From Chthonomonadaceae bacterium (GTDB lineage Bacteria; Armatimonadota; Chthonomonadetes; Chthonomonadales; Chthonomonadaceae): a stretch of 48,820 nt of DNA. Positions 1-48,820 of the stretch are shown here, one piece after another; the stretch's first letter is position 1; the number at the start of each line of letters is the position of its first letter. The notes under the pieces are model-generated. The model worked only from the letters and a program-made list of their open reading frames with translations, did no database searches and was not told the DNA's origin. The DNA lies in assembly GCA_027459665.1 (NCBI GenBank), contig DAIDHN010000029.1, positions 1-48,820 on the forward strand. Reading direction: 5' to 3'. A program made the position numbers and the translations under genes.

Positions 1-77
1 GGCAACCAGCCATACAACGGCGGCTCCAACAGCGTGATCAACGATGGCACCATCAACTCCAACGGCGGCGGCACCAT
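1..77 (+). repeat. Direct repeat, copy 1
   Basis: The first 77 bases of the window are identical to 562-638. The offset of 561 bp is exactly 187 codons, so the copies are in the same frame of the surface-protein gene. The left boundary of this copy is outside the window. Confidence 0.95.
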
Positions 78-1293
78 TTTGCTGCAGCATGCGGCGTTTA
101 CCAACAACAACCTGATAGAAGCAAACGGAGCCAGTTCTGTTCTCAACATTCAGGGTGTTGCTTTGGGGCAGGGTGCGAATGGCGTGTTGAATGCCGGCGC
201 CGGTTCTGTGATCGTACTGACAGGTGGCGGCAGCATCACTGGCGGTGTAGAGCAGGGTGCAGGTGCACTGCAGTTCGACAACAACGGCAACAACACTGTG
301 ACCAACTTCACCATCAACGGCACTGCAAACCTGGCAACCGGTACCCAGACCCGGGTCAATTCGAACGGCGGTCTTACTGTGAACGGTGTGGTAAACATTG
401 GCAACAACAGCCTCATCGATGTAAACGCCAGTGAGACCATTGGCGGCAGCGGCAGCATCAACTTTACCGACACCAACGGAGGCAACTCGCTTGGCGTAAA
501 CGGCACCAGTGCCCTCACCATAGGGAGCGGGTTTACCGTGCAGGGCAACACCGGGATCATAGGCAACCAGCCATACAACGGCGGCTCCAACAGCGTGATC
601 AACGATGGCACCATCAACTCCAACGGCGGCGGCACCATCACTGTAGATGCAGTCACAGTAACCAATGGCGGCACCTTTCAGGCGGCTTCGGGCAGCACTC
701 TCACCGTTAACAACGGGTATACCCAGAGCGGCAGCGGCAGCAAAACCATTGCCGACGGCACCATCAATGTGGGCAGCGGACTTACCATGAACGACGGACT
801 GCTCACCGGCAAGGGAACAGTGAAGGGCAGCGTTATACAGAATGGCGGCACATTCAACCCTGGCGAAGACCCGGCCAACATGAACATCACAGGCAGCTAC
901 ACCATGAACAGCGGCGTGCTGCAATTGGATGTTGCCAGCCTGAGCAGCTTCGATACCCTCACCATCAGTGGTTCGGCAGCACTCAACGGCGGCAAACTCT
1001 CGCTCGACTTTCTCAACGGATTTGCCCCAACAGTAGGTCAGAGCTACGAGTTTCTCACTGCCAATTCCGGCATTACCGGCGGCTTCAGCAGCAGCAACAT
1101 TCTCTCTAACCTCAATGGGTACACCTTCGGGTTCCAGACACTCAACGGTGGCAAGAACGGCGAGTTCACAGTGAACAGCTTCACGCCTCCTCCGCCTCCC
1201 ACCCCCGAAGCATCCAGCATGCTTTCGCTGCTTGGGCTGATGGGGATGGCTGGAGCAGGGTTTCTCAAAAGGAAGAACCAGCGCAGCAAGTAA
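1..1293 (+). CDS. Repeat-rich surface protein with PEP-CTERM-like anchor (5' truncated)
   Basis: The reading frame is open from the first base, so the true start lies outside the window. The visible 430 residues are a low-complexity Gly/Asn/Thr/Ser-rich beta-strand repeat protein of the kind seen in autotransporter-associated or filamentous adhesin passengers, with many NGG, INSNGGG and GSGS turns. A block beginning GNQPYNGGSNSV occurs twice, 187 residues apart. The C-terminus is a Pro-rich linker (PPPPPTPEASS), a hydrophobic helix (LSLLGLMGMAGAGFL) and a basic tail (KRKNQRSK), which is the tripartite layout of PEP-CTERM sorting signals. The protein is therefore probably exported and processed at the outer surface. 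No catalytic motif was seen. Function as an adhesin or matrix protein is inference. Confidence 0.75.
   Translation, partial: GNQPYNGGSNSVINDGTINSNGGGTILLQHAAFTNNNLIEANGASSVLNIQGVALGQGANGVLNAGAGSVIVLTGGGSITGGVEQGAGALQFDNNGNNTVTNFTINGTANLATGTQTRVNSNGGLTVNGVVNIGNNSLIDVNASETIGGSGSINFTDTNGGNSLGVNGTSALTIGSGFTVQGNTGIIGNQPYNGGSNSVINDGTINSNGGGTITVDAVTVTNGGTFQAASGSTLTVNNGYTQSGSGSKTIADGTINVGSGLTMNDGLLTGKGTVKGSVIQNGGTFNPGEDPANMNITGSYTMNSGVLQLDVASLSSFDTLTISGSAALNGGKLSLDFLNGFAPTVGQSYEFLTANSGITGGFSSSNILSNLNGYTFGFQTLNGGKNGEFTVNSFTPPPPPTPEASSMLSLLGLMGMAGAGFLKRKNQRSK
562..638 (+). repeat. Direct repeat, copy 2
   Basis: This is the second identical 77-bp copy of 1-77, encoding a GNQPYNGG...NSNGGGTI block. Perfect nucleotide identity, including synonymous positions, suggests a recent duplication or gene conversion within the gene. 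Confidence 0.95.
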
Positions 1294-1336
1294 TAAGTAA
1301 CCAGATGCGTTTGCGATACAACCTATCTTTTCGCTT

Positions 1337-1374
1337 GCCCCTTTTCTGCCTGGAACAGAAAGGGGGCTTTTTTT
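1337..1374 (+). terminator. Rho-independent terminator of the surface-protein gene
   Basis: The arms GCCCCTTTTCTG (1337-1348) and CAGAAAGGGGGC (1356-1367) form a 12-bp stem with one G-T pair and a 7-base loop. Seven Ts follow. It lies 43 bp after the stop codon. Confidence 0.9.
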
Positions 1375-1441
1375 ACCGATTTGCCTGTGTCGCCAAAGGG
1401 AAACGGGCAGGCGGGGAGTGCCTGCACCAGAGCGAAGCAGT

Positions 1442-4400
1442 TTATTCTACTAGACCAGGCAGGGATTCAACAGAGTGGAAGTAGTATTGCAGGAGATGCT
1501 CAGCTTCAGAAATTTTTCCGATTTCCATTTCTTCCTGCAGAGCCTGCTCACCCATGCCTGAGGCAAGCGACTGATACGCCTCATGCATAATGTAACCGGT
1601 GTGGCTGCTTATTTTGCCCAGCAGCCTTGCGCCGACAGTGTACAGACCAAACTCCACTGAACGCAATGTCATCTCTTCGAACAGAATTGTCAGATTATCT
1701 GTTCGGTCGGTACGTACAATGTCTGCATAAAGGCGCTGCAAAATCTGCTGTGCCTCAGCGCTGCGGTTGTGAGTGACCATGTAGGCAATGCAGCCAAGCG
1801 ATGAGTTTATGTAGCCGAGCAGATGCCCCGACTGGCGAAACATTTCTGTTCCGCGCAGCATCCACAACATTTTTTCCTGCTGCCTGCCAGACAGATTGTA
1901 CAAGTTGGCAAATGCCTGGCATAGGCTGGCCTGTGCGCGAATATCTTCCAGTTGTACTGCCAGCATATGGGCCTGCTGCAGTATGTGTTCGGCAAGAGGA
2001 AATTGTTCTTGATGCATGCACAAATTGGCAAGGCCGAATCTCGACCAGACTACCCGTTCCTGGTCTCCTGCCGATTCTGCGATCTGAATAGACTCAACCA
2101 GATATTCCCGCTGTTTTTGCGGGTCATTGCTCAGGCTGCCCAGGCCAAACAGCGCCCTGGCAATATCCTGCTGATATCCGGCCGCCCTTGCAAGCAGAAG
2201 CGCTTCCTGCAGTTCGGCAGTGATTATGGTATGCTGGCTGGCATTGCTTTGCATCATTACCAGAGCATGTATAAAAAGCGCTTCTGCCAGCACAAGGCCG
2301 TTTTCCTTTTCTCGAAGAAGCGGTATGATGGCTTCCAGATATTTCAATGCCTCCTGGTGTTTGCCGCGGTCCCAGCAAAGTATAGCGGTGTGTGCCATAA
2401 GCCGAGCGCGCAGGCAGGTTTGCTCTTCTTCAAAAGGAATGCGGTTGAGTACATGCTGCATGAGATGCAAACCATCTTGTGCCATGCCTCTCACCCAGAA
2501 ATATCTACACAGTGAGTATCCCAGACGGAGTTCCTCTTCCCGCAGATGCTGCGTATCTGCGATTTCCATGCAGCGAAACAGGTTGCTTTGCTCTCTTCTA
2601 AACCAGCGCAGCGCTTTGCTGCGCTCCAGGGTGCGCAGCTTCAGGTTTTGTTTCTCCGCCTGTTCCCTGTACCACTGCAAAATGCCAATTTCCAGAGCGC
2701 GGCGTTCCTGGCTGCTCAGTTTTTCCCTTCCAAACTCTTTCATGCTGTCGGGCATATGGTAAAACATGTCGCCGCTGCTTTCCTGCACTGTTATCAGAGA
2801 AGAGTTGCGAAGCGCATCTACGCAATTCAGACCGGTGAGCAGGGAATCGGGCATAACATTTTGCTCTGGAATGCACAGCGCTCCCGAAGGGCAGCCGCCT
2901 GAGAAAAGGGAAAGAAAACAGAACAGCTTTTTTTGCGGTGTGGTAAGCAGATGGTAGCTCCACTCAATGGCAGCAGTGAGCGATCTGTGCCGCTCCTCTT
3001 TTGATTCGCGTGCTTCAGTGAGAATATGGTAGCTTTTCTCCAGCAGGCTGCGTATCTGCCCCAGGGTAAGCACCCCTGTTTTTGCAGCGGCCAGCTCAAT
3101 TGCCAGCGGAATGCCTTCCAGCCTTCTGCAAAGCCAGAGAAAGTCCTCCTGCTCTTCTATTGCTACCTGAAAACCGGTACGCACTGCCTTCGCGCGATGT
3201 GTAAACATCTGCGCGGCAGGTGTGGTGATAAACTGTTCAAACCTCTCTGCAAGTTCTGCTGTTTCACCGCAAAAATCAGGCAGAACCAGCGGACCAATGG
3301 GCAGCACTGCCTCGCCGGGAAGGTGCAGCGACCTGCGGGAGGTTACCAGTATTCTGAGAGCAGGGGCCATCTCCATTAATGCGCCTGTCAGAAGTCTGCC
3401 ATCTTCCAGCAAATGTTCAAAAGTATCCAGCACCAGCAGGGCAGGTTCATCCGCCAAATACTCTACAATCTGATTCAGCGGATGCAGGCCCGGAACCTGG
3501 GAAATATGCATGGCGCGCAGTATGGCGCCTTCTATTTGAGAAGCAGCAATAAGGTCGGCCAGCCTGACAAACCAGACTCGCTGCCGATAGAGCGGCGCGA
3601 GGCTCTGCAGCGCTTCCCGGGCAATGCTGGTTTTGCCAATGCCCCCTGGACCTGTGAGGGTGAGCAGCTGCCCTGCCTGCGCCTCAGGCTTGAGCTGCTC
3701 AACTATAGCCTGCAGCTCAGCTTCTCTTCCAAAAATCAGATTCTGACGGTTATGCGGTGATGCTGCAAGCGAGATGCCTTCCTGCTGTCCGCCATGCTGC
3801 TGCCTGCTGTCTCCGCTTATGATGGCAAGCGTTTCTGGCGACGGAGAGATGCCAAGCGTTTTCAGCATTCTTTTTTCAAGCAGCATGTACTGCTGTCTGG
3901 CTGCAGCATGGTCGCCTGCCGCCATTTGTATACGCATAAGGTGCGCCTGCGCCTCTTCCTGCAGAGGGTCTGTTTCCACTGCCTTCAGCGCATAGATGAA
4001 AGCGCGCTCATGGTTTTGCAGCCGCAGAAATAGAAGCGATGCCTGCAGCAGGGTTTTCTGGTAGAGGCTGGCCAGGTAGCTGCGTTCGGTCTCGATCCAC
4101 TCTTCCTGAATTTCCGGTGCGAGCAGACCCTGGTAAGTTTGTGCTGCCTGCTGCAGCCAGTGAAGGCGCGTTTCATGGTCTGTTGCCTTGTCTGCCTGTG
4201 CAAATGCCTGCAGAAACTGCGCTCTGTCTGTAATTACCTGATTATGCAGCAGAGAAACCGTGCTTCGGTCGGCAGCCAGCGCTTCATGAGCATCTCCCAG
4301 CATTTTGCGAATCAGGCTGAGGGTAGTGCGCAGGCGTCCCTGCTGCAAAGCCTGGTCTTCCTCCGGCCAGAGCATTTCCATCAGATATTCACGCCGCACA

Positions 4401-4531
4401 ACCTCGCCAGGTGAAATAGCAAGCCGTACAAGTACAGAGAGCACCTTCCGGTTGGGAAGCAGCTCTAGTTCTGTATCTCCACTGGAAACCTTGACAGTTC
4501 CCAGCATTGCTATGTGTAGTAACGGGCACAT
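1442..4531 (-). CDS. Large BTAD-domain transcriptional regulator with NTPase and TPR domains (SARP/AfsR-like)
   Basis: A 1029-residue predicted cytoplasmic regulator. The first ~95 residues look like an OmpR/SARP-type winged helix (MLGTVKVSS... NRKVLSVLVRLAISPGE). Residues ~100-245 match the bacterial transcriptional activator (BTAD) domain. A P-loop NTPase follows with Walker A GPGGIGKT near residue 297 and a Walker B-like ALLVLDTFEHLL near 370. The rest, ~600 onward, is helical and TPR-like. Such proteins are signal-transducing activators whose ATPase switch gates DNA binding; the target here is unknown. The gene is convergent with the surface-protein gene and stands alone. The start is uncertain, because the nearest AAGGAG is about 17 bases upstream of the ATG at 4531; an in-frame ATG at 4507 is an alternative. 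Confidence 0.85.
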   Translation of the reverse strand: MCPLLHIAMLGTVKVSSGDTELELLPNRKVLSVLVRLAISPGEVVRREYLMEMLWPEEDQALQQGRLRTTLSLIRKMLGDAHEALAADRSTVSLLHNQVITDRAQFLQAFAQADKATDHETRLHWLQQAAQTYQGLLAPEIQEEWIETERSYLASLYQKTLLQASLLFLRLQNHERAFIYALKAVETDPLQEEAQAHLMRIQMAAGDHAAARQQYMLLEKRMLKTLGISPSPETLAIISGDSRQQHGGQQEGISLAASPHNRQNLIFGREAELQAIVEQLKPEAQAGQLLTLTGPGGIGKTSIAREALQSLAPLYRQRVWFVRLADLIAASQIEGAILRAMHISQVPGLHPLNQIVEYLADEPALLVLDTFEHLLEDGRLLTGALMEMAPALRILVTSRRSLHLPGEAVLPIGPLVLPDFCGETAELAERFEQFITTPAAQMFTHRAKAVRTGFQVAIEEQEDFLWLCRRLEGIPLAIELAAAKTGVLTLGQIRSLLEKSYHILTEARESKEERHRSLTAAIEWSYHLLTTPQKKLFCFLSLFSGGCPSGALCIPEQNVMPDSLLTGLNCVDALRNSSLITVQESSGDMFYHMPDSMKEFGREKLSSQERRALEIGILQWYREQAEKQNLKLRTLERSKALRWFRREQSNLFRCMEIADTQHLREEELRLGYSLCRYFWVRGMAQDGLHLMQHVLNRIPFEEEQTCLRARLMAHTAILCWDRGKHQEALKYLEAIIPLLREKENGLVLAEALFIHALVMMQSNASQHTIITAELQEALLLARAAGYQQDIARALFGLGSLSNDPQKQREYLVESIQIAESAGDQERVVWSRFGLANLCMHQEQFPLAEHILQQAHMLAVQLEDIRAQASLCQAFANLYNLSGRQQEKMLWMLRGTEMFRQSGHLLGYINSSLGCIAYMVTHNRSAEAQQILQRLYADIVRTDRTDNLTILFEEMTLRSVEFGLYTVGARLLGKISSHTGYIMHEAYQSLASGMGEQALQEEMEIGKISEAEHLLQYYFHSVESLPGLVE

Positions 4532-4633
4532 ATGCAGCGGTGTAACGGCTCCTTGACCGACAAACTGCTTTTGTAAACAACAGAACAGTGAAAATAAAAC
4601 ACATCCTTGCCAACTACAATTGTTTTATACCAC

Positions 4634-4650
4634 AATTATGTTATATAATT
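4634..4650. promoter_or_regulatory. AT-rich inverted repeat upstream of the BTAD regulator
   Basis: AATTAT (4634-4639) and ATAATT (4645-4650) form a perfect inverted repeat around GTTAT, inside a markedly AT-rich stretch (about 4590-4660) in otherwise GC-rich DNA. It lies ~105 bp upstream of the regulator start and could be its promoter or operator. No well-spaced -35/-10 pair was assigned. Confidence 0.35.
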
Positions 4651-4765
4651 TTGTAATGCATGGGTAGAGAAGGATTGCGGGGGAAGCAATTTTACTGTGC
4701 TGCAGCAGAGATGACAGCGTTTTCGCCTGTGTACTCTAACAGCGTGCGGTTTGTGCGACAGGCTG

Positions 4766-5227
4766 TTAGAAGAGCTTTTTGCTATCTAGCAGCAGGGTTA
4801 CCGGGCCGTCATTTATCAGGGTAACCTGCATGTCCGCGCCAAAAACCCCTGTCTGCACGGGCACCCCCAGCGCTTTTAGTTCGCCTACAAAGGCTGTGTA
4901 GAGACTTTCTGCCTGCGGGCCTGGTGCGGCATAGCCGAAATCGGGACGGCGGCCTTTGCGGCAGTCGCCATACAGAGTGAAATTGGATACCACCAGGGCG
5001 GAGAACCCGTTGTCTTGCAGCGATCGTCCCAGCTTACCCGCCTCGTCTGGAAAAACCCGCAGTGCTGCAATTTTTTCCGCCAGCAGGCGTGCGTCCTCTG
5101 CATTGTCTTCCCTGCCTACGCCAAGCAGCACCAGAAAGCCTGCCTCAATGGCGCCTGTAATTTGCCTGTCTGCCTCGGCGTTCACCGCAACCTCTGCTCT
5201 GCGTACCCGCTGCACCACTGCCCGCAT
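4766..5227 (-). CDS. dtd: D-aminoacyl-tRNA deacylase
   Basis: A 153-residue protein that hydrolyses D-aminoacyl-tRNAs such as D-Tyr-tRNA, recycling tRNA and keeping D-amino acids out of proteins. It acts in the cytoplasm as a homodimer. It begins [13 protein letters not shown], typical of the family, and has both signature motifs: SNFTLYGD (family SQFTL) and the C-terminal NDGPVT carrying the Gly-cisPro-type element. Full family length, single-gene unit, divergent from the lipoprotein gene at 5477. Confidence 0.96.
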
Positions 5228-5476
5228 TGCTGTGTCCTTGTTTTCAGTTTTGCCTATTGTACCTGCTGCACCTCAAACAAAAATAGGCCGCTGTCTGTGT
5301 GAGTCTGCAATATTTTTTGCGGCATTCCAACTTTTTTGTTGTGTGCAGCGACATATTAATGCAGGGTGATTTTTTGCCTGCGCCATGAAAAGCCTGATGC
5401 GATAAAGCCCGGGCGCGAGCGCAGCCGCCTGCAAGGTGCGCATATTTTGAGTTATTAGATGAAAGGAGCATTTGCA

Positions 5477-6613
5477 ATGCAGGCAATTCACTTGGCTGTA
5501 GGTAAACGCTTTCTCTGCCTGGCGGCAGGTTCGGTACTGGGATTGGCTCTATCGGGATGCGGGGGCAGCTCTTCCTCACTTTCTACCAGTTCGCAAACCA
5601 TTGGCGGACTGCAGACTATCTCCACACTCTCCAGCACAGTAGACACTGCCAATGGAGACAACAACCCCTACGCACTGGCCATTGCGCCGCCCAAAAGCAC
5701 AGCCTTCCCTGGCGACGGCGTTTCGGGGCATATTCAGCCCGGCGATATTATTGCCGGCAACTTCAGCAGCAGCGCGGGCGTGCAGGGCGGCGGCACCACT
5801 TATGAGGATGTTACCACAGGGAAACCCGTCAACGTGTTTACAGAACCTGCCGGCACTGCCGGCGGGCCAACATTTTTTGCATTCAATACAGCCAATGGCT
5901 TTCTTTGGACTGCCAATGCCGGCCTGCTCACCTCTGCCTCGCCGGGCAATGTGCAAATTGTTTCACCCAGCGGCTCACTGGTCAACACGCTCAACAACTC
6001 TGCAGTGTGGTATGGCTGGGGGCAGGCGTACAACAATGCATTCGGCGGCAAAAACGCTTTTTTCAGCGTAAACCTCTACACGGGTTCCATTGTGCGCATC
6101 AACATTGTCCCCAGCGGCACAGGCGTTTCATTCACCTACGATACCCTGGCATCTGGTCTGCCTGCCACCCTCAGCGGGTTTGGCGGCACAGGGGTTGGGC
6201 CTGCCGGCATGGTAGATACCGCCAGTGATACCCTCTATTTTGTCGACTCAGACAACAACACCATCTATTCCATTGCCAATGCCACATCTGTTGCAGCGGC
6301 CAGCGGAACTGCCAACCTGAAGGTAGTGTACAGCGACCCAAACGGCACGTACCTGAATCAGCCTGTCGGCCTTGCGCTCAACCCGATCAACGGCGACCTG
6401 ATTACCTGCAACCAGAAAAACAACAATCTGGTGGAAATCAACCCTTCTACCGGAAAAATAGTAGCGGTAAAAACCGTGGATTCTACCCCTGTGCAGTCTA
6501 ATGGAGGCGGTTCTGCTCTCTTCGGAGTAGCTGCAACTGTAGATGCCTCCGGCAATCTGAAGGTCTATTTCACCAACGACAACACAAACACGGTGAACGT
6601 GCTTTCCAAGTAG
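5477..6613 (+). CDS. Lipoprotein with NHL/beta-propeller-like repeats
   Basis: The ATG at 5477 was chosen over an in-frame ATG at 5459 because AAAGGAG sits 8 bases before it. The 378-residue product has a type II signal peptide with lipobox LSGC (Cys28) followed by a Gly/Ser-rich linker. The body contains repeated blocks such as GPAGMVDTASDTLYFVDSDN and QPVGLALNPINGDLITCNQK, which resemble the ~40-residue blades of NHL or SMP-30-like propellers. It is probably anchored in the envelope and may bind a ligand or another protein. No catalytic residues can be assigned. Single-gene unit closed by a strong terminator. Confidence 0.75.
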   Translation: MQAIHLAVGKRFLCLAAGSVLGLALSGCGGSSSSLSTSSQTIGGLQTISTLSSTVDTANGDNNPYALAIAPPKSTAFPGDGVSGHIQPGDIIAGNFSSSAGVQGGGTTYEDVTTGKPVNVFTEPAGTAGGPTFFAFNTANGFLWTANAGLLTSASPGNVQIVSPSGSLVNTLNNSAVWYGWGQAYNNAFGGKNAFFSVNLYTGSIVRINIVPSGTGVSFTYDTLASGLPATLSGFGGTGVGPAGMVDTASDTLYFVDSDNNTIYSIANATSVAAASGTANLKVVYSDPNGTYLNQPVGLALNPINGDLITCNQKNNNLVEINPSTGKIVAVKTVDSTPVQSNGGGSALFGVAATVDASGNLKVYFTNDNTNTVNVLSK

Positions 6614-6630
6614 CTGCGCAGCCTGCTGCA

Positions 6631-6668
6631 AACTCCTGCCGTTTACTGAAAGCGGCAGGAGTTTTTGT
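6631..6668 (+). terminator. Rho-independent terminator after the lipoprotein gene
   Basis: AACTCCTGCCG (6631-6641) pairs perfectly with CGGCAGGAGTT (6653-6663), followed by a T-rich run. Confidence 0.92.
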
Positions 6669-6671
6669 TTG

Positions 6672-6940
6672 CCCTGCCAGTACAGGCTGAATGCAGGGGT
6701 GAAAAAATATTTTTTGAAATTTTGCAAACACAGTAGACAAAATTACTCTATTTATGATAGTATAAAAGTGTGGGAGGAATACGCCGAAGGCCACCCGTTT
6801 GCTGCCGGTTCGAGTGTTTGGCAGAGACCGCTGCGCCCTTCGGAAAATGCGCCCGCAGGCGGCTGCTCCCACGGCAGCCCACATACAACGCCTGCCTGGC
6901 GCAGGGGGCAAAAGCCCCTCCAATAGAAAGGAACCTCAAC
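6672..6940 (+). promoter_or_regulatory. recA promoter and long leader region
   Basis: This region separates the upstream terminator from the recA start. A candidate promoter is TAGACA (6734-6739), an 18-bp spacer and TAGTAT (6758-6763) in an AT-rich patch. The leader of more than 160 bases ends in a short hairpin (GGGGGC-AAAA-GCCCC, about 6904-6918) directly before the ribosome-binding site AGAAAGGA (6925-6932). No obvious SOS box (LexA site) was recognised. The recA frame stays open through the leader, but its translation does not resemble RecA. Confidence 0.45.
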
Positions 6941-7993
6941 GTGGCCGCAGAAGAACTGCCGGGCAAACTGGACCCGCGCAAGGCGAAAGCCCTCGAAAAC
7001 ACTCTTGCAGGCATTGAGAAGCAGTTTGGAAAAGGAAGCGTGCTGCGCCTCGGGCAGTCTGCCCGTCTCAATGTAGATGCCGTTTCCACTGGCTCTATTG
7101 CACTGGATATGGCGGTGGGAGTGGGAGGCGTTCCGAGAGGACGCATCACCGAAATCTATGGTACAGAATCCTCTGGAAAAACCACGATTGCTCTTCAATG
7201 CATTGCACAGGCCCAGAAACAGGGCGGCGTATGCGCCTACGTAGATGTAGAACATGCCATCGACCCCGACTATGCCCGCAAATTGGGGGTGGATGTAGAT
7301 AACCTCTACATTTCGCAGCCTGCAACCGGTGAAGAAGCGCTGGATATTATGGATGCGCTCATTCGTTCCAGCGCGATAGATGTGTGCGTGCTCGACTCGG
7401 TAGCCGCTCTGGTGCCCAAAGCCGAACTGGAAGGCGATATGGGCGACTCGCATGTTGGCCTGCATGCCCGCCTGATGTCTCAGGCGCTGCGCAAAGTGGC
7501 GGGAACCATTAACCGCACAAATACCGCCGCCATTTTCATCAACCAGATACGTCAGAAAATCGGCGTAATGTTTGGCAACCCCGAAACCACCTCCGGCGGC
7601 CTTGCACTGAAGTACTACGCTTCGGTTCGCCTGGAAGTGCGCCGCACTGAAACCGTGAAAAGCGGCACAGAAGCTGTGGGAGCGCGTGTGAAGGTGAAGG
7701 TGGTGAAAAACAAGGTTGCTCCCCCCTTTCGCACAGCAGAATTTGACATTCTGTTTGGCAAGGGAATCAGCCGTGCGGGAAGCCTGCTAGACATGGGGGC
7801 TGAACTGGGTATCATTCAGAAAAGCGGCTCATACTTCTCGTTTGGAGATATTCGCCTCGGACAGGGGCGCGAGAATGCACGCACCTTTCTGGAAGAGAAT
7901 GAAGCGCTGATGGAGGAAGTGGAAGAGCGCATTCGCAAGCATGGAGCGCCGGTTGTAGTAGAGATGGCAGACACCGCGGAAGAGGAGGGATAG
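6941..7993 (+). CDS. recA: Recombinase RecA
   Basis: A 350-residue ATP-dependent strand-exchange protein for homologous recombination and SOS induction. The start is the GTG at 6941, preceded by AAAGGA with 8-base spacing; the upstream open frame is unlike RecA. Walker A is GTESSGKT at residues 74-81, where most RecA proteins have GPESSGKT. Also visible are [37 protein letters not shown] (conserved core and loop 1) and [33 protein letters not shown] (loop 2 region). The C-terminus is acidic (TAEEEG). recX starts 4 bases after the stop, a common recA-recX operon. Confidence 0.98.
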
Positions 7994-7997
7994 GCAG

Positions 7998-8480
7998 ATG
8001 CCTTCCGATGCGTTTCAGCAGGCACGCAGTGCAGCAGTGCGGTACCTTAGCCTGGCTGCAAGAAGCGAGGCCGGTTTGCGTGCCCGCCTGGAGCGCGCCG
8101 AATACCCTTCGGAGATAGTAGAGGCGGTGGTGGAAGAGTGCAGGCAGCGCGGCTGGATTGATGATGAGGCCATGGCCGGCCAGTGGGTGGCAGACCGCGC
8201 TGCCAGAAAAAACTACGGAGGCAGACGCCTGGCTGAAGAAATGCGGCGCCAGGGGCTGCCGCGGCAGGTTGTGGAGGAGGCGCTGCAGCGCCTTTCTCCC
8301 GAAGAAGAGCTGGAACATGCCCGTGCCGCGCTGCTCAAGCGCCTTTCGCCCGAACAGGCGGCAGGGCTTGGCCCACAGGAGAAACAGGCCGAACTGCGCC
8401 GGCATTCACAATTTTTGATGCGCAGAGGGTTTGATGTTTGCACCATAGAGCAGGTAATGCGTGAATGGTTGTTGAAATAG
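7998..8480 (+). CDS. recX: Regulatory protein RecX
   Basis: A 160-residue helical protein matching RecX, which caps or destabilises RecA filaments. Visible features are the three-helix repeat pattern (YLSLAARSEAGLRARLERAEYP, ECRQRGWIDDEAMAGQWVADRA, GGRRLAEEMRRQGLPRQVVEEAL) and a C-terminal third repeat (RRHSQFLMRRGFDVCTIEQVM). It is translated four bases after recA, so stoichiometry is probably set by coupling. No anomalies. Confidence 0.92.
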   Translation: MPSDAFQQARSAAVRYLSLAARSEAGLRARLERAEYPSEIVEAVVEECRQRGWIDDEAMAGQWVADRAARKNYGGRRLAEEMRRQGLPRQVVEEALQRLSPEEELEHARAALLKRLSPEQAAGLGPQEKQAELRRHSQFLMRRGFDVCTIEQVMREWLLK

Positions 8481-8731
8481 TATAATACTTCTTTGTATCT
8501 AAAAGAAAACAGAATGCTCCGCATACTCAGGCGCATCTGATGAACTTGCCGGTTTCAGGCGTCACACGCAGCGTTTTTTGCTTTTGGCGACCCTCTACAA
8601 CCCTTTGTCTTCGCATTGCGGAGAACGGGTGCGGTCACAAAAATCGCATTGCGCACACGTCTGTCTGGAGTTGCTCCACCTCAAGACGGAGGCGGATTCT
8701 CCCCGTGCCCCGTTCTGGAGGGAAAAATAAC
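8481..8731 (+). promoter_or_regulatory. recX-rny intergenic region with a -10-like element
   Basis: Contains TATAATACT with TATAAT at 8481-8486, immediately after the recX stop. No good -35 is visible at 16-18 bp. If used, it would give rny a leader of about 240 bases. The frame upstream of the rny ATG is open from 8540 but its translation does not look like protein. Confidence 0.35.
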
Positions 8732-10297
8732 ATGACGATTACCGAAATCGTCCTGGAAGGGATTCTGGTTATTCTGGCCACCCTTGCGCTTTCGCAGGTG
8801 CTGCTGGAAAGGCGTTTTGAGGCGCGAGAGCTTGCGCGCAGCGAAGAGCGGGTGCAGGAAAGGCTGGCAGAACTGGAACGTGTGCGCCAGCAGGCACAGA
8901 TGGAGATTGAGGCAGGCCAGAAACAGGCCTTGCTGACCGCCAAGGAAAATGCCCTGAAGCTGCGCGAGGAAATTGAGAATGAATTTCGCGAGCAAAGGGA
9001 AGAGTATCAGAAAACAGAACGCCGCCTTACCCAGAAAGAAGAGAACCTCGACCGCCGCGCCGACAACCTTGAACGGCGTGAACAGAATTTGCAGGAGCAG
9101 GAAAGCAGCCTGCAGGGCGAACGCAAAATTCTGCAGCAGACGCTTGAGCAGCGCAGCAGCGAACTTCAGCGTATAAGCGGCATGAACCCTGAAGAAGCGA
9201 AAGCGCTTTATCTGAAGCACATTGAAGAGGAAAGTTTGCATGAAGCGGCGAAACTGATACGTACAACCGAGGAAGAAGCGAAACGTGAGGGAGAACGGCG
9301 CGCGCGCATGATTGTAACAAATGCGATTCAGCGCTGTAGCGTAGATCAGACCTCGGAGACCACGGTTTCGGTTGTGCCACTGCCGGGAGATGATATGAAA
9401 GGGCGCATTATTGGCAGGGAAGGACGCAATATACGCGCTTTTGAAACCATGACCGGCGTAGACCTGATTATAGACGACACTCCTGAGGCGGTGGTGCTTT
9501 CCAGCTTCGACCCCGTGCGCAGGGAAATAGCGCGCATTGCGCTTACCAACCTGATAGTAGACGGGCGCATTCATCCGGGGCGCATAGAGGAAGTGATAGA
9601 AAAAGCCGCAGGAGATGTGGCTGAGCGAATTAGGGAAGCTGGTGAAAATGCGGTGCTGGCAACCGGCATAACCGGTCTGGCGCCTGAACTGGTGCATCTG
9701 CTGGGCAAAATGAAGTACCGCACCTCTTATGGGCAAAATGTACTCAATCATTCGATAGAGGTCTCGCACCTGTGCACCATGCTTGCTGCAGAGGTAGGGG
9801 CAGATGTACAGATTGCACGCCGGGCGGGCTTGCTGCACGACCTGGGCAAAGCGGCAGACTGCGATATGGAAGGCCCGCACGCTCTGATTTCGGGTCAGCT
9901 GATGAGGCGCTACCGAGAAAACGAGGCGGTTTGCCATGCGGCAGAGGCGCATCATCATGATGTAGAGCCGGTTACCCTGGAGGCGCTGCTGGTGATTGCT
10001 GCCGATCAGATATCCGCTTCGAGGCCGGGGGCGCGGCGGGAAGCCCTGGAAAATTATGTGAGAAGGGTGAAAAGGCTGGAAGAGATAGGAGACAGCTTCC
10101 CTGGGGTAGAGAAAACCTTTGCTGTGCAGGCAGGAAGGGAAATTAGGGTGATTGTGCAGCCAGAATCGGTGGATGACCTTGCGGCGGCGCGCCTGGCACA
10201 TGAGATGGCAAGGCGCATTGAAAGCGAAATGGAATATCCGGGCCAGATAAAAATCACCGTCATTCGTGAATCGCGCACGGTAGATTTCGCACACTAA
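8732..10297 (+). CDS. rny: Ribonuclease Y
   Basis: A 521-residue membrane-anchored endoribonuclease that initiates mRNA decay. The start is the ATG at 8732, preceded by GGAGGG (8717-8722). Domain order: N-terminal membrane helix (TEIVLEGILVILATLALSQVL), a long charged coiled coil (~30-200), a KH domain around residues 210-275 (GRIIGREGRNIR), and an HD hydrolase domain with the metal motif LLHDLGKA near residue 367. Length is typical of the family. It is followed closely by ymdB, a pairing also found in Firmicutes. Confidence 0.97.
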   Translation: MTITEIVLEGILVILATLALSQVLLERRFEARELARSEERVQERLAELERVRQQAQMEIEAGQKQALLTAKENALKLREEIENEFREQREEYQKTERRLTQKEENLDRRADNLERREQNLQEQESSLQGERKILQQTLEQRSSELQRISGMNPEEAKALYLKHIEEESLHEAAKLIRTTEEEAKREGERRARMIVTNAIQRCSVDQTSETTVSVVPLPGDDMKGRIIGREGRNIRAFETMTGVDLIIDDTPEAVVLSSFDPVRREIARIALTNLIVDGRIHPGRIEEVIEKAAGDVAERIREAGENAVLATGITGLAPELVHLLGKMKYRTSYGQNVLNHSIEVSHLCTMLAAEVGADVQIARRAGLLHDLGKAADCDMEGPHALISGQLMRRYRENEAVCHAAEAHHHDVEPVTLEALLVIAADQISASRPGARREALENYVRRVKRLEEIGDSFPGVEKTFAVQAGREIRVIVQPESVDDLAAARLAHEMARRIESEMEYPGQIKITVIRESRTVDFAH

Positions 10298-10331
10298 CGT
10301 TTTGCTGCAGAGAGAACAGGAAAAACGGCGC

Positions 10332-11147
10332 ATGCGCATTTTGATGGTAGGAGATGTAATGGGCAAGCCGGGCAGGGAACTGGCTTTTTCCCTTCTGCCG
10401 CGACTGCGCGCTGAAATGAACCTGGATTTTGTGGTGGTCAATGCAGAAAATGCTGCCGCGGGAGCAGGAATCACGCCGGAAATTGCAGAACAGTTTTTGA
10501 ACCAGGGGGCAGATGTGGTTACCCTGGGCAACCATAGCTGGGACAAGAGAGAGATAGTGCCTCTGCTGGAAAACCAGCCGCGGCTGCTGCGGCCGGCCAA
10601 CTATCCGCCGGATGCACCGGGAAGAGGCTGGGGAATTTATCCCTGCCGGGGGCAGCAGGTTGCTGTGGTTTCGATGATGGGAAGACTGTTTATGAATGGC
10701 ACCGACTGCCCGTTTCGCGCAGCCGACGCCCTTCTGCCTGAAATTCGCAAAAGCACTCATGTGGTGCTGGTAGATTTTCATGCCGAGGCAACCTCGGAAA
10801 AGCAGGCATTCGGGTACTATCTGGATGGCAGAGTGAGCGTGGTGGCAGGGACGCACACGCATGTGCAGACCGCAGATGAGCGCATTCTGCCCGCAGGCAC
10901 CGCCTATCTTACCGATTTGGGTATGACTGGCCCAGTGCATTCGGTAATAGGAGTAAAGCCTGATGTAGCTCTGTCGCGTTTTCTCAGCCCGCTTCATGCG
11001 AGAATGGAGGTGGCCGAAGGAGATGCACAGCTCTGTGCTGCGCTGATAGAAGTGCATGCCGATGGGCGGGCAGCCGCCATTAAACGGCTTCAGATACCAC
11101 AGCGGCCGGCAGAAGCCGCACCGCTTTCACAGGAGACACGTACATGA
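10332..11147 (+). CDS. ymdB: YmdB-family metallophosphoesterase
   Basis: A 271-residue calcineurin-like phosphoesterase of the YmdB group, known to hydrolyse 2',3'-cyclic nucleotides. Metal-ligand motifs are visible: MVGDVMGKPGR near the N-terminus, NAENAA, TLGNHSWD, VDFHAEATSEK and GTHTHVQTAD. The ATG at 10332 fits the family N-terminus (MRILMVGD); an upstream TTG at 10302 would add ten unlike residues. It lies 34 bp after rny, and its stop overlaps the next start as ATGA, suggesting translational coupling. Confidence 0.93.
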   Translation: MRILMVGDVMGKPGRELAFSLLPRLRAEMNLDFVVVNAENAAAGAGITPEIAEQFLNQGADVVTLGNHSWDKREIVPLLENQPRLLRPANYPPDAPGRGWGIYPCRGQQVAVVSMMGRLFMNGTDCPFRAADALLPEIRKSTHVVLVDFHAEATSEKQAFGYYLDGRVSVVAGTHTHVQTADERILPAGTAYLTDLGMTGPVHSVIGVKPDVALSRFLSPLHARMEVAEGDAQLCAALIEVHADGRAAAIKRLQIPQRPAEAAPLSQETRT

Positions 11148-12202
11148 GTAAGCCTCGCATCACCGGTCTGGCACCGGCAATAGCACTTGTCTGCCTCATG
11201 GCACCAGGCAGAACACCTGCACAAAACCTTTCAGGAGAAGACATTTTTTTCGGCGCTGGAGCCGGAGCCGGGCGCTTTTCGCTGGGGGGATGGGGCAGCG
11301 GCAAAATTGAAGTAGATCACAACCAGTACTACACTGGCAATGAATCGCTGCGGGTGAATACGCAGGGATACTATCAGGGCGCTGTGATTGGTCTCAAATA
11401 CCCTGTGAATCTTGCCTCTTATCTTTCCAATCCTGATGCTTACCTGGAATTTACTGTTCAACTGCCAGATTTTACCCACCGCAACGGCACAGGTTTTGGC
11501 TATCCGGGAGGGGGGTACGGAGGACGCGGCGGATTTCCCGGAGGGCCAGGCGGCGGATTTCCTGGCGGACCTGGCGGCGGATTTCCCGGAGGGCCAGGCG
11601 GCGGCTATCCTGGTGCACCAACCGGCGGCTATCCCGGCGGCGGATTTGGAAGACCAGGGGTGGGCGGCAGACAGGGCAGCCAGAGTTTGACACAGCAGGC
11701 CCCGCCTCTTAAAAACTTGCGCGTGCAGCTTGTTACCACACAGGGAAAAGTCTCGGAAATGCTGCTGCCATTCAAATACGCGGTGCAGCACAACAACTGG
11801 CAGGTGCTTTCTATACCTGTTACTGCATTGAAAGGGATTTCTTCTTCTGACGCGACCATTCAGCAAATTCGGGTGTATGGAGATGGACCTGGAACGGTGC
11901 TGGTAGGCAAAATTTCGGTGGCCATCGACTCTTCACCACTGAGTGAAAACACTGAAGATGAAAAGGTAGTGGCGCTGAATGCAGTGCATAGTTATACCAT
12001 TCAGGCTACGGCTGGAAGCAGACCACTTGAATTTTCGTGGGACTGGGATGCCTCAGACGGCATTCAGCAGGAAAGCGTAGGGCGGTCTGTGCTGCATGCC
12101 TACTACAAAAAGGGCGACTACAAGGTAACTGTAACCGCCGAAGACCCCTACACAAAACGCATACTGGGCCACATCACTTTCAACGTGCATGTGCATGCCT
12201 GA
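11144..12202 (+). CDS. Secreted protein with Gly-rich insert and C-terminal PKD-like domain
   Basis: A 352-residue exported protein beginning with a signal peptide (LAPAIALVCLMAPGRTPAQ). Two beta-rich halves, ~30-115 (DHNQYYTGNESLRVNTQGYYQ...) and ~190-265 (LRVQLVTTQGKVSEML...VLVGKISVAIDS), look like one jelly-roll or carbohydrate-binding-type domain interrupted by a ~60-residue insert of GGFPGGPG repeats. The C-terminal ~85 residues (FSWDWDASDG...YYKKGDYKVTVTAEDP) have the PKD-domain pattern. Surface sugar or matrix binding is inference. The start overlaps the ymdB stop by 4 bp, an unusual partner for the rny-ymdB pair. Confidence 0.7.
   Translation: MSKPRITGLAPAIALVCLMAPGRTPAQNLSGEDIFFGAGAGAGRFSLGGWGSGKIEVDHNQYYTGNESLRVNTQGYYQGAVIGLKYPVNLASYLSNPDAYLEFTVQLPDFTHRNGTGFGYPGGGYGGRGGFPGGPGGGFPGGPGGGFPGGPGGGYPGAPTGGYPGGGFGRPGVGGRQGSQSLTQQAPPLKNLRVQLVTTQGKVSEMLLPFKYAVQHNNWQVLSIPVTALKGISSSDATIQQIRVYGDGPGTVLVGKISVAIDSSPLSENTEDEKVVALNAVHSYTIQATAGSRPLEFSWDWDASDGIQQESVGRSVLHAYYKKGDYKVTVTAEDPYTKRILGHITFNVHVHA
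11528..11639 (+). repeat. 24-bp coding tandem repeat
   Basis: A 24-bp unit encoding GGFPGGPG is repeated at 11528, 11552, 11576 and, with changes, at 11600 and 11624. Units 1 and 3 are identical. It encodes the flexible Gly/Pro insert of the secreted PKD-like protein and is prone to slippage. Confidence 0.85.
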
Positions 12203-12246
12203 TCTGCGCCTGCGCAAAAAGTGAAAATACATTCTGGAGCAACAAC

Positions 12247-13233
12247 ATGAAAATAGGCATCTTTACCGCCCTCTTCCACGATAGACCACTGGAAGAGGCG
12301 CTGGACTACATTGCGGAAGCCGGCCTGCAAACCGTGGAACTGGGCGGCGGAGCCTATCCCGGCAGCAGGCACCTAGACGATGCCGGCGGAGTAGAGCATC
12401 TGATTGAGAATGCAGAGGCGCGCAAAAAACTGCTGCATATGGTGGAAAGCAGGGGACTGCAGATTTCTGCCCTTTCGGTACACGGCAACCCGATTCACCC
12501 GGTGAGAGGCATCGCTGAAGATCATCACAAGGCGTTTCACAATGCAGTGCTGCTGGCAGAAAAGCTGGAGGTTGGAGTGGTGAACGGTTTCAGCGGCTGC
12601 CCGGCAGGCTCGGCAGGCGCTGCAGACCCAAACTGGGTTACCTGCGCGTGGCCAGATGAATTTCGCGACATTCTGAACTATCAGTGGAACAATGTGGCCA
12701 TTCCGTACTGGAAAGAACAAAACGCGTTTCTGAAGCAGCACAACGTGAAATTTGCCATAGAGGCGCATCCCGGCTTTGTTGTATACAACCCCGAAACCGT
12801 TATCAAGCTGCGCCAGGCGGCAGGCGAGCAGATAGGATGCAACTTCGACCCGTCGCACTTCTGGTGGCAGGGCATAGACCCCATAGCGGCAGTGAGATAC
12901 CTGGGGCCGCAGGGCGCTATCTTTCACGTACATGCCAAAGATACGCGTATAGACCCCATCAATTCGGGAATCAACGGCAACCTGGATGTAAAGAGTTATG
13001 GAGACATTGCGGCGCGCAGCTGGGTTTTCAGATCGGTGGGGTATGGGCACAGCCAGGAATGGTGGAATGATTTTGTGACCAATCTGCGCATGATCGGTTA
13101 CGATTTCACTCTTTCCATTGAACACGAAGATGGCATGATGTCTACACGCGAGGGCCTCAACAAGGCGCTTGCCACCCTGAAGGTTGCAGTTGTGCAAGAG
13201 CAGCCCGGCGCAATGTTCTGGGCCAAAGACTGA
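12247..13233 (+). CDS. Sugar phosphate isomerase/epimerase (xylose isomerase-like TIM barrel)
   Basis: A 328-residue protein of the AP-endonuclease-2/IolE-like TIM-barrel family. It begins MKIGIFTALFHDRPLEEALDYI, typical of strand 1. Probable metal ligands and substrate-binding positions are visible in FAIEAHPG (Glu), CNFDPSHFWWQG (Asp, His), FHVHAKDT (His) and SIEHED (Glu). Sugar isomerisation or epimerisation is the family activity; the substrate is unknown. The start at 12247 is supported by TGGAG 8 bases upstream. It lies 44 bp after the PKD-like gene and is closed by a terminator at 13282. Confidence 0.88.
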   Translation: MKIGIFTALFHDRPLEEALDYIAEAGLQTVELGGGAYPGSRHLDDAGGVEHLIENAEARKKLLHMVESRGLQISALSVHGNPIHPVRGIAEDHHKAFHNAVLLAEKLEVGVVNGFSGCPAGSAGAADPNWVTCAWPDEFRDILNYQWNNVAIPYWKEQNAFLKQHNVKFAIEAHPGFVVYNPETVIKLRQAAGEQIGCNFDPSHFWWQGIDPIAAVRYLGPQGAIFHVHAKDTRIDPINSGINGNLDVKSYGDIAARSWVFRSVGYGHSQEWWNDFVTNLRMIGYDFTLSIEHEDGMMSTREGLNKALATLKVAVVQEQPGAMFWAKD

Positions 13234-13281
13234 GTTACAGGCATGCCTCGGCGCAATTGTACCGCGCTGAGGCTTGAAATG

Positions 13282-13319
13282 AGGAGCCGTTGTTTTGTGA
13301 AAAGCAGCGGCTCCTTTTT
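13282..13319 (+). terminator. Rho-independent terminator after the isomerase gene
   Basis: AGGAGCCG (13282-13289) pairs with CGGCTCCT (13308-13315), with an extra inner TTTT/AAAA pairing, followed by Ts. Confidence 0.85.
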
Positions 13320-13395
13320 GTTTGCAGGCTGCGCCTTTGTGCGTTACAGCCGGCATGCACAAACAGCGCTGCGTTTTGCAAGGCGAAAACAGACA

Positions 13396-14559
13396 ATGCG
13401 TCAAAAAAGAAAACTGCGAGTGCTTGTGTGCCCCAATGCCTTCAAGGGAAGCACATCTGCTGCAGAGGCGGCGGAAGCGATGGGCAGGGGAGTGAAACGC
13501 GCCGGGGCAGTGTGCCGCCTGCTGCCGCTGGCAGATGGAGGGGATGGCACGCTGGAAACGCTTACTGCTGCAACGGGAGGCACTCTGTACACGCAGGAAG
13601 TATGTGGTCCGCTGGGCAGCCCTGTGAAAGCGCGCTGGGGGCGCATGGGCGGCAGCCAGAGCGGCGCGGCAGTAATTGAAATGGCGGAAGCTGCCGGCCT
13701 CAAACTGCTGCGCCCCGAAGAACGCTCGCCGTTGACCGCAACAACCCGCGGGGTGGGAGAGTTGATGCGCGCCGCCATTGGGGCGGGATGCACCCGGCTG
13801 ATTGTATGCATTGGAGGCAGTGCCACCACCGATGGAGGGGCGGGCATGGCGCAGGCGCTGGGGGCCAGCCTGCAGGATGAGAAGGGCAGAGAACTGCCGC
13901 CTGGAGGCGCAGCGCTGCTGAATTTGCACAGCATACAATGGAACCCGGACGTGCTGCATGGAGTGCAGGTAGAGGCTGCCTGCGATGTTGGCAATGTGCT
14001 GTGCGGTGCTAGCGGCGCAAGCGCAGTGTATGGCCCGCAAAAAGGCGCCGACCCTGAGCAGGTGGCCCTGCTTGACAGGGCGCTGCAGCACTATGCAGAA
14101 GTTTTGCTCAGCGATCTGGGCAAAGATGCCGCCCTGATGCCGGGAGCAGGAGCGGCAGGTGGAATGGGGGCGGGCCTGCTGGCGTTTTGCAATGCCTCTC
14201 TGCTGCCGGGAGCAGAACTTACGCTGGGTGTGTGCGGGTTTGATGCAGCCTGCATGGAGGCAGACCTGGTGCTTACCGGCGAAGGAAGGCTTGACAGCCA
14301 GACAGCGCATGGAAAGCTGATTGCCGCGGTATGCCGCAGGGCAAAAAACTTGGGCAAGCCTGTTATTGCTCTGGCTGGAAGCATTGAGGAAGGAGCGGAA
14401 GATGCGTTGCGCGATTTGGGGCTGAGTGTTGCTTTTGGAATAACCGAGGGGCCTGTTTCACTGGAAGAAGCGATGCGTACAGCCCCCCGGTTACTGCAGA
14501 ATGCCGCAGAGCGTGCCATTCGTACGGCATTTCTGACAGAAAACTGCCTCAGCGTTTGA
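13396..14559 (+). CDS. Glycerate kinase
   Basis: A 387-residue type I (GarK/GlxK-like) glycerate kinase, which phosphorylates D-glycerate at the end of glycerate, glyoxylate or serine catabolism. Family motifs: CPNAFKGSTSAAEAAEAM at the N-terminus, LADGGDGTLE, CIGGSATTDGGAGMAQALG, and VLTGEGRLDSQTAHGK. The ATG at 13396 begins the conserved domain. Its ribosome-binding site is weak (AAGGCG), and the frame is open further upstream across the preceding terminator, so that extension is rejected. The 3' end overlaps the convergent membrane-protein gene by 11 bp. Confidence 0.94.
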   Translation: MRQKRKLRVLVCPNAFKGSTSAAEAAEAMGRGVKRAGAVCRLLPLADGGDGTLETLTAATGGTLYTQEVCGPLGSPVKARWGRMGGSQSGAAVIEMAEAAGLKLLRPEERSPLTATTRGVGELMRAAIGAGCTRLIVCIGGSATTDGGAGMAQALGASLQDEKGRELPPGGAALLNLHSIQWNPDVLHGVQVEAACDVGNVLCGASGASAVYGPQKGADPEQVALLDRALQHYAEVLLSDLGKDAALMPGAGAAGGMGAGLLAFCNASLLPGAELTLGVCGFDAACMEADLVLTGEGRLDSQTAHGKLIAAVCRRAKNLGKPVIALAGSIEEGAEDALRDLGLSVAFGITEGPVSLEEAMRTAPRLLQNAAERAIRTAFLTENCLSV

Positions 14560-15130
14560 GTACTGTAGAAACGCGGGCAAATGAGTATTCATCTGATCTG
14601 CGGGCAGCATGCTGCCCTGCAGCTACTGCGCACCCCAGCACCATCAGCGCCCAGATGCTTGCCAGCGTGAGTGCAATAGAGTGCTGTGCCCGAGCCAGTG
14701 CAGGGCGTTTGTTTCGTTCGAATTCAGCCACAGCCTGCGGGTGAGAAAACCAGTAGGTACCCGCCATGGAAAGCATAATCAGGCTGATGCCCGGCAGCAT
14801 TCCACCGCAGCTCTGCAGCATTCCAAAATGGATAAGAGCGTCGAGGTTGAGGCGCAGATGTGCGTTATCCAGGTAAAGCAGAACCACCAGCAGAATCACT
14901 GGCATGAGCAGACACATACCAAGCAGGGACAACCGCCCCCATCGTTTGCGCTCCAGCGCCGCCCATACCGCCAGCAGGGGGAAAAAGTAGGCAAAAGCAA
15001 GAATCAGTGAATGCTGAATGAGCAGTGCATGTATGAGCGCATATACCGCCAGTACACCCCAGCAGGACGCCAGAAGTGTTGTTCTCACAGGCGCAGCAGG
15101 AAATTCGCTGTCACCCGGTCCTATCTCCAT
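14549..15130 (-). CDS. Integral membrane protein of unknown function
   Basis: A 193-residue protein with about five hydrophobic segments (starting around LLASCWGVLAVYALIHALL, LILAFAYFFPLLAVWAAL, LLGMCLLMPVILLVVLLYL, MLPGISLIMLSMAGTYWF and ALTLASIWALMVLGCAVA). No recognisable family motif. The ATG at 15130 has AAGGAGGG about 9 bases upstream. It is monocistronic on the minus strand and overlaps the 3' end of glycerate kinase. Role unknown. Confidence 0.65.
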   Translation of the reverse strand: MEIGPGDSEFPAAPVRTTLLASCWGVLAVYALIHALLIQHSLILAFAYFFPLLAVWAALERKRWGRLSLLGMCLLMPVILLVVLLYLDNAHLRLNLDALIHFGMLQSCGGMLPGISLIMLSMAGTYWFSHPQAVAEFERNKRPALARAQHSIALTLASIWALMVLGCAVAAGQHAARRSDEYSFARVSTVLKR

Positions 15131-15248
15131 AAAACGAGTGCCCTCCTTCCAGCCATCGCAGAATCTGCGGGCTTATATTTGTACAGTTAGGCTACACCTT
15201 ACGAAACAGGCATTCAGAAAGATTAGTTCCCTTTGCTCGCTTACAGGG

Positions 15249-16163
15249 TCACGTCCGTCCCAGGCAAAGTTCCAGAGCGCGTATTACATCGCTGGCAGCA
15301 GTCTCAGGTGCTTCCCTGTTTTGTACTACAGCCGCCGCATGCTGCAAAAACGCCATAAGGGGCGGGCTGCCTCCGGCCTGCTCTATTCGCCATTCCTGCC
15401 AGTCTGCGGTTTTGCTGCGGAGCGTTTCCCCGTCAAAATCGAGATGAAAAGCCCCAGCGCTTCCGGTGAGCTGCAGAGAGCTGTGAGGGTCTATACTACT
15501 CCAGAGCGCCTCTACCACCCCCAGCGTGTGTTTGCCTTTCAGCAAAACCACCACCGTATCTTCCACCTGAAGCAGCGGGCTGCTGGTTTGCTCTGCTGCT
15601 ACAGCCCCCAGCGCTTCCCCGCAGCAGGCGCGAAACATGTCTATGCCGTACAGGGCGGTTTGCAGGGCAGCGCCGGTTTTGGGCGAGACGCCAGAGGGCA
15701 GGTTCAGGCCAAGCCTGCAGTGAAACAGGGCCGGGATGCCGTAGTCGTCTGCCTGAAGGCGTTCGAGCGCGCGGCGCATGAGCGGATGAAAGCGGGTTGT
15801 AAAGGCGGGCATGAGAAAACGACCGCATTCTGCTGCCATTTGCTGCAGTTTGCGCGCCTGCTGCAGAGAACCCGTGACGGGTAGTTCGCACACAACGTGC
15901 GCCCCGCTTTGCAGCGCCATGCTAACCGCCTCGTACTGCTGCTGCGGGGGCAGGCACACATGCACTATATCGTATGGCTGCAGGGCAAGCATATCTGGCA
16001 GCGAAGCAAATGCTGCCGCATCTTCCAGCTGGCCTGCTGCTGCAGCTGCACGCAGCGGGTCTTCATCGTAAAGTGCGGCTGGCGCGCCTTCCTGGGTTCT
16101 GCTCCAGGCGGCTATCACCGGAAGGTTGTTACAGCCTGCCACTGCCACGGCAAGGTTGCGCAT
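15249..16163 (-). CDS. Gfo/Idh/MocA-type oxidoreductase-like protein, probably degenerate active site
   Basis: A 304-residue Rossmann-fold protein similar to NAD(P)-dependent sugar or inositol dehydrogenases. The dinucleotide region is present but poor (VAVAGCNNLPVIAA). The usual catalytic EKP motif reads ELP (in VVCELPVTG), and the later motif that normally supplies a catalytic His reads LYGIDMFR. The conserved Lys and His are thus both missing, so oxidoreductase activity is doubtful; it may bind sugar or act as a regulator. The start lies 5 bp after the stop of the Doc/Fic-like gene with no ribosome-binding site, so it is likely translationally coupled. Confidence 0.8.
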   Translation of the reverse strand: MRNLAVAVAGCNNLPVIAAWSRTQEGAPAALYDEDPLRAAAAAGQLEDAAAFASLPDMLALQPYDIVHVCLPPQQQYEAVSMALQSGAHVVCELPVTGSLQQARKLQQMAAECGRFLMPAFTTRFHPLMRRALERLQADDYGIPALFHCRLGLNLPSGVSPKTGAALQTALYGIDMFRACCGEALGAVAAEQTSSPLLQVEDTVVVLLKGKHTLGVVEALWSSIDPHSSLQLTGSAGAFHLDFDGETLRSKTADWQEWRIEQAGGSPPLMAFLQHAAAVVQNREAPETAASDVIRALELCLGRT

Positions 16164-16168
16164 GCGGG

Positions 16169-16612
16169 TCAGTCGCCTGCAGAAAGAGCGCTCAGCGCAT
16201 CGGCGAAGCAGTGGGTAAGGTGGGTGACCAGGGCACGCAGAACAGCGGGCGCGGGCGCGGGCGACTGTCGATCAAGCAGAGCTTCCACCGTTTGCTGCGG
16301 GCCGGCAGTTCCCTGATGCAGCGCCAGCATAGCCTGCGATGCCGCCAGCGGGTCTTTGCGAACAGCAAGCCCATTGAGCTCTAGAAAGGTGAGCAGCGCC
16401 AGAAATGCGGTGCGGCGGTTGCCGCCCGCAAAGGGAGCCGTTTCACGCAGGCGGGCAAGAAAAGCGGCTGCCTGTGCTTCAGGATGACTTGAATCTTTGT
16501 AGGCGTACTGCGCCGCCATGCATGATTCCAGAGTGACATAGTTGTAGGGCATGCTGTGCCCGGTAACTACGGTATTGATCCACACCAGGTCGTGGTTGGT
16601 AAGATAATGCAT
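16169..16612 (-). CDS. Doc/Fic-domain protein lacking the catalytic histidine
   Basis: A 147-residue protein of the death-on-curing subgroup of the Fic fold, whose members AMPylate or phosphorylate targets and often act as toxins. The core helix motif, usually HPFxDGNKRTAF, reads APFAGGNRRTAF at residues 59-70: the catalytic His is Ala (codon GCT at 16436-16438) and the acidic residue is Gly. The rest of the fold is conserved (FLALLTFLELNGL). The start at 16612 follows a GGAAAG site; the longer open frame upstream overlaps the thioredoxin gene. No antitoxin gene is adjacent. Probably a non-catalytic domain protein or a decayed toxin. Confidence 0.8.
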   Translation of the reverse strand: MHYLTNHDLVWINTVVTGHSMPYNYVTLESCMAAQYAYKDSSHPEAQAAAFLARLRETAPFAGGNRRTAFLALLTFLELNGLAVRKDPLAASQAMLALHQGTAGPQQTVEALLDRQSPAPAPAVLRALVTHLTHCFADALSALSAGD

Positions 16613-16703
16613 GATCCTCTTTCCAGCGTTTTTTTGTTGACTTGCTAAAAAGTACCAGAAGCCGTGCGTGAAAGTCAAACTTTGCGAAAGCAAACAGGCT
16701 CGG

Positions 16704-17909
16704 TCAGTTTTTGCGTGCTGTTTGTTCCTGCTGTGCAGCTGCCGTCTGATTCTGTGCCTGCACGATAGCTGCCCCGAAAGGCGCCGGAATCCTCGGCCCT
16801 CCCTCCCAAATGCGTGTAATGCGCCCATTTGCATTGATAAGGTAAGTAACCGGCACGCCCTGCAGGTTGCCAAAATCGTGCAGCAGGCTGCTGTCGGCGA
16901 TAATTTGAGGGTACGTAATGCCGCTGCTGCTGCAGAACCTGCTTACCGACTGCGCACTGCCATCTGCCGCAATGCCATACACCTGCACGCCCTGCTGCTT
17001 GAACTGCCGGTATGCAGCTTCTATCTGGGGCATTTCTGCAATGCATGGGCCGCAGTTCAGCCCCCAGAAATTGAGTAGTGCCACATGCCCCCTGAGTGTG
17101 GAATTGCTTACAGTGTTTCCCTGCAGAGTAGATGCAGTGAAGCGGGGACAGGGGTCTGTGCGGGTAATGGCTGGAGGCTGCATACTGCGAAAAGAAGCAT
17201 CTACCTTCCAGGCTGTTTTTTTGCCTGCCCACCATTTCAGCCATTGCTGTGTAACCGCATTGCGCTGGTACCTGGGCGCTATGCGTTTAACATGCCAGTT
17301 GTTGCCGGTAATGCTGCAGAGAGCCAGTGTTGCAAACTGAACGGTATTTGGATCTTTGCTGCCCAGAGCGCTGCACAGGCTGGGAACAACGTCATGGGCC
17401 AGCGCTGTGTGCTTTTTGTGCCTTTCTGCCCACTGGGTCAGCAGGCTTGCTGCTTCTTCTGCCTGCCAGGGGTCGGGGTCTGCAAGTTCGGCAGCAAGCA
17501 TGTGTATTCCGGCGTTGAAATCGAGCTGCGGCAGCGCTTCCAGCGCTCTCTGGCGCACATCGCTGTCTTCATCATGCAGCGCCTGCTCTACAATCTGAAC
17601 TGCCTGTGTAGGGGCGGCGTGCATAAAGGGCGTGTGTTCGTACAGTGAGGCGGTCTGATCGATGGCGGCGTAGCGCAGCCTTCGACTGCTGCTGTCGCTC
17701 ATGCGTTCAAGCAGTGCCAAACGGTTTGCAGAAGGGGTTTTTTGCAGCATTGTTCTCAAGGCAGTCAGGCTTTGCTGTCTGTTGTCATACAGGAGTCCAC
17801 CCGGGCTGTGCAGTGTTTCCATGCGGTATGCCAGCGCCAGCGTGATAGCAGCCGTGCCTGCCAGCAGCCAGAGTGGCTTCAAGACCGTCCCCGCAGATTT
17901 CGCCTGCAT
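16704..17909 (-). CDS. HEAT-repeat/TlpA-type thioredoxin membrane-anchored protein
   Basis: A 401-residue protein. The start at 17909 is favoured by AAAGGAG 9 bases upstream; the open frame extends to 17969. An N-terminal membrane helix (LWLLAGTAAITLALAY) is followed by HEAT-like helical repeats (~60-200: LLERMSDSSSRRLRYAAI, ALHDEDSDVRQRALEAL, ELADPDPWQAEEAASLL). From ~250 there is a TlpA/ResA-like thioredoxin domain with active site CGPC (286-289) and cis-Pro motif GVPVTYL (351-357). It is probably an envelope thiol reductant working in the periplasm, with the HEAT part binding a partner. The pairing of these domains is notable. Confidence 0.85.
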   Translation of the reverse strand: MQAKSAGTVLKPLWLLAGTAAITLALAYRMETLHSPGGLLYDNRQQSLTALRTMLQKTPSANRLALLERMSDSSSRRLRYAAIDQTASLYEHTPFMHAAPTQAVQIVEQALHDEDSDVRQRALEALPQLDFNAGIHMLAAELADPDPWQAEEAASLLTQWAERHKKHTALAHDVVPSLCSALGSKDPNTVQFATLALCSITGNNWHVKRIAPRYQRNAVTQQWLKWWAGKKTAWKVDASFRSMQPPAITRTDPCPRFTASTLQGNTVSNSTLRGHVALLNFWGLNCGPCIAEMPQIEAAYRQFKQQGVQVYGIAADGSAQSVSRFCSSSGITYPQIIADSSLLHDFGNLQGVPVTYLINANGRITRIWEGGPRIPAPFGAAIVQAQNQTAAAQQEQTARKN

Positions 17910-18084
17910 GTGCCTGTGCTCCTTTTGATGTAAAAACAATTTTGCCTCTCTTATTACTTTACCATACAACAGTACTGCTCATTTTTTGTACATAAAAAAG
18001 TTATGCAGTCAGGCAGGAAGCCTGCGTAGAAAAAAGAAAATAATGTGGTGTGCTCTGCCCAATCTGCGAAACGAGGTGAACAGT

Positions 18085-18819
18085 ATGACCCCGGAAGAAA
18101 AGTTTTTATTTGACCTGAACGGCTATCTGATTGTAAAAAATGTGCTTGACAGGAAACTGCTAAGTCATTTACAGGAGACTGCGCTGGAGAAGTGGAAGCA
18201 GCACGGAGGCGGGAACAAGTGGACAGGCGGTCCGGTGACGCTCTGGAATGATGCATACCGGAATTTGATGGATCATTCAACGCTGCTGCCCTATCTGATC
18301 ACTTTGATAGATGCAAAGTTTCGCATAGACCATGACTACTGCATTTTTATGTCGGAGGGAGCGCCGGGAATGGACCTGCACGGCGGCGAAGGGCATGAAG
18401 GAGACCACTGGTACCGTTATAAAGATGGCGAAATGAAGAATGGCCTGACTGTTGCAGTGTACTGTCTATCTGACGCGAAGGAAGGCGACGGGGGTTTTGT
18501 CTGCATTCCAGGCTCACACAAGAGCAATTTTCCAGAGAACATTCCTGCCAATGTGATGAAGCAGAAAGAGAGCGCAGATTACGTAATTCAGCCTGCAGTG
18601 GCGGCTGGCGATGTTATTTTGTTTACCGAGGCGCTGGTGCATGGCACTCGCAAGTGGACTGCAGCGCATCAGCGCATGGCTCTGTTTTACAAATACAGCC
18701 CTGGTTATTCTGCCTGGGCGCAGGAAGGTTACTGTGCTGCAGACTATCCCGGCGCTACCGCCAGGCAGCAGCGCCTGATGTCGCGGCCTTCGGTAGGCGG
18801 CAGACCAGACGTGCTGTAG
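18085..18819 (+). CDS. Phytanoyl-CoA dioxygenase (PhyH) family protein
   Basis: A 244-residue non-haem Fe(II)/2-oxoglutarate oxygenase-like protein, starting at the ATG at 18085 after GAGGTG (18073-18078). The jelly-roll core shows DLHGG (His99), GFVCIPGSHKSNFP, and LVHGTRKW (His186) followed by a likely 2-oxoglutarate-binding Arg (HQRMALFYKYSPG). This is a common subgroup in Planctomycetota and Armatimonadota, where substrates are unknown. Divergent from the HEAT-TlpA gene and convergent with the envelope operon, only 23 bp away. Confidence 0.85.
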   Translation: MTPEEKFLFDLNGYLIVKNVLDRKLLSHLQETALEKWKQHGGGNKWTGGPVTLWNDAYRNLMDHSTLLPYLITLIDAKFRIDHDYCIFMSEGAPGMDLHGGEGHEGDHWYRYKDGEMKNGLTVAVYCLSDAKEGDGGFVCIPGSHKSNFPENIPANVMKQKESADYVIQPAVAAGDVILFTEALVHGTRKWTAAHQRMALFYKYSPGYSAWAQEGYCAADYPGATARQQRLMSRPSVGGRPDVL

Positions 18820-18842
18820 GCGGCAGCGCCGGGATAGATTGG

Positions 18843-19793
18843 TCAGCTTCCCGGATTGAGTACCAGAATGACCTGGTATCTATTGAGAAAACCGTACCGC
18901 TGGTTGAGGCTGAGCAGGCGGTCGGCGTCACTGCGGCTGATTTCCACATCGTTCTGGCCAGGCAGCATGCCTCCATTCACTGCTCGCAGCACCAGCGGAT
19001 GGCTGCCGGCCCGGCGCAGGCTGCGTGCGCTCTGCATTGAGTTTGCGTATACGGCAATGCCATGGTCTATCACATAGTTCGGGTTTGCCTTCACGGTTCC
19101 CCACACTTCGCTGCCATTAGAGAGGAGTATTTTGGGGCTCATGCTTCGCTCTACCCTGAACCCTCTTGCATCGATGATAACCGAAGTGTACGGCGTGTCG
19201 GTTTGCTGGTTGTCGCTGGCGCTTTGCAGTGCCTGCACCGGTGAAGGCTGTGAAACGGAGTCTGCTGGAATGCTGCTGTTGTTCAGGCCGTTTTCTGGAA
19301 CTGGTTTGAGCAGCGGTGGCAGAAAGACTCCGGCTACGCTTCTGCCGCTGCCATACATGGGCAGCGCCACCGTGACCTGCACAGCCTGGTCGCGCCCGAT
19401 TCGTACTGTGCGTTCACTCACCACCTGCGCGCCTTTTATCAGCCCCTGCACATGGGCGCGTATCACGCTGCTTTGGGCCATGTAGTCTGCCCCTGTAATG
19501 CGCGCGTTGATGTGAATGCCCTTGATTACCATGAGCAGGTTTTTGAGGGCATCCAGCTCAGCATAGTCGCGCGCTTTCAGGTAGGCTACAGCATCGTTGT
19601 GTGCATTGCGCGGAATAGCGCCCATGCCTTCCGCCTTGAGTACCGACCTGGTCCAGTTGATATGACCGTAGCTGCCCACGTTTTGGATATCATCCTGCGG
19701 GCGATTTCCGGCCATTGCAGCCGAAAGAGTGAAAGTGCAGAGGGCCAGCAAAACAATTGCACCCGAAGCAGGCCGTTTATATATGTGATGCAT
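18843..19793 (-). CDS. Exported LPP20-like envelope protein (third gene of envelope operon)
   Basis: A 316-residue protein. The start at 19793 follows GGAGG with good spacing. A signal peptide (GAIVLLALCTFTLSAAMA) leads to an LPP20/FlgP-like domain (YAELDALKNLLMVIKGIHI...VRAHVQGLIKGAQVVSER...VQVTVALPMYG). The last ~115 residues (IIDARGFRVERSMS...GSHPLVLRAVN...LNRYQVILVLNPG) are homologous to the C-terminus of the CsgG-like protein two genes upstream. The gene start overlaps the previous gene by 17 bp. Role unknown, probably part of an envelope or surface assembly. Confidence 0.75.
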   Translation of the reverse strand: MHHIYKRPASGAIVLLALCTFTLSAAMAGNRPQDDIQNVGSYGHINWTRSVLKAEGMGAIPRNAHNDAVAYLKARDYAELDALKNLLMVIKGIHINARITGADYMAQSSVIRAHVQGLIKGAQVVSERTVRIGRDQAVQVTVALPMYGSGRSVAGVFLPPLLKPVPENGLNNSSIPADSVSQPSPVQALQSASDNQQTDTPYTSVIIDARGFRVERSMSPKILLSNGSEVWGTVKANPNYVIDHGIAVYANSMQSARSLRRAGSHPLVLRAVNGGMLPGQNDVEISRSDADRLLSLNQRYGFLNRYQVILVLNPGS

Positions 19794-20967
19794 GATGAGT
19801 ATTCCTCCGGTTTGAGAAGAGAGAGTGGAGCGGATGTGCCGCTGCGCTGTGCGCTGCACGGCAGATAAGAATCGGGCCGCGGGGGGGCTTGAACATGAGT
19901 TGATAGCCATCGGGCAGCCTCAGTTCTTTCAGTTTGCGCTGCAGTCTGCGCAGCGCCATGCGTGTGCGAAATCGAATGGTTAGCTCGCCTTGTTTTGCTT
20001 CTATATCTTGTATGCCTGCAAAGCCTGTCCAACCGGAAAGTGCAGCATAGAGCGGGTGGTGCAGTCTTTCAGGCAGCCCCGCCACTATCAAGTCTGCTGT
20101 ATAGCCTTCGTATCTTTCCTGCGCCCATCGTGCAAGCAGCGCCGGGGTGATGTTTGCCTGCTGTTCCATTTGCGCCGCTGCTTCTTCTGCTGCACGCATG
20201 CCGGCATCCCGGTTGCCCAGGTAGCTGAACTGAGTGGCCTGGGCGCTGCCTGCCAGTATGGTTTGGCCGGATGCTTCCAGGTTGATCTGCCATTTCAGCC
20301 ATGCCTTGCAGGCAGCCACTTCTCTGCCTATGCCGTAGGGCGAATCTGCGCCGTTGCCCATGTGTACCACAGGCTGACGCCGCAGCACTGCCGACAGGCC
20401 GATTTCTGCCATGCCTGGCGTTGTCATTACCCGGTAGCCCTGCTGCTGAAGCCAGGCGGAAAGCGCGGCCTGCACGCTTCGGCTGGCTTCAGCGTTTTGC
20501 GGGTGTACAACCACGCGTATGCGCGGGTATTGCAGGTCGTGCAGCAGGTCTTTCATATCGCTGAGGCTTTTAGCCAGAGAGAGAAGTGATACCTGAGCCA
20601 CTATTTTCAGTCTGAGTATTTTGCCGTGCAGCGGCGGCGGCAGGCTCTGTATCTGTTCTGAACCGGGCACCTCATGCCAGGTTTGTATGAAGCCCTGCAC
20701 CAGCCCCTGCAGGTGGGTGTGTACGGTGCGGTAGCCCTGTGCAATGGTATCTGAGCGAAGAAACACGCCGGTTGCCTGCTCTACCGCATTGGTTTTTGCA
20801 TTCCAGAGTGCGCTGCTTTCAGCGGCTTCTGCACTGCTGCCCAAAGCTGCCTGCCCTACAGCGGTTACTGTTACTGCGGCTGGGGCATTTTGTGCATATG
20901 CCGGCATGCTGCAGAGCAGTGCAGCGCAGAGCAGCATGTTCAATGCCCTGGGTCGATGAGTATGCAT
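19777..20967 (-). CDS. Exported LPP20-like protein (second gene of envelope operon)
   Basis: A 396-residue protein with signal peptide (ALNMLLCAALLCSMPAYA). Residues ~30-130 (VTVTAVGQAALGSSAEAAESSALWNAKTNAVEQATGV...VHTHLQGLVQGFIQTWHEV) follow the LPP20/FlgP-like pattern also seen in the next gene. A second region (LQYPRIRVVVHPQNAEASRSVQAALSAWLQQQGYRV...) resembles a TolB/CsgG-like alpha/beta domain. It overlaps the upstream gene by 28 bp and the downstream gene by 17 bp, so the three are very likely co-translated. Function inferred only as envelope structure or trafficking. Confidence 0.7.
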   Translation of the reverse strand: MHTHRPRALNMLLCAALLCSMPAYAQNAPAAVTVTAVGQAALGSSAEAAESSALWNAKTNAVEQATGVFLRSDTIAQGYRTVHTHLQGLVQGFIQTWHEVPGSEQIQSLPPPLHGKILRLKIVAQVSLLSLAKSLSDMKDLLHDLQYPRIRVVVHPQNAEASRSVQAALSAWLQQQGYRVMTTPGMAEIGLSAVLRRQPVVHMGNGADSPYGIGREVAACKAWLKWQINLEASGQTILAGSAQATQFSYLGNRDAGMRAAEEAAAQMEQQANITPALLARWAQERYEGYTADLIVAGLPERLHHPLYAALSGWTGFAGIQDIEAKQGELTIRFRTRMALRRLQRKLKELRLPDGYQLMFKPPRGPILICRAAHSAAAHPLHSLFSNRRNTHHASHI

Positions 20968-22334
20968 ACCCGGTAATTCCAGAGAAAATGGTTTTGCCTG
21001 TTGGCCCTCAGTATTCGCCGGGCGGTTCTGCTGCTTACCACCACGTTGCCATTCTGGCAGCTGATTGCATTCACCCGCAGGGGGTGTGAGCCAACATGCA
21101 CTGCGCTTGCAGTATCGTGTACATAAAAGGCTGTTCCGTTTTGCTCTACATAAGAGGGCGACGGCATGTGATTGGGGCGCGGGTAAATCTCGTTGCCGTT
21201 TTCGTCATAAATGGTAAAGCTCATGCTGCGGTTAAGCCCAAGTCCGCGGGTATCTATCAGCAGGCCGGTGGGTGCATTGGGTGCGATTGCGGGCGGAATA
21301 GCCACGTTTGCAAGCACTGCCTGTGTACGCTGCGCTTCGAGATGCTGCAGGCGCGCTACCAGTGTTTCGACGTAGGTCCAGGTAGCAACCTGATTGGGGT
21401 AGAGCATTTGTGATGCATGCCAGATGTTTTGCTTTACTGCCACAATAACGTAGGGCAGCGCCCAGAAGGGCACTCGCGCTGCATCGGGCAGATGAAGGCT
21501 GCCGCTGTCGGTAAAGAAGCGATGAGGAAACAGTGTGCGCATAACAGCTACCAGCACGCGTATTCGCGTTACTGCTGAATAGGGATGCGTAACGGTAAAG
21601 AAGCTTTTTGCACCTCCCAGCCTATTGGTAAGGCTTCCCATTGCTTCTTCATCTACTATGCCGTTGGGCGGGCCGAATGGGAATGGGGTCTGGCTGTCTG
21701 AGGCAAGTATGGGCGGAATGCTGCGTGTTGGCTGGTCTGTATCTGATGTGCTGTATTCGGCCGGCGGGTAGGTGGCCTGCTGCGCCGCTCGATGTATTGT
21801 TCCCTGCCCCTGTCCTTTCAGCACCAGATGTCGGCCGGTGATTTCAAGGTGAAATCGCTCTGCCAGTTTGTTTACCAGATCGAGGATGTTGTAAGATGGG
21901 CCGCTTACATTGGCGGCGCCCTGCGGTTCGAGGCGGCCTGTGTGTACATCGAGCAGCCTTGCATTGATGATCATAATGCCGTCGTGGCTCATGTAGCTAC
22001 CCACCACCAGCCGGTCTGCGCCAATGAGCCGCCCCAATTTTTGCACCTGCTGTGGTGCGGTGAGGCCGGTGGCCTGCAGCCGCAGCTCGGTGAGTGCGCG
22101 CCCAATTTCACTTCTCTCTACCATGCGCAGGTAAGGCGACTGTGCCAGGTCGGTGAGCAGGGTGTCGGAGATAAAACGACTCATGGTATGGCTGCTGCCG
22201 TCGAAATCGGCAACGGCAATGGCTACCCCCTCGATGGATGCTGGAGCATTGTGTTTTTGTGCAAGCACGGCATCGGGCAGCAAGAGCAGAGCGCCGAGCA
22301 GGGCGCAGCAAAGAGTGCGGCGAAAATTGAGCAT
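20940..22334 (-). CDS. CsgG/TolB-like exported protein with SLH-like segment (first gene of envelope operon)
   Basis: A 464-residue protein starting at 22334, with GAGGAG 9 bases upstream. Order: signal peptide (1-~25, ALLLLPDAVLA); a CsgG/FlgO/TolB-like alpha/beta domain (~36-140: IAVADFDGSSHTMSRFISDTL...MVERSEIGRAL...GADRLVVGSYMSHDG...NARLLDVHTG); a linker; an S-layer-homology-like segment (~255-330: VTRIRVLVAVMRTLFP...FTDSGSLHLPDAARVPFWALPYVIVAVKQNIW and the start of a second repeat); and a C-terminal domain (~358-464) shared with the third operon gene. It probably attaches to the cell wall or S-layer region. Confidence 0.75.
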   Translation of the reverse strand: MLNFRRTLCCALLGALLLLPDAVLAQKHNAPASIEGVAIAVADFDGSSHTMSRFISDTLLTDLAQSPYLRMVERSEIGRALTELRLQATGLTAPQQVQKLGRLIGADRLVVGSYMSHDGIMIINARLLDVHTGRLEPQGAANVSGPSYNILDLVNKLAERFHLEITGRHLVLKGQGQGTIHRAAQQATYPPAEYSTSDTDQPTRSIPPILASDSQTPFPFGPPNGIVDEEAMGSLTNRLGGAKSFFTVTHPYSAVTRIRVLVAVMRTLFPHRFFTDSGSLHLPDAARVPFWALPYVIVAVKQNIWHASQMLYPNQVATWTYVETLVARLQHLEAQRTQAVLANVAIPPAIAPNAPTGLLIDTRGLGLNRSMSFTIYDENGNEIYPRPNHMPSPSYVEQNGTAFYVHDTASAVHVGSHPLRVNAISCQNGNVVVSSRTARRILRANRQNHFLWNYRVCILIDPGH

Positions 22335-22644
22335 AGGTATTTGCTCCTCGTTCTTATCGGAAGGCAAGGCGGGATGCAGCGGATGACAGCGATCGCGCTT
22401 ATAGTATTACTGTTGTTGAGACGATTCATTTTAACTCGCAGTGACACATGTTTTCGTGAATTTTTTTGAGAGCCGCAACATTTTTAATCCCTGGTATGTC
22501 TAACAGTATTCTATTTTGGTATTTTTTCTTCATATCGTCATGATGCTGGTTACTTTGATCTGCTTTTTTTGCACCAGCATCCCCCCTGCAAAACTGGAAG
22601 CAAACTCCTGATCTGGCAACGGTTTTTGCTGCGGGTGTGCTGGA
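22335..22644. other. 310-bp intergenic region upstream of the envelope operon
   Basis: It holds the 8-bp palindrome GCGATCGC (22389-22396) and AT-rich stretches around 22430-22560. On the minus strand TAATACTATAAG (about 22398-22409) could serve as a -10 for the envelope operon, but no convincing -35 was found. Nothing else was recognised. Confidence 0.4.
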
Positions 22645-23273
22645 ATGAAAGACCTTCTGGTTCTGGCAGCCGATGCAGATATGGAGGCTTTTTTAAGAGA
22701 ATTGTGTCGCAGGCACAAGGCGCTTGGTATAAGACCTGTGACAACAGACATTAAGAGGCACCCCATGCACGATCCTGGAATGGTAAAGGATGGTGCAGAG
22801 CTAGCGAGAATGCAAAAGGGGGAGTACATGCGTGTTCTTTTGATGTGGGATCATCGAGGTTCTGGGCAAGAACAAAATATGCCCAGCGCCGTAGCTGATG
22901 AAATGCAAGGCAGACTGGATATGTGCAGCTGGCGGGAAAACAGCCGTGTGGTAATTATTGACCCGGAATTGGAGTTGTGGCTTTGGCATTGTACGCCAGC
23001 CATTGCAAGGCATTGGGGCAAGAGTGTGGGGGAATTGGAAGACTGGGTAAAGATTATGCGTTGAGCTTGAAACGGAATGTAGAGAGCATAAGAAGGGAAA
23101 AACCGAAAGAACTGTTTGAATACATTGCCCGGTACATGCTGAGAACCTCCCTTTCTCCTGCAGACTTTGCCGCCATTGGCAAACTCGCAGGTGACGCAGG
23201 GCTTTTACGATGCACTTCCTTCTCAGTTTTGGCAGATGTGCTGCGGCAGTGGTTTCCTGTGCAGCCCTGCTGA
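22645..23273 (+). pseudogene. Frameshifted gene resembling a defence-associated ~200-residue family
   Basis: Two overlapping frames together make one protein. The first (22645-23064, MKDLLVLAADADMEAFL...VVIIDPELELWLW...VGELEDWVKIMR) ends prematurely. The matching C-terminal part lies in another frame, from about 23050 to the stop at 23273 (REKPKELFEYIARYML...LRCTSFSVLADVLRQWF). From memory, this order (VADxxME, GIRP...DI..HP..DPG, MxDHxGSG, DPELExWxW, KPKEALE, LRxC...F..L...LxxWF) belongs to a family annotated in methylation-associated defence contexts (MAD4-like); that name is a weak recollection. No slippery heptamer is visible, so it is probably a broken gene or a sequencing error. It abuts the recO stop convergently. 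Confidence 0.6.
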
Positions 23274-24041
23274 CTACGCTTCTGTGCCCCGAATGCTTTC
23301 CAGAAAATCGGCGCTGCCCATGCTTCGGCCAAGATGGTACCGCACAAATTCACGCAGGGCGCGGTTCACCGCATTACGCACGCCCTGCGGGGGAGCAATG
23401 CTGCAGAGGGTGGAAGCGCCTGCCGTTTCAATGGTTTGCAGCAGGGCAATGCACTGTGCAGTCAGCACCAGAGCGCCGGGTTCCTGAGGGGCATGAGTAT
23501 GGCAGAGCGTACCGCCCAATGCAGGGCTGAAGCCGCTGGCGTCTTCAGTCGAAAGGCTGGCGCCGCATATTGCACACTGATGCAGCACAGGGGCGTAGCC
23601 GGTAATTTCAAGCAGGCGCAGCTCGGCTCCGTGCAGTGGTGCGTCCGGCCAAACCGCTTCCCGTTCCAGCAGGTTGAGCGCTGCCGCCGCCAGGTCGAAC
23701 ACCGCTTCAGTTTCTGTAGCATCCCGGTCGTGCAGCAGGCTGGCCAGCAGCTCACACCAGTAGCTGGCGCGCGCAATGCGGCCAATATCTGTGCGCAGAA
23801 CAGGATAGGAGCGTACTATTTCGCACTGGCTGATGATGTCGGTAGAGCGTCCTGTTGCCAGCAGCAGGCGCACCCTGGTGAACGGTTCGGTTGCACCGCT
23901 CAGGCGTGAGCCTGCTTTGCTCGCCCCTTTGGCGCTGGCGCTCAGTTTGCCGTGCTGCCGGGTGAGCAGGGTGAGAATGCGGTCGTTTTCCCCTGCATTC
24001 CTTCTTTGCAATACCAGCGCTTCAGTTGTGTAGGAAGGCAT
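23274..24041 (-). CDS. recO: DNA repair protein RecO
   Basis: A 255-residue RecFOR-pathway protein that loads RecA onto SSB-coated gaps and anneals strands. The N-terminal OB fold is clear (TTEALVLQRRNAGENDRILTLLTRQHGKLSASAKGASKAGSRLSGATEPFTRVRLLL). The Cys-rich region is partly degenerate: CAICGASL is present, but the second pair reads CHTH. The ATG at 24041 follows GAGGTAA and lies 4 bp after the stop of the upstream exported-protein gene, so the two are probably coupled. Confidence 0.93.
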   Translation of the reverse strand: MPSYTTEALVLQRRNAGENDRILTLLTRQHGKLSASAKGASKAGSRLSGATEPFTRVRLLLATGRSTDIISQCEIVRSYPVLRTDIGRIARASYWCELLASLLHDRDATETEAVFDLAAAALNLLEREAVWPDAPLHGAELRLLEITGYAPVLHQCAICGASLSTEDASGFSPALGGTLCHTHAPQEPGALVLTAQCIALLQTIETAGASTLCSIAPPQGVRNAVNRALREFVRYHLGRSMGSADFLESIRGTEA

Positions 24042-24045
24042 GGCG

Positions 24046-25278
24046 TTACCTCAAAAAAGAATCTCTGTACTGCTGAAAGCGGTGGCTCAAGTCTCCCAGG
24101 GCAAATCGCTCTGCGTCTCTCACCACCTGCTTCTGCGCCTGCATGGTATCCGACTGCTCACTCATAACCGCACTGCCCTGCCCGCTCCAGAGCACTGTTC
24201 CCGATGGGATTGCAATCAGCGCTCCTGCTGCATGTGCATGGCAGGCAGAGCGTGCGCTGCCGTGTCTGGCGGGGCCGGTGTTTACCTCTACATCGGTGAT
24301 GCGGGCCTGCAGCAGCAGCTGTGTGTGCAGAGCGCTGCCCAGCTGAACTATGCGTGCAATGCGCGGCGTGCCGCCCTGCCAGAGGCTTCGGGCAGTAAGG
24401 TGCATGCGTATAAGCATGGCACGCACCGCATCTGGGCCAATAAACCGCGGCTTTATTACCGGCAAAAGGTTGGGCAGAAAGCCATAGGTGGTTTCTGATG
24501 GCAGGTTTTTGAGCTGCTGCGGTAAGGCGCGCGCGCCCTGCATGGAAAAGAGCAGTACATCGGCGCTGGATGGAAGGGGTGCAGGCGGAAGCGCCAGGGT
24601 GACTTGCGAAGAAGCCAGCGGGTCGGTGTGATCGGTGAGCAGAGCGCCCATCAGCATATGTGCAGCCTGCAGGCAGGCAATGCGCAGCACATCGGCCTGT
24701 CGCTTCATGTAACTGGAATGCAGCAGCAGGTGCCCTGTAGCGCCCGTGCCCGCCAAATTGAGCAGCGCCGGAGGACGTCCGGGTGCGGTTATCTGCGCCT
24801 GCAGCCAGATGAGTGCAATGCGACGCGTATGCTGCACTATTTTCACCTGCGGGAGGCCAATTTGTATACGCATGCAGTTTGCCGGCGGGATTGTGCCGGG
24901 GGGCAGCAGCTTAATTCTGAATTTGCTGGTGAGCAGAAACGGCAGTATGCGGCAGAAAAGCGCTGCGGCAAGCGGAACACGGTTGATGGGTGTTAGTAAG
25001 TCAGGGTGTGCCGTGGTGGTGTGTGAAGAAGCCGAAAAAAACGAAAACAGATCGTCAGAATCTTGCAGCCGCCTGTTTTTTTGCGCCCCGGGCAGAAAAC
25101 GCTCCTGCCATTTCAGCTCTGGCAGCAGGGAAGCCGGAACTGGGGGCATGCTGCAATAAAGTTCTACTGTTGCAGCAGGGGGCATGAGAGCATGCTGCCC
25201 TGCAGGCACAGTTTTGGTAAAGCAGAGCAGAGTGCATATTACAGAAAATTGCTGCAAAATACTGGTTTTTGGTCTCAT
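24046..25278 (-). CDS. Exported protein with C-terminal TolB/CsgG-like features
   Basis: A ~410-residue protein; start uncertain. The ATG at 25278 gives a plausible signal peptide (SILQQFSVICTLLCFTKTVPA), while a TTG at 25308 is also in frame. Two internal regions resemble envelope adaptor proteins: ~190-230 (ADVLRIACLQAAHMLMGALLTDHTDPLASSQVTLALPP) and the last ~120 residues (RIARIVQLGSALHTQLLLQARITDVEV...GTVLWSGQGSAVMSEQSDTMQAQKQVVRDAERFALGDL), which match the TolB/CsgG-type pattern of status, variability and terminal helix. It resembles the envelope operon products nearby, but no specific family can be named. recO follows after 4 bp. Confidence 0.6.
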   Translation of the reverse strand: MRPKTSILQQFSVICTLLCFTKTVPAGQHALMPPAATVELYCSMPPVPASLLPELKWQERFLPGAQKNRRLQDSDDLFSFFSASSHTTTAHPDLLTPINRVPLAAALFCRILPFLLTSKFRIKLLPPGTIPPANCMRIQIGLPQVKIVQHTRRIALIWLQAQITAPGRPPALLNLAGTGATGHLLLHSSYMKRQADVLRIACLQAAHMLMGALLTDHTDPLASSQVTLALPPAPLPSSADVLLFSMQGARALPQQLKNLPSETTYGFLPNLLPVIKPRFIGPDAVRAMLIRMHLTARSLWQGGTPRIARIVQLGSALHTQLLLQARITDVEVNTGPARHGSARSACHAHAAGALIAIPSGTVLWSGQGSAVMSEQSDTMQAQKQVVRDAERFALGDLSHRFQQYRDSFLR

Positions 25279-25328
25279 GAAGCGTGAATCGGTTTCTGGA
25301 ACTATCAATATCCTTCGCTTCCGCTTTA

Positions 25329-25344
25329 CAAACCTGCAGGTTTG
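25329..25344. promoter_or_regulatory. 16-bp perfect palindrome in a divergent promoter region
   Basis: CAAACCTGCAGGTTTG reads the same on both strands. It lies between the divergent exported-protein gene (25278) and the small HTH gene (25422). A second inverted repeat, ATAGT-TTAC-ACTAT, follows at 25358-25371. Both look like binding sites for a dimeric repressor. Confidence 0.55.
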
Positions 25345-25421
25345 CGGTTATACTTGTATAGTTTACACTATTTGTAGTATGCAGCAGAAAAAGCACGTTG
25401 TACAGGAGAGCAAAGCACAAA

Positions 25422-25628
25422 ATGGAGACATCCCAGCGCGAACTGTTGACTGTGGAACAGGCAGCCGACCTTTTGCAGGTAAGCCAGTCCAGTATACGCT
25501 CCTACATTCGGCAGGGGCATTTGTCGGCTTTTCGCATCGCCGGTAAAAGAAAAGTGCTAATAGAACGCTCTGCACTGCTGAAGCTGCTGGAGCCTGCCCG
25601 TCCCGAAGACCTGGAACTGGAAGAATAG
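25422..25628 (+). CDS. Small excisionase/MerR-type helix-turn-helix protein
   Basis: A 68-residue protein starting at the ATG at 25422 after ACAGGAGAG. It matches the helix-turn-helix domain of excisionase-family or DNA-binding (HTH_17) proteins: LLTVEQAADLLQVSQSSIRSYIRQGHLSAFRIAGKRKVLIERSALLKLLE. The acidic tail (RPEDLELEE) is short. No integrase is nearby, so a regulatory role, possibly on the palindromes just upstream or on the exporter genes just downstream, is more likely than excision. Confidence 0.8.
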   Translation: METSQRELLTVEQAADLLQVSQSSIRSYIRQGHLSAFRIAGKRKVLIERSALLKLLEPARPEDLELEE

Positions 25629-25667
25629 CCCATCGACGCATTGCGGCAGCATGGAAAGAATTGTTCT

Positions 25668-26531
25668 ATGAAGGAAAACCTGGTGGAGCTGTGGCGCTAT
25701 CGCCATTTGGTAAAAATGCTGGTAGCACGTGAATTGAAGGTGCGTTACAAAAACTCTGTACTTGGGTTTGTATGGTCTATTGTTCCCCCGCTGCTGCAAG
25801 TGCTGGTGTTTACCTTTCTGGCGCGCAATGCATTTGGCGTGCCAGCAAAAAACTATAGCGCCTATCTGCTGTGCGGGCTGATTCCCTGGACCTTCTTCAA
25901 CACCGCTATTTTGGATGCCAGCCAGTCGCTAGTGATCAATTACACCATGATACGCAAGGTTTACCTGCCCCGCGAGGCGATTCCGCTGGCAAATGTTTTG
26001 AGCAATTTCGTGCATTTCATGCTGGGGTGGGTGGTTTATTTTGCTGCTTTTTTGGTGATTGCAAGAGCGTTTGGCGGCGGCATCCCTCTTCTGCCCAGCA
26101 TGGTGTTTTTTCCTTTTCTGGTTTTGCTTGAAGCGCTGCTGGTTACGGGGTGCGCACTGTTTGTATCGGCGCTCAACGTATTTTATGAAGACGTAAAGTA
26201 TGTGCTGCAAACCCTTTTCAGCCTGGCGGTGTTTGTACTGCCCGTACTCTATCCTGCCGACCTGATCTACTACTCCAACACGGTGCAGCATCATCCCTGG
26301 CTCTTCAAGCTCTATCTCATTACCCCCATTGCCGCCCTGATAGATGCCTTTCGCCACTGCCTGCTGCAGTCTATCTCTCCCGGCACCATCAACATGCATC
26401 TGGCAGGCAAGCCCTCGCTGCCCTTTCAGCCGGCAGAGTTTGCCGTCTCCTGCGTAATCACCATTTTCACTGCCTGGGGAGGGTACGCCTACTTCAATGC
26501 CAGAAAGTGGCAGTTTACGGAGCGGCCCTGA
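25668..26531 (+). CDS. ABC-2 type polysaccharide/polyol-phosphate export permease
   Basis: A 287-residue inner-membrane permease of the Wzm/TagG/KpsM class. It shows the typical amphipathic N-terminus (LWRYRHLVKMLVARELKVRYKNSVLGFVWSIVPPLLQVLVFTFL), GLIPWTFFNTAI, the loop with YTMIRKVYLPREAIPLA, and about six helices. It exports lipid-linked glycans such as O-antigen or teichoic-like polymers together with the ATPase that follows. The ATG at 25668 was chosen; an in-frame TTG at 25641 is possible. Its TGA overlaps the next ATG (TGATG), indicating coupling. Confidence 0.92.
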   Translation: MKENLVELWRYRHLVKMLVARELKVRYKNSVLGFVWSIVPPLLQVLVFTFLARNAFGVPAKNYSAYLLCGLIPWTFFNTAILDASQSLVINYTMIRKVYLPREAIPLANVLSNFVHFMLGWVVYFAAFLVIARAFGGGIPLLPSMVFFPFLVLLEALLVTGCALFVSALNVFYEDVKYVLQTLFSLAVFVLPVLYPADLIYYSNTVQHHPWLFKLYLITPIAALIDAFRHCLLQSISPGTINMHLAGKPSLPFQPAEFAVSCVITIFTAWGGYAYFNARKWQFTERP

Positions 26532-27301
26532 TGCACAATGCCATTGAGGTGCGCAATCTCTGCAAACAGTTTCGGGTGCGGCACCGCTCTCACCTCAAGG
26601 TGCGCCTGATGAGTATGTTTAAGCCGACACAGCCAATACAAACTTTTTTGGCGCTGCAAGATGTTTCCTTTACAGTGCCTCACGGCCAAACGGTAGCCAT
26701 CATCGGCAGAAACGGATCGGGCAAATCTACCCTGCTCAGCCTGCTTGCAAGGGTGTACCGCAAAACTTCAGGAGAGATACTGCTATACAATCCCCAGGGC
26801 GGTCCAGCCCGCACCGCCCCTCTGCTTGACCTGAGCGCCGGGTTTCATCTTGACCTCACCGGTATGGACAACATTCTCTTTTTTGGCGCGATTCTGGGGT
26901 ACTCTCAAAAAGAGATGCAAGATCGTTTCGATTCGATTGTAGAGTTTGCAGAACTGGGCGACAAGGTAGACACTACCCTGCGAAACTGGAATGAGGGCGC
27001 CCGCCTGCGTCTGGGCTTCTCTATTGCAGTGCATACCAACCCAGACATCCTGCTGGTAGACGAAGTACTGGCGGTAGGGGATGAAGCCTTTCAGGCCAAG
27101 TGCTATGCCCTTATTCGCCGAATGCAGGCGCAGGGCAAAACCATTCTGTTTGTCACCCACGACCTGCGCGCGGTAGAGCGCGTGGCGCAAAGGGTGATCT
27201 GGCTGAAACAGGGCCATTTGCATATGGATGGCCCTGTGCAGGAAGTGCTTTCAGCCTACCGCGTATTCTCAGCGGAACAGGGCCTGGAAAGCATGAAGTA
27301 A
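26531..27301 (+). CDS. ABC-2 polysaccharide export ATP-binding protein
   Basis: A 256-residue ATPase of the Wzt/TagH/KpsT class that powers the permease encoded just upstream. Walker A is GRNGSGKST, the signature loop is WNEGARLRLGFSIA (degenerate LSGGQ typical of this class), Walker B is DILLVDEVLAVGDEAF, and the switch His is in FVTHDLRAV. It lacks the C-terminal carbohydrate-binding domain of long Wzt proteins. The glycan is unknown because no glycosyltransferases are in the window. Confidence 0.93.
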   Translation: MHNAIEVRNLCKQFRVRHRSHLKVRLMSMFKPTQPIQTFLALQDVSFTVPHGQTVAIIGRNGSGKSTLLSLLARVYRKTSGEILLYNPQGGPARTAPLLDLSAGFHLDLTGMDNILFFGAILGYSQKEMQDRFDSIVEFAELGDKVDTTLRNWNEGARLRLGFSIAVHTNPDILLVDEVLAVGDEAFQAKCYALIRRMQAQGKTILFVTHDLRAVERVAQRVIWLKQGHLHMDGPVQEVLSAYRVFSAEQGLESMK

Positions 27302-27327
27302 CCTAACTTTCTCATCTGGAGCATATC

Positions 27328-27705
27328 ATGACCGTACCCGTACTGGAATTGAACCATGTAGCGATTCATGTGAAAGACCTTGCCGCCTCTCAGCATTTTT
27401 ATGGCGATGTACTTGGCCTGCCTCTGCTGCCCAGGCCAGATTTTAACTTTCCGGGGGCATGGTATGCCTTTGGCCGGCAGGAACTGCATCTGATAGAAGA
27501 GACTGCCCTGGCAGAAACAGACCGGCACAACCACCATTTCGCCCTGCTGGTAGAAGATACCTACGCCGTGCGAGCCGAACTGGAAAAGCGGGGCTTTACC
27601 CAGTTTGACAGCCACGGGCTGCGCCCGGATGGAGCGGTGCAGCTATTTTTTCGCGACCCAGACGGGTACCGCATAGAAGTAACCAGCGCACCGCCCGCAA
27701 AGTAG
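27328..27705 (+). CDS. VOC (glyoxalase-like) family protein
   Basis: A 125-residue protein with the paired beta-alpha-beta-beta-beta pattern: ELNHVAIHVKDLAASQHFYGDVLGLPLLPRP in the first half and HHFALLVEDTYAVRAELEKRGF...LFFRDPDGYRIEVTS in the second. His10, a central His and the Glu of RIEV could form a metal site. The reaction is unknown; the family includes glyoxalase I, dioxygenases and resistance proteins. TGGAG precedes the ATG, 26 bp after the ABC ATPase, so it may be in the same transcript. Confidence 0.88.
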   Translation: MTVPVLELNHVAIHVKDLAASQHFYGDVLGLPLLPRPDFNFPGAWYAFGRQELHLIEETALAETDRHNHHFALLVEDTYAVRAELEKRGFTQFDSHGLRPDGAVQLFFRDPDGYRIEVTSAPPAK

Positions 27706-27737
27706 CCTGTCTCAGGCAGACAAATTCGCTGTTTTCG

Positions 27738-27763
27738 GCCTGGCAGAGTGTATTCTGCCAGGC
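27738..27763. terminator. Perfect hairpin between convergent genes
   Basis: GCCTGGCAGA (27738-27747) and TCTGCCAGGC (27754-27763) form a perfect 10-bp stem with a 6-base loop, between the VOC gene and the S9 peptidase gene. It lacks a good T tract on either strand, so its role as a terminator is tentative. Confidence 0.5.
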
Positions 27764-27791
27764 GGCATGCCCCCTTTGCTGTGTCTGGCTG

Positions 27792-29999
27792 TTAAGCAGT
27801 TAGCTCTTTTGCATCAGCAGACTCTTCCGGCAGGTTGAATGCACGCCTGAAAAAGCTGAGCAAAGTGGCATGCACATGCGGATGCACCCCTTCCATTCCG
27901 TGCCGCTTGCCGGGGTAAATCATCATTTCAAACGGTTTTCCCAGCCGCTGAAACTCGGCTGCCAGCCTCATTGCGTTTTGCATATGCACATTGTCGTCGT
28001 TGGAACCGTGCATCAGCAAAAAACGCCCCTGCAGCTTTTCTGCCAGCGGTATGGGGGATGTTTCTGCGTAGCCTTCTGGGTTTTCTGCCGGGGTCTGCAT
28101 GTACCGCTCGGTGTATATGCTGTCGTATAGAGACCAGTGCGTAACAGGCGCTACGGCAGCAGCGGCACAGAATATCTCTGCCCCGCGCAGTATGCAGTTG
28201 CAGGCCATAAACCCCCCGTAACTCCAGCCCCAAATGGCAATTTGTTTCGGGTTTGCCCAGGGCTGCTGGGCCAGCCAGTGCGCTGCCGCAATCTGGTCTT
28301 CTGCCTCCAGAATGCCCATGCGCTTCCAGGTGCACTGCTCAAATTCAAGCCCGCGCATGCCCGAACCTCGCCCGTCTACGCGCACGCAGGCAATGCCTGC
28401 AGAGGCCAGAACCTGATCGAACCCGCCGCCCCATTCGTTGCGCACCACCTGAGACCCAGGCCCGCCATAGGTATACATAAGTACAGGGCACGGTTTTTCG
28501 GCTTTATGCTGAGGCGGCAGCATGCACAGAGCGTTCAAAGCCAGTCCTTCTGCAAGTTCAATTTTGAAAAAACGGGTTTCTGCCAGCCTGCTGCGGTCGA
28601 GGCTGGGCATAGTATTCTCAACAAGCACGCGGCCGATACCTTTTTCTAGATGGTGCAGGCTGACTGCAGGGGGGCTGCTGCAGGAAGAAAAGGTGTGCAG
28701 AAACCAGTCGGTAGAGTGAGAGCAGAGAGCAGAATGCGAGCCTGGTTCTGTGGTGATAGGAATCGGACTGGCTTTGGCCTCGATGGGGGCGAGGTAGAGC
28801 TGCCGTTCTGTGGGGCTGGGCAGGGCCGCCTGAAACAGCGCCATCTTCTGTTCAGCATCGAGACCGCACAGTGTGGTTACTTCCCATTCCCCTTCGGTAA
28901 TGGGGTGCAGCAGTCCCTCGTCCAGGTCGGCCAGCCAGAGGTGCATATACCCGGAGCGTGGCGTGAGCCAGAGAAAGCGATTTGTTTTGCCTGCAAAGCA
29001 CACTTCGTCATGCAGTTCCAGCCACTTTTCTGCGGTTTCGGCGTGTACAATGCGGCACACCCCGGTGTGCGGGTCTGCCTCCAGCAGGTCAAGCCGGTTT
29101 TGGGGGCGGTTCAGCTTTTGTATCAGCAGGGTATTGCGTGGCGTCCACTGCATTCTGGCGAGGTAGCATTCCGGGTCTGGCCCTGTGTTTAGCCAGATTG
29201 TGGCGGGCCGCTCTCTGGCATCATGCAGGTGAACCACGCCAATGCGTGCAACCGGGTTGAGGTCGCCTGCTTTTGGGTAGCGGGTGCGTTCGGGTTTTTG
29301 GTGCAGCTCGGTAAAAATGGGCAGATCTACCGCCGGCACCTGGCTCTCATCTACATGCCAATAGGCGATGCTGCCGCCATTTGGCGACCATTTCCAGCCG
29401 TCTGCCAGGCCGAGTTCTTCTTCGTACACCCAGCCAAACCGGCCGTTGTATGCGGTGGGCGAGGCTGAAAATGTAAGCTGGCGTTCTTCCCCGGTTTCTG
29501 TATTCAGTACAAACAGTTCGTCGTCTGAAACGTAGCCAATGTGCCTGCTGTCTGGCGCCCATTTTATACAGCGCAGGTTTTTGCGGTGCGCGGCGATTTG
29601 TGTTGTTGTGTTAGTGTGCAAGTTGAACAGATGCGCCTGGCTGTCGGGGGTGGAACTGCGGCGGGCGGGCAGGCTGGCAATGAGTATGCTGTTTTCATCG
29701 GGCGACCACTGCATGCCCGGTATGGGCAGGTAGCGTGGGGCGGCAGCAGGGTCTTCACCGGGGGCGGGAGGCAGCTGAAGCGCCTGCAGCGGGGTGATGA
29801 GCTGCGGCTCCGGGTTTTCAACGCTGTGCATCCAGATTCCAGTGGCGTCTGTGTCTGGAATTTTTTCCAGCACGCTGAAACGCATTCCATCCTGCATCCA
29901 GTGCGGCGAGCGGAGAGATTTTGTTTCAAAGATGCGCCCTTTGTGGAGGTCTTCCAGTGTGATGGGCGCTGGTACAGAGGGGTGAATGTTGTTTTCCAT
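27792..29999 (-). CDS. S9 family prolyl oligopeptidase / dipeptidyl-peptidase IV-like
   Basis: A 735-residue serine peptidase. An N-terminal beta-propeller (DPPIV-type; SPDENSILIASL, WVYEEELGLADGWKWSPNGGSIAYWHVDESQVP) precedes an alpha/beta-hydrolase domain. The catalytic triad is visible: Ser in WGWSYGG (~594), Asp in GSNDDNVH (~667) and His in KRHGME (~699). The EE in YEEELG fits the DPPIV dipeptide N-terminus binder. No signal peptide is evident, so it may be cytoplasmic. It probably removes X-Pro dipeptides. The ribosome-binding site before the ATG at 29999 is weak. Confidence 0.92.
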   Translation of the reverse strand: MENNIHPSVPAPITLEDLHKGRIFETKSLRSPHWMQDGMRFSVLEKIPDTDATGIWMHSVENPEPQLITPLQALQLPPAPGEDPAAAPRYLPIPGMQWSPDENSILIASLPARRSSTPDSQAHLFNLHTNTTTQIAAHRKNLRCIKWAPDSRHIGYVSDDELFVLNTETGEERQLTFSASPTAYNGRFGWVYEEELGLADGWKWSPNGGSIAYWHVDESQVPAVDLPIFTELHQKPERTRYPKAGDLNPVARIGVVHLHDARERPATIWLNTGPDPECYLARMQWTPRNTLLIQKLNRPQNRLDLLEADPHTGVCRIVHAETAEKWLELHDEVCFAGKTNRFLWLTPRSGYMHLWLADLDEGLLHPITEGEWEVTTLCGLDAEQKMALFQAALPSPTERQLYLAPIEAKASPIPITTEPGSHSALCSHSTDWFLHTFSSCSSPPAVSLHHLEKGIGRVLVENTMPSLDRSRLAETRFFKIELAEGLALNALCMLPPQHKAEKPCPVLMYTYGGPGSQVVRNEWGGGFDQVLASAGIACVRVDGRGSGMRGLEFEQCTWKRMGILEAEDQIAAAHWLAQQPWANPKQIAIWGWSYGGFMACNCILRGAEIFCAAAAVAPVTHWSLYDSIYTERYMQTPAENPEGYAETSPIPLAEKLQGRFLLMHGSNDDNVHMQNAMRLAAEFQRLGKPFEMMIYPGKRHGMEGVHPHVHATLLSFFRRAFNLPEESADAKELTA

Positions 30000-30093
30000 G
30001 GGGGAACATTGTGCAGCATAAGGAAAAATTCCTTCTCTGCAGAATGCAGCACGGTTTTGCAGGCAGAAAACAGGCCGTGCTGCTGTGAGGCGG

Positions 30094-30924
30094 TTATTCT
30101 GCGTCGTGCATGAGGCTGAGCATGGTCATGACCAGTTTTGCCGAATTGCGCGCCGCCAGCGTATAAAAGCGGTCATACAGCACGGGCGTATGGCTGTTGG
30201 CATTGTCGCTAATGCTGCGAATTGCCAGAAAAGGGGTCTGTTCTTCCCAGCAGACCTGTGCCACGGCAGCGCCTTCCATTTCTACGGCGTCGCCTCCCAT
30301 TTTTGTGCGCAGCATATCATTGAGCTTCTGGTAGGCAACAAATACATCTCCGGTGAGAATAATGCCTGTCATAACATGCGGCATGTAGGGGCCGCTGCCT
30401 GTGTTGACAGGGGTGAACTTTACCACTGCGGCAGCTTTTTGGGCCAGTGCAAGCAGGGCGGGGTCTGCCGGAAAGTAGAGCGGATTGCGGCTTTTTTCTC
30501 CAATGCCGTCGGTTGGCTGACAGTCCATGCCGGCTGCCGTTATGGTGCCGTAGTCATGTTCTGCTGTTTTCGAGCCAATCACCACGTCTCCCGGTTTGAG
30601 GGCCGGGTTGAGTCCTCCTGCCGAGCCAGTGAAAATAATTTCACGCGGGTGAAAGTGGTCTATCAGCAGGGTTGCAGTCATTGCTGCGTTCACCTTGCCC
30701 GCCCCGCATCTTGCCGCCACTACGTTTTCGCCTTTCAGCATTCCTGTAGTGAAGGGAACATTCAACAGGGTAATGGTGTGCGCCTGTTTTATATGCGGCA
30801 GCAGGGTATGCATTTCAGAGGCAATGCCCAGAATGGCTATTGGCCGGCTTGCCCATGCAGCTATTGAGAATGAGAATAGTGCAAGAGAGAGCGCTGCAGT
30901 GCGAAATGGTTTCAGAGAGAGCAT
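30094..30924 (-). CDS. Exported 5'-methylthioadenosine/S-adenosylhomocysteine nucleosidase-like protein
   Basis: A 276-residue member of the nucleoside phosphorylase/MTAN fold. A clear signal peptide (AALSLALFSFSIAAWA) precedes IAILGIASEMHTLL. Motifs: FTGSAGGLNPALKPGDVVIG, VEMEGAAVAQVC (substrate-binding Met-Glu) and RSISDNA (catalytic Asp). MTANs cleave adenine from MTA, SAH or related nucleosides; this one would act outside the cytoplasm. The gene starts 3 bp after the proC stop and is probably the last of the yggS-sepF-proC transcript. Confidence 0.88.
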   Translation of the reverse strand: MLSLKPFRTAALSLALFSFSIAAWASRPIAILGIASEMHTLLPHIKQAHTITLLNVPFTTGMLKGENVVAARCGAGKVNAAMTATLLIDHFHPREIIFTGSAGGLNPALKPGDVVIGSKTAEHDYGTITAAGMDCQPTDGIGEKSRNPLYFPADPALLALAQKAAAVVKFTPVNTGSGPYMPHVMTGIILTGDVFVAYQKLNDMLRTKMGGDAVEMEGAAVAQVCWEEQTPFLAIRSISDNANSHTPVLYDRFYTLAARNSAKLVMTMLSLMHDAE

Positions 30925-30927
30925 GTA

Positions 30928-31809
30928 TTACTTTTTCCAGTCTAGCTGTGCTGCGCGTTCTTCTGCGCGTTCTACAGCATCTATCAGGGCGGCACGCACG
31001 CCCGAATGTTCCAGCGCTGCAATGGCGGTGATGGTAGTGCCTGCCGGTGTGGCCACCATATCGCGCAGCTGCGCCGGATGCAGCCCGGTTTCAAGCACCA
31101 TGCGCGCTGCCCCCAGTACGGTTTGCGCTGCCAGGCGGGAGGCTGTATCGCGGGGCAGGCCCACTTTTACTCCTCCATCAGCCAGCGCTTCGATCATCAG
31201 GTACACGTAGGCAGGTCCGGAGCCTGAGAGGGCAGTAACAGCGTTCATATGCTGTTCGCTCACTTCTACAGATATGCCTACCGCATCAAAAATAGCAGAA
31301 GCCATCGCTTTATGTTCATCGGCCGCGTATGTTCCCGTGCAAAAGGCGCACGCGCCGCAGCCCAGCTGGGCAGGGGTATTTGGCATGGCGCGTATTACAG
31401 GGATGTCTCCCTTGAGCAGGCTTTCTATCGCGCCCGAACTTACTCCGGCGGCAATGCTGATAAGCAGCGGCGGCGGCTTGCCCTCCTCACGCTGCAGCGC
31501 CTCGGCAATTTCTTCTAGTACGGCAGCAACCGCATAGGGTTTGAGGGCGATGAGTACGATGTCGGTGAAGCGTGCAATTTGCGCATTGCTTTCTGCTACG
31601 CGCACCCCCAGGCTTTCCTGCAGCTGTCGTACATGCTCGGTATGCGGGTCGTAGACCAGTATTTTGCCGGCATTTACCGCCCCTGTCTGCACCAGTCCCC
31701 TGCAGAGTGCGCTCCCCATGGCCCCTGTGCCAACAATGCCTATTCGCTTGTTGTGCAGTGGAGAAGGGTCTGCCTTCCTGGTGGAAGGCGAAGTTTCTGT
31801 TTCAGCCAT
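30928..31809 (-). CDS. proC: Pyrroline-5-carboxylate reductase
   Basis: A 293-residue enzyme catalysing the last step of proline synthesis, NAD(P)H reduction of pyrroline-5-carboxylate. The Rossmann motif GIVGTGAMGSAL is at residues 24-35, and the C-terminal dimerisation and active-site block reads ALSGSGPAYVYLMIEALADGGVKVGLPRDTA and TPAGTTITAIAALEHSGVRAALIDAVE. The N-terminus has a short extension (MAETETSPSTRKADPSP). It starts 10 bp after the sepF stop, with a weak ribosome-binding site. Confidence 0.96.
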   Translation of the reverse strand: MAETETSPSTRKADPSPLHNKRIGIVGTGAMGSALCRGLVQTGAVNAGKILVYDPHTEHVRQLQESLGVRVAESNAQIARFTDIVLIALKPYAVAAVLEEIAEALQREEGKPPPLLISIAAGVSSGAIESLLKGDIPVIRAMPNTPAQLGCGACAFCTGTYAADEHKAMASAIFDAVGISVEVSEQHMNAVTALSGSGPAYVYLMIEALADGGVKVGLPRDTASRLAAQTVLGAARMVLETGLHPAQLRDMVATPAGTTITAIAALEHSGVRAALIDAVERAEERAAQLDWKK

Positions 31810-31819
31810 GGTAACGCAC

Positions 31820-32248
31820 TCAGCGCGCAGGTGCAGGCGGGTTGTCTATATCAACCTGCACGGTGGCCGGGAAGAATGCAAATACGCGCTCGCCCACCTG
31901 TTCAACCGAACCATCCAGCGCGTAGCATACGCCTGTGAGAAAGTCTATGATGCGTTCGCCCATAGGCTGGGTGGTGTGTTCGAGGTTAATGATTTGCTGT
32001 TCACCGTTTTTCAGGCCGTCGGCTGCAATTCTGGCATCGTCAATAACTTGTACATTGCGTCGTACAGTGGCGTGTGTAACACGTGTGCTGTGCATGCGCA
32101 GGCTGCTGCGTCCTCTGCTATCCTGGTCTATTACCACTGCCTCTGATGGGTCATCAATTGGTTCGACGCCTGTAATTTTTTCAATAATGCGATGCAGTAT
32201 GCCAGGTCGGTCTTGATCATCTGGGTTGCGAATGGGTTCCGGGTTCAT
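31820..32248 (-). CDS. sepF: Cell division protein SepF
   Basis: A 142-residue protein with a short N-terminal helix (RPGILHRIIEKI), a variable linker and the SepF core (ATVRRNVQVIDDARIAADGLKNGEQQIINLEHTTQPMGERIIDFLTGVCYALDGSVEQVGERVFAFFPATVQVD). SepF links FtsZ to the membrane in organisms without ZipA/FtsA-like anchors. The start has AAAGGAG with 9-base spacing and overlaps the yggS stop by 4 bp. The yggS-sepF-proC order is conserved widely. Confidence 0.93.
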   Translation of the reverse strand: MNPEPIRNPDDQDRPGILHRIIEKITGVEPIDDPSEAVVIDQDSRGRSSLRMHSTRVTHATVRRNVQVIDDARIAADGLKNGEQQIINLEHTTQPMGERIIDFLTGVCYALDGSVEQVGERVFAFFPATVQVDIDNPPAPAR

Positions 32249-32958
32249 ATTCTGGTCTCCTTTATCAAACGTTGTCCAAAGAGGGCAGTGCCTATGCGCA
32301 CGTGTGTGGCTCCCTCTTGTATTGCGGTTTCAAAATCGGCAGACATCCCCATGGAAAGGATTTTGCGCGCCGTTTCCGGCATGCTTTGAAACATGTTGTA
32401 CAGAAGCCGAAAAGCAGGGCGCGTTTCTTCCTGCAAGTTGCAGCAGGGTGCAATTCCCATCAGTCCGTGCAGTTGAATGAAGTGCATTTGCAATGCTGTT
32501 TCTATAGCGCTCTGCACATCTGCGGGTGCAAAACCGGTTTTTGCCGGTGTGCTGTCGAGTTTGACCTGTAGTAAAACGGGCTGCGCAGTTTGCAGTTTTT
32601 CCGCCTGATTTTCCAGTTCATGCAGCAGCGCCAGACTGTCTACACTCTCAATGAGAGCGAAACGACCGACCACCAAACGCACCTTGTTGCGCTGCAGATG
32701 CCCCAGCAAATGCCATCGAATATCCGGCATCTGCAGCAGGGGGTGGGCCAGCTTGCTCAACGCCTCCTGCACATAGTTTTCACCGAAATGGGTGAGACCA
32801 GCTTCTGCTGCCTCGGCCACCGTTTCTGCGGGCATGGTTTTGCTTACGGCGGTAATCTGCACGCTGTTTGCAGAACGACCATTCTGCATGCAAACTGCAG
32901 CAATGCGCTGCTGCAGGTATTCAATTCGCTGCTGCATGGAGGCTGGCTCAGATTGCAT
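32245..32958 (-). CDS. yggS: YggS-family PLP homeostasis protein
   Basis: A 237-residue alanine-racemase-fold protein that binds pyridoxal phosphate and balances PLP pools. The PLP Lys is in ITAVSKTMP (residue 40), followed by FGENYVQEAL, WHLLGHLQRNKV and SMGMSADFETAIQEGATHVRIGTALFG. The ATG at 32958 was chosen (AAAGGATACGGA upstream), but an in-frame ATG at 32988 exists. It leads the yggS-sepF-proC-MTAN series and is read from the promoter at 33043-33071. Confidence 0.94.
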   Translation of the reverse strand: MQSEPASMQQRIEYLQQRIAAVCMQNGRSANSVQITAVSKTMPAETVAEAAEAGLTHFGENYVQEALSKLAHPLLQMPDIRWHLLGHLQRNKVRLVVGRFALIESVDSLALLHELENQAEKLQTAQPVLLQVKLDSTPAKTGFAPADVQSAIETALQMHFIQLHGLMGIAPCCNLQEETRPAFRLLYNMFQSMPETARKILSMGMSADFETAIQEGATHVRIGTALFGQRLIKETRI

Positions 32959-33042
32959 CACGAATCCGTATCCTTTTGGATGACACATCTAATTGTAGAG
33001 AGATTCCGTCACTTTTTCTCTAGATGTGGTATTCCTTGCTAC

Positions 33043-33071
33043 ATTCTAACAGAAAAAAAAAAGTGTGGCAA
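33043..33071 (-). promoter_or_regulatory. Sigma-70-type promoter of the yggS-sepF-proC operon
   Basis: On the minus strand TTGCCA (33071-33066), a 17-bp spacer containing a T10 run, and TAGAAT (33048-33043). Spacing and consensus are good. It overlaps the terminator of the upstream C39-like gene. The T10 tract in the spacer is variable-length-prone. Confidence 0.6.
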
Positions 33072-33090
33072 TAGCAAACACGCTTTTTTT
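33053..33090 (-). terminator. Bidirectional-type terminator of the C39-like peptidase gene
   Basis: GTGTG (33063-33067) pairs with CACGC (33079-33083, one G-T pair), extended by A and T tracts on both sides. Read on the minus strand it ends in ten Ts. It lies ~195 bp after the C39-like stop. The 33091-33283 interval contains AT-rich DNA and no gene. Confidence 0.75.
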
Positions 33091-33283
33091 GCGTTTTTTT
33101 TCAATTTTTTGTACCTATTTTTAGTTACAGGGAGAATTTTTGTACTAATGTGCCTGTAAAACAGCTCCTGACTCTTTTCTCGCAGCTGCCGGCGGCATTC
33201 AATGCACAGTGTTCTGCCAGATTCTGAGGCCCGTGCAGTGAAGCAAACCTTTGGCGCCTCGCCGCGCACCTTTTGCATATAAT

Positions 33284-34303
33284 TCAGGCAGGTTGTATGC
33301 AGTAAACAAGCCGCCCGGAATGCTGCCAGGCCTTTAGAAACTGCTCGCGGGCAACAATTCGCTTCCAAAGTTTGGGGTCGCCGGGCAGGTGCGCCGGGTC
33401 ATTAAATACAAGGCTGCCGTCTGCAGTAAACCCTCGCAGGGTGATGAGGTGCCCAGGGTCGGCTGCTTCTTCCTTTCCTTTCAGCAGGTCGTAAGAGACG
33501 CTGGTAATGGCCGGGATTTTTCTGAGCAGCATTTCCTCCAGGTCTCTAATCCCATCCAGTTGCGCAAGAGAGGCATGCATGTCGGGCAGAGAGCCTGCAA
33601 AGGCGGCATTGAAGCTCCAGTTGCCAGTGCCCTGCCATACGCTGTCGTATACCGCGCTGGCTATCTGAGGCGTGGGCAGGTTCCATTCGGGGCGGTTTTT
33701 CTGTTCAGCCCAGTACTGCAGCGCCATTCCAACGCAGGTGGGGCTGCACCAGCCTTTTCCCTCCGGCTGAATAAGCTGCGAGCGTACCGGCACCGCAAGT
33801 TCACGCCCCCATGCCTCCTGCAGCGGCGCAGCTTGCGGCAGCGTACAGTTGGTACGGGCAATATCCAGCCCGCAGTGCTTCAGCGCGGGGTCTTCATTCA
33901 TTGGGCTTGAATACATTTCAAATTCAACGGCCAGTATCTCTGCAGCAAGAGTAAGTTTCAGCACATCGGTATCTACCTGCCAGCCTGGCCCCTGCTGTTC
34001 GCTGATGCTCTTGCGTGGAATGCGGCCGTCATCCGGCGACCAAGTTCCCATGATGGCGCGGTGCAAGCCAAAGGAGTTTTCAAAAAGCACCGATGCTTGC
34101 AGGCCGCTTGCAGGAGGGGCTTCTGCATTCCACCAGAGCAGTATGCGGGCGTCTTCCTGCACAGAGATACTGAGAGGCAGCATAATTTTAAGAGAAAAAT
34201 CATGAGGGTAAATAAGGTGTACAGCGGCTGTGCGGCTGTACTCGGCAAGCTCCTGCTGGTCAAACTGCACTTTGGTAGAGTTTTGGGTGTGTGTAGCATG
34301 CAT
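33284..34303 (-). CDS. C39-like (papain-fold) cysteine peptidase
   Basis: A 339-residue protein. The N-terminal ~170 residues form a beta-rich domain of unknown type. The C-terminal half is a C39-like peptidase: Cys186 in GWCSPTCVGMALQYW, His285 in GHLITLRGF and Asp302 in FNDPA. It begins MHATHTQNSTK with no signal peptide. Such proteins may cleave peptides or act as transglutaminase-like enzymes; the substrate is unknown. GAGGAAA precedes the ATG at 34303. It is transcribed alone. Confidence 0.82.
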   Translation of the reverse strand: MHATHTQNSTKVQFDQQELAEYSRTAAVHLIYPHDFSLKIMLPLSISVQEDARILLWWNAEAPPASGLQASVLFENSFGLHRAIMGTWSPDDGRIPRKSISEQQGPGWQVDTDVLKLTLAAEILAVEFEMYSSPMNEDPALKHCGLDIARTNCTLPQAAPLQEAWGRELAVPVRSQLIQPEGKGWCSPTCVGMALQYWAEQKNRPEWNLPTPQIASAVYDSVWQGTGNWSFNAAFAGSLPDMHASLAQLDGIRDLEEMLLRKIPAITSVSYDLLKGKEEAADPGHLITLRGFTADGSLVFNDPAHLPGDPKLWKRIVAREQFLKAWQHSGRLVYCIQPA

Positions 34304-34500
34304 CTCTCAGTTTCCTCACTCTGCGGCTGTTTTTACGGCGCACCTGCCTTCAGAAAAAAAGGCTTCGCAGGGGTGTGCTGCCGCAGGGCATATTTCCGCT
34401 CTGGCGCACAGGTATTTTCTACCGGTTAGGCAGTTTCACCTTCCTCAGCGCTCTGCACAACAAGCAGGCAGCGGGAAAACGGGCAGGGCTTTGAAACCTG

Positions 34501-34520
34501 ACTAATGCTATAATATTAGT
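34501..34520 (+). promoter_or_regulatory. cysM-operon -10 element inside an inverted repeat
   Basis: ACTAAT (34501-34506) and ATTAGT (34515-34520) form a perfect inverted repeat that encloses TATAAT (34509-34514), a consensus -10. TTGAAA (34491-34496) is only 12 bp upstream, so no proper -35 is seen. An activator or repressor could bind the repeat. The rest of 34304-34575 shows no gene or recognised riboswitch. Confidence 0.55.
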
Positions 34521-34575
34521 AAAAAACAGAGCGTTTAAGGCAACTGCGCTTTTGCTGAAAACGTAGTGGTAGAGT

Positions 34576-35535
34576 ATGAAACCTGTGCCTGTTCAAAACT
34601 GCCGGCAGCATGCCGATACCTCAATACTAGATCAAATTGGGCAGACGCCTCTGCTGCGCCTGAAAAATGTATGCCCTGCCAACCCGCGGGTAGCCTTGTA
34701 TGGCAAAGCGGAATGGTTTAACCCGGGGGGGTCTGTAAAAGACCGCGCTGCTCTCAACATGATACGCAGGGGAGAACGCGGGGGGCTTTTGTATGCAGGC
34801 AAAACCATTTTGGATGCCACATCGGGCAACACCGGCATAGCCTATGCCCTCATTGGCGCTGCTCTGGGGTACCCTGTGCAGATATGTTTGCCTGCAAACG
34901 CCAACGAAGAGCGCAAACAGCTTTTGCGGGCCTATGGCGCTCAGCTTGTGCTTACAGACCCCCGCCTTATGTCTGACGGCGCCATACTGAGAGTGCGCGA
35001 ACTGTATGCAGAGCATTCTGAGCGGTATTTTTATCCAGACCAGTACAACAACCCTGCCAACTGGCAGGCGCATTACGAAACAACCGGCCCAGAGATATGG
35101 GAGCAGACCGGGGGGCGGATAACCCACTTTGTAGCGGGGCTTGGCACCAGCGGCACGTTTATGGGTACGGGCAGGTTTTTGCGGGAGAAAAACCCCATGG
35201 TGCGGCTGATTTCTTTTCAGCCCGATCTGCCTTTTCACGGTCTGGAGGGCATGAAGCACATGGCTGCCTCTATAGTGCCCGGCATTTATGACCCTGCACT
35301 GGCCGATGAAAGCCGGTCGGTTTCTACCGAGCAGGCTTATGCCATGGTTCGGCGGCTGGCGCGTGAAGAGGGTATTCTTGCAGGAATATCTGCTGCAGCG
35401 GCGGTTTGCTGTTCGTTGAAGCTGGCAGAAGAGCTGGAAGAAGGCTGCATAGTCACCATACTTTGCGACAGCGGCAGCCGCTACTTGTCTGACCGGTTCT
35501 GGCAGGAAGAATATGACACAGATCCATCTATCTGA
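34576..35535 (+). CDS. cysM: Cysteine synthase, CysM type
   Basis: A 319-residue PLP enzyme of fold type II. The PLP Lys is K55 in NPGGSVKDRAA; SGNTG is at 83-87 and GTSGT at 190-194. Its C-terminal tail (LSDRFWQEEYDTDPSI) is short, similar in length to mycobacterial CysM (from memory). In CysO-dependent clusters CysM uses O-phosphoserine or O-acetylserine and a protein thiocarboxylate as sulfur donor; the substrate here cannot be told. The next gene (JAMM peptidase) starts inside it with a 23-bp overlap, and an E1/CysO fusion follows, strongly indicating the CysO-dependent route. Confidence 0.93.
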   Translation: MKPVPVQNCRQHADTSILDQIGQTPLLRLKNVCPANPRVALYGKAEWFNPGGSVKDRAALNMIRRGERGGLLYAGKTILDATSGNTGIAYALIGAALGYPVQICLPANANEERKQLLRAYGAQLVLTDPRLMSDGAILRVRELYAEHSERYFYPDQYNNPANWQAHYETTGPEIWEQTGGRITHFVAGLGTSGTFMGTGRFLREKNPMVRLISFQPDLPFHGLEGMKHMAASIVPGIYDPALADESRSVSTEQAYAMVRRLAREEGILAGISAAAAVCCSLKLAEELEEGCIVTILCDSGSRYLSDRFWQEEYDTDPSI

Positions 35536-35989
35536 AACACTGTTGAAGCAGCTTCAGCATCATGCCGAGCAAACCTATCCGCAGGAGTGCGTAGGGGCGC
35601 TGATGGGGCAGGTGCAGGGTGCATTGCGCAAGGTGAGCGAGGTGCGCCCTCTGGAAAACAGCTTTGAGCCTGAATGGGAGAATACTGTTCGGTCTCAAAG
35701 CGAAGGATATGGCAGAGAACGGCGGTATCTGGTTTCTTCGCAGGCGCTGTTTCAGCTTCTGAAAGAAGAACGCGGCACAGGGCTGAGAGTGCTTGGGTTT
35801 TACCATTCGCACCCCGACCATGCTGCCCTGCCGAGCGGCACCGACCTTGAATGGGCTGCACCCTGGTACAGTTACCTTATACAGGCAGTAGAACAGGGAA
35901 ACGCACAGCAGCTGACAGCATGGCAGCTGAACGACACAGGCAGCGCCTTTGAGCAGGTAGAATTGAAGATGAGTGACGAGGCAGTATAG
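35513..35989 (+). CDS. M67-family JAMM metallopeptidase (Mec-like)
   Basis: A 158-residue Zn peptidase with a complete JAMM motif: Glu25 (ECVGALMG), His98-x-His100-Pro (FYHSHP), Ser108 and Asp111 (LPSGTDLEWA). In Mycobacterium the Mec homologue removes cysteine from the C-terminus of CysO-Cys, releasing free Cys. Family members also cleave next to Gly-Gly in ubiquitin-like proteins. It overlaps cysM by 23 bp and is followed after 29 bp by a protein with an internal Gly-Gly sulfur-carrier domain, so it may both release cysteine and process that fusion. Confidence 0.92.
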   Translation: MTQIHLSETLLKQLQHHAEQTYPQECVGALMGQVQGALRKVSEVRPLENSFEPEWENTVRSQSEGYGRERRYLVSSQALFQLLKEERGTGLRVLGFYHSHPDHAALPSGTDLEWAAPWYSYLIQAVEQGNAQQLTAWQLNDTGSAFEQVELKMSDEAV

Positions 35990-36018
35990 TTAATGAGAGC
36001 CGAGAGGAGAGAGAAGGT

Positions 36019-37497
36019 ATGAGCCGTGTATGGTTGCCTGCTTCGCTGCAGCAGTTTGCAGCAGGAGCGGAAGAATTGAACCTGGAAGGGGAAAGCGTGC
36101 AGGAAGTACTGAACGCTCTGGCAGACAGCTACCCCGACCTGGCAAAAAATTTGCTGAATGAAAAAGGGCAGCTGCGCCATTTTGTGAACCTGTACAAGGG
36201 AGACCAGGACATTCGGGCGCTGCAGGGGGTGGAGACGCCGCTTGCCGAAAACGACGAGCTTTCGATAGTGCCCGGCATTGCAGGAGGGGTAGATACCCTG
36301 CTGCCTGCACAGCTGGGCAGCATTATCCCGCCCGAAAGAGCCGAAGCATCTGAACTGACCAACGACGAGATACTGCGCTACAGCCGCCACCTTATTCTGC
36401 CTGAAGTTACGCTGGAGGGGCAGAAAAAACTGCGTGCAGCAAAGGTGCTTCTTATCGGCACCGGAGGGTTAGGCTCGCCGCTGGCGCTCTATCTTGCAGC
36501 AGCAGGAGTGGGCACCCTGGGCCTGGTGGATTTTGATGTTGTAGACTACACCAACCTTCAGCGGCAGATTGTGCATGGCACAAAAGATGTGGGGCGGCCC
36601 AAAATTCTTTCTGCCCGTGAAACCATTGCCGATATTAACCCGAATGTGCAGGTGATACCGTTTGAAGAGAAATTTTCATCTGATAACGCCATGCGCATTG
36701 CCAAAGACTTCGACATACTGATAGACGGTACCGACAATTTTCCAACCCGCTATCTCACCAACGATGTAGCAGTTTTGCTGGGCAAACCCAACGTGTATGG
36801 CTCTATATTCCGCTTTGAGGGGCAGTCAACAGTATTCTGGGCAGAAAAAGGCCCCTGCTACCGCTGCCTTTACCCCGAGCCTCCTCCGCCGGGCATGGTA
36901 CCCTCCTGCGCAGAAGGCGGCGTACTTGGCGTGCTGCCGGGCATAGTAGGGTGCATACAGGCTGTTGAGGCCATCAAGCTGATACTCGGCCTGGGGCAGC
37001 CTCTGCTGGGCAGGCTGCTGCTGTTCAATGCGCTCAAAATGCAGTTTAGAGAATTGAAGCTGCGCAAAGACCCCAACTGCCCCATCTGCGGCAATAACCC
37101 CACGATAACCGATCTCATAGACTACGAGGAGTTTTGCGGCATTCGCGGCGAGGAAGCAGATGCCGCGCCTGTGCAGGAAAGCGAAGAGATAACGGTACGC
37201 GAACTGAAAGCGCGCATGGATAGGGGAGACGATATTACGGTGGTAGATGTTCGCGAGCCGTACGAATACGCCATTGCCCGCATTCCCGGCACAATGCTGA
37301 TACCGCTGGGGCAGATTGGAGAGCGTTCGGGCGAACTGAACCCCAATGCAGAGATCATACTTCACTGCAGGTCGGGCAAAAGAAGCGCAGATGCCCTGCA
37401 CATTCTGAAGCGCAAGGGCTTCAAAAACCTGAAAAACGTGGTAGGGGGCATTCTGGCATGGAGCGATGAAGTCGATCCCAGCGTTCCCAAATACTGA
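36019..37497 (+). CDS. CysO-like sulfur carrier / E1 adenylyltransferase / rhodanese fusion
   Basis: A 492-residue three-domain protein. Residues 1-90 match CysO/MoaD (HFVNLYKGDQDIRALQG...DELSIVPGIAGG) and end exactly with Gly89-Gly90. A ~20-residue linker (VDTLLPAQLGSIIPPERAEA) leads to a MoeB/ThiF-type E1 (~111-375) with ATP site GTGGLGS (147-153), DGTDNFPTR, Zn cysteines CYRC (280-283) and CPIC (354-357), and SCAEGGVLG (Cys297, conserved E1 Cys). A rhodanese domain (~385-492) carries active-site CRSGKRS (Cys450). All key residues are intact. MoeZ-type E1-rhodanese proteins are known; the added carrier at the N-terminus is unusual. AGAGAAGGT precedes the start. Confidence 0.93.
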   Translation: MSRVWLPASLQQFAAGAEELNLEGESVQEVLNALADSYPDLAKNLLNEKGQLRHFVNLYKGDQDIRALQGVETPLAENDELSIVPGIAGGVDTLLPAQLGSIIPPERAEASELTNDEILRYSRHLILPEVTLEGQKKLRAAKVLLIGTGGLGSPLALYLAAAGVGTLGLVDFDVVDYTNLQRQIVHGTKDVGRPKILSARETIADINPNVQVIPFEEKFSSDNAMRIAKDFDILIDGTDNFPTRYLTNDVAVLLGKPNVYGSIFRFEGQSTVFWAEKGPCYRCLYPEPPPPGMVPSCAEGGVLGVLPGIVGCIQAVEAIKLILGLGQPLLGRLLLFNALKMQFRELKLRKDPNCPICGNNPTITDLIDYEEFCGIRGEEADAAPVQESEEITVRELKARMDRGDDITVVDVREPYEYAIARIPGTMLIPLGQIGERSGELNPNAEIILHCRSGKRSADALHILKRKGFKNLKNVVGGILAWSDEVDPSVPKY

Positions 37498-37510
37498 ATC
37501 AACCCTGCAC

Positions 37511-38782
37511 ATGACCCTGAAAGCCGAAGAAGTCGCGGCCGGGTACGGCGTTGCGCCTGTACTAAAAGAGATCAGCGTTGCGCTGCAGCAGGGCGAGTTT
37601 GTGGGTCTGATTGGCCCAAACGGGTGCGGAAAATCCACCCTGCTGCGTGTGCTGTCGGGTGTTTTGAAACCACAAAAAGGCCGGGTAATGCTGCAGGGCA
37701 AGCCTCTGCAAAGTTACTCGGCCCTGCACCGCGCCCGCCAAATAGCGTTTGTGCCTCAAACCGAAGCCTCTGCATTTGAATTTACCTCTCTGCAAATCGC
37801 CCTCATGGGGCGCCACCCCCACAGCGCAGGGCGCGCACTTTCTGCCGCCGATTATGCCTTTGCCCGACAGTCGCTGGCGCTTGCAGATGTAGAAGCGCTG
37901 GAAAACAGGGCGGTGACCACCCTTTCGGGCGGGGAACACAGGCGGGTGCTGCTTGCACGCGGACTGGCGCAGGATGCGCCCCTGCTGCTGCTGGACGAAC
38001 CTGCCGCACACCTGGATATTACCCATCAGATTGAACTGATGCTGCTGCTGCAGCGTCTGGCAAAACGGTCCGAAAAGCCCATGGGGGTGCTGGCCGCACT
38101 GCACGATCTGAACCAGGCGGCAGAGTTTTGCGACAGGCTGGTGCTTATGTGCAGGGGCGAGGTAGCGGCAGAAGGTACGCCCGAACAGGTGCTGGTTGCC
38201 AGTCAGCTCGACCGCGTGTACCAGGCGGACACGCAGGTAGGCATAAATCCGGCCAGCGGAAAACCCATGCTGCTCAGCCTGCATCCCCGTTCGGAGCTGG
38301 CACAGCTGCCCGGCGCTCCCCGCGTACACCTGGTGTGCGGAGGCGGTTCTGGCGCAGAATGGATGGGCAGGCTCACCCGTGCAGGCTTTTATGTGAGTGT
38401 GGGAGCGCTCAACCGTTTGGACACGGATGAGGCAGCAGCATCTGCGCTGGGGCTTGAGACTGCGCTGGAAGAACCCTATTCAGCTTACAGCCCGCGAGTA
38501 ATGGAAGAAGCGCGCGCATTGATGCAGCGGGCGCAGCTTGTTGTGCTTGCGGCTGTGCCGTTTGGGTATGGCAACCTGGCGAACCTTGAACTGGTATGGG
38601 AAGCTTTGCAGCAGGGGAAAACAGTGTGGATGGCAGGCGGAGAGAGGTACGAATCGCGCGATTTTACAGGCGGCAGCGCAGCGCAGATTTTGAAGCGTCT
38701 GGCAGCAGAGGGCGCGCAAACGGTAGAGAACCCGGATGAGTGGGTTGCAAGGGGAATTGAGGCATTGAACAGGCAGACCTGA
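37511..38782 (+). CDS. ABC transporter ATP-binding protein (BtuD/FecE type) with C-terminal extension
   Basis: A 423-residue ATPase like those for cobalamin, haem or ferric-siderophore uptake. Walker A is GPNGCGKST, Q-loop FVPQTEASAFEF, signature TLSGGEHRRVLLARGLAQ, Walker B LLLLDEPAAHLD and switch His in LHDLNQA. Residues ~275-423 form an extra domain (PRVHLVCGGGSGAEWMGRLTRAGFYVSVGALNRLDTDEAAA...VVLAAVPFGYGNLANLELVWEALQQGKTVWMAGG) with a Rossmann-like layout. The start is uncertain: the ATG at 37511 fits the family, but the ATG at 37466 overlapping the fusion gene is possible. No permease or binding protein lies nearby. Confidence 0.88.
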   Translation: MTLKAEEVAAGYGVAPVLKEISVALQQGEFVGLIGPNGCGKSTLLRVLSGVLKPQKGRVMLQGKPLQSYSALHRARQIAFVPQTEASAFEFTSLQIALMGRHPHSAGRALSAADYAFARQSLALADVEALENRAVTTLSGGEHRRVLLARGLAQDAPLLLLDEPAAHLDITHQIELMLLLQRLAKRSEKPMGVLAALHDLNQAAEFCDRLVLMCRGEVAAEGTPEQVLVASQLDRVYQADTQVGINPASGKPMLLSLHPRSELAQLPGAPRVHLVCGGGSGAEWMGRLTRAGFYVSVGALNRLDTDEAAASALGLETALEEPYSAYSPRVMEEARALMQRAQLVVLAAVPFGYGNLANLELVWEALQQGKTVWMAGGERYESRDFTGGSAAQILKRLAAEGAQTVENPDEWVARGIEALNRQT

Positions 38783-38819
38783 ACTGGCGGAAAAACAGCG
38801 TTTGGCTGTATTGGGGCAG

Positions 38820-38843
38820 AGGGGGCGAAAAACGCCCTTTTAC
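38820..38843 (+). terminator. Probable terminator after the ABC ATPase gene
   Basis: GGGCG (38823-38827) pairs with CGCCC (38833-38837), extended by weaker pairs, followed by TTTTA. Moderate strength. Confidence 0.6.
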
Positions 38844-38919
38844 TTTAGCCCGCTGTTTGCCGCAATGCTGCCGGCAGTAAAATTTTTGGTGCAGTATGCA
38901 GATGCATGAGGAGGAGCAA

Positions 38920-40008
38920 ATGACAAGAGCGCTTACGATTTCTGATGCTGAATCGATGGGGATGGATGGAGTGCGGCTGGAGCGCGCAGGAGACCTGGTG
39001 AGGCGCGGCCTGGAACAAAAACTCTACTCTGCAGCGGTATGGATGGTGCTGCGCCACGGCCGCGTGGTACTGCAGGGATGCTGCGGCGCTGCTCAGCCGG
39101 AACATACCGCTGCTGCCTGCAGCATGCAAACCGTGTTTGATGCCGCTTCCATTTCAAAAACCATTACTGCCGTGCTGCTGCTGCAGGCAGTAGAAGAAGG
39201 TTTGCTGCACCTGGAGCAGCAGTGCGGTGCGTTTCTGCCCGGTGCAGCAGATACGGCAGTGGGCAGGGTTACGCTGAAAATGCTTGCTACCCATACCTCC
39301 GGTCTGCCGGCATGGGCGGCAGTGCATGAAACCGCCAACCCGCTGCAAACCATACTGCATACCAGCCTGGAAGCAGAGCCTGGAAGCAGGTATGCCTACA
39401 GCGATCTGGGCTACATTCTGCTTGGCAGCCTGCTGGAACAGGTGTTGCAGGCGCCGCTGCCCGAACTGGCCCGCAAAAGAATTTTTCAACCTTTGGGCAT
39501 GGATTCAAGCTGCTATAACCCGCCGGAGCATATGCATGAGAGGCTGGCAGCCACCACCGCACCTCTGGGGCAGGTACACGACCCGAACGCGCGGGGCATG
39601 GGCGGGGCAGCAGGGCATGCCGGCCTGTTCAGCACCGCACAAGACCTGGCAGTGTTTGCACTGGCAGTGCATCCGCACAGTCATACCCATCTGCCCGATA
39701 CCCCGCCGGCGCTGAGCCTGCTGGCGCGCAGCCTTGTGAGCACACGCCAGACTGCACCGCCCCTCAGCGCCCATACCATTGGCTGGTTTGCCTGGCCAAA
39801 CGGCTACCTGCCGCTGGGCGATTTGCTTTCGCGCCAGACTTTTGGGCACACCGGATTCACCGGCACCATGCTGCTGATAGACCCGGTGCATGATCTGGTG
39901 ATTGTGCTGCTTACCAACCGGGTGTACTACGAGAGAGAAAACGACGGCTCTGCCGTGCTGACGCAGCGCCGGCTGTTTGCCAACCTGATCGGTGCAGCGC
40001 TGCGCTAG
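38920..40008 (+). CDS. Beta-lactamase-family serine hydrolase
   Basis: A 362-residue protein of the class C beta-lactamase/EstB/DD-peptidase fold. Nucleophile motif S77-x-x-K80 (SISKT), second motif YSD at 160-162 and third motif HTG in FGHTGFTG. LATHTSGLPAW and SRYAYSDLGYILLGSLLEQV are typical of esterases in this family. No signal peptide, so it is probably a cytoplasmic esterase or amidase rather than a beta-lactamase. The start at 38920 lies just after GAGGAGGAG; an ATG at 38896 is less likely. Confidence 0.9.
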   Translation: MTRALTISDAESMGMDGVRLERAGDLVRRGLEQKLYSAAVWMVLRHGRVVLQGCCGAAQPEHTAAACSMQTVFDAASISKTITAVLLLQAVEEGLLHLEQQCGAFLPGAADTAVGRVTLKMLATHTSGLPAWAAVHETANPLQTILHTSLEAEPGSRYAYSDLGYILLGSLLEQVLQAPLPELARKRIFQPLGMDSSCYNPPEHMHERLAATTAPLGQVHDPNARGMGGAAGHAGLFSTAQDLAVFALAVHPHSHTHLPDTPPALSLLARSLVSTRQTAPPLSAHTIGWFAWPNGYLPLGDLLSRQTFGHTGFTGTMLLIDPVHDLVIVLLTNRVYYERENDGSAVLTQRRLFANLIGAALR

Positions 40009-40057
40009 CCGCAGGAGATGCTGCATTTGCTGCTGCACCCTGCAAGAACGGCAGCCA

Positions 40058-40076
40058 TTTTGCATTGAATGCAAAA
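40058..40076. other. Short inverted repeat after the hydrolase gene
   Basis: TTTTGCAT and ATGCAAAA form a perfect 8-bp inverted repeat with a 3-base loop, 50 bp after the stop codon. No T tract follows, so it is either a weak terminator or a binding site. Confidence 0.4.
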
Positions 40077-40124
40077 CAGATTGCTGTGGTTGTTATGGCG
40101 CACCTGACGCTGCAATAGTTTTTC

Positions 40125-40153
40125 TTGACTTTCTCAAAGAATTGTGCTAAAAT
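40125..40153 (+). promoter_or_regulatory. Sigma-70-type promoter of rpsO-pnp
   Basis: TTGACT (40125-40130), a 17-bp spacer and TAAAAT (40148-40153), 35 bp before the rpsO GTG. Near-consensus boxes with ideal spacing. Confidence 0.8.
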
Positions 40154-40187
40154 TTACAAGATTGGAATACAAGGAGGCTTGGCTTTC

Positions 40188-40463
40188 GTGCCGCTTACCA
40201 GGGAAATCACAAAAAATGTAGTTGCTGAGAACGCTACCCACGAGGGTGACACAGGTTCCCCCGAAGTACAGGTAGCTTTACTTACAGCACGCATCAATCA
40301 GCTCACCGAACATTTGCGTGAGCATCGCCATGACCATCATTCCCGTCGTGGTCTCTACATGATGGTAGGCCGCAGAAAAAAAATGCTGGCTTACCTGAGT
40401 AACAAAGATATAGAGCGTTATCGCGCACTGGTGGCGCGGCTGGGAATTCGCAGCAAAATATAA
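40188..40463 (+). CDS. rpsO: 30S ribosomal protein S15
   Basis: A 91-residue S15 that nucleates the central domain of 16S rRNA. The start is the GTG at 40188, 10 bases after AAGGAGG. It shows [67 protein letters not shown], with all family landmarks, and ends RLGIRSKI. It is followed by pnp, the usual order. In Escherichia coli, S15 and PNPase both autoregulate here; similar control is plausible. Confidence 0.97.
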
Positions 40464-40481
40464 TACGCTCACTTTATTGTT

Positions 40482-40504
40482 TTGCCGGGCCGTGCGCCCG
40501 GCAA
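40482..40504 (+). promoter_or_regulatory. rpsO-pnp intergenic hairpin
   Basis: TTGCCGGGC (40482-40490) pairs perfectly with GCCCGGCAA (40496-40504). No T tract follows. A second imperfect hairpin with arms around 40530-40540 (GGTTCAGGG) and 40560-40570 (CCCTGACCC) lies closer to pnp. In enterobacteria an analogous pnp leader hairpin is processed and mediates PNPase autoregulation; that role here is inference. Confidence 0.5.
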
Positions 40505-40670
40505 TTGCATTTCAAAAACAGCGCACTCAGGGTTCAGGGCAAGGAGATGCAGTCTCTTTCCCCTGACCCCTCTGGCGCACCATATCGAATCATACCGCGG
40601 TGTAAACCCGGCAGTTTCCTGCGATGCAGCGTGAAGCAGCGCAGGCGCTTTCTATTTTCAGGAGAATATA

Positions 40671-42947
40671 TTGACTCACTCTGTTACCCGTGAACTGGCC
40701 GGGCGAACCTACACCCTGCAAACAGGACACGTAGCGCGCCAGGCCAGCGGTGCTGTCTGGCTGATCTGTGGAGACACAGTAGTGCAGGCCACCGCTACCA
40801 TGAGCCGGGAGGCTCGCGGCGGAATCGACTTTTTTCCACTTACATGCGATTACGAAGAACGCAAATATGCCGTAGGCAAAATACCCGGAGGTTTTGTGAA
40901 ACGGGGAGGCAGACCCGCTGAAAAAAGCGTGCTCGCTTCTCGACTGATGGACAGGCCGCTCAGACCCCTCTTCCCCGACGGAATGAGAAACGACGTGCAG
41001 GTCATCTCCATGCCCCTCTCCCTCGACCCCGACAGCCGCCCCGACGTACTCGCAATGCTCGCCGCTTCCGCAGCGCTCACCGTTTCAAACATTCCATTCG
41101 AAGGCCCCGTCGGGGCTGTGAGAATGGGGCTGATTGAAGGCGAATTTGTGGTGAACCCAACCTTCGCGCAAACCGAAACCTCCAGCCTCGACCTGGTGGT
41201 GGCAGGCACCCGCGATGCCATTCTTATGCTGGAGGCAGGCGCAAACTTCGTAGATGAAAACACTCTGATGACTGCCATAGACATGGCCCATGAAGTGATA
41301 CGCCTGCAGTGCGATATGCAGGAAGAACTTGCACGACTGGCCGGAGTGGAAAAAGCGGAAATCATACTGCACCTGCCAGATGCCGCCATTTTGGAAGCTA
41401 TTCAGATTCGAATGGGAGAAACCATTCGCGCTGCCATTCAAAACCCCGACAAGGCAGCACGCGAATCGGCCATCGACGACCTGAAACGGGCCATTGTTGA
41501 AAACCTGCGCTCCGATTTCCCCGACCGCGACCCGGATATTTCGGAAGCAGCCGACAAAGCCGTGAAAAAAGCCATTCGCAGCCTCATTGTAGAACAAAAC
41601 ATACGGCCGGATGGACGCAAACTGGACGAGATTAGACCCATTGCCTGCGATACAGGCGTGCTGCCGCGAGTGCATGGAACCGGTCTATTTACCCGCGGAC
41701 AAACGCAGGTGCTTACAGCCCTTACACTGGGAGCCATGAGCGAAGGCGAAATGATAGACAACCTGGAGGAAGAAGGCAAAAAGCGCTACATGCACTTCTA
41801 CAACTTCCCCCCCTTCTCGGTAGGCGAAGTGCGGCCGCTGCGCAGCCCGGGACGCAGGGAAGTGGGGCACGGCGCTCTTGCAGAACGGGCACTGGTACCA
41901 GTGCTGCCCGCAGCCGATCTGTTTCCCTACGCCATGCTGCTGCACAGCGAGGTGCTTGAAAGCAACGGTTCTACTTCCATGGCGTCGGTATGCGGTTCCA
42001 CCCTGGCCCTCATGGATGCAGGCGTGCCCATTTCAGCGCCGGTGGCAGGCATAGCCATGGGCCTCATGACCCTCAACGGAGAGTACAGAGTGCTTTCTGA
42101 TATTCAGGGCATGGAAGACTTTTCGGGCGATATGGATTTCAAGGTGGCCGGCACCAGCGAAGGCATCACAGCCATTCAGCTTGACTGCAAACTGCGCGGC
42201 CTGCCCCGCGAGGTAATGGTGAACGCACTGGAACAGGCACGGCAGGGCAGGCTGTTTATCCTGGGCAAAATTACCTCTGCACTTGAAAAACCCCGCGAAG
42301 AGCTGAGCAAACATGCGCCCGCCATCATCACCATTCACATCAACCCCGAACGCATTGGAGAAGTGATTGGGCCCGGCGGAAAAACCATCAAGAAAATCAC
42401 TGCAGAAACCGGCGCGCAAATAGACATTCAGCAGGATGGAACCGTGTACATTGCCTGCGTAGACCAGGAAGGAGGCAAACGTGCCTCTGATATGGTGCTG
42501 GCCCTGGGCGGAGATGTAGAACTGGGAGCAGTGTTTACCGGCAAGGTAACCCGCATACTGGGCATAGGCGCATTTGTAGAGATACTGCCCGGCAAAGAGG
42601 GCCTGGTGCATGTAAGCCACCTCAAGCAGCCGCCTCCGCGCCGACCGGATGATGTGGTGAAACTGGGCGATGAAATTACAGTGCGGGTGATAGAAGTGGA
42701 CGGGCAGGGAAGAGTGAACCTTTCTGCCATCAACCTCGACCAGCCGTTCGACCCCAACATGGCCCGCAGAGAAGACAACGGCGGCGGATCGAGAGAACGC
42801 GACAGAGGCAGAGGCGACCGCGACCGGGGACGCGACCGGGGAGACCGGCCGCGCGAGAACCGCGCAGAGGCAGCGCCTGCTGCACCAGCAGCGCCGGCAG
42901 AAGAGGAAGAAGAAGTGCCGCGCGCACGCTTCCGACCGCGCAGGTAG
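40671..42947 (+). CDS. pnp: Polyribonucleotide nucleotidyltransferase (PNPase)
   Basis: A 758-residue phosphorolytic 3'-5' exoribonuclease. The start is the TTG at 40671, 6 bases after AGGAG. Order: two RNase PH domains (residues ~1-220 and ~310-540, with FFPLTCDYEERKYAVGKIPGGFVKRGGRP and HFYNFPPFSVGEV...GRREVGHGALAERAL), a KH domain near 555-610 (IGEVIGPGGKTIKKI) and an S1 domain near 620-690 (GAVFTGKVTRILGIGAFVEI). The tail is a low-complexity R/D/G-rich stretch (RERDRGRGDRDRGRDRGDR) and an acidic-basic end, likely disordered RNA or partner binding. Confidence 0.98.
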   Translation: MTHSVTRELAGRTYTLQTGHVARQASGAVWLICGDTVVQATATMSREARGGIDFFPLTCDYEERKYAVGKIPGGFVKRGGRPAEKSVLASRLMDRPLRPLFPDGMRNDVQVISMPLSLDPDSRPDVLAMLAASAALTVSNIPFEGPVGAVRMGLIEGEFVVNPTFAQTETSSLDLVVAGTRDAILMLEAGANFVDENTLMTAIDMAHEVIRLQCDMQEELARLAGVEKAEIILHLPDAAILEAIQIRMGETIRAAIQNPDKAARESAIDDLKRAIVENLRSDFPDRDPDISEAADKAVKKAIRSLIVEQNIRPDGRKLDEIRPIACDTGVLPRVHGTGLFTRGQTQVLTALTLGAMSEGEMIDNLEEEGKKRYMHFYNFPPFSVGEVRPLRSPGRREVGHGALAERALVPVLPAADLFPYAMLLHSEVLESNGSTSMASVCGSTLALMDAGVPISAPVAGIAMGLMTLNGEYRVLSDIQGMEDFSGDMDFKVAGTSEGITAIQLDCKLRGLPREVMVNALEQARQGRLFILGKITSALEKPREELSKHAPAIITIHINPERIGEVIGPGGKTIKKITAETGAQIDIQQDGTVYIACVDQEGGKRASDMVLALGGDVELGAVFTGKVTRILGIGAFVEILPGKEGLVHVSHLKQPPPRRPDDVVKLGDEITVRVIEVDGQGRVNLSAINLDQPFDPNMARREDNGGGSRERDRGRGDRDRGRDRGDRPRENRAEAAPAAPAAPAEEEEEVPRARFRPRR

Positions 42948-42961
42948 GAGTCGTCTGAAAC

Positions 42962-43999
42962 TTGGCAAAAAAGCCGCAGCCAGCAGACCGGCTGGAAGAA
43001 GAATGCCGGTCTGTAATCCCCATTCTAATGCAGGGCATGGTGCTGCATGCCCACAGCGGCGCCTACATGGTGCAGGATATGGCTGATGCCTCCCTGCAGC
43101 CCACCCTTTATCGCTGCATTCTGAAAGGTAATCTGAAAAAAGAATTTACCTATTCAGAAGGCAGCAACGTGCGGCGGGTTACCCGCACCCGGCGCGCCAG
43201 GGTTGCCGACCCGGTGGCAGTAGGCGACAGGGTTGCATTTTATGCCGACGGCCCTGAAACCGGCCTGATTGTAGAAATACTCCCCCGCGAAAGCCGCTTT
43301 GCCCGCAAAGGGTTTCGCGGCAGAGAACAAACCCTGGTCAGCAATCTGGATACGCTCATTGTGGTGTTTGCATGCGCCGAACCTGCCCCCGATTACTGGA
43401 TGCTGGACCGCTGGCTGGCCAGCGCCCATTTTTATGGCCTCGAACCGGTGATTGTGGTGAACAAGTGCGATTTGATGCCGGCGGCACAGGCGCAAAGCCT
43501 GTTTGATGAATACTGCAGGGCAGGGTACCGTGTACTGTTTGCCAGTGCGCGCCAGGGCGCGGGTATTGAAGAACTCAGAGTTGCGCTGGCCCACAGGGTG
43601 GCGGCATTCACCGGCCCCTCAGGGGTAGGCAAATCGAGCCTGCTGAATGCGGTGCAGCCCGAACTGCATTTGAAAGTAGGCGAAATTGGCCTTGTTACCT
43701 GGAAGGGGAGGCACACCACAACCACCCGATCGCTTTTTCCGCTGGAGGGAGGGGGCTGGGTGGCGGATACCCCCGGCCTGCGCAGTCTTGCCCTGCCTGA
43801 AATGAACCGCGCAGAGCTGGCAGAGTGCTTTCCCGAATTTGATGCCTGGCTTGCACTGCCCTGCCGATTTCACAACTGCTGCCATGATTCTGAACCCGGA
43901 TGCCGACTCAAGGAGGCAGTGGAACAGGGGGCGGTTTCGCGCAGAAGGTATCTGAGCTTTCTGGAGATAGCCAGAAGCGGAACAGGAGGCCAGACATGA
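42962..43999 (+). CDS. rsgA: Ribosome small subunit GTPase RsgA
   Basis: A 345-residue circularly permuted GTPase that assists 30S maturation. An OB fold is followed by the permuted G motifs NKCD (G4), SARQGAG (G5-like), GPSGVGKSS (G1), TTTT (G2) and DTPG (G3), and a Zn knuckle CRFHNCCHDSEPGC. The start is taken as TTG 42962 after TAGGAG (11-base spacing); an ATG at 43028 lacks a ribosome-binding site. Its stop overlaps the next start as ATGA. Confidence 0.94.
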   Translation: MAKKPQPADRLEEECRSVIPILMQGMVLHAHSGAYMVQDMADASLQPTLYRCILKGNLKKEFTYSEGSNVRRVTRTRRARVADPVAVGDRVAFYADGPETGLIVEILPRESRFARKGFRGREQTLVSNLDTLIVVFACAEPAPDYWMLDRWLASAHFYGLEPVIVVNKCDLMPAAQAQSLFDEYCRAGYRVLFASARQGAGIEELRVALAHRVAAFTGPSGVGKSSLLNAVQPELHLKVGEIGLVTWKGRHTTTTRSLFPLEGGGWVADTPGLRSLALPEMNRAELAECFPEFDAWLALPCRFHNCCHDSEPGCRLKEAVEQGAVSRRRYLSFLEIARSGTGGQT

Positions 44000-45024
44000 G
44001 CCTGCCGGAAGAAGAAGTGGTGATTCGTACCGCCGAGCTGGAGGATAGGCCGCGCACCGATTCCATTCGATGGGCAGCGGGATGGATAGCCCCGCCAGCC
44101 AGACATCGGCACTGGCCGGAAGCAGAGGAAGAATGGCAGGCACGCCATTACTACCGTGAACTGGTGGCCGAGGCCGACGGCATGATTGTGGGCAGAATTG
44201 GCCTGGAAGCCTATTATCCGCCGTTTGCACAAATGCTTGACCTTGCCGTGCGCCCCGAATACCGGCGCAGGGGAATAGGAACCGCCCTGATGCGCGCCTG
44301 CCGCAGCAGAGTAGCGCGCAGGGGGTTTTGTGCCCTCTATTTGCAAACAGAAATAGACAACACTGCCGCACACCGGCTGTATACCTCACTGGGCTTTCTG
44401 CCCCTGGCACATGGCGTCATGCTGCGTATGGTGCATTTGCTGGATTATCCTTTGGCCGCCGAATACCTGCAGCGCCACCCTCTTGCCAGCTACAGGCACC
44501 TGCCTGCCGAGGGCAGGGATGGGGTATGGAACATGGAGTGGAGCGGGCCGATTACCGGCGATTTGCTTACTCTTTCTGTGGCAACCGGTTCTACCCATGC
44601 CGAAAGCCGCGGCCTGGGGCCGGCATTGCAGGGGTTTGCATGGAAAAACGGGGGCGGCAAACGATTTCTTTCTGCAGAGCTGGTTTGTGAGCCGCTGCGA
44701 GACATTGAGCCGGGCAGGTTTGCAGAGATGCAGCTTCGCATTGTGAACCAGGGCGGGCAGACTGAAGAGGGCGTGGCGCAGGTCATTCTTCCGCCTGGAA
44801 TTGAGATCAGCCCTCTCAGCGAGCAGCAGACCTATGCCTGGCATGCAGAACCGGGGCAAAGCATAAGCATTCCATTTGTAGTACAGGTAGCGCAGTTTTT
44901 CGACAACAGCGCACTTTGGCGGTTTACGTGCCCCAGCGTGCCTGTATGCGCCGAAGTGTACTGGCAGGGGCACCGCGCCCTGCTTTCTGCCAGTCTTCAC
45001 ATGGCCGCTCCACCCGGCCGCTAA
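43996..45024 (+). CDS. GNAT acetyltransferase with C-terminal beta-sandwich-like domain
   Basis: A 342-residue protein. Residues ~1-150 are a GNAT N-acetyltransferase with the acetyl-CoA loop RRRGIGTAL (90-98) and C-terminal strand ALYLQTEIDNTAAHRLYTSLGF. The remaining ~180 residues are beta-rich (LQLRIVNQGGQTEEGVAQVILPPGIEISPLSE..., SISIPFVVQVAQFFDNSALWRF) and look like a NEW3/immunoglobulin-like sandwich, rarely attached to GNATs. Target unknown. The start has AGGAGG 6 bases upstream and overlaps rsgA by 4 bp; a strong terminator follows. Confidence 0.82.
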   Translation: MSLPEEEVVIRTAELEDRPRTDSIRWAAGWIAPPARHRHWPEAEEEWQARHYYRELVAEADGMIVGRIGLEAYYPPFAQMLDLAVRPEYRRRGIGTALMRACRSRVARRGFCALYLQTEIDNTAAHRLYTSLGFLPLAHGVMLRMVHLLDYPLAAEYLQRHPLASYRHLPAEGRDGVWNMEWSGPITGDLLTLSVATGSTHAESRGLGPALQGFAWKNGGGKRFLSAELVCEPLRDIEPGRFAEMQLRIVNQGGQTEEGVAQVILPPGIEISPLSEQQTYAWHAEPGQSISIPFVVQVAQFFDNSALWRFTCPSVPVCAEVYWQGHRALLSASLHMAAPPGR

Positions 45025-45039
45025 AGCCTTTCCGCATTC

Positions 45040-45068
45040 AACACCCCTCTCAGAGGGGTGTTTTTTTT
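45040..45068 (+). terminator. Strong Rho-independent terminator after the GNAT gene
   Basis: AACACCCCTCT (45040-45050) is complementary to AGAGGGGTGTT (45052-45062), followed by eight Ts. It probably ends the rpsO-pnp-rsgA-GNAT series. Confidence 0.93.
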
Positions 45069-45138
45069 GTTTATGATGCAAACGGTGCAGCTAAGGGTGA
45101 AATAATAAAAAATTTTCAGATAAAAGGGTTTCAGGGTA

Positions 45139-45201
45139 TTGACAACGTGTGCATAGTGTGATAGGATGATAACAGGATCGTGTAACGACACACGTGTGCA
45201 T
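45139..45201 (+). promoter_or_regulatory. LacI-family gene promoter with repeated operator-like sites
   Basis: TTGACA (45139-45144), a 17-bp spacer and TAGGAT (45162-45167) form a strong promoter. CGTGTGCAT occurs in the spacer (45146-45154) and again in the leader (45193-45201), where it overlaps the palindrome CACACGTGTG (45189-45198). This placement fits autorepression by the encoded LacI protein. Confidence 0.7.
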
Positions 45202-45214
45202 GCGTGGAGGCTAC

Positions 45215-46252
45215 ATGCGAGTTACAATCAAGGAAATAGCACGCGAACTGGGGCTTTCGCATTCTACGGTTTCGCGGGTGCTAAACGACAGGCAAAGCAG
45301 CCTGGTATCAGATGCTACCAGAGACAGAATTACCCTGGCCGCCAAACAGATGGGGTACAGACCCAATCGAATAGCGCAGGCGCTGAAGGGTGAACGGACA
45401 CGCCTGATAGGGGTGCTGCTTCCTGATGGCCCAGATTACTTTTTTCGCGAAGTACTGATGCATTTGAGGCACACAGTAGAAGAAGACGGGTTTGAACTCA
45501 TTCCATTCGCAACACCCGGCGACCAGGTGCCGGCAAGCTGGGCAAGGCTGCTCAGGTGGGACCTGGATGGAGTGCTGGTATTCGACTATCTGTTTTATCT
45601 GGATGGGCTAAACAATGCGCTGCTGGAACACAGCGGCTATGTGCCCCCCATGGTTGGGCTGTTCAATTCTACTTCTGTGCTGCGCGACTTTACCGCCATA
45701 CGGTTTCGCGGGGCGGCAGAAGCCCTGATGACCCATTTGTATGAGCAGGGATGCCGCCGAATAGGGTATGTAGGGCCGCAGAACAGTTTTCGGGCAGATG
45801 AAGAACGTTTTGCCGCGTATGACGAGTTTGTAAAACAACAGGGGCTGCAGCCTGTGCATCTGCCTATTTCGCGCGCCCTTACCCTGTGCGAGGCAGGGTA
45901 TGCTGCAGTTCAAAACCATTGCGCCGCCGAGAAAACAATGCCCGATGCGCTTTTTTGCCAGAATGACGAGATTGCGCTTGGCGTCTGCCGGGCGCTGCAT
46001 GAAATGGGGCTGAACATACCGCAGGATATTATGGTGACAGGGTGCGACAATGTGCCCTACATGGCCTATCTTGATACGCCGTTGACCACGCTTGACCTGC
46101 CCATGAGAGAGGTATGCCAGACTGCGTGGAATACGCTGCAAAAGCGCATGGCTGAGCCTGAATGTGCGCCGATGCAGGTCTACCTGGAAGCTGTGCCCAT
46201 CTTGCGCAGCTCTACCGCCCGTTGCAGGGCATCTGCAACAATGGCCGGCTAA
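45215..46252 (+). CDS. LacI family transcriptional regulator
   Basis: A 345-residue repressor. The N-terminal helix-turn-helix and hinge helix read [22 protein letters not shown] and [25 protein letters not shown]. The effector domain is periplasmic-binding-protein-like ([10 protein letters not shown]..., [52 protein letters not shown]). The start at 45215 has TGGAGG just upstream. The ligand is unknown, probably a sugar. It may control its own gene and the prepilin-like gene that follows 44 bp after it. Confidence 0.94.
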
Positions 46253-46296
46253 CCCGCACCGGTCAGTTTCATAAGGGAATACGACAGGAGGTGTGT

Positions 46297-47082
46297 ATGC
46301 AACGCAAAGGTTTTACACTTATCGAACTGTTGGTAGTAATCGCAATTATTGCGATACTGGCAGCCATTCTTTTTCCGGTCTTTGCTCAGGCGCGAGAAAA
46401 AGCAAGGGCCATTGTTTGTATCTCCAACGAAAAGCAGCTGGGGCTGGCTACCATGATGTATGTGCAGGATTACGATGAAACCTACTTTGAGCAGGACTGG
46501 CCGGGCGGGTGCCCTACTTCTCAAACTGGGTACTTTGCCTGGCAGCAGGGGCAAACCCCGCAGCACTGGGCAACACTGCTCTACCCGTATATTAAAAATG
46601 GCGGCATTTTTGCCTGTCCAGACTACAATGGCACCATGTACACAGCCAGTCTAGCGCTGTGGGCATGCGGCGACCCTACCAAAAAGCTGATTGTGCCCTA
46701 CGTAAACTACGGGATAAATGAAGCCATTATTGGCGGCCATACCACCACGCTTGCTGCCCTGCAGGCGCCCGCGCAAATCGGGATCATTACAGACAACAGC
46801 TATGTGTTTGGCGGGCCGGGTGTTTGCCTGAAAGACCCTTCAGACAACCTGTTCCATCTCTTCTGGCTGGATGCCTATACCTTCGATAATACACCCATCA
46901 ACTGGTACAACGGCGACCCCCGCCACAGCGGAGGCTCAAGCTTTGTGTACGCAGACGGGCATGCGAAATGGGCCAGAGCAAGCACGGTGGGCGCGAATGT
47001 AAAAACCACATCGCCCGATGTAACTACATTCGGGTACTACCCGGTGTGGTACTCAGACCAGGTATGCACCCCGCCATACTAA
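46297..47082 (+). CDS. Prepilin-like secreted protein (type II/IV pseudopilin, DUF1559-like)
   Basis: A 261-residue protein with a prepilin peptidase site: MQRKG^[24 protein letters not shown], with the conserved Glu at +5 of the mature protein. The soluble part ([28 protein letters not shown]... and near the end [19 protein letters not shown]) is the signature of the many pseudopilin-like proteins of Armatimonadota and Planctomycetota. It is probably cleaved and assembled or displayed at the cell surface. CAGGAGGTG precedes the start; an open frame upstream belongs to the end of the LacI gene region and is rejected. Confidence 0.9.
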
Positions 47083-47094
47083 GGAGAATAACCG

Positions 47095-47298
47095 ATGAAA
47101 TCAAGTCTGCCCATGCCGGTAATCGCAGTTGTAGTGGTACTGGTCATTGCGATTGCTGCAGTAGTGCTGTACAAAGGCGCAACAGGTGGCGTGCAGGGCG
47201 ACGGGCAGCGGCGAATTGAGGCCGCGCCCCCCATGCCCAAAGCATCCAAAGAGCACATGATGCAAAGCATGATGCCGCACCAGCCTGCCGGACAGTAA
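47095..47298 (+). CDS. Small single-helix membrane protein
   Basis: A 67-residue protein with one hydrophobic helix (IAVVVVLVIAIAAVVLY) and a short Pro/Met-rich tail (PPMPKASKEHMMQSMMPHQP). It follows the prepilin-like gene by 12 bp with AAGGAG before the ATG, so the two are co-transcribed. It may be a membrane partner of the pseudopilin; no family is recognised. Confidence 0.65.
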   Translation: MKSSLPMPVIAVVVVLVIAIAAVVLYKGATGGVQGDGQRRIEAAPPMPKASKEHMMQSMMPHQPAGQ

Positions 47299-47318
47299 CG
47301 GCGCCAAATACGCCCTTG

Positions 47319-47350
47319 TCTCCCTGCAGCATTTGCAGGGAGATTTTTTT
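47319..47350 (+). terminator. Rho-independent terminator after the small membrane protein gene
   Basis: TCTCCCTGCA (47319-47328) pairs perfectly with TGCAGGGAGA (47334-47343) around a 5-base loop, followed by seven Ts. Confidence 0.95.
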
Positions 47351-47375
47351 GCCTGCAGAAGTAGAAAACGATGCA

Positions 47376-47397
47376 TTTTCATGTAATTTTCATGAAA
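47376..47397. promoter_or_regulatory. Pho-box-like 11-bp direct repeat
   Basis: TTTTCATGTAA (47376-47386) is followed directly by TTTTCATGAAA (47387-47397). Two 11-bp direct repeats with a CAT core and an A/T-rich end match the layout of PhoB/OmpR-type response-regulator sites. It lies ~75 bp before the LTXXQ-like gene. TTTCATGAAA is also a palindrome. Confidence 0.5.
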
Positions 47398-47470
47398 TTG
47401 AAGTATTCTGAAGCGACACTGTTCAGTTGGGCAGATAATATCTGCCACAAACAATATTGAGGAGAAACCA

Positions 47471-48241
47471 GTGAACAAAATGTCTCTTCCTCTCGCAGCG
47501 CTTGCATGCTGTGCACTGCCTCTACTGGCAGCGCCCGGCGCTGCTGCCCAGGGCGGCCCCATGTTTGGCGGCCCGCGCATGGGCGCTCCCTCTATCACCA
47601 TGGCCCCCCCACCGCTGATTCGGCAGCAGCTGCATCTGAGCCAGGTGCAGTATCAAAAGCTGCTGAAAATCGACCGGCCAATGATGGGCTTCGGCGGCCC
47701 AGGAGGTCCCGGCGGCCCGCCCCCCGGCGGACCGGGCAGACCCGGCGGCTTCGGCGGTCCTCCCCCTGGCGGCCCGGGTGGCGGCCCTCCCGGCGGGCCT
47801 GGCAGACCGGGCGGGTTTGGCGGAATGCAAAAGTTTTTTGCACAGATGCGGGCACGCCAGAAAAAGCAGGCCGAACAAATTATGGCGCTGCTCACCCCGG
47901 CTCAAAAAAGGGAAGTGCCTGCACTGCTGCAGCGCATGAAACTGTACAACATGGCCGGCCTGCCTGTAGATTTGATAGGCAAACTGCACCTGAGCCATGC
48001 GCAGGCGGTGAAAATTTCAAGTGAAATCGCCCCCATGAGGCAGCATGCCATGGAGACAATGCGCAAGGACATGCAGAGCGGCAACATGCAGGCGGGCTTC
48101 GAATCGATGCGCTCGTCACAAGCCGCTATTCAGAGCAAGGTAAACTCGCTGCTCACTGCCCATCAGCGCGCGCTGGTTCAGCAGTTTCGGTCTGCACATC
48201 CTATGGGAATGATGGGCAGACCGGGCAGACCCCCCATGTAA
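47471..48241 (+). CDS. Exported Gly/Pro-rich protein with LTXXQ/CpxP-Spy-like helices
   Basis: A 256-residue protein starting at GTG 47471, 6 bases after GAGGAGA. It has a signal peptide (LPLAALACCALPLLAAPGAAA) and a helix motif near 46-62 (PPPLIRQQLHLSQVQYQKLLKI) that resembles the LTxxQ segment. A Gly/Pro-rich stretch (~72-118, PPPGGPGRPGGFGG repeated) separates it from a second helical region (RQKKQAEQIMALLTPAQKREVPALLQRM...). The LTPAQ pattern fits periplasmic stress chaperones of the Spy/CpxP type, but similarity is weak. Confidence 0.65.
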   Translation: MNKMSLPLAALACCALPLLAAPGAAAQGGPMFGGPRMGAPSITMAPPPLIRQQLHLSQVQYQKLLKIDRPMMGFGGPGGPGGPPPGGPGRPGGFGGPPPGGPGGGPPGGPGRPGGFGGMQKFFAQMRARQKKQAEQIMALLTPAQKREVPALLQRMKLYNMAGLPVDLIGKLHLSHAQAVKISSEIAPMRQHAMETMRKDMQSGNMQAGFESMRSSQAAIQSKVNSLLTAHQRALVQQFRSAHPMGMMGRPGRPPM

Positions 48242-48293
48242 ACCAAACGGGTGCAGGCGTTTGCTGAAAACAGCGGCGCGCCTGCTTTGTTTT

Positions 48294-48329
48294 GCCTGCC
48301 TGCATTTACCCTGCGGGCAGGCTTTTTTT
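48294..48329 (+). terminator. Rho-independent terminator between the LTXXQ-like and VOC genes
   Basis: GCCTGCC (48294-48300) pairs with GGCAGGC (48316-48322), followed by seven Ts. Confidence 0.85.
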
Positions 48330-48343
48330 GCATCTGCAGAACT

Positions 48344-48724
48344 TTATTGAAAAGTGCGAGGGTCGAGGCGGTTGATTTTTATCAGCAGGCCATCGGGCGA
48401 AGCCAATTGCAGCTGTTCTCCAAATGCTTCATCTGCTGCGCCTCGCACAATCTCAACCCCTGCTGCCTCCAGCATCTTCTGTACTGCGCCGAGCGGTTCA
48501 TCTGTTTCAAAATTCAGTTCAACCACCGCTTCATTTTGCTCCCGATTGGGCGGATGAGCCAGCAGGGAGATTTCTGCATTCCCGATCCCTATTTTAGCCC
48601 AGTCTCCATCTCTGCTGCCAGTGAGCAGTTTTCCTCCAAGAGCTTCGTAGAATCGCACAGATTCTTCCATGCTGCGTACGTGTACCATAGGCTGCAGTTT
48701 GATTTGGGGTGAATTCGCATTCAT
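48344..48724 (-). CDS. VOC (glyoxalase-like) family protein
   Basis: A 126-residue VOC protein if started at the ATG at 48724, which has TGGAGG 8 bases upstream. Visible: IKLQPMVHVRSMEESVRFYEALGGKLLTGS and AVVELNFETDEPLGAVQKMLEAAGVEI...LQLASPDGLLIKINRL. The frame remains open upstream to the window edge, and that stretch (48808-48725: KHRAIDDQMSLSDFTTKALAFYLEAI) resembles the end of a ribbon-helix-helix protein, so a longer fusion is possible. Substrate unknown. Confidence 0.8.
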   Translation of the reverse strand: MNANSPQIKLQPMVHVRSMEESVRFYEALGGKLLTGSRDGDWAKIGIGNAEISLLAHPPNREQNEAVVELNFETDEPLGAVQKMLEAAGVEIVRGAADEAFGEQLQLASPDGLLIKINRLDPRTFQ

Positions 48725-48820
48725 TTTTATTGCCTCCAGGTAGAAAGCAAGCGCTTTCGTGGTGAAATCGGAGAGTGACATCTGATCGTCGATGGCGCGG
48801 TGTTTCACGGCCAGAATCAG

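Follow-up and report, generated by a model that had tools for sequence, protein, structure and literature searches.

Flagellar outer rings, i.e., H rings and basal disks, have been described mainly in Proteobacteria and Campylobacterota, and two of the proteins concerned, FlgO and FlgP, are lipoproteins. In Vibrio, the H ring, which lies around the L ring, is formed by FlgP, FlgO and FlgT (PMC6375700), whose genes are adjacent in Vibrio fischeri, where mutating them abolishes motility in soft agar (PMC3948606). Campylobacter has a basal disk of FlgP (9HMF), and an insert region found in FlgP and FlgT has been linked with ring formation by one paper (PMC12222027). A more remote point of comparison is Treponema pallidum Tp0624 (5JIR), which has a D1-D2-OmpA architecture and whose D2, according to the 2016 Tp0624 paper, is found only alongside D1.

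Here, we describe a locus within a 48,820-nt stretch of DNA (the window) from a Chthonomonadaceae bacterium (Armatimonadota), in which, much as in the Vibrio H ring, three neighbouring genes have FlgO-type, FlgT-type (with a FlgT fold in gene 2) and FlgP/LPP20-type products. Unlike the Vibrio set, this trio is ordered O-T-P, lies away from flagellar genes, shows no clear lipid anchor, and has an SLH-type domain on the FlgO-like protein and Tp0624-type domains on two proteins. Gene 3 shares with Campylobacter FlgP an SHS2 domain containing the ring-formation-linked insert, but it carries an additional C-terminal domain and again no clear lipid anchor. The middle domain of Tp0624 resembles the last domain of gene 1, although in the trio such D2-type domains follow an SLH (gene 1) or an LPP20 (gene 3) part. 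The first domain of gene 1 has a core alpha/beta fold in common with the TolB N domain, PelC, LpoB and CsgG, but has no propeller (unlike TolB), no pore hairpins (unlike CsgG) and is followed by an SLH-type domain, which has the overall fold of the Sap and SpaA SLH trimers but shorter repeats and degenerate TRAE motifs. In the PMC literature, we found no paper pairing Armatimonadetes with FlgO or combining CsgG, S-layer homology and Armatimonad, and nothing under 'LPHT ring'.

A conserved trio of genes for exported proteins

Three ORFs on the minus strand of the window occupy positions 18843-22334 exactly.

20940-22334, minus strand: gene 1, FlgO/CsgG-like, SLH-like and Tp0624-type exported protein (464 aa)
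19777-20967, minus strand: gene 2, FlgT-like exported protein (396 aa)
18843-19793, minus strand: gene 3, FlgP/LPP20-like and Tp0624-type exported protein (316 aa)

A first-pass annotation, made from the sequence alone, had described three overlapping genes for exported proteins, and these coordinates bear it out: genes 1 and 2 overlap by 28 bp, genes 2 and 3 by 17 bp, and all three proteins have signal-peptide-like, apparently cleavable N-termini (judged by eye). It had also read the overlaps as a sign of co-translation. The overlaps are real in the window, but in related loci (with manually chosen start codons) genes 1 and 2 are separated by 0 to 36 nt (16 loci), and genes 2 and 3 by 14 to 93 nt in 12 of 13 measurable loci and by -92 in the other. 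The exact overlaps are a peculiarity of this genome, and overlap-driven co-translation is not conserved; since the gaps in related loci are nonetheless short, transcription of the three genes together is likely. Promoter and terminator scans gave nothing above chance (1 site vs 2.0 expected; 3 vs 5.3 expected), and no sigma-28-like promoter was seen by eye upstream of gene 1.

The order of the trio, scored by coordinates, is conserved within the phylum, a check that the first-pass annotation had proposed. Among 291 genomes of the phylum there are 22 in-order trios, 17 with a full gene 1 and five (family f29) with a shorter one, and a further two are interrupted by contig ends. This order is maintained across families f1, f3, f6 and f29. 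One pattern-limited scan of genome contigs returned 12 loci, eight of which were attributed to this phylum. Conservation of flanking genes does not extend beyond the trio in the 12 loci compared, in which the only recurring neighbours, an ABC-type ATPase and a prepilin-type family, belong to abundant families (by eye).

Gene 1 combines a TolB-N/FlgT-M/CsgG core with an SLH-type trimer

The predicted structure of gene 1 has three domains.

21813-22232, minus strand: domain A, residues 35-174, TolB-N/FlgT-M/CsgG core fold without pore hairpins (model)
21321-21695, minus strand: domain B, residues 214-338, SLH-type trimer with degenerate TRAE motifs (model, Pfam, motifs)
20943-21281, minus strand: domain C, residues 352-464, resembling the middle domain (D2) of Treponema Tp0624 (model and profile)

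Pfam supports the CsgG/FlgO-like part that had been noticed at first pass: CsgG matches the window protein above cutoff (34.8 vs 20.8 bits, over 70 of 210 profile positions) and 15/16 members of the family at E up to 1, while FlgO (PF17680) falls just under cutoff in the window protein (20.1 vs 22.6), as does TolB_N (20.9 vs 22.4), and is found at E up to 1 in all 16 members (best 2.7e-9). For the three window proteins, all NCBIfam matches were far below cutoff. A phmmer search of PDB sequences with gene 1 alone had no match at E up to 1, whereas profile searches did. By VIA Z, the model of domain A matches TolB (2ivz_D, 15.4) and FlgT (3w1e, 14.1), and TolB, FlgT and PelC all outscore CsgG (6lqh_A, 9.6); FlgO is absent among the structure matches listed, which is uninformative either way.

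The fold of CsgG bears two transmembrane hairpins. In the model of gene 1, residues 35-168 (134 residues) correspond to CsgG residues 47-249 (203 residues), with 112 aligned. Only short turns connect strands 108-117, 120-129 and 134-146, which leaves no space for two pore hairpins. A CsgG-like pore was rejected for lack of this space, and the secretion device suggested at first pass is not supported.

The association of a CsgG/FlgO-like with an SLH-like part, also proposed then, is real. Domain B aligns to the solved SLH trimers of Sap (6bt4, VIA Z 9.8, 3.1 A over 119) and SpaA (7sv4, VIA Z 9.5, 2.8 A over 115), with Z reaching 9.8-10.0, in a range (under 13) where the tool advises care for mostly helical folds. 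Even with E values of up to 10 allowed, Pfam SLH misses the window protein, but it does match 4/16 family members (best 1.6e-7). TRAE motifs of SLH domains bind pyruvylated polymer; in the middle repeat of gene 1, the first Arg of the motif is kept in 13 of 16 members (it is missing in the three from family f6), and a second Arg (R259) is invariant. Domain C matches 5jir_B both as a model (VIA Z 13.9, 27% identity over 109 residues) and by profile (E 1.5e-8). A regular expression for the lipobox found none in 17 gene 1 proteins.

The window genome also has a solo paralogue of gene 1, which adjoins csaB (TIGR03609, E 8.9e-80), the gene for the transferase that pyruvylates SLH ligands. As a general feature of solo paralogues this linkage was rejected, being found in one of five loci (window genome only), and csaB-type matches occur in 281/291 genomes, 245 of them above cutoff.

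Genes 2 and 3 resemble FlgT and FlgP

For gene 2, the following domains can be delineated.

20587-20877, minus strand: domain A, residues 31-127, FlgT_N/SHS2-like (Pfam, profile)
20110-20532, minus strand: domain B, residues 146-286, FlgT-M/TolB-N/PelC-type fold (structure matches of the model)
19849-20103, minus strand: domain C, residues 289-373, small alpha/beta domain (model only)

The two best Foldseek matches of its model in the PDB are both FlgT, i.e., 8z5n_0 from the LPHT ring (1.4e-8) and 3w1e (1.0e-7), and they cover nearly the whole chain (393 and 388 columns, respectively) at low TM scores (0.28-0.38); by VIA Z, single-domain proteins equal or beat FlgT. Pfam FlgT_N is found, weakly, in 3/13 aligned members (best 0.0011), gene 2 matches C. 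jejuni FlgP (9hmf_C) with an E of 0.025, and none of 17 gene 2 proteins has a lipobox (regular expression).

Gene 3 was divided into two domains.

19407-19640, minus strand: domain A, about residues 52-129, LPP20/FlgP SHS2 domain including the insert region (profile alignment)
18846-19196, minus strand: domain B, about residues 200-316, Tp0624-type, homologous to domain C of gene 1 (sequence)

At the level of sequence, the gene 3 profile aligns to C. jejuni FlgP (9hmf_C) over 76 residues without a gap, insert included (E 2.7e-7), and this spacing is held in all ten aligned members, one with a 1-residue gap. Three further lipoprotein/FlgP sequences match at E 0.0036 to 0.043. Pfam LPP20, which does not match gene 3 of the window, matches 4/10 aligned members (best 9.3e-4), in agreement with the LPP20-like label given at first pass. 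Domain B matches domain C of gene 1 (E 2.0e-10) and 5jir_B (E 6.3e-8). One doubtful lipobox was found by regular expression in 14 gene 3 proteins, 13 having none.

Distribution of the set and of the flagellum

Besides the trio, the genome of the window encodes FlgI, FlgH, FlgA, two FlgEFG-type proteins, FlgK, a flagellin-type protein, FliW, a rod-binding protein and FliF. None of eight flagellar proteins from this genome has a match in the fetched flanks of trios (which differ in length). FlgH is present in 21/21 genomes that have a strong orthologue of gene 2 and, once the five f29 trios are added, in 25/26 genomes carrying the set, as against 160/265 others (Fisher p 1.5e-4, uncorrected for phylogeny). 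At the order level, the set is found in 9/19 FlgH-positive vs 0/12 FlgH-negative genomes (p 0.005). As many as 160 of 185 FlgH-positive genomes are without it. Weak gene 2 matches have no flagellar association (FlgH in 24/36 genomes, p 0.47), and among the 77 genomes matched by the gene 3 profile, some in the Tp0624-type part alone, 17 have neither FlgH nor FliF. The same is true of G072 (95% complete), which has a rearranged trio, and of G180 (81% complete), which has an f29 trio.

A wall-anchored ring in the outer envelope?

The trio is FlgO/FlgT/FlgP-like, with an SLH part added, and not a CsgG channel, because the CsgG pore hairpins are missing. What computation shows is its domain make-up, the folds predicted for genes 1 and 2, and the conservation of its order. 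At a probability of just over one half (about 0.52), we favour an operon for a ring in the periplasm, on the side of the outer membrane, comparable to the Vibrio H ring and most likely flagellar. We consider that it would work like the Vibrio H ring, yet place it outside that set, because neither clear lipoprotein signals nor, in the fetched flanks, linkage to flagellar genes was found. FlgP-like gene 3, FlgT-like gene 2 and FlgO-like gene 1 would be its subunits. We envisage that (i) gene 3 polymerises via its SHS2 hairpin insert, (ii) gene 2 nucleates the ring at the LP ring, (iii) the Tp0624-type domains in genes 1 and 3 contact either one another or a partner shared by both and (iv) the SLH part, which is new relative to the FlgO plan, anchors the ring to a polymer of the cell wall. 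The flagellum would be the most likely user of this ring, because an L ring is present in nearly all genomes that carry the set in its close form, although this is the weakest step.

The main competitor is a wall-anchored ring or tether of the outer membrane that is not flagellar and, for example, surrounds another envelope machine or generally links outer membrane and wall. We regard it as a real possibility, albeit one that we rather doubt. The diverged relatives in genomes that have neither FlgH nor FliF (among them G072 with its rearranged trio), the fetched flanks without flagellar genes, and the csaB neighbour of the gene 1 paralogue in the window genome all speak for it, but the close form of the set keeps company with FlgH in all but one of the genomes carrying it, and the csaB argument loses force since this neighbour is seen at one solo locus and csaB-type genes are nearly universal. 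It is improbable that the three are merely exported proteins built from old shared domains, without a common complex and kept in order solely by descent: their domains are indeed widespread in the phylum in other combinations, but the order has held across four families while the flanks vary (in the 12 loci compared), and domains are common to genes 1 and 3, and to genes 2 and 3. A phylum-specific CsgG-type secretion channel is the least credible of all, despite Pfam CsgG scoring above cutoff in gene 1 and matching nearly all members, since that match spans just a third of the profile, the short turns would not accommodate the hairpins, and TolB, FlgT and PelC are closer.

The probable product of the set is therefore a ring of the outer envelope that is anchored to the wall, for which a flagellar role is not proven. 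More tentatively, we propose a flagellar outer-membrane ring with a FlgO-like subunit fused to an SLH wall anchor, as part of a module that also occurs in non-flagellated relatives. If true, outer flagellar rings would be more widespread, reaching a phylum distant from those with known H rings or basal disks, and there would be another way, by a different chemistry (the SLH-type anchor of Armatimonadota), to tie them to the wall. Since some relatives have neither FlgH nor FliF, one can ask whether the ring module is older than its use in flagella. Both the FlgT likeness of gene 2 and the Tp0624-type C-terminal domain common to genes 1 and 3 are additions to the first-pass annotation, which had missed them.

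Organisation and conservation of the trio

The first-pass annotation had described three overlapping genes, with overlaps of 28 and 17 bp, and the ORF coordinates read in the window bear this out:

18843-22334, minus strand, three-ORF set
Gene 1, minus strand, 464 aa, FlgO/CsgG-like protein with an SLH-like part
Gene 2, minus strand, 396 aa, FlgT-like protein
Gene 3, minus strand, 316 aa, FlgP/LPP20-like protein

The longer overlap lies between genes 1 and 2, the shorter between genes 2 and 3. All three proteins begin with signal-peptide-like stretches (judged by eye). These overlaps are peculiar to the window's genome. In related loci, with start codons picked by us, genes 1 and 2 are spaced by 0 to 36 nt (16 loci), and genes 2 and 3 by 14 to 93 nt in 12 of 13 measurable loci and by -92 nt in the other. 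Upstream of gene 1, a divergent ORF (22645-23064, plus strand) resembles MAD4 of a methylation-associated defence system (NF047734, E 2.7e-34; 119 bits, below the cutoff of 160). The protein encoded at 16704-17969 (minus strand) carries a ResA-like thioredoxin domain, preceded by an N-terminal region that matches NblB weakly.

Conserved synteny in other Armatimonadota, the check that the annotation had proposed, is present. By coordinates, the whole in-order trio is found in 17 of 291 genomes of the phylum, and the order is also kept in five genomes of family f29 (G180, G187, G190, G191 and G194), whose gene 1 is shorter and has no detected Tp0624-type domain (discussed below). Full-length gene 1 occurs in 22 of the 291 genomes and a strong gene 2 orthologue (E below 1e-70) in 21; contig ends interrupt the trio in two genomes (G007 and G199), and G238 has gene 2 and lacks a full gene 1. 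At E 1e-3 or better, gene 1 relatives occur in 28 of 61 genomes, counting the window's own, and many of these matches cover a single domain. Among 20 fetched loci, ten carry genes 1-2-3 in this order on a single strand, one (L038) breaks off inside gene 2, one (L039, from G040) has genes 1 and 2 followed by a short LPP20-like match (E 5e-6) without the C-terminal domain, a fuller gene 3 lying on a separate G040 contig, and eight are solo gene 1 relatives or fragments. In a scan of genome contigs, genes 1 and 2 adjoin in 12/12 loci and gene 3 is included in ten, the other two running to the contig end; the two samples overlap and are not independent, because at least 7 of these 12 loci apparently lie on contigs already in the genome set. 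Large-family members aside, no neighbour beyond the three genes recurs in 12 compared loci.

Variants of the set exist. In family f15 (G066 and G072) it is permuted, gene 3 coming first and gene 2 last, and the larger protein encoded between them resembles gene 1 weakly (E 3e-5 and 7e-6). In family f8, relatives of gene 2, gene 1 (N domain) and gene 3 are consecutive by coordinates, in the order T-O-P, in one FlgH-positive genome (G228:C49:66435-68611). Family f6 genomes have an extra CsgG/FlgO-like gene directly upstream of the trio (L040 7572-8603, L061 2116-3147, L065 8966-9979 and other f6 loci), and in two f19 genomes short ORFs of 171 and 184 aa, scarcely more than one Tp0624-type domain, lie behind the gene 3 relative (L071 3640-4152, L075 8657-9208).

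Domain architecture

The model of gene 1 (13 sequences; mean pLDDT 73, pTM 0.36) has three domains. The first, at residues 35-174, resembles TolB N domains (Z 15.4) and FlgT (Z 14.1), and CsgG at a lower score (Z 9.6). At E up to 1, FlgO matches 16/16 family members. The second (residues 214-338) resembles SLH trimers (6bt4, Z 9.8), among them one in an S-layer cytochrome (6qvm, Z 10.0). These scores call for caution since the tool urges it below about 13 for mostly helical folds, but 4/16 members are matched by Pfam SLH too. Because the TRAE-like motifs of this part are degenerate, we rate its binding of a pyruvylated polymer as only possible. CsaB-type matches (csaB encodes the pyruvyl transferase for SLH ligands) occur in 281 of 291 genomes, above cutoff in 245. 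Elsewhere in the window's genome, a solo gene 1 paralogue (G000:C11:21495-22904, fetched as L002 and L049; 40% identity, near-full-length alignment) is immediately adjoined by csaB. Residues 352-464 match Treponema pallidum Tp0624 (Z 13.9, 2.4 A over 109 residues, 27% identity), in a region that, from its position, we infer to be D2, for which the Tp0624 paper reports no structural analogue and an occurrence only alongside D1 (PMC5104382).

In gene 2 (mean pLDDT 76, pTM 0.58), an N-terminal alpha/beta domain, a TolB-N/FlgT-M-type domain and a small third domain are modelled. The top two Foldseek matches are FlgT of the LPHT ring (8z5n_0, 1.4e-8) and FlgT 3w1e (1.0e-7). Both alignments run over almost the entire chain; their TM scores are low (0.28-0.38), perhaps because the domains differ in orientation. 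By VIA, residues 32-338 match 3w1e at Z 10.1 (5.7 A, 235 residues), and single-domain proteins reach Z 11.2. Pfam FlgT_N matches 3/13 members (best 0.0011), the window's own protein not among them.

The gene 3 profile (ten members) matches Campylobacter jejuni FlgP (9hmf_C) at 2.7e-7, gapless over 76 residues, with three other lipoprotein/FlgP sequences following at 0.0036 to 0.043. The C-terminal part of the profile matches Tp0624 (6.3e-8). According to the 9HMF paper (PMC12222027), ring formation in the family correlates with extra sequence inserted after the SHS2 helix and before the second strand, and the corresponding region appears, on alignment, to be present in ten of ten gene 3 sequences.

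Relationship with flagella

In Vibrio fischeri, flgP, flgO and flgT are neighbours, divided between two predicted transcription units, and loss of motility in soft agar is seen in their mutants (PMC3948606); their products form the H ring (PMC6375700). The FlgO/FlgT/FlgP-like architecture of the Armatimonadota trio is well supported, and the trio likely forms a ring. Because neither a clear lipid anchor nor the flagellar linkage of the Vibrio set was found when looked for, we do not class it as a member of that set.

Whether the trio serves the flagellum we put at about even odds or somewhat better. The window's genome encodes FlgI, FlgH, FlgA, two FlgEFG-type proteins, FlgK, a flagellin-type protein, FliW and a rod-binding protein on one other contig, with FliF elsewhere. 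FlgH, found in 185 of 291 genomes, is present in all 21 that have a strong gene 2; with the five f29 trios added the count becomes 25/26, versus 160/265 others (p 1.5e-4); within the window's taxonomic order, the set occurs in 9/19 FlgH-positive versus 0/12 FlgH-negative genomes (p 0.005), both p values ignoring shared descent. On the other side, the set is absent from 160 of the 185 FlgH-positive genomes, a search of the fetched trio-locus flanks for eight flagellar proteins of the window's genome gave no match, and genomes with weak gene 2 relatives do not differ from the rest in how often they have FlgH (24/36, p 0.47). Of the 77 genomes with gene 3-profile matches, 17 lack FlgH, and FliF is missing from every one of them too. 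Some of those matches are confined to the Tp0624-type part, but in eight of the 17 (G058, G072, G073, G074, G075, G180, G218 and G240) a match spans most of gene 3. Of the two genomes with the permuted f15 set, G066 has FlgH and G072 has neither FlgH nor FliF. In G240, which also lacks both, gene 3 and gene 2 relatives lie on the same strand on three contigs (L074 from C72; C49; C92).
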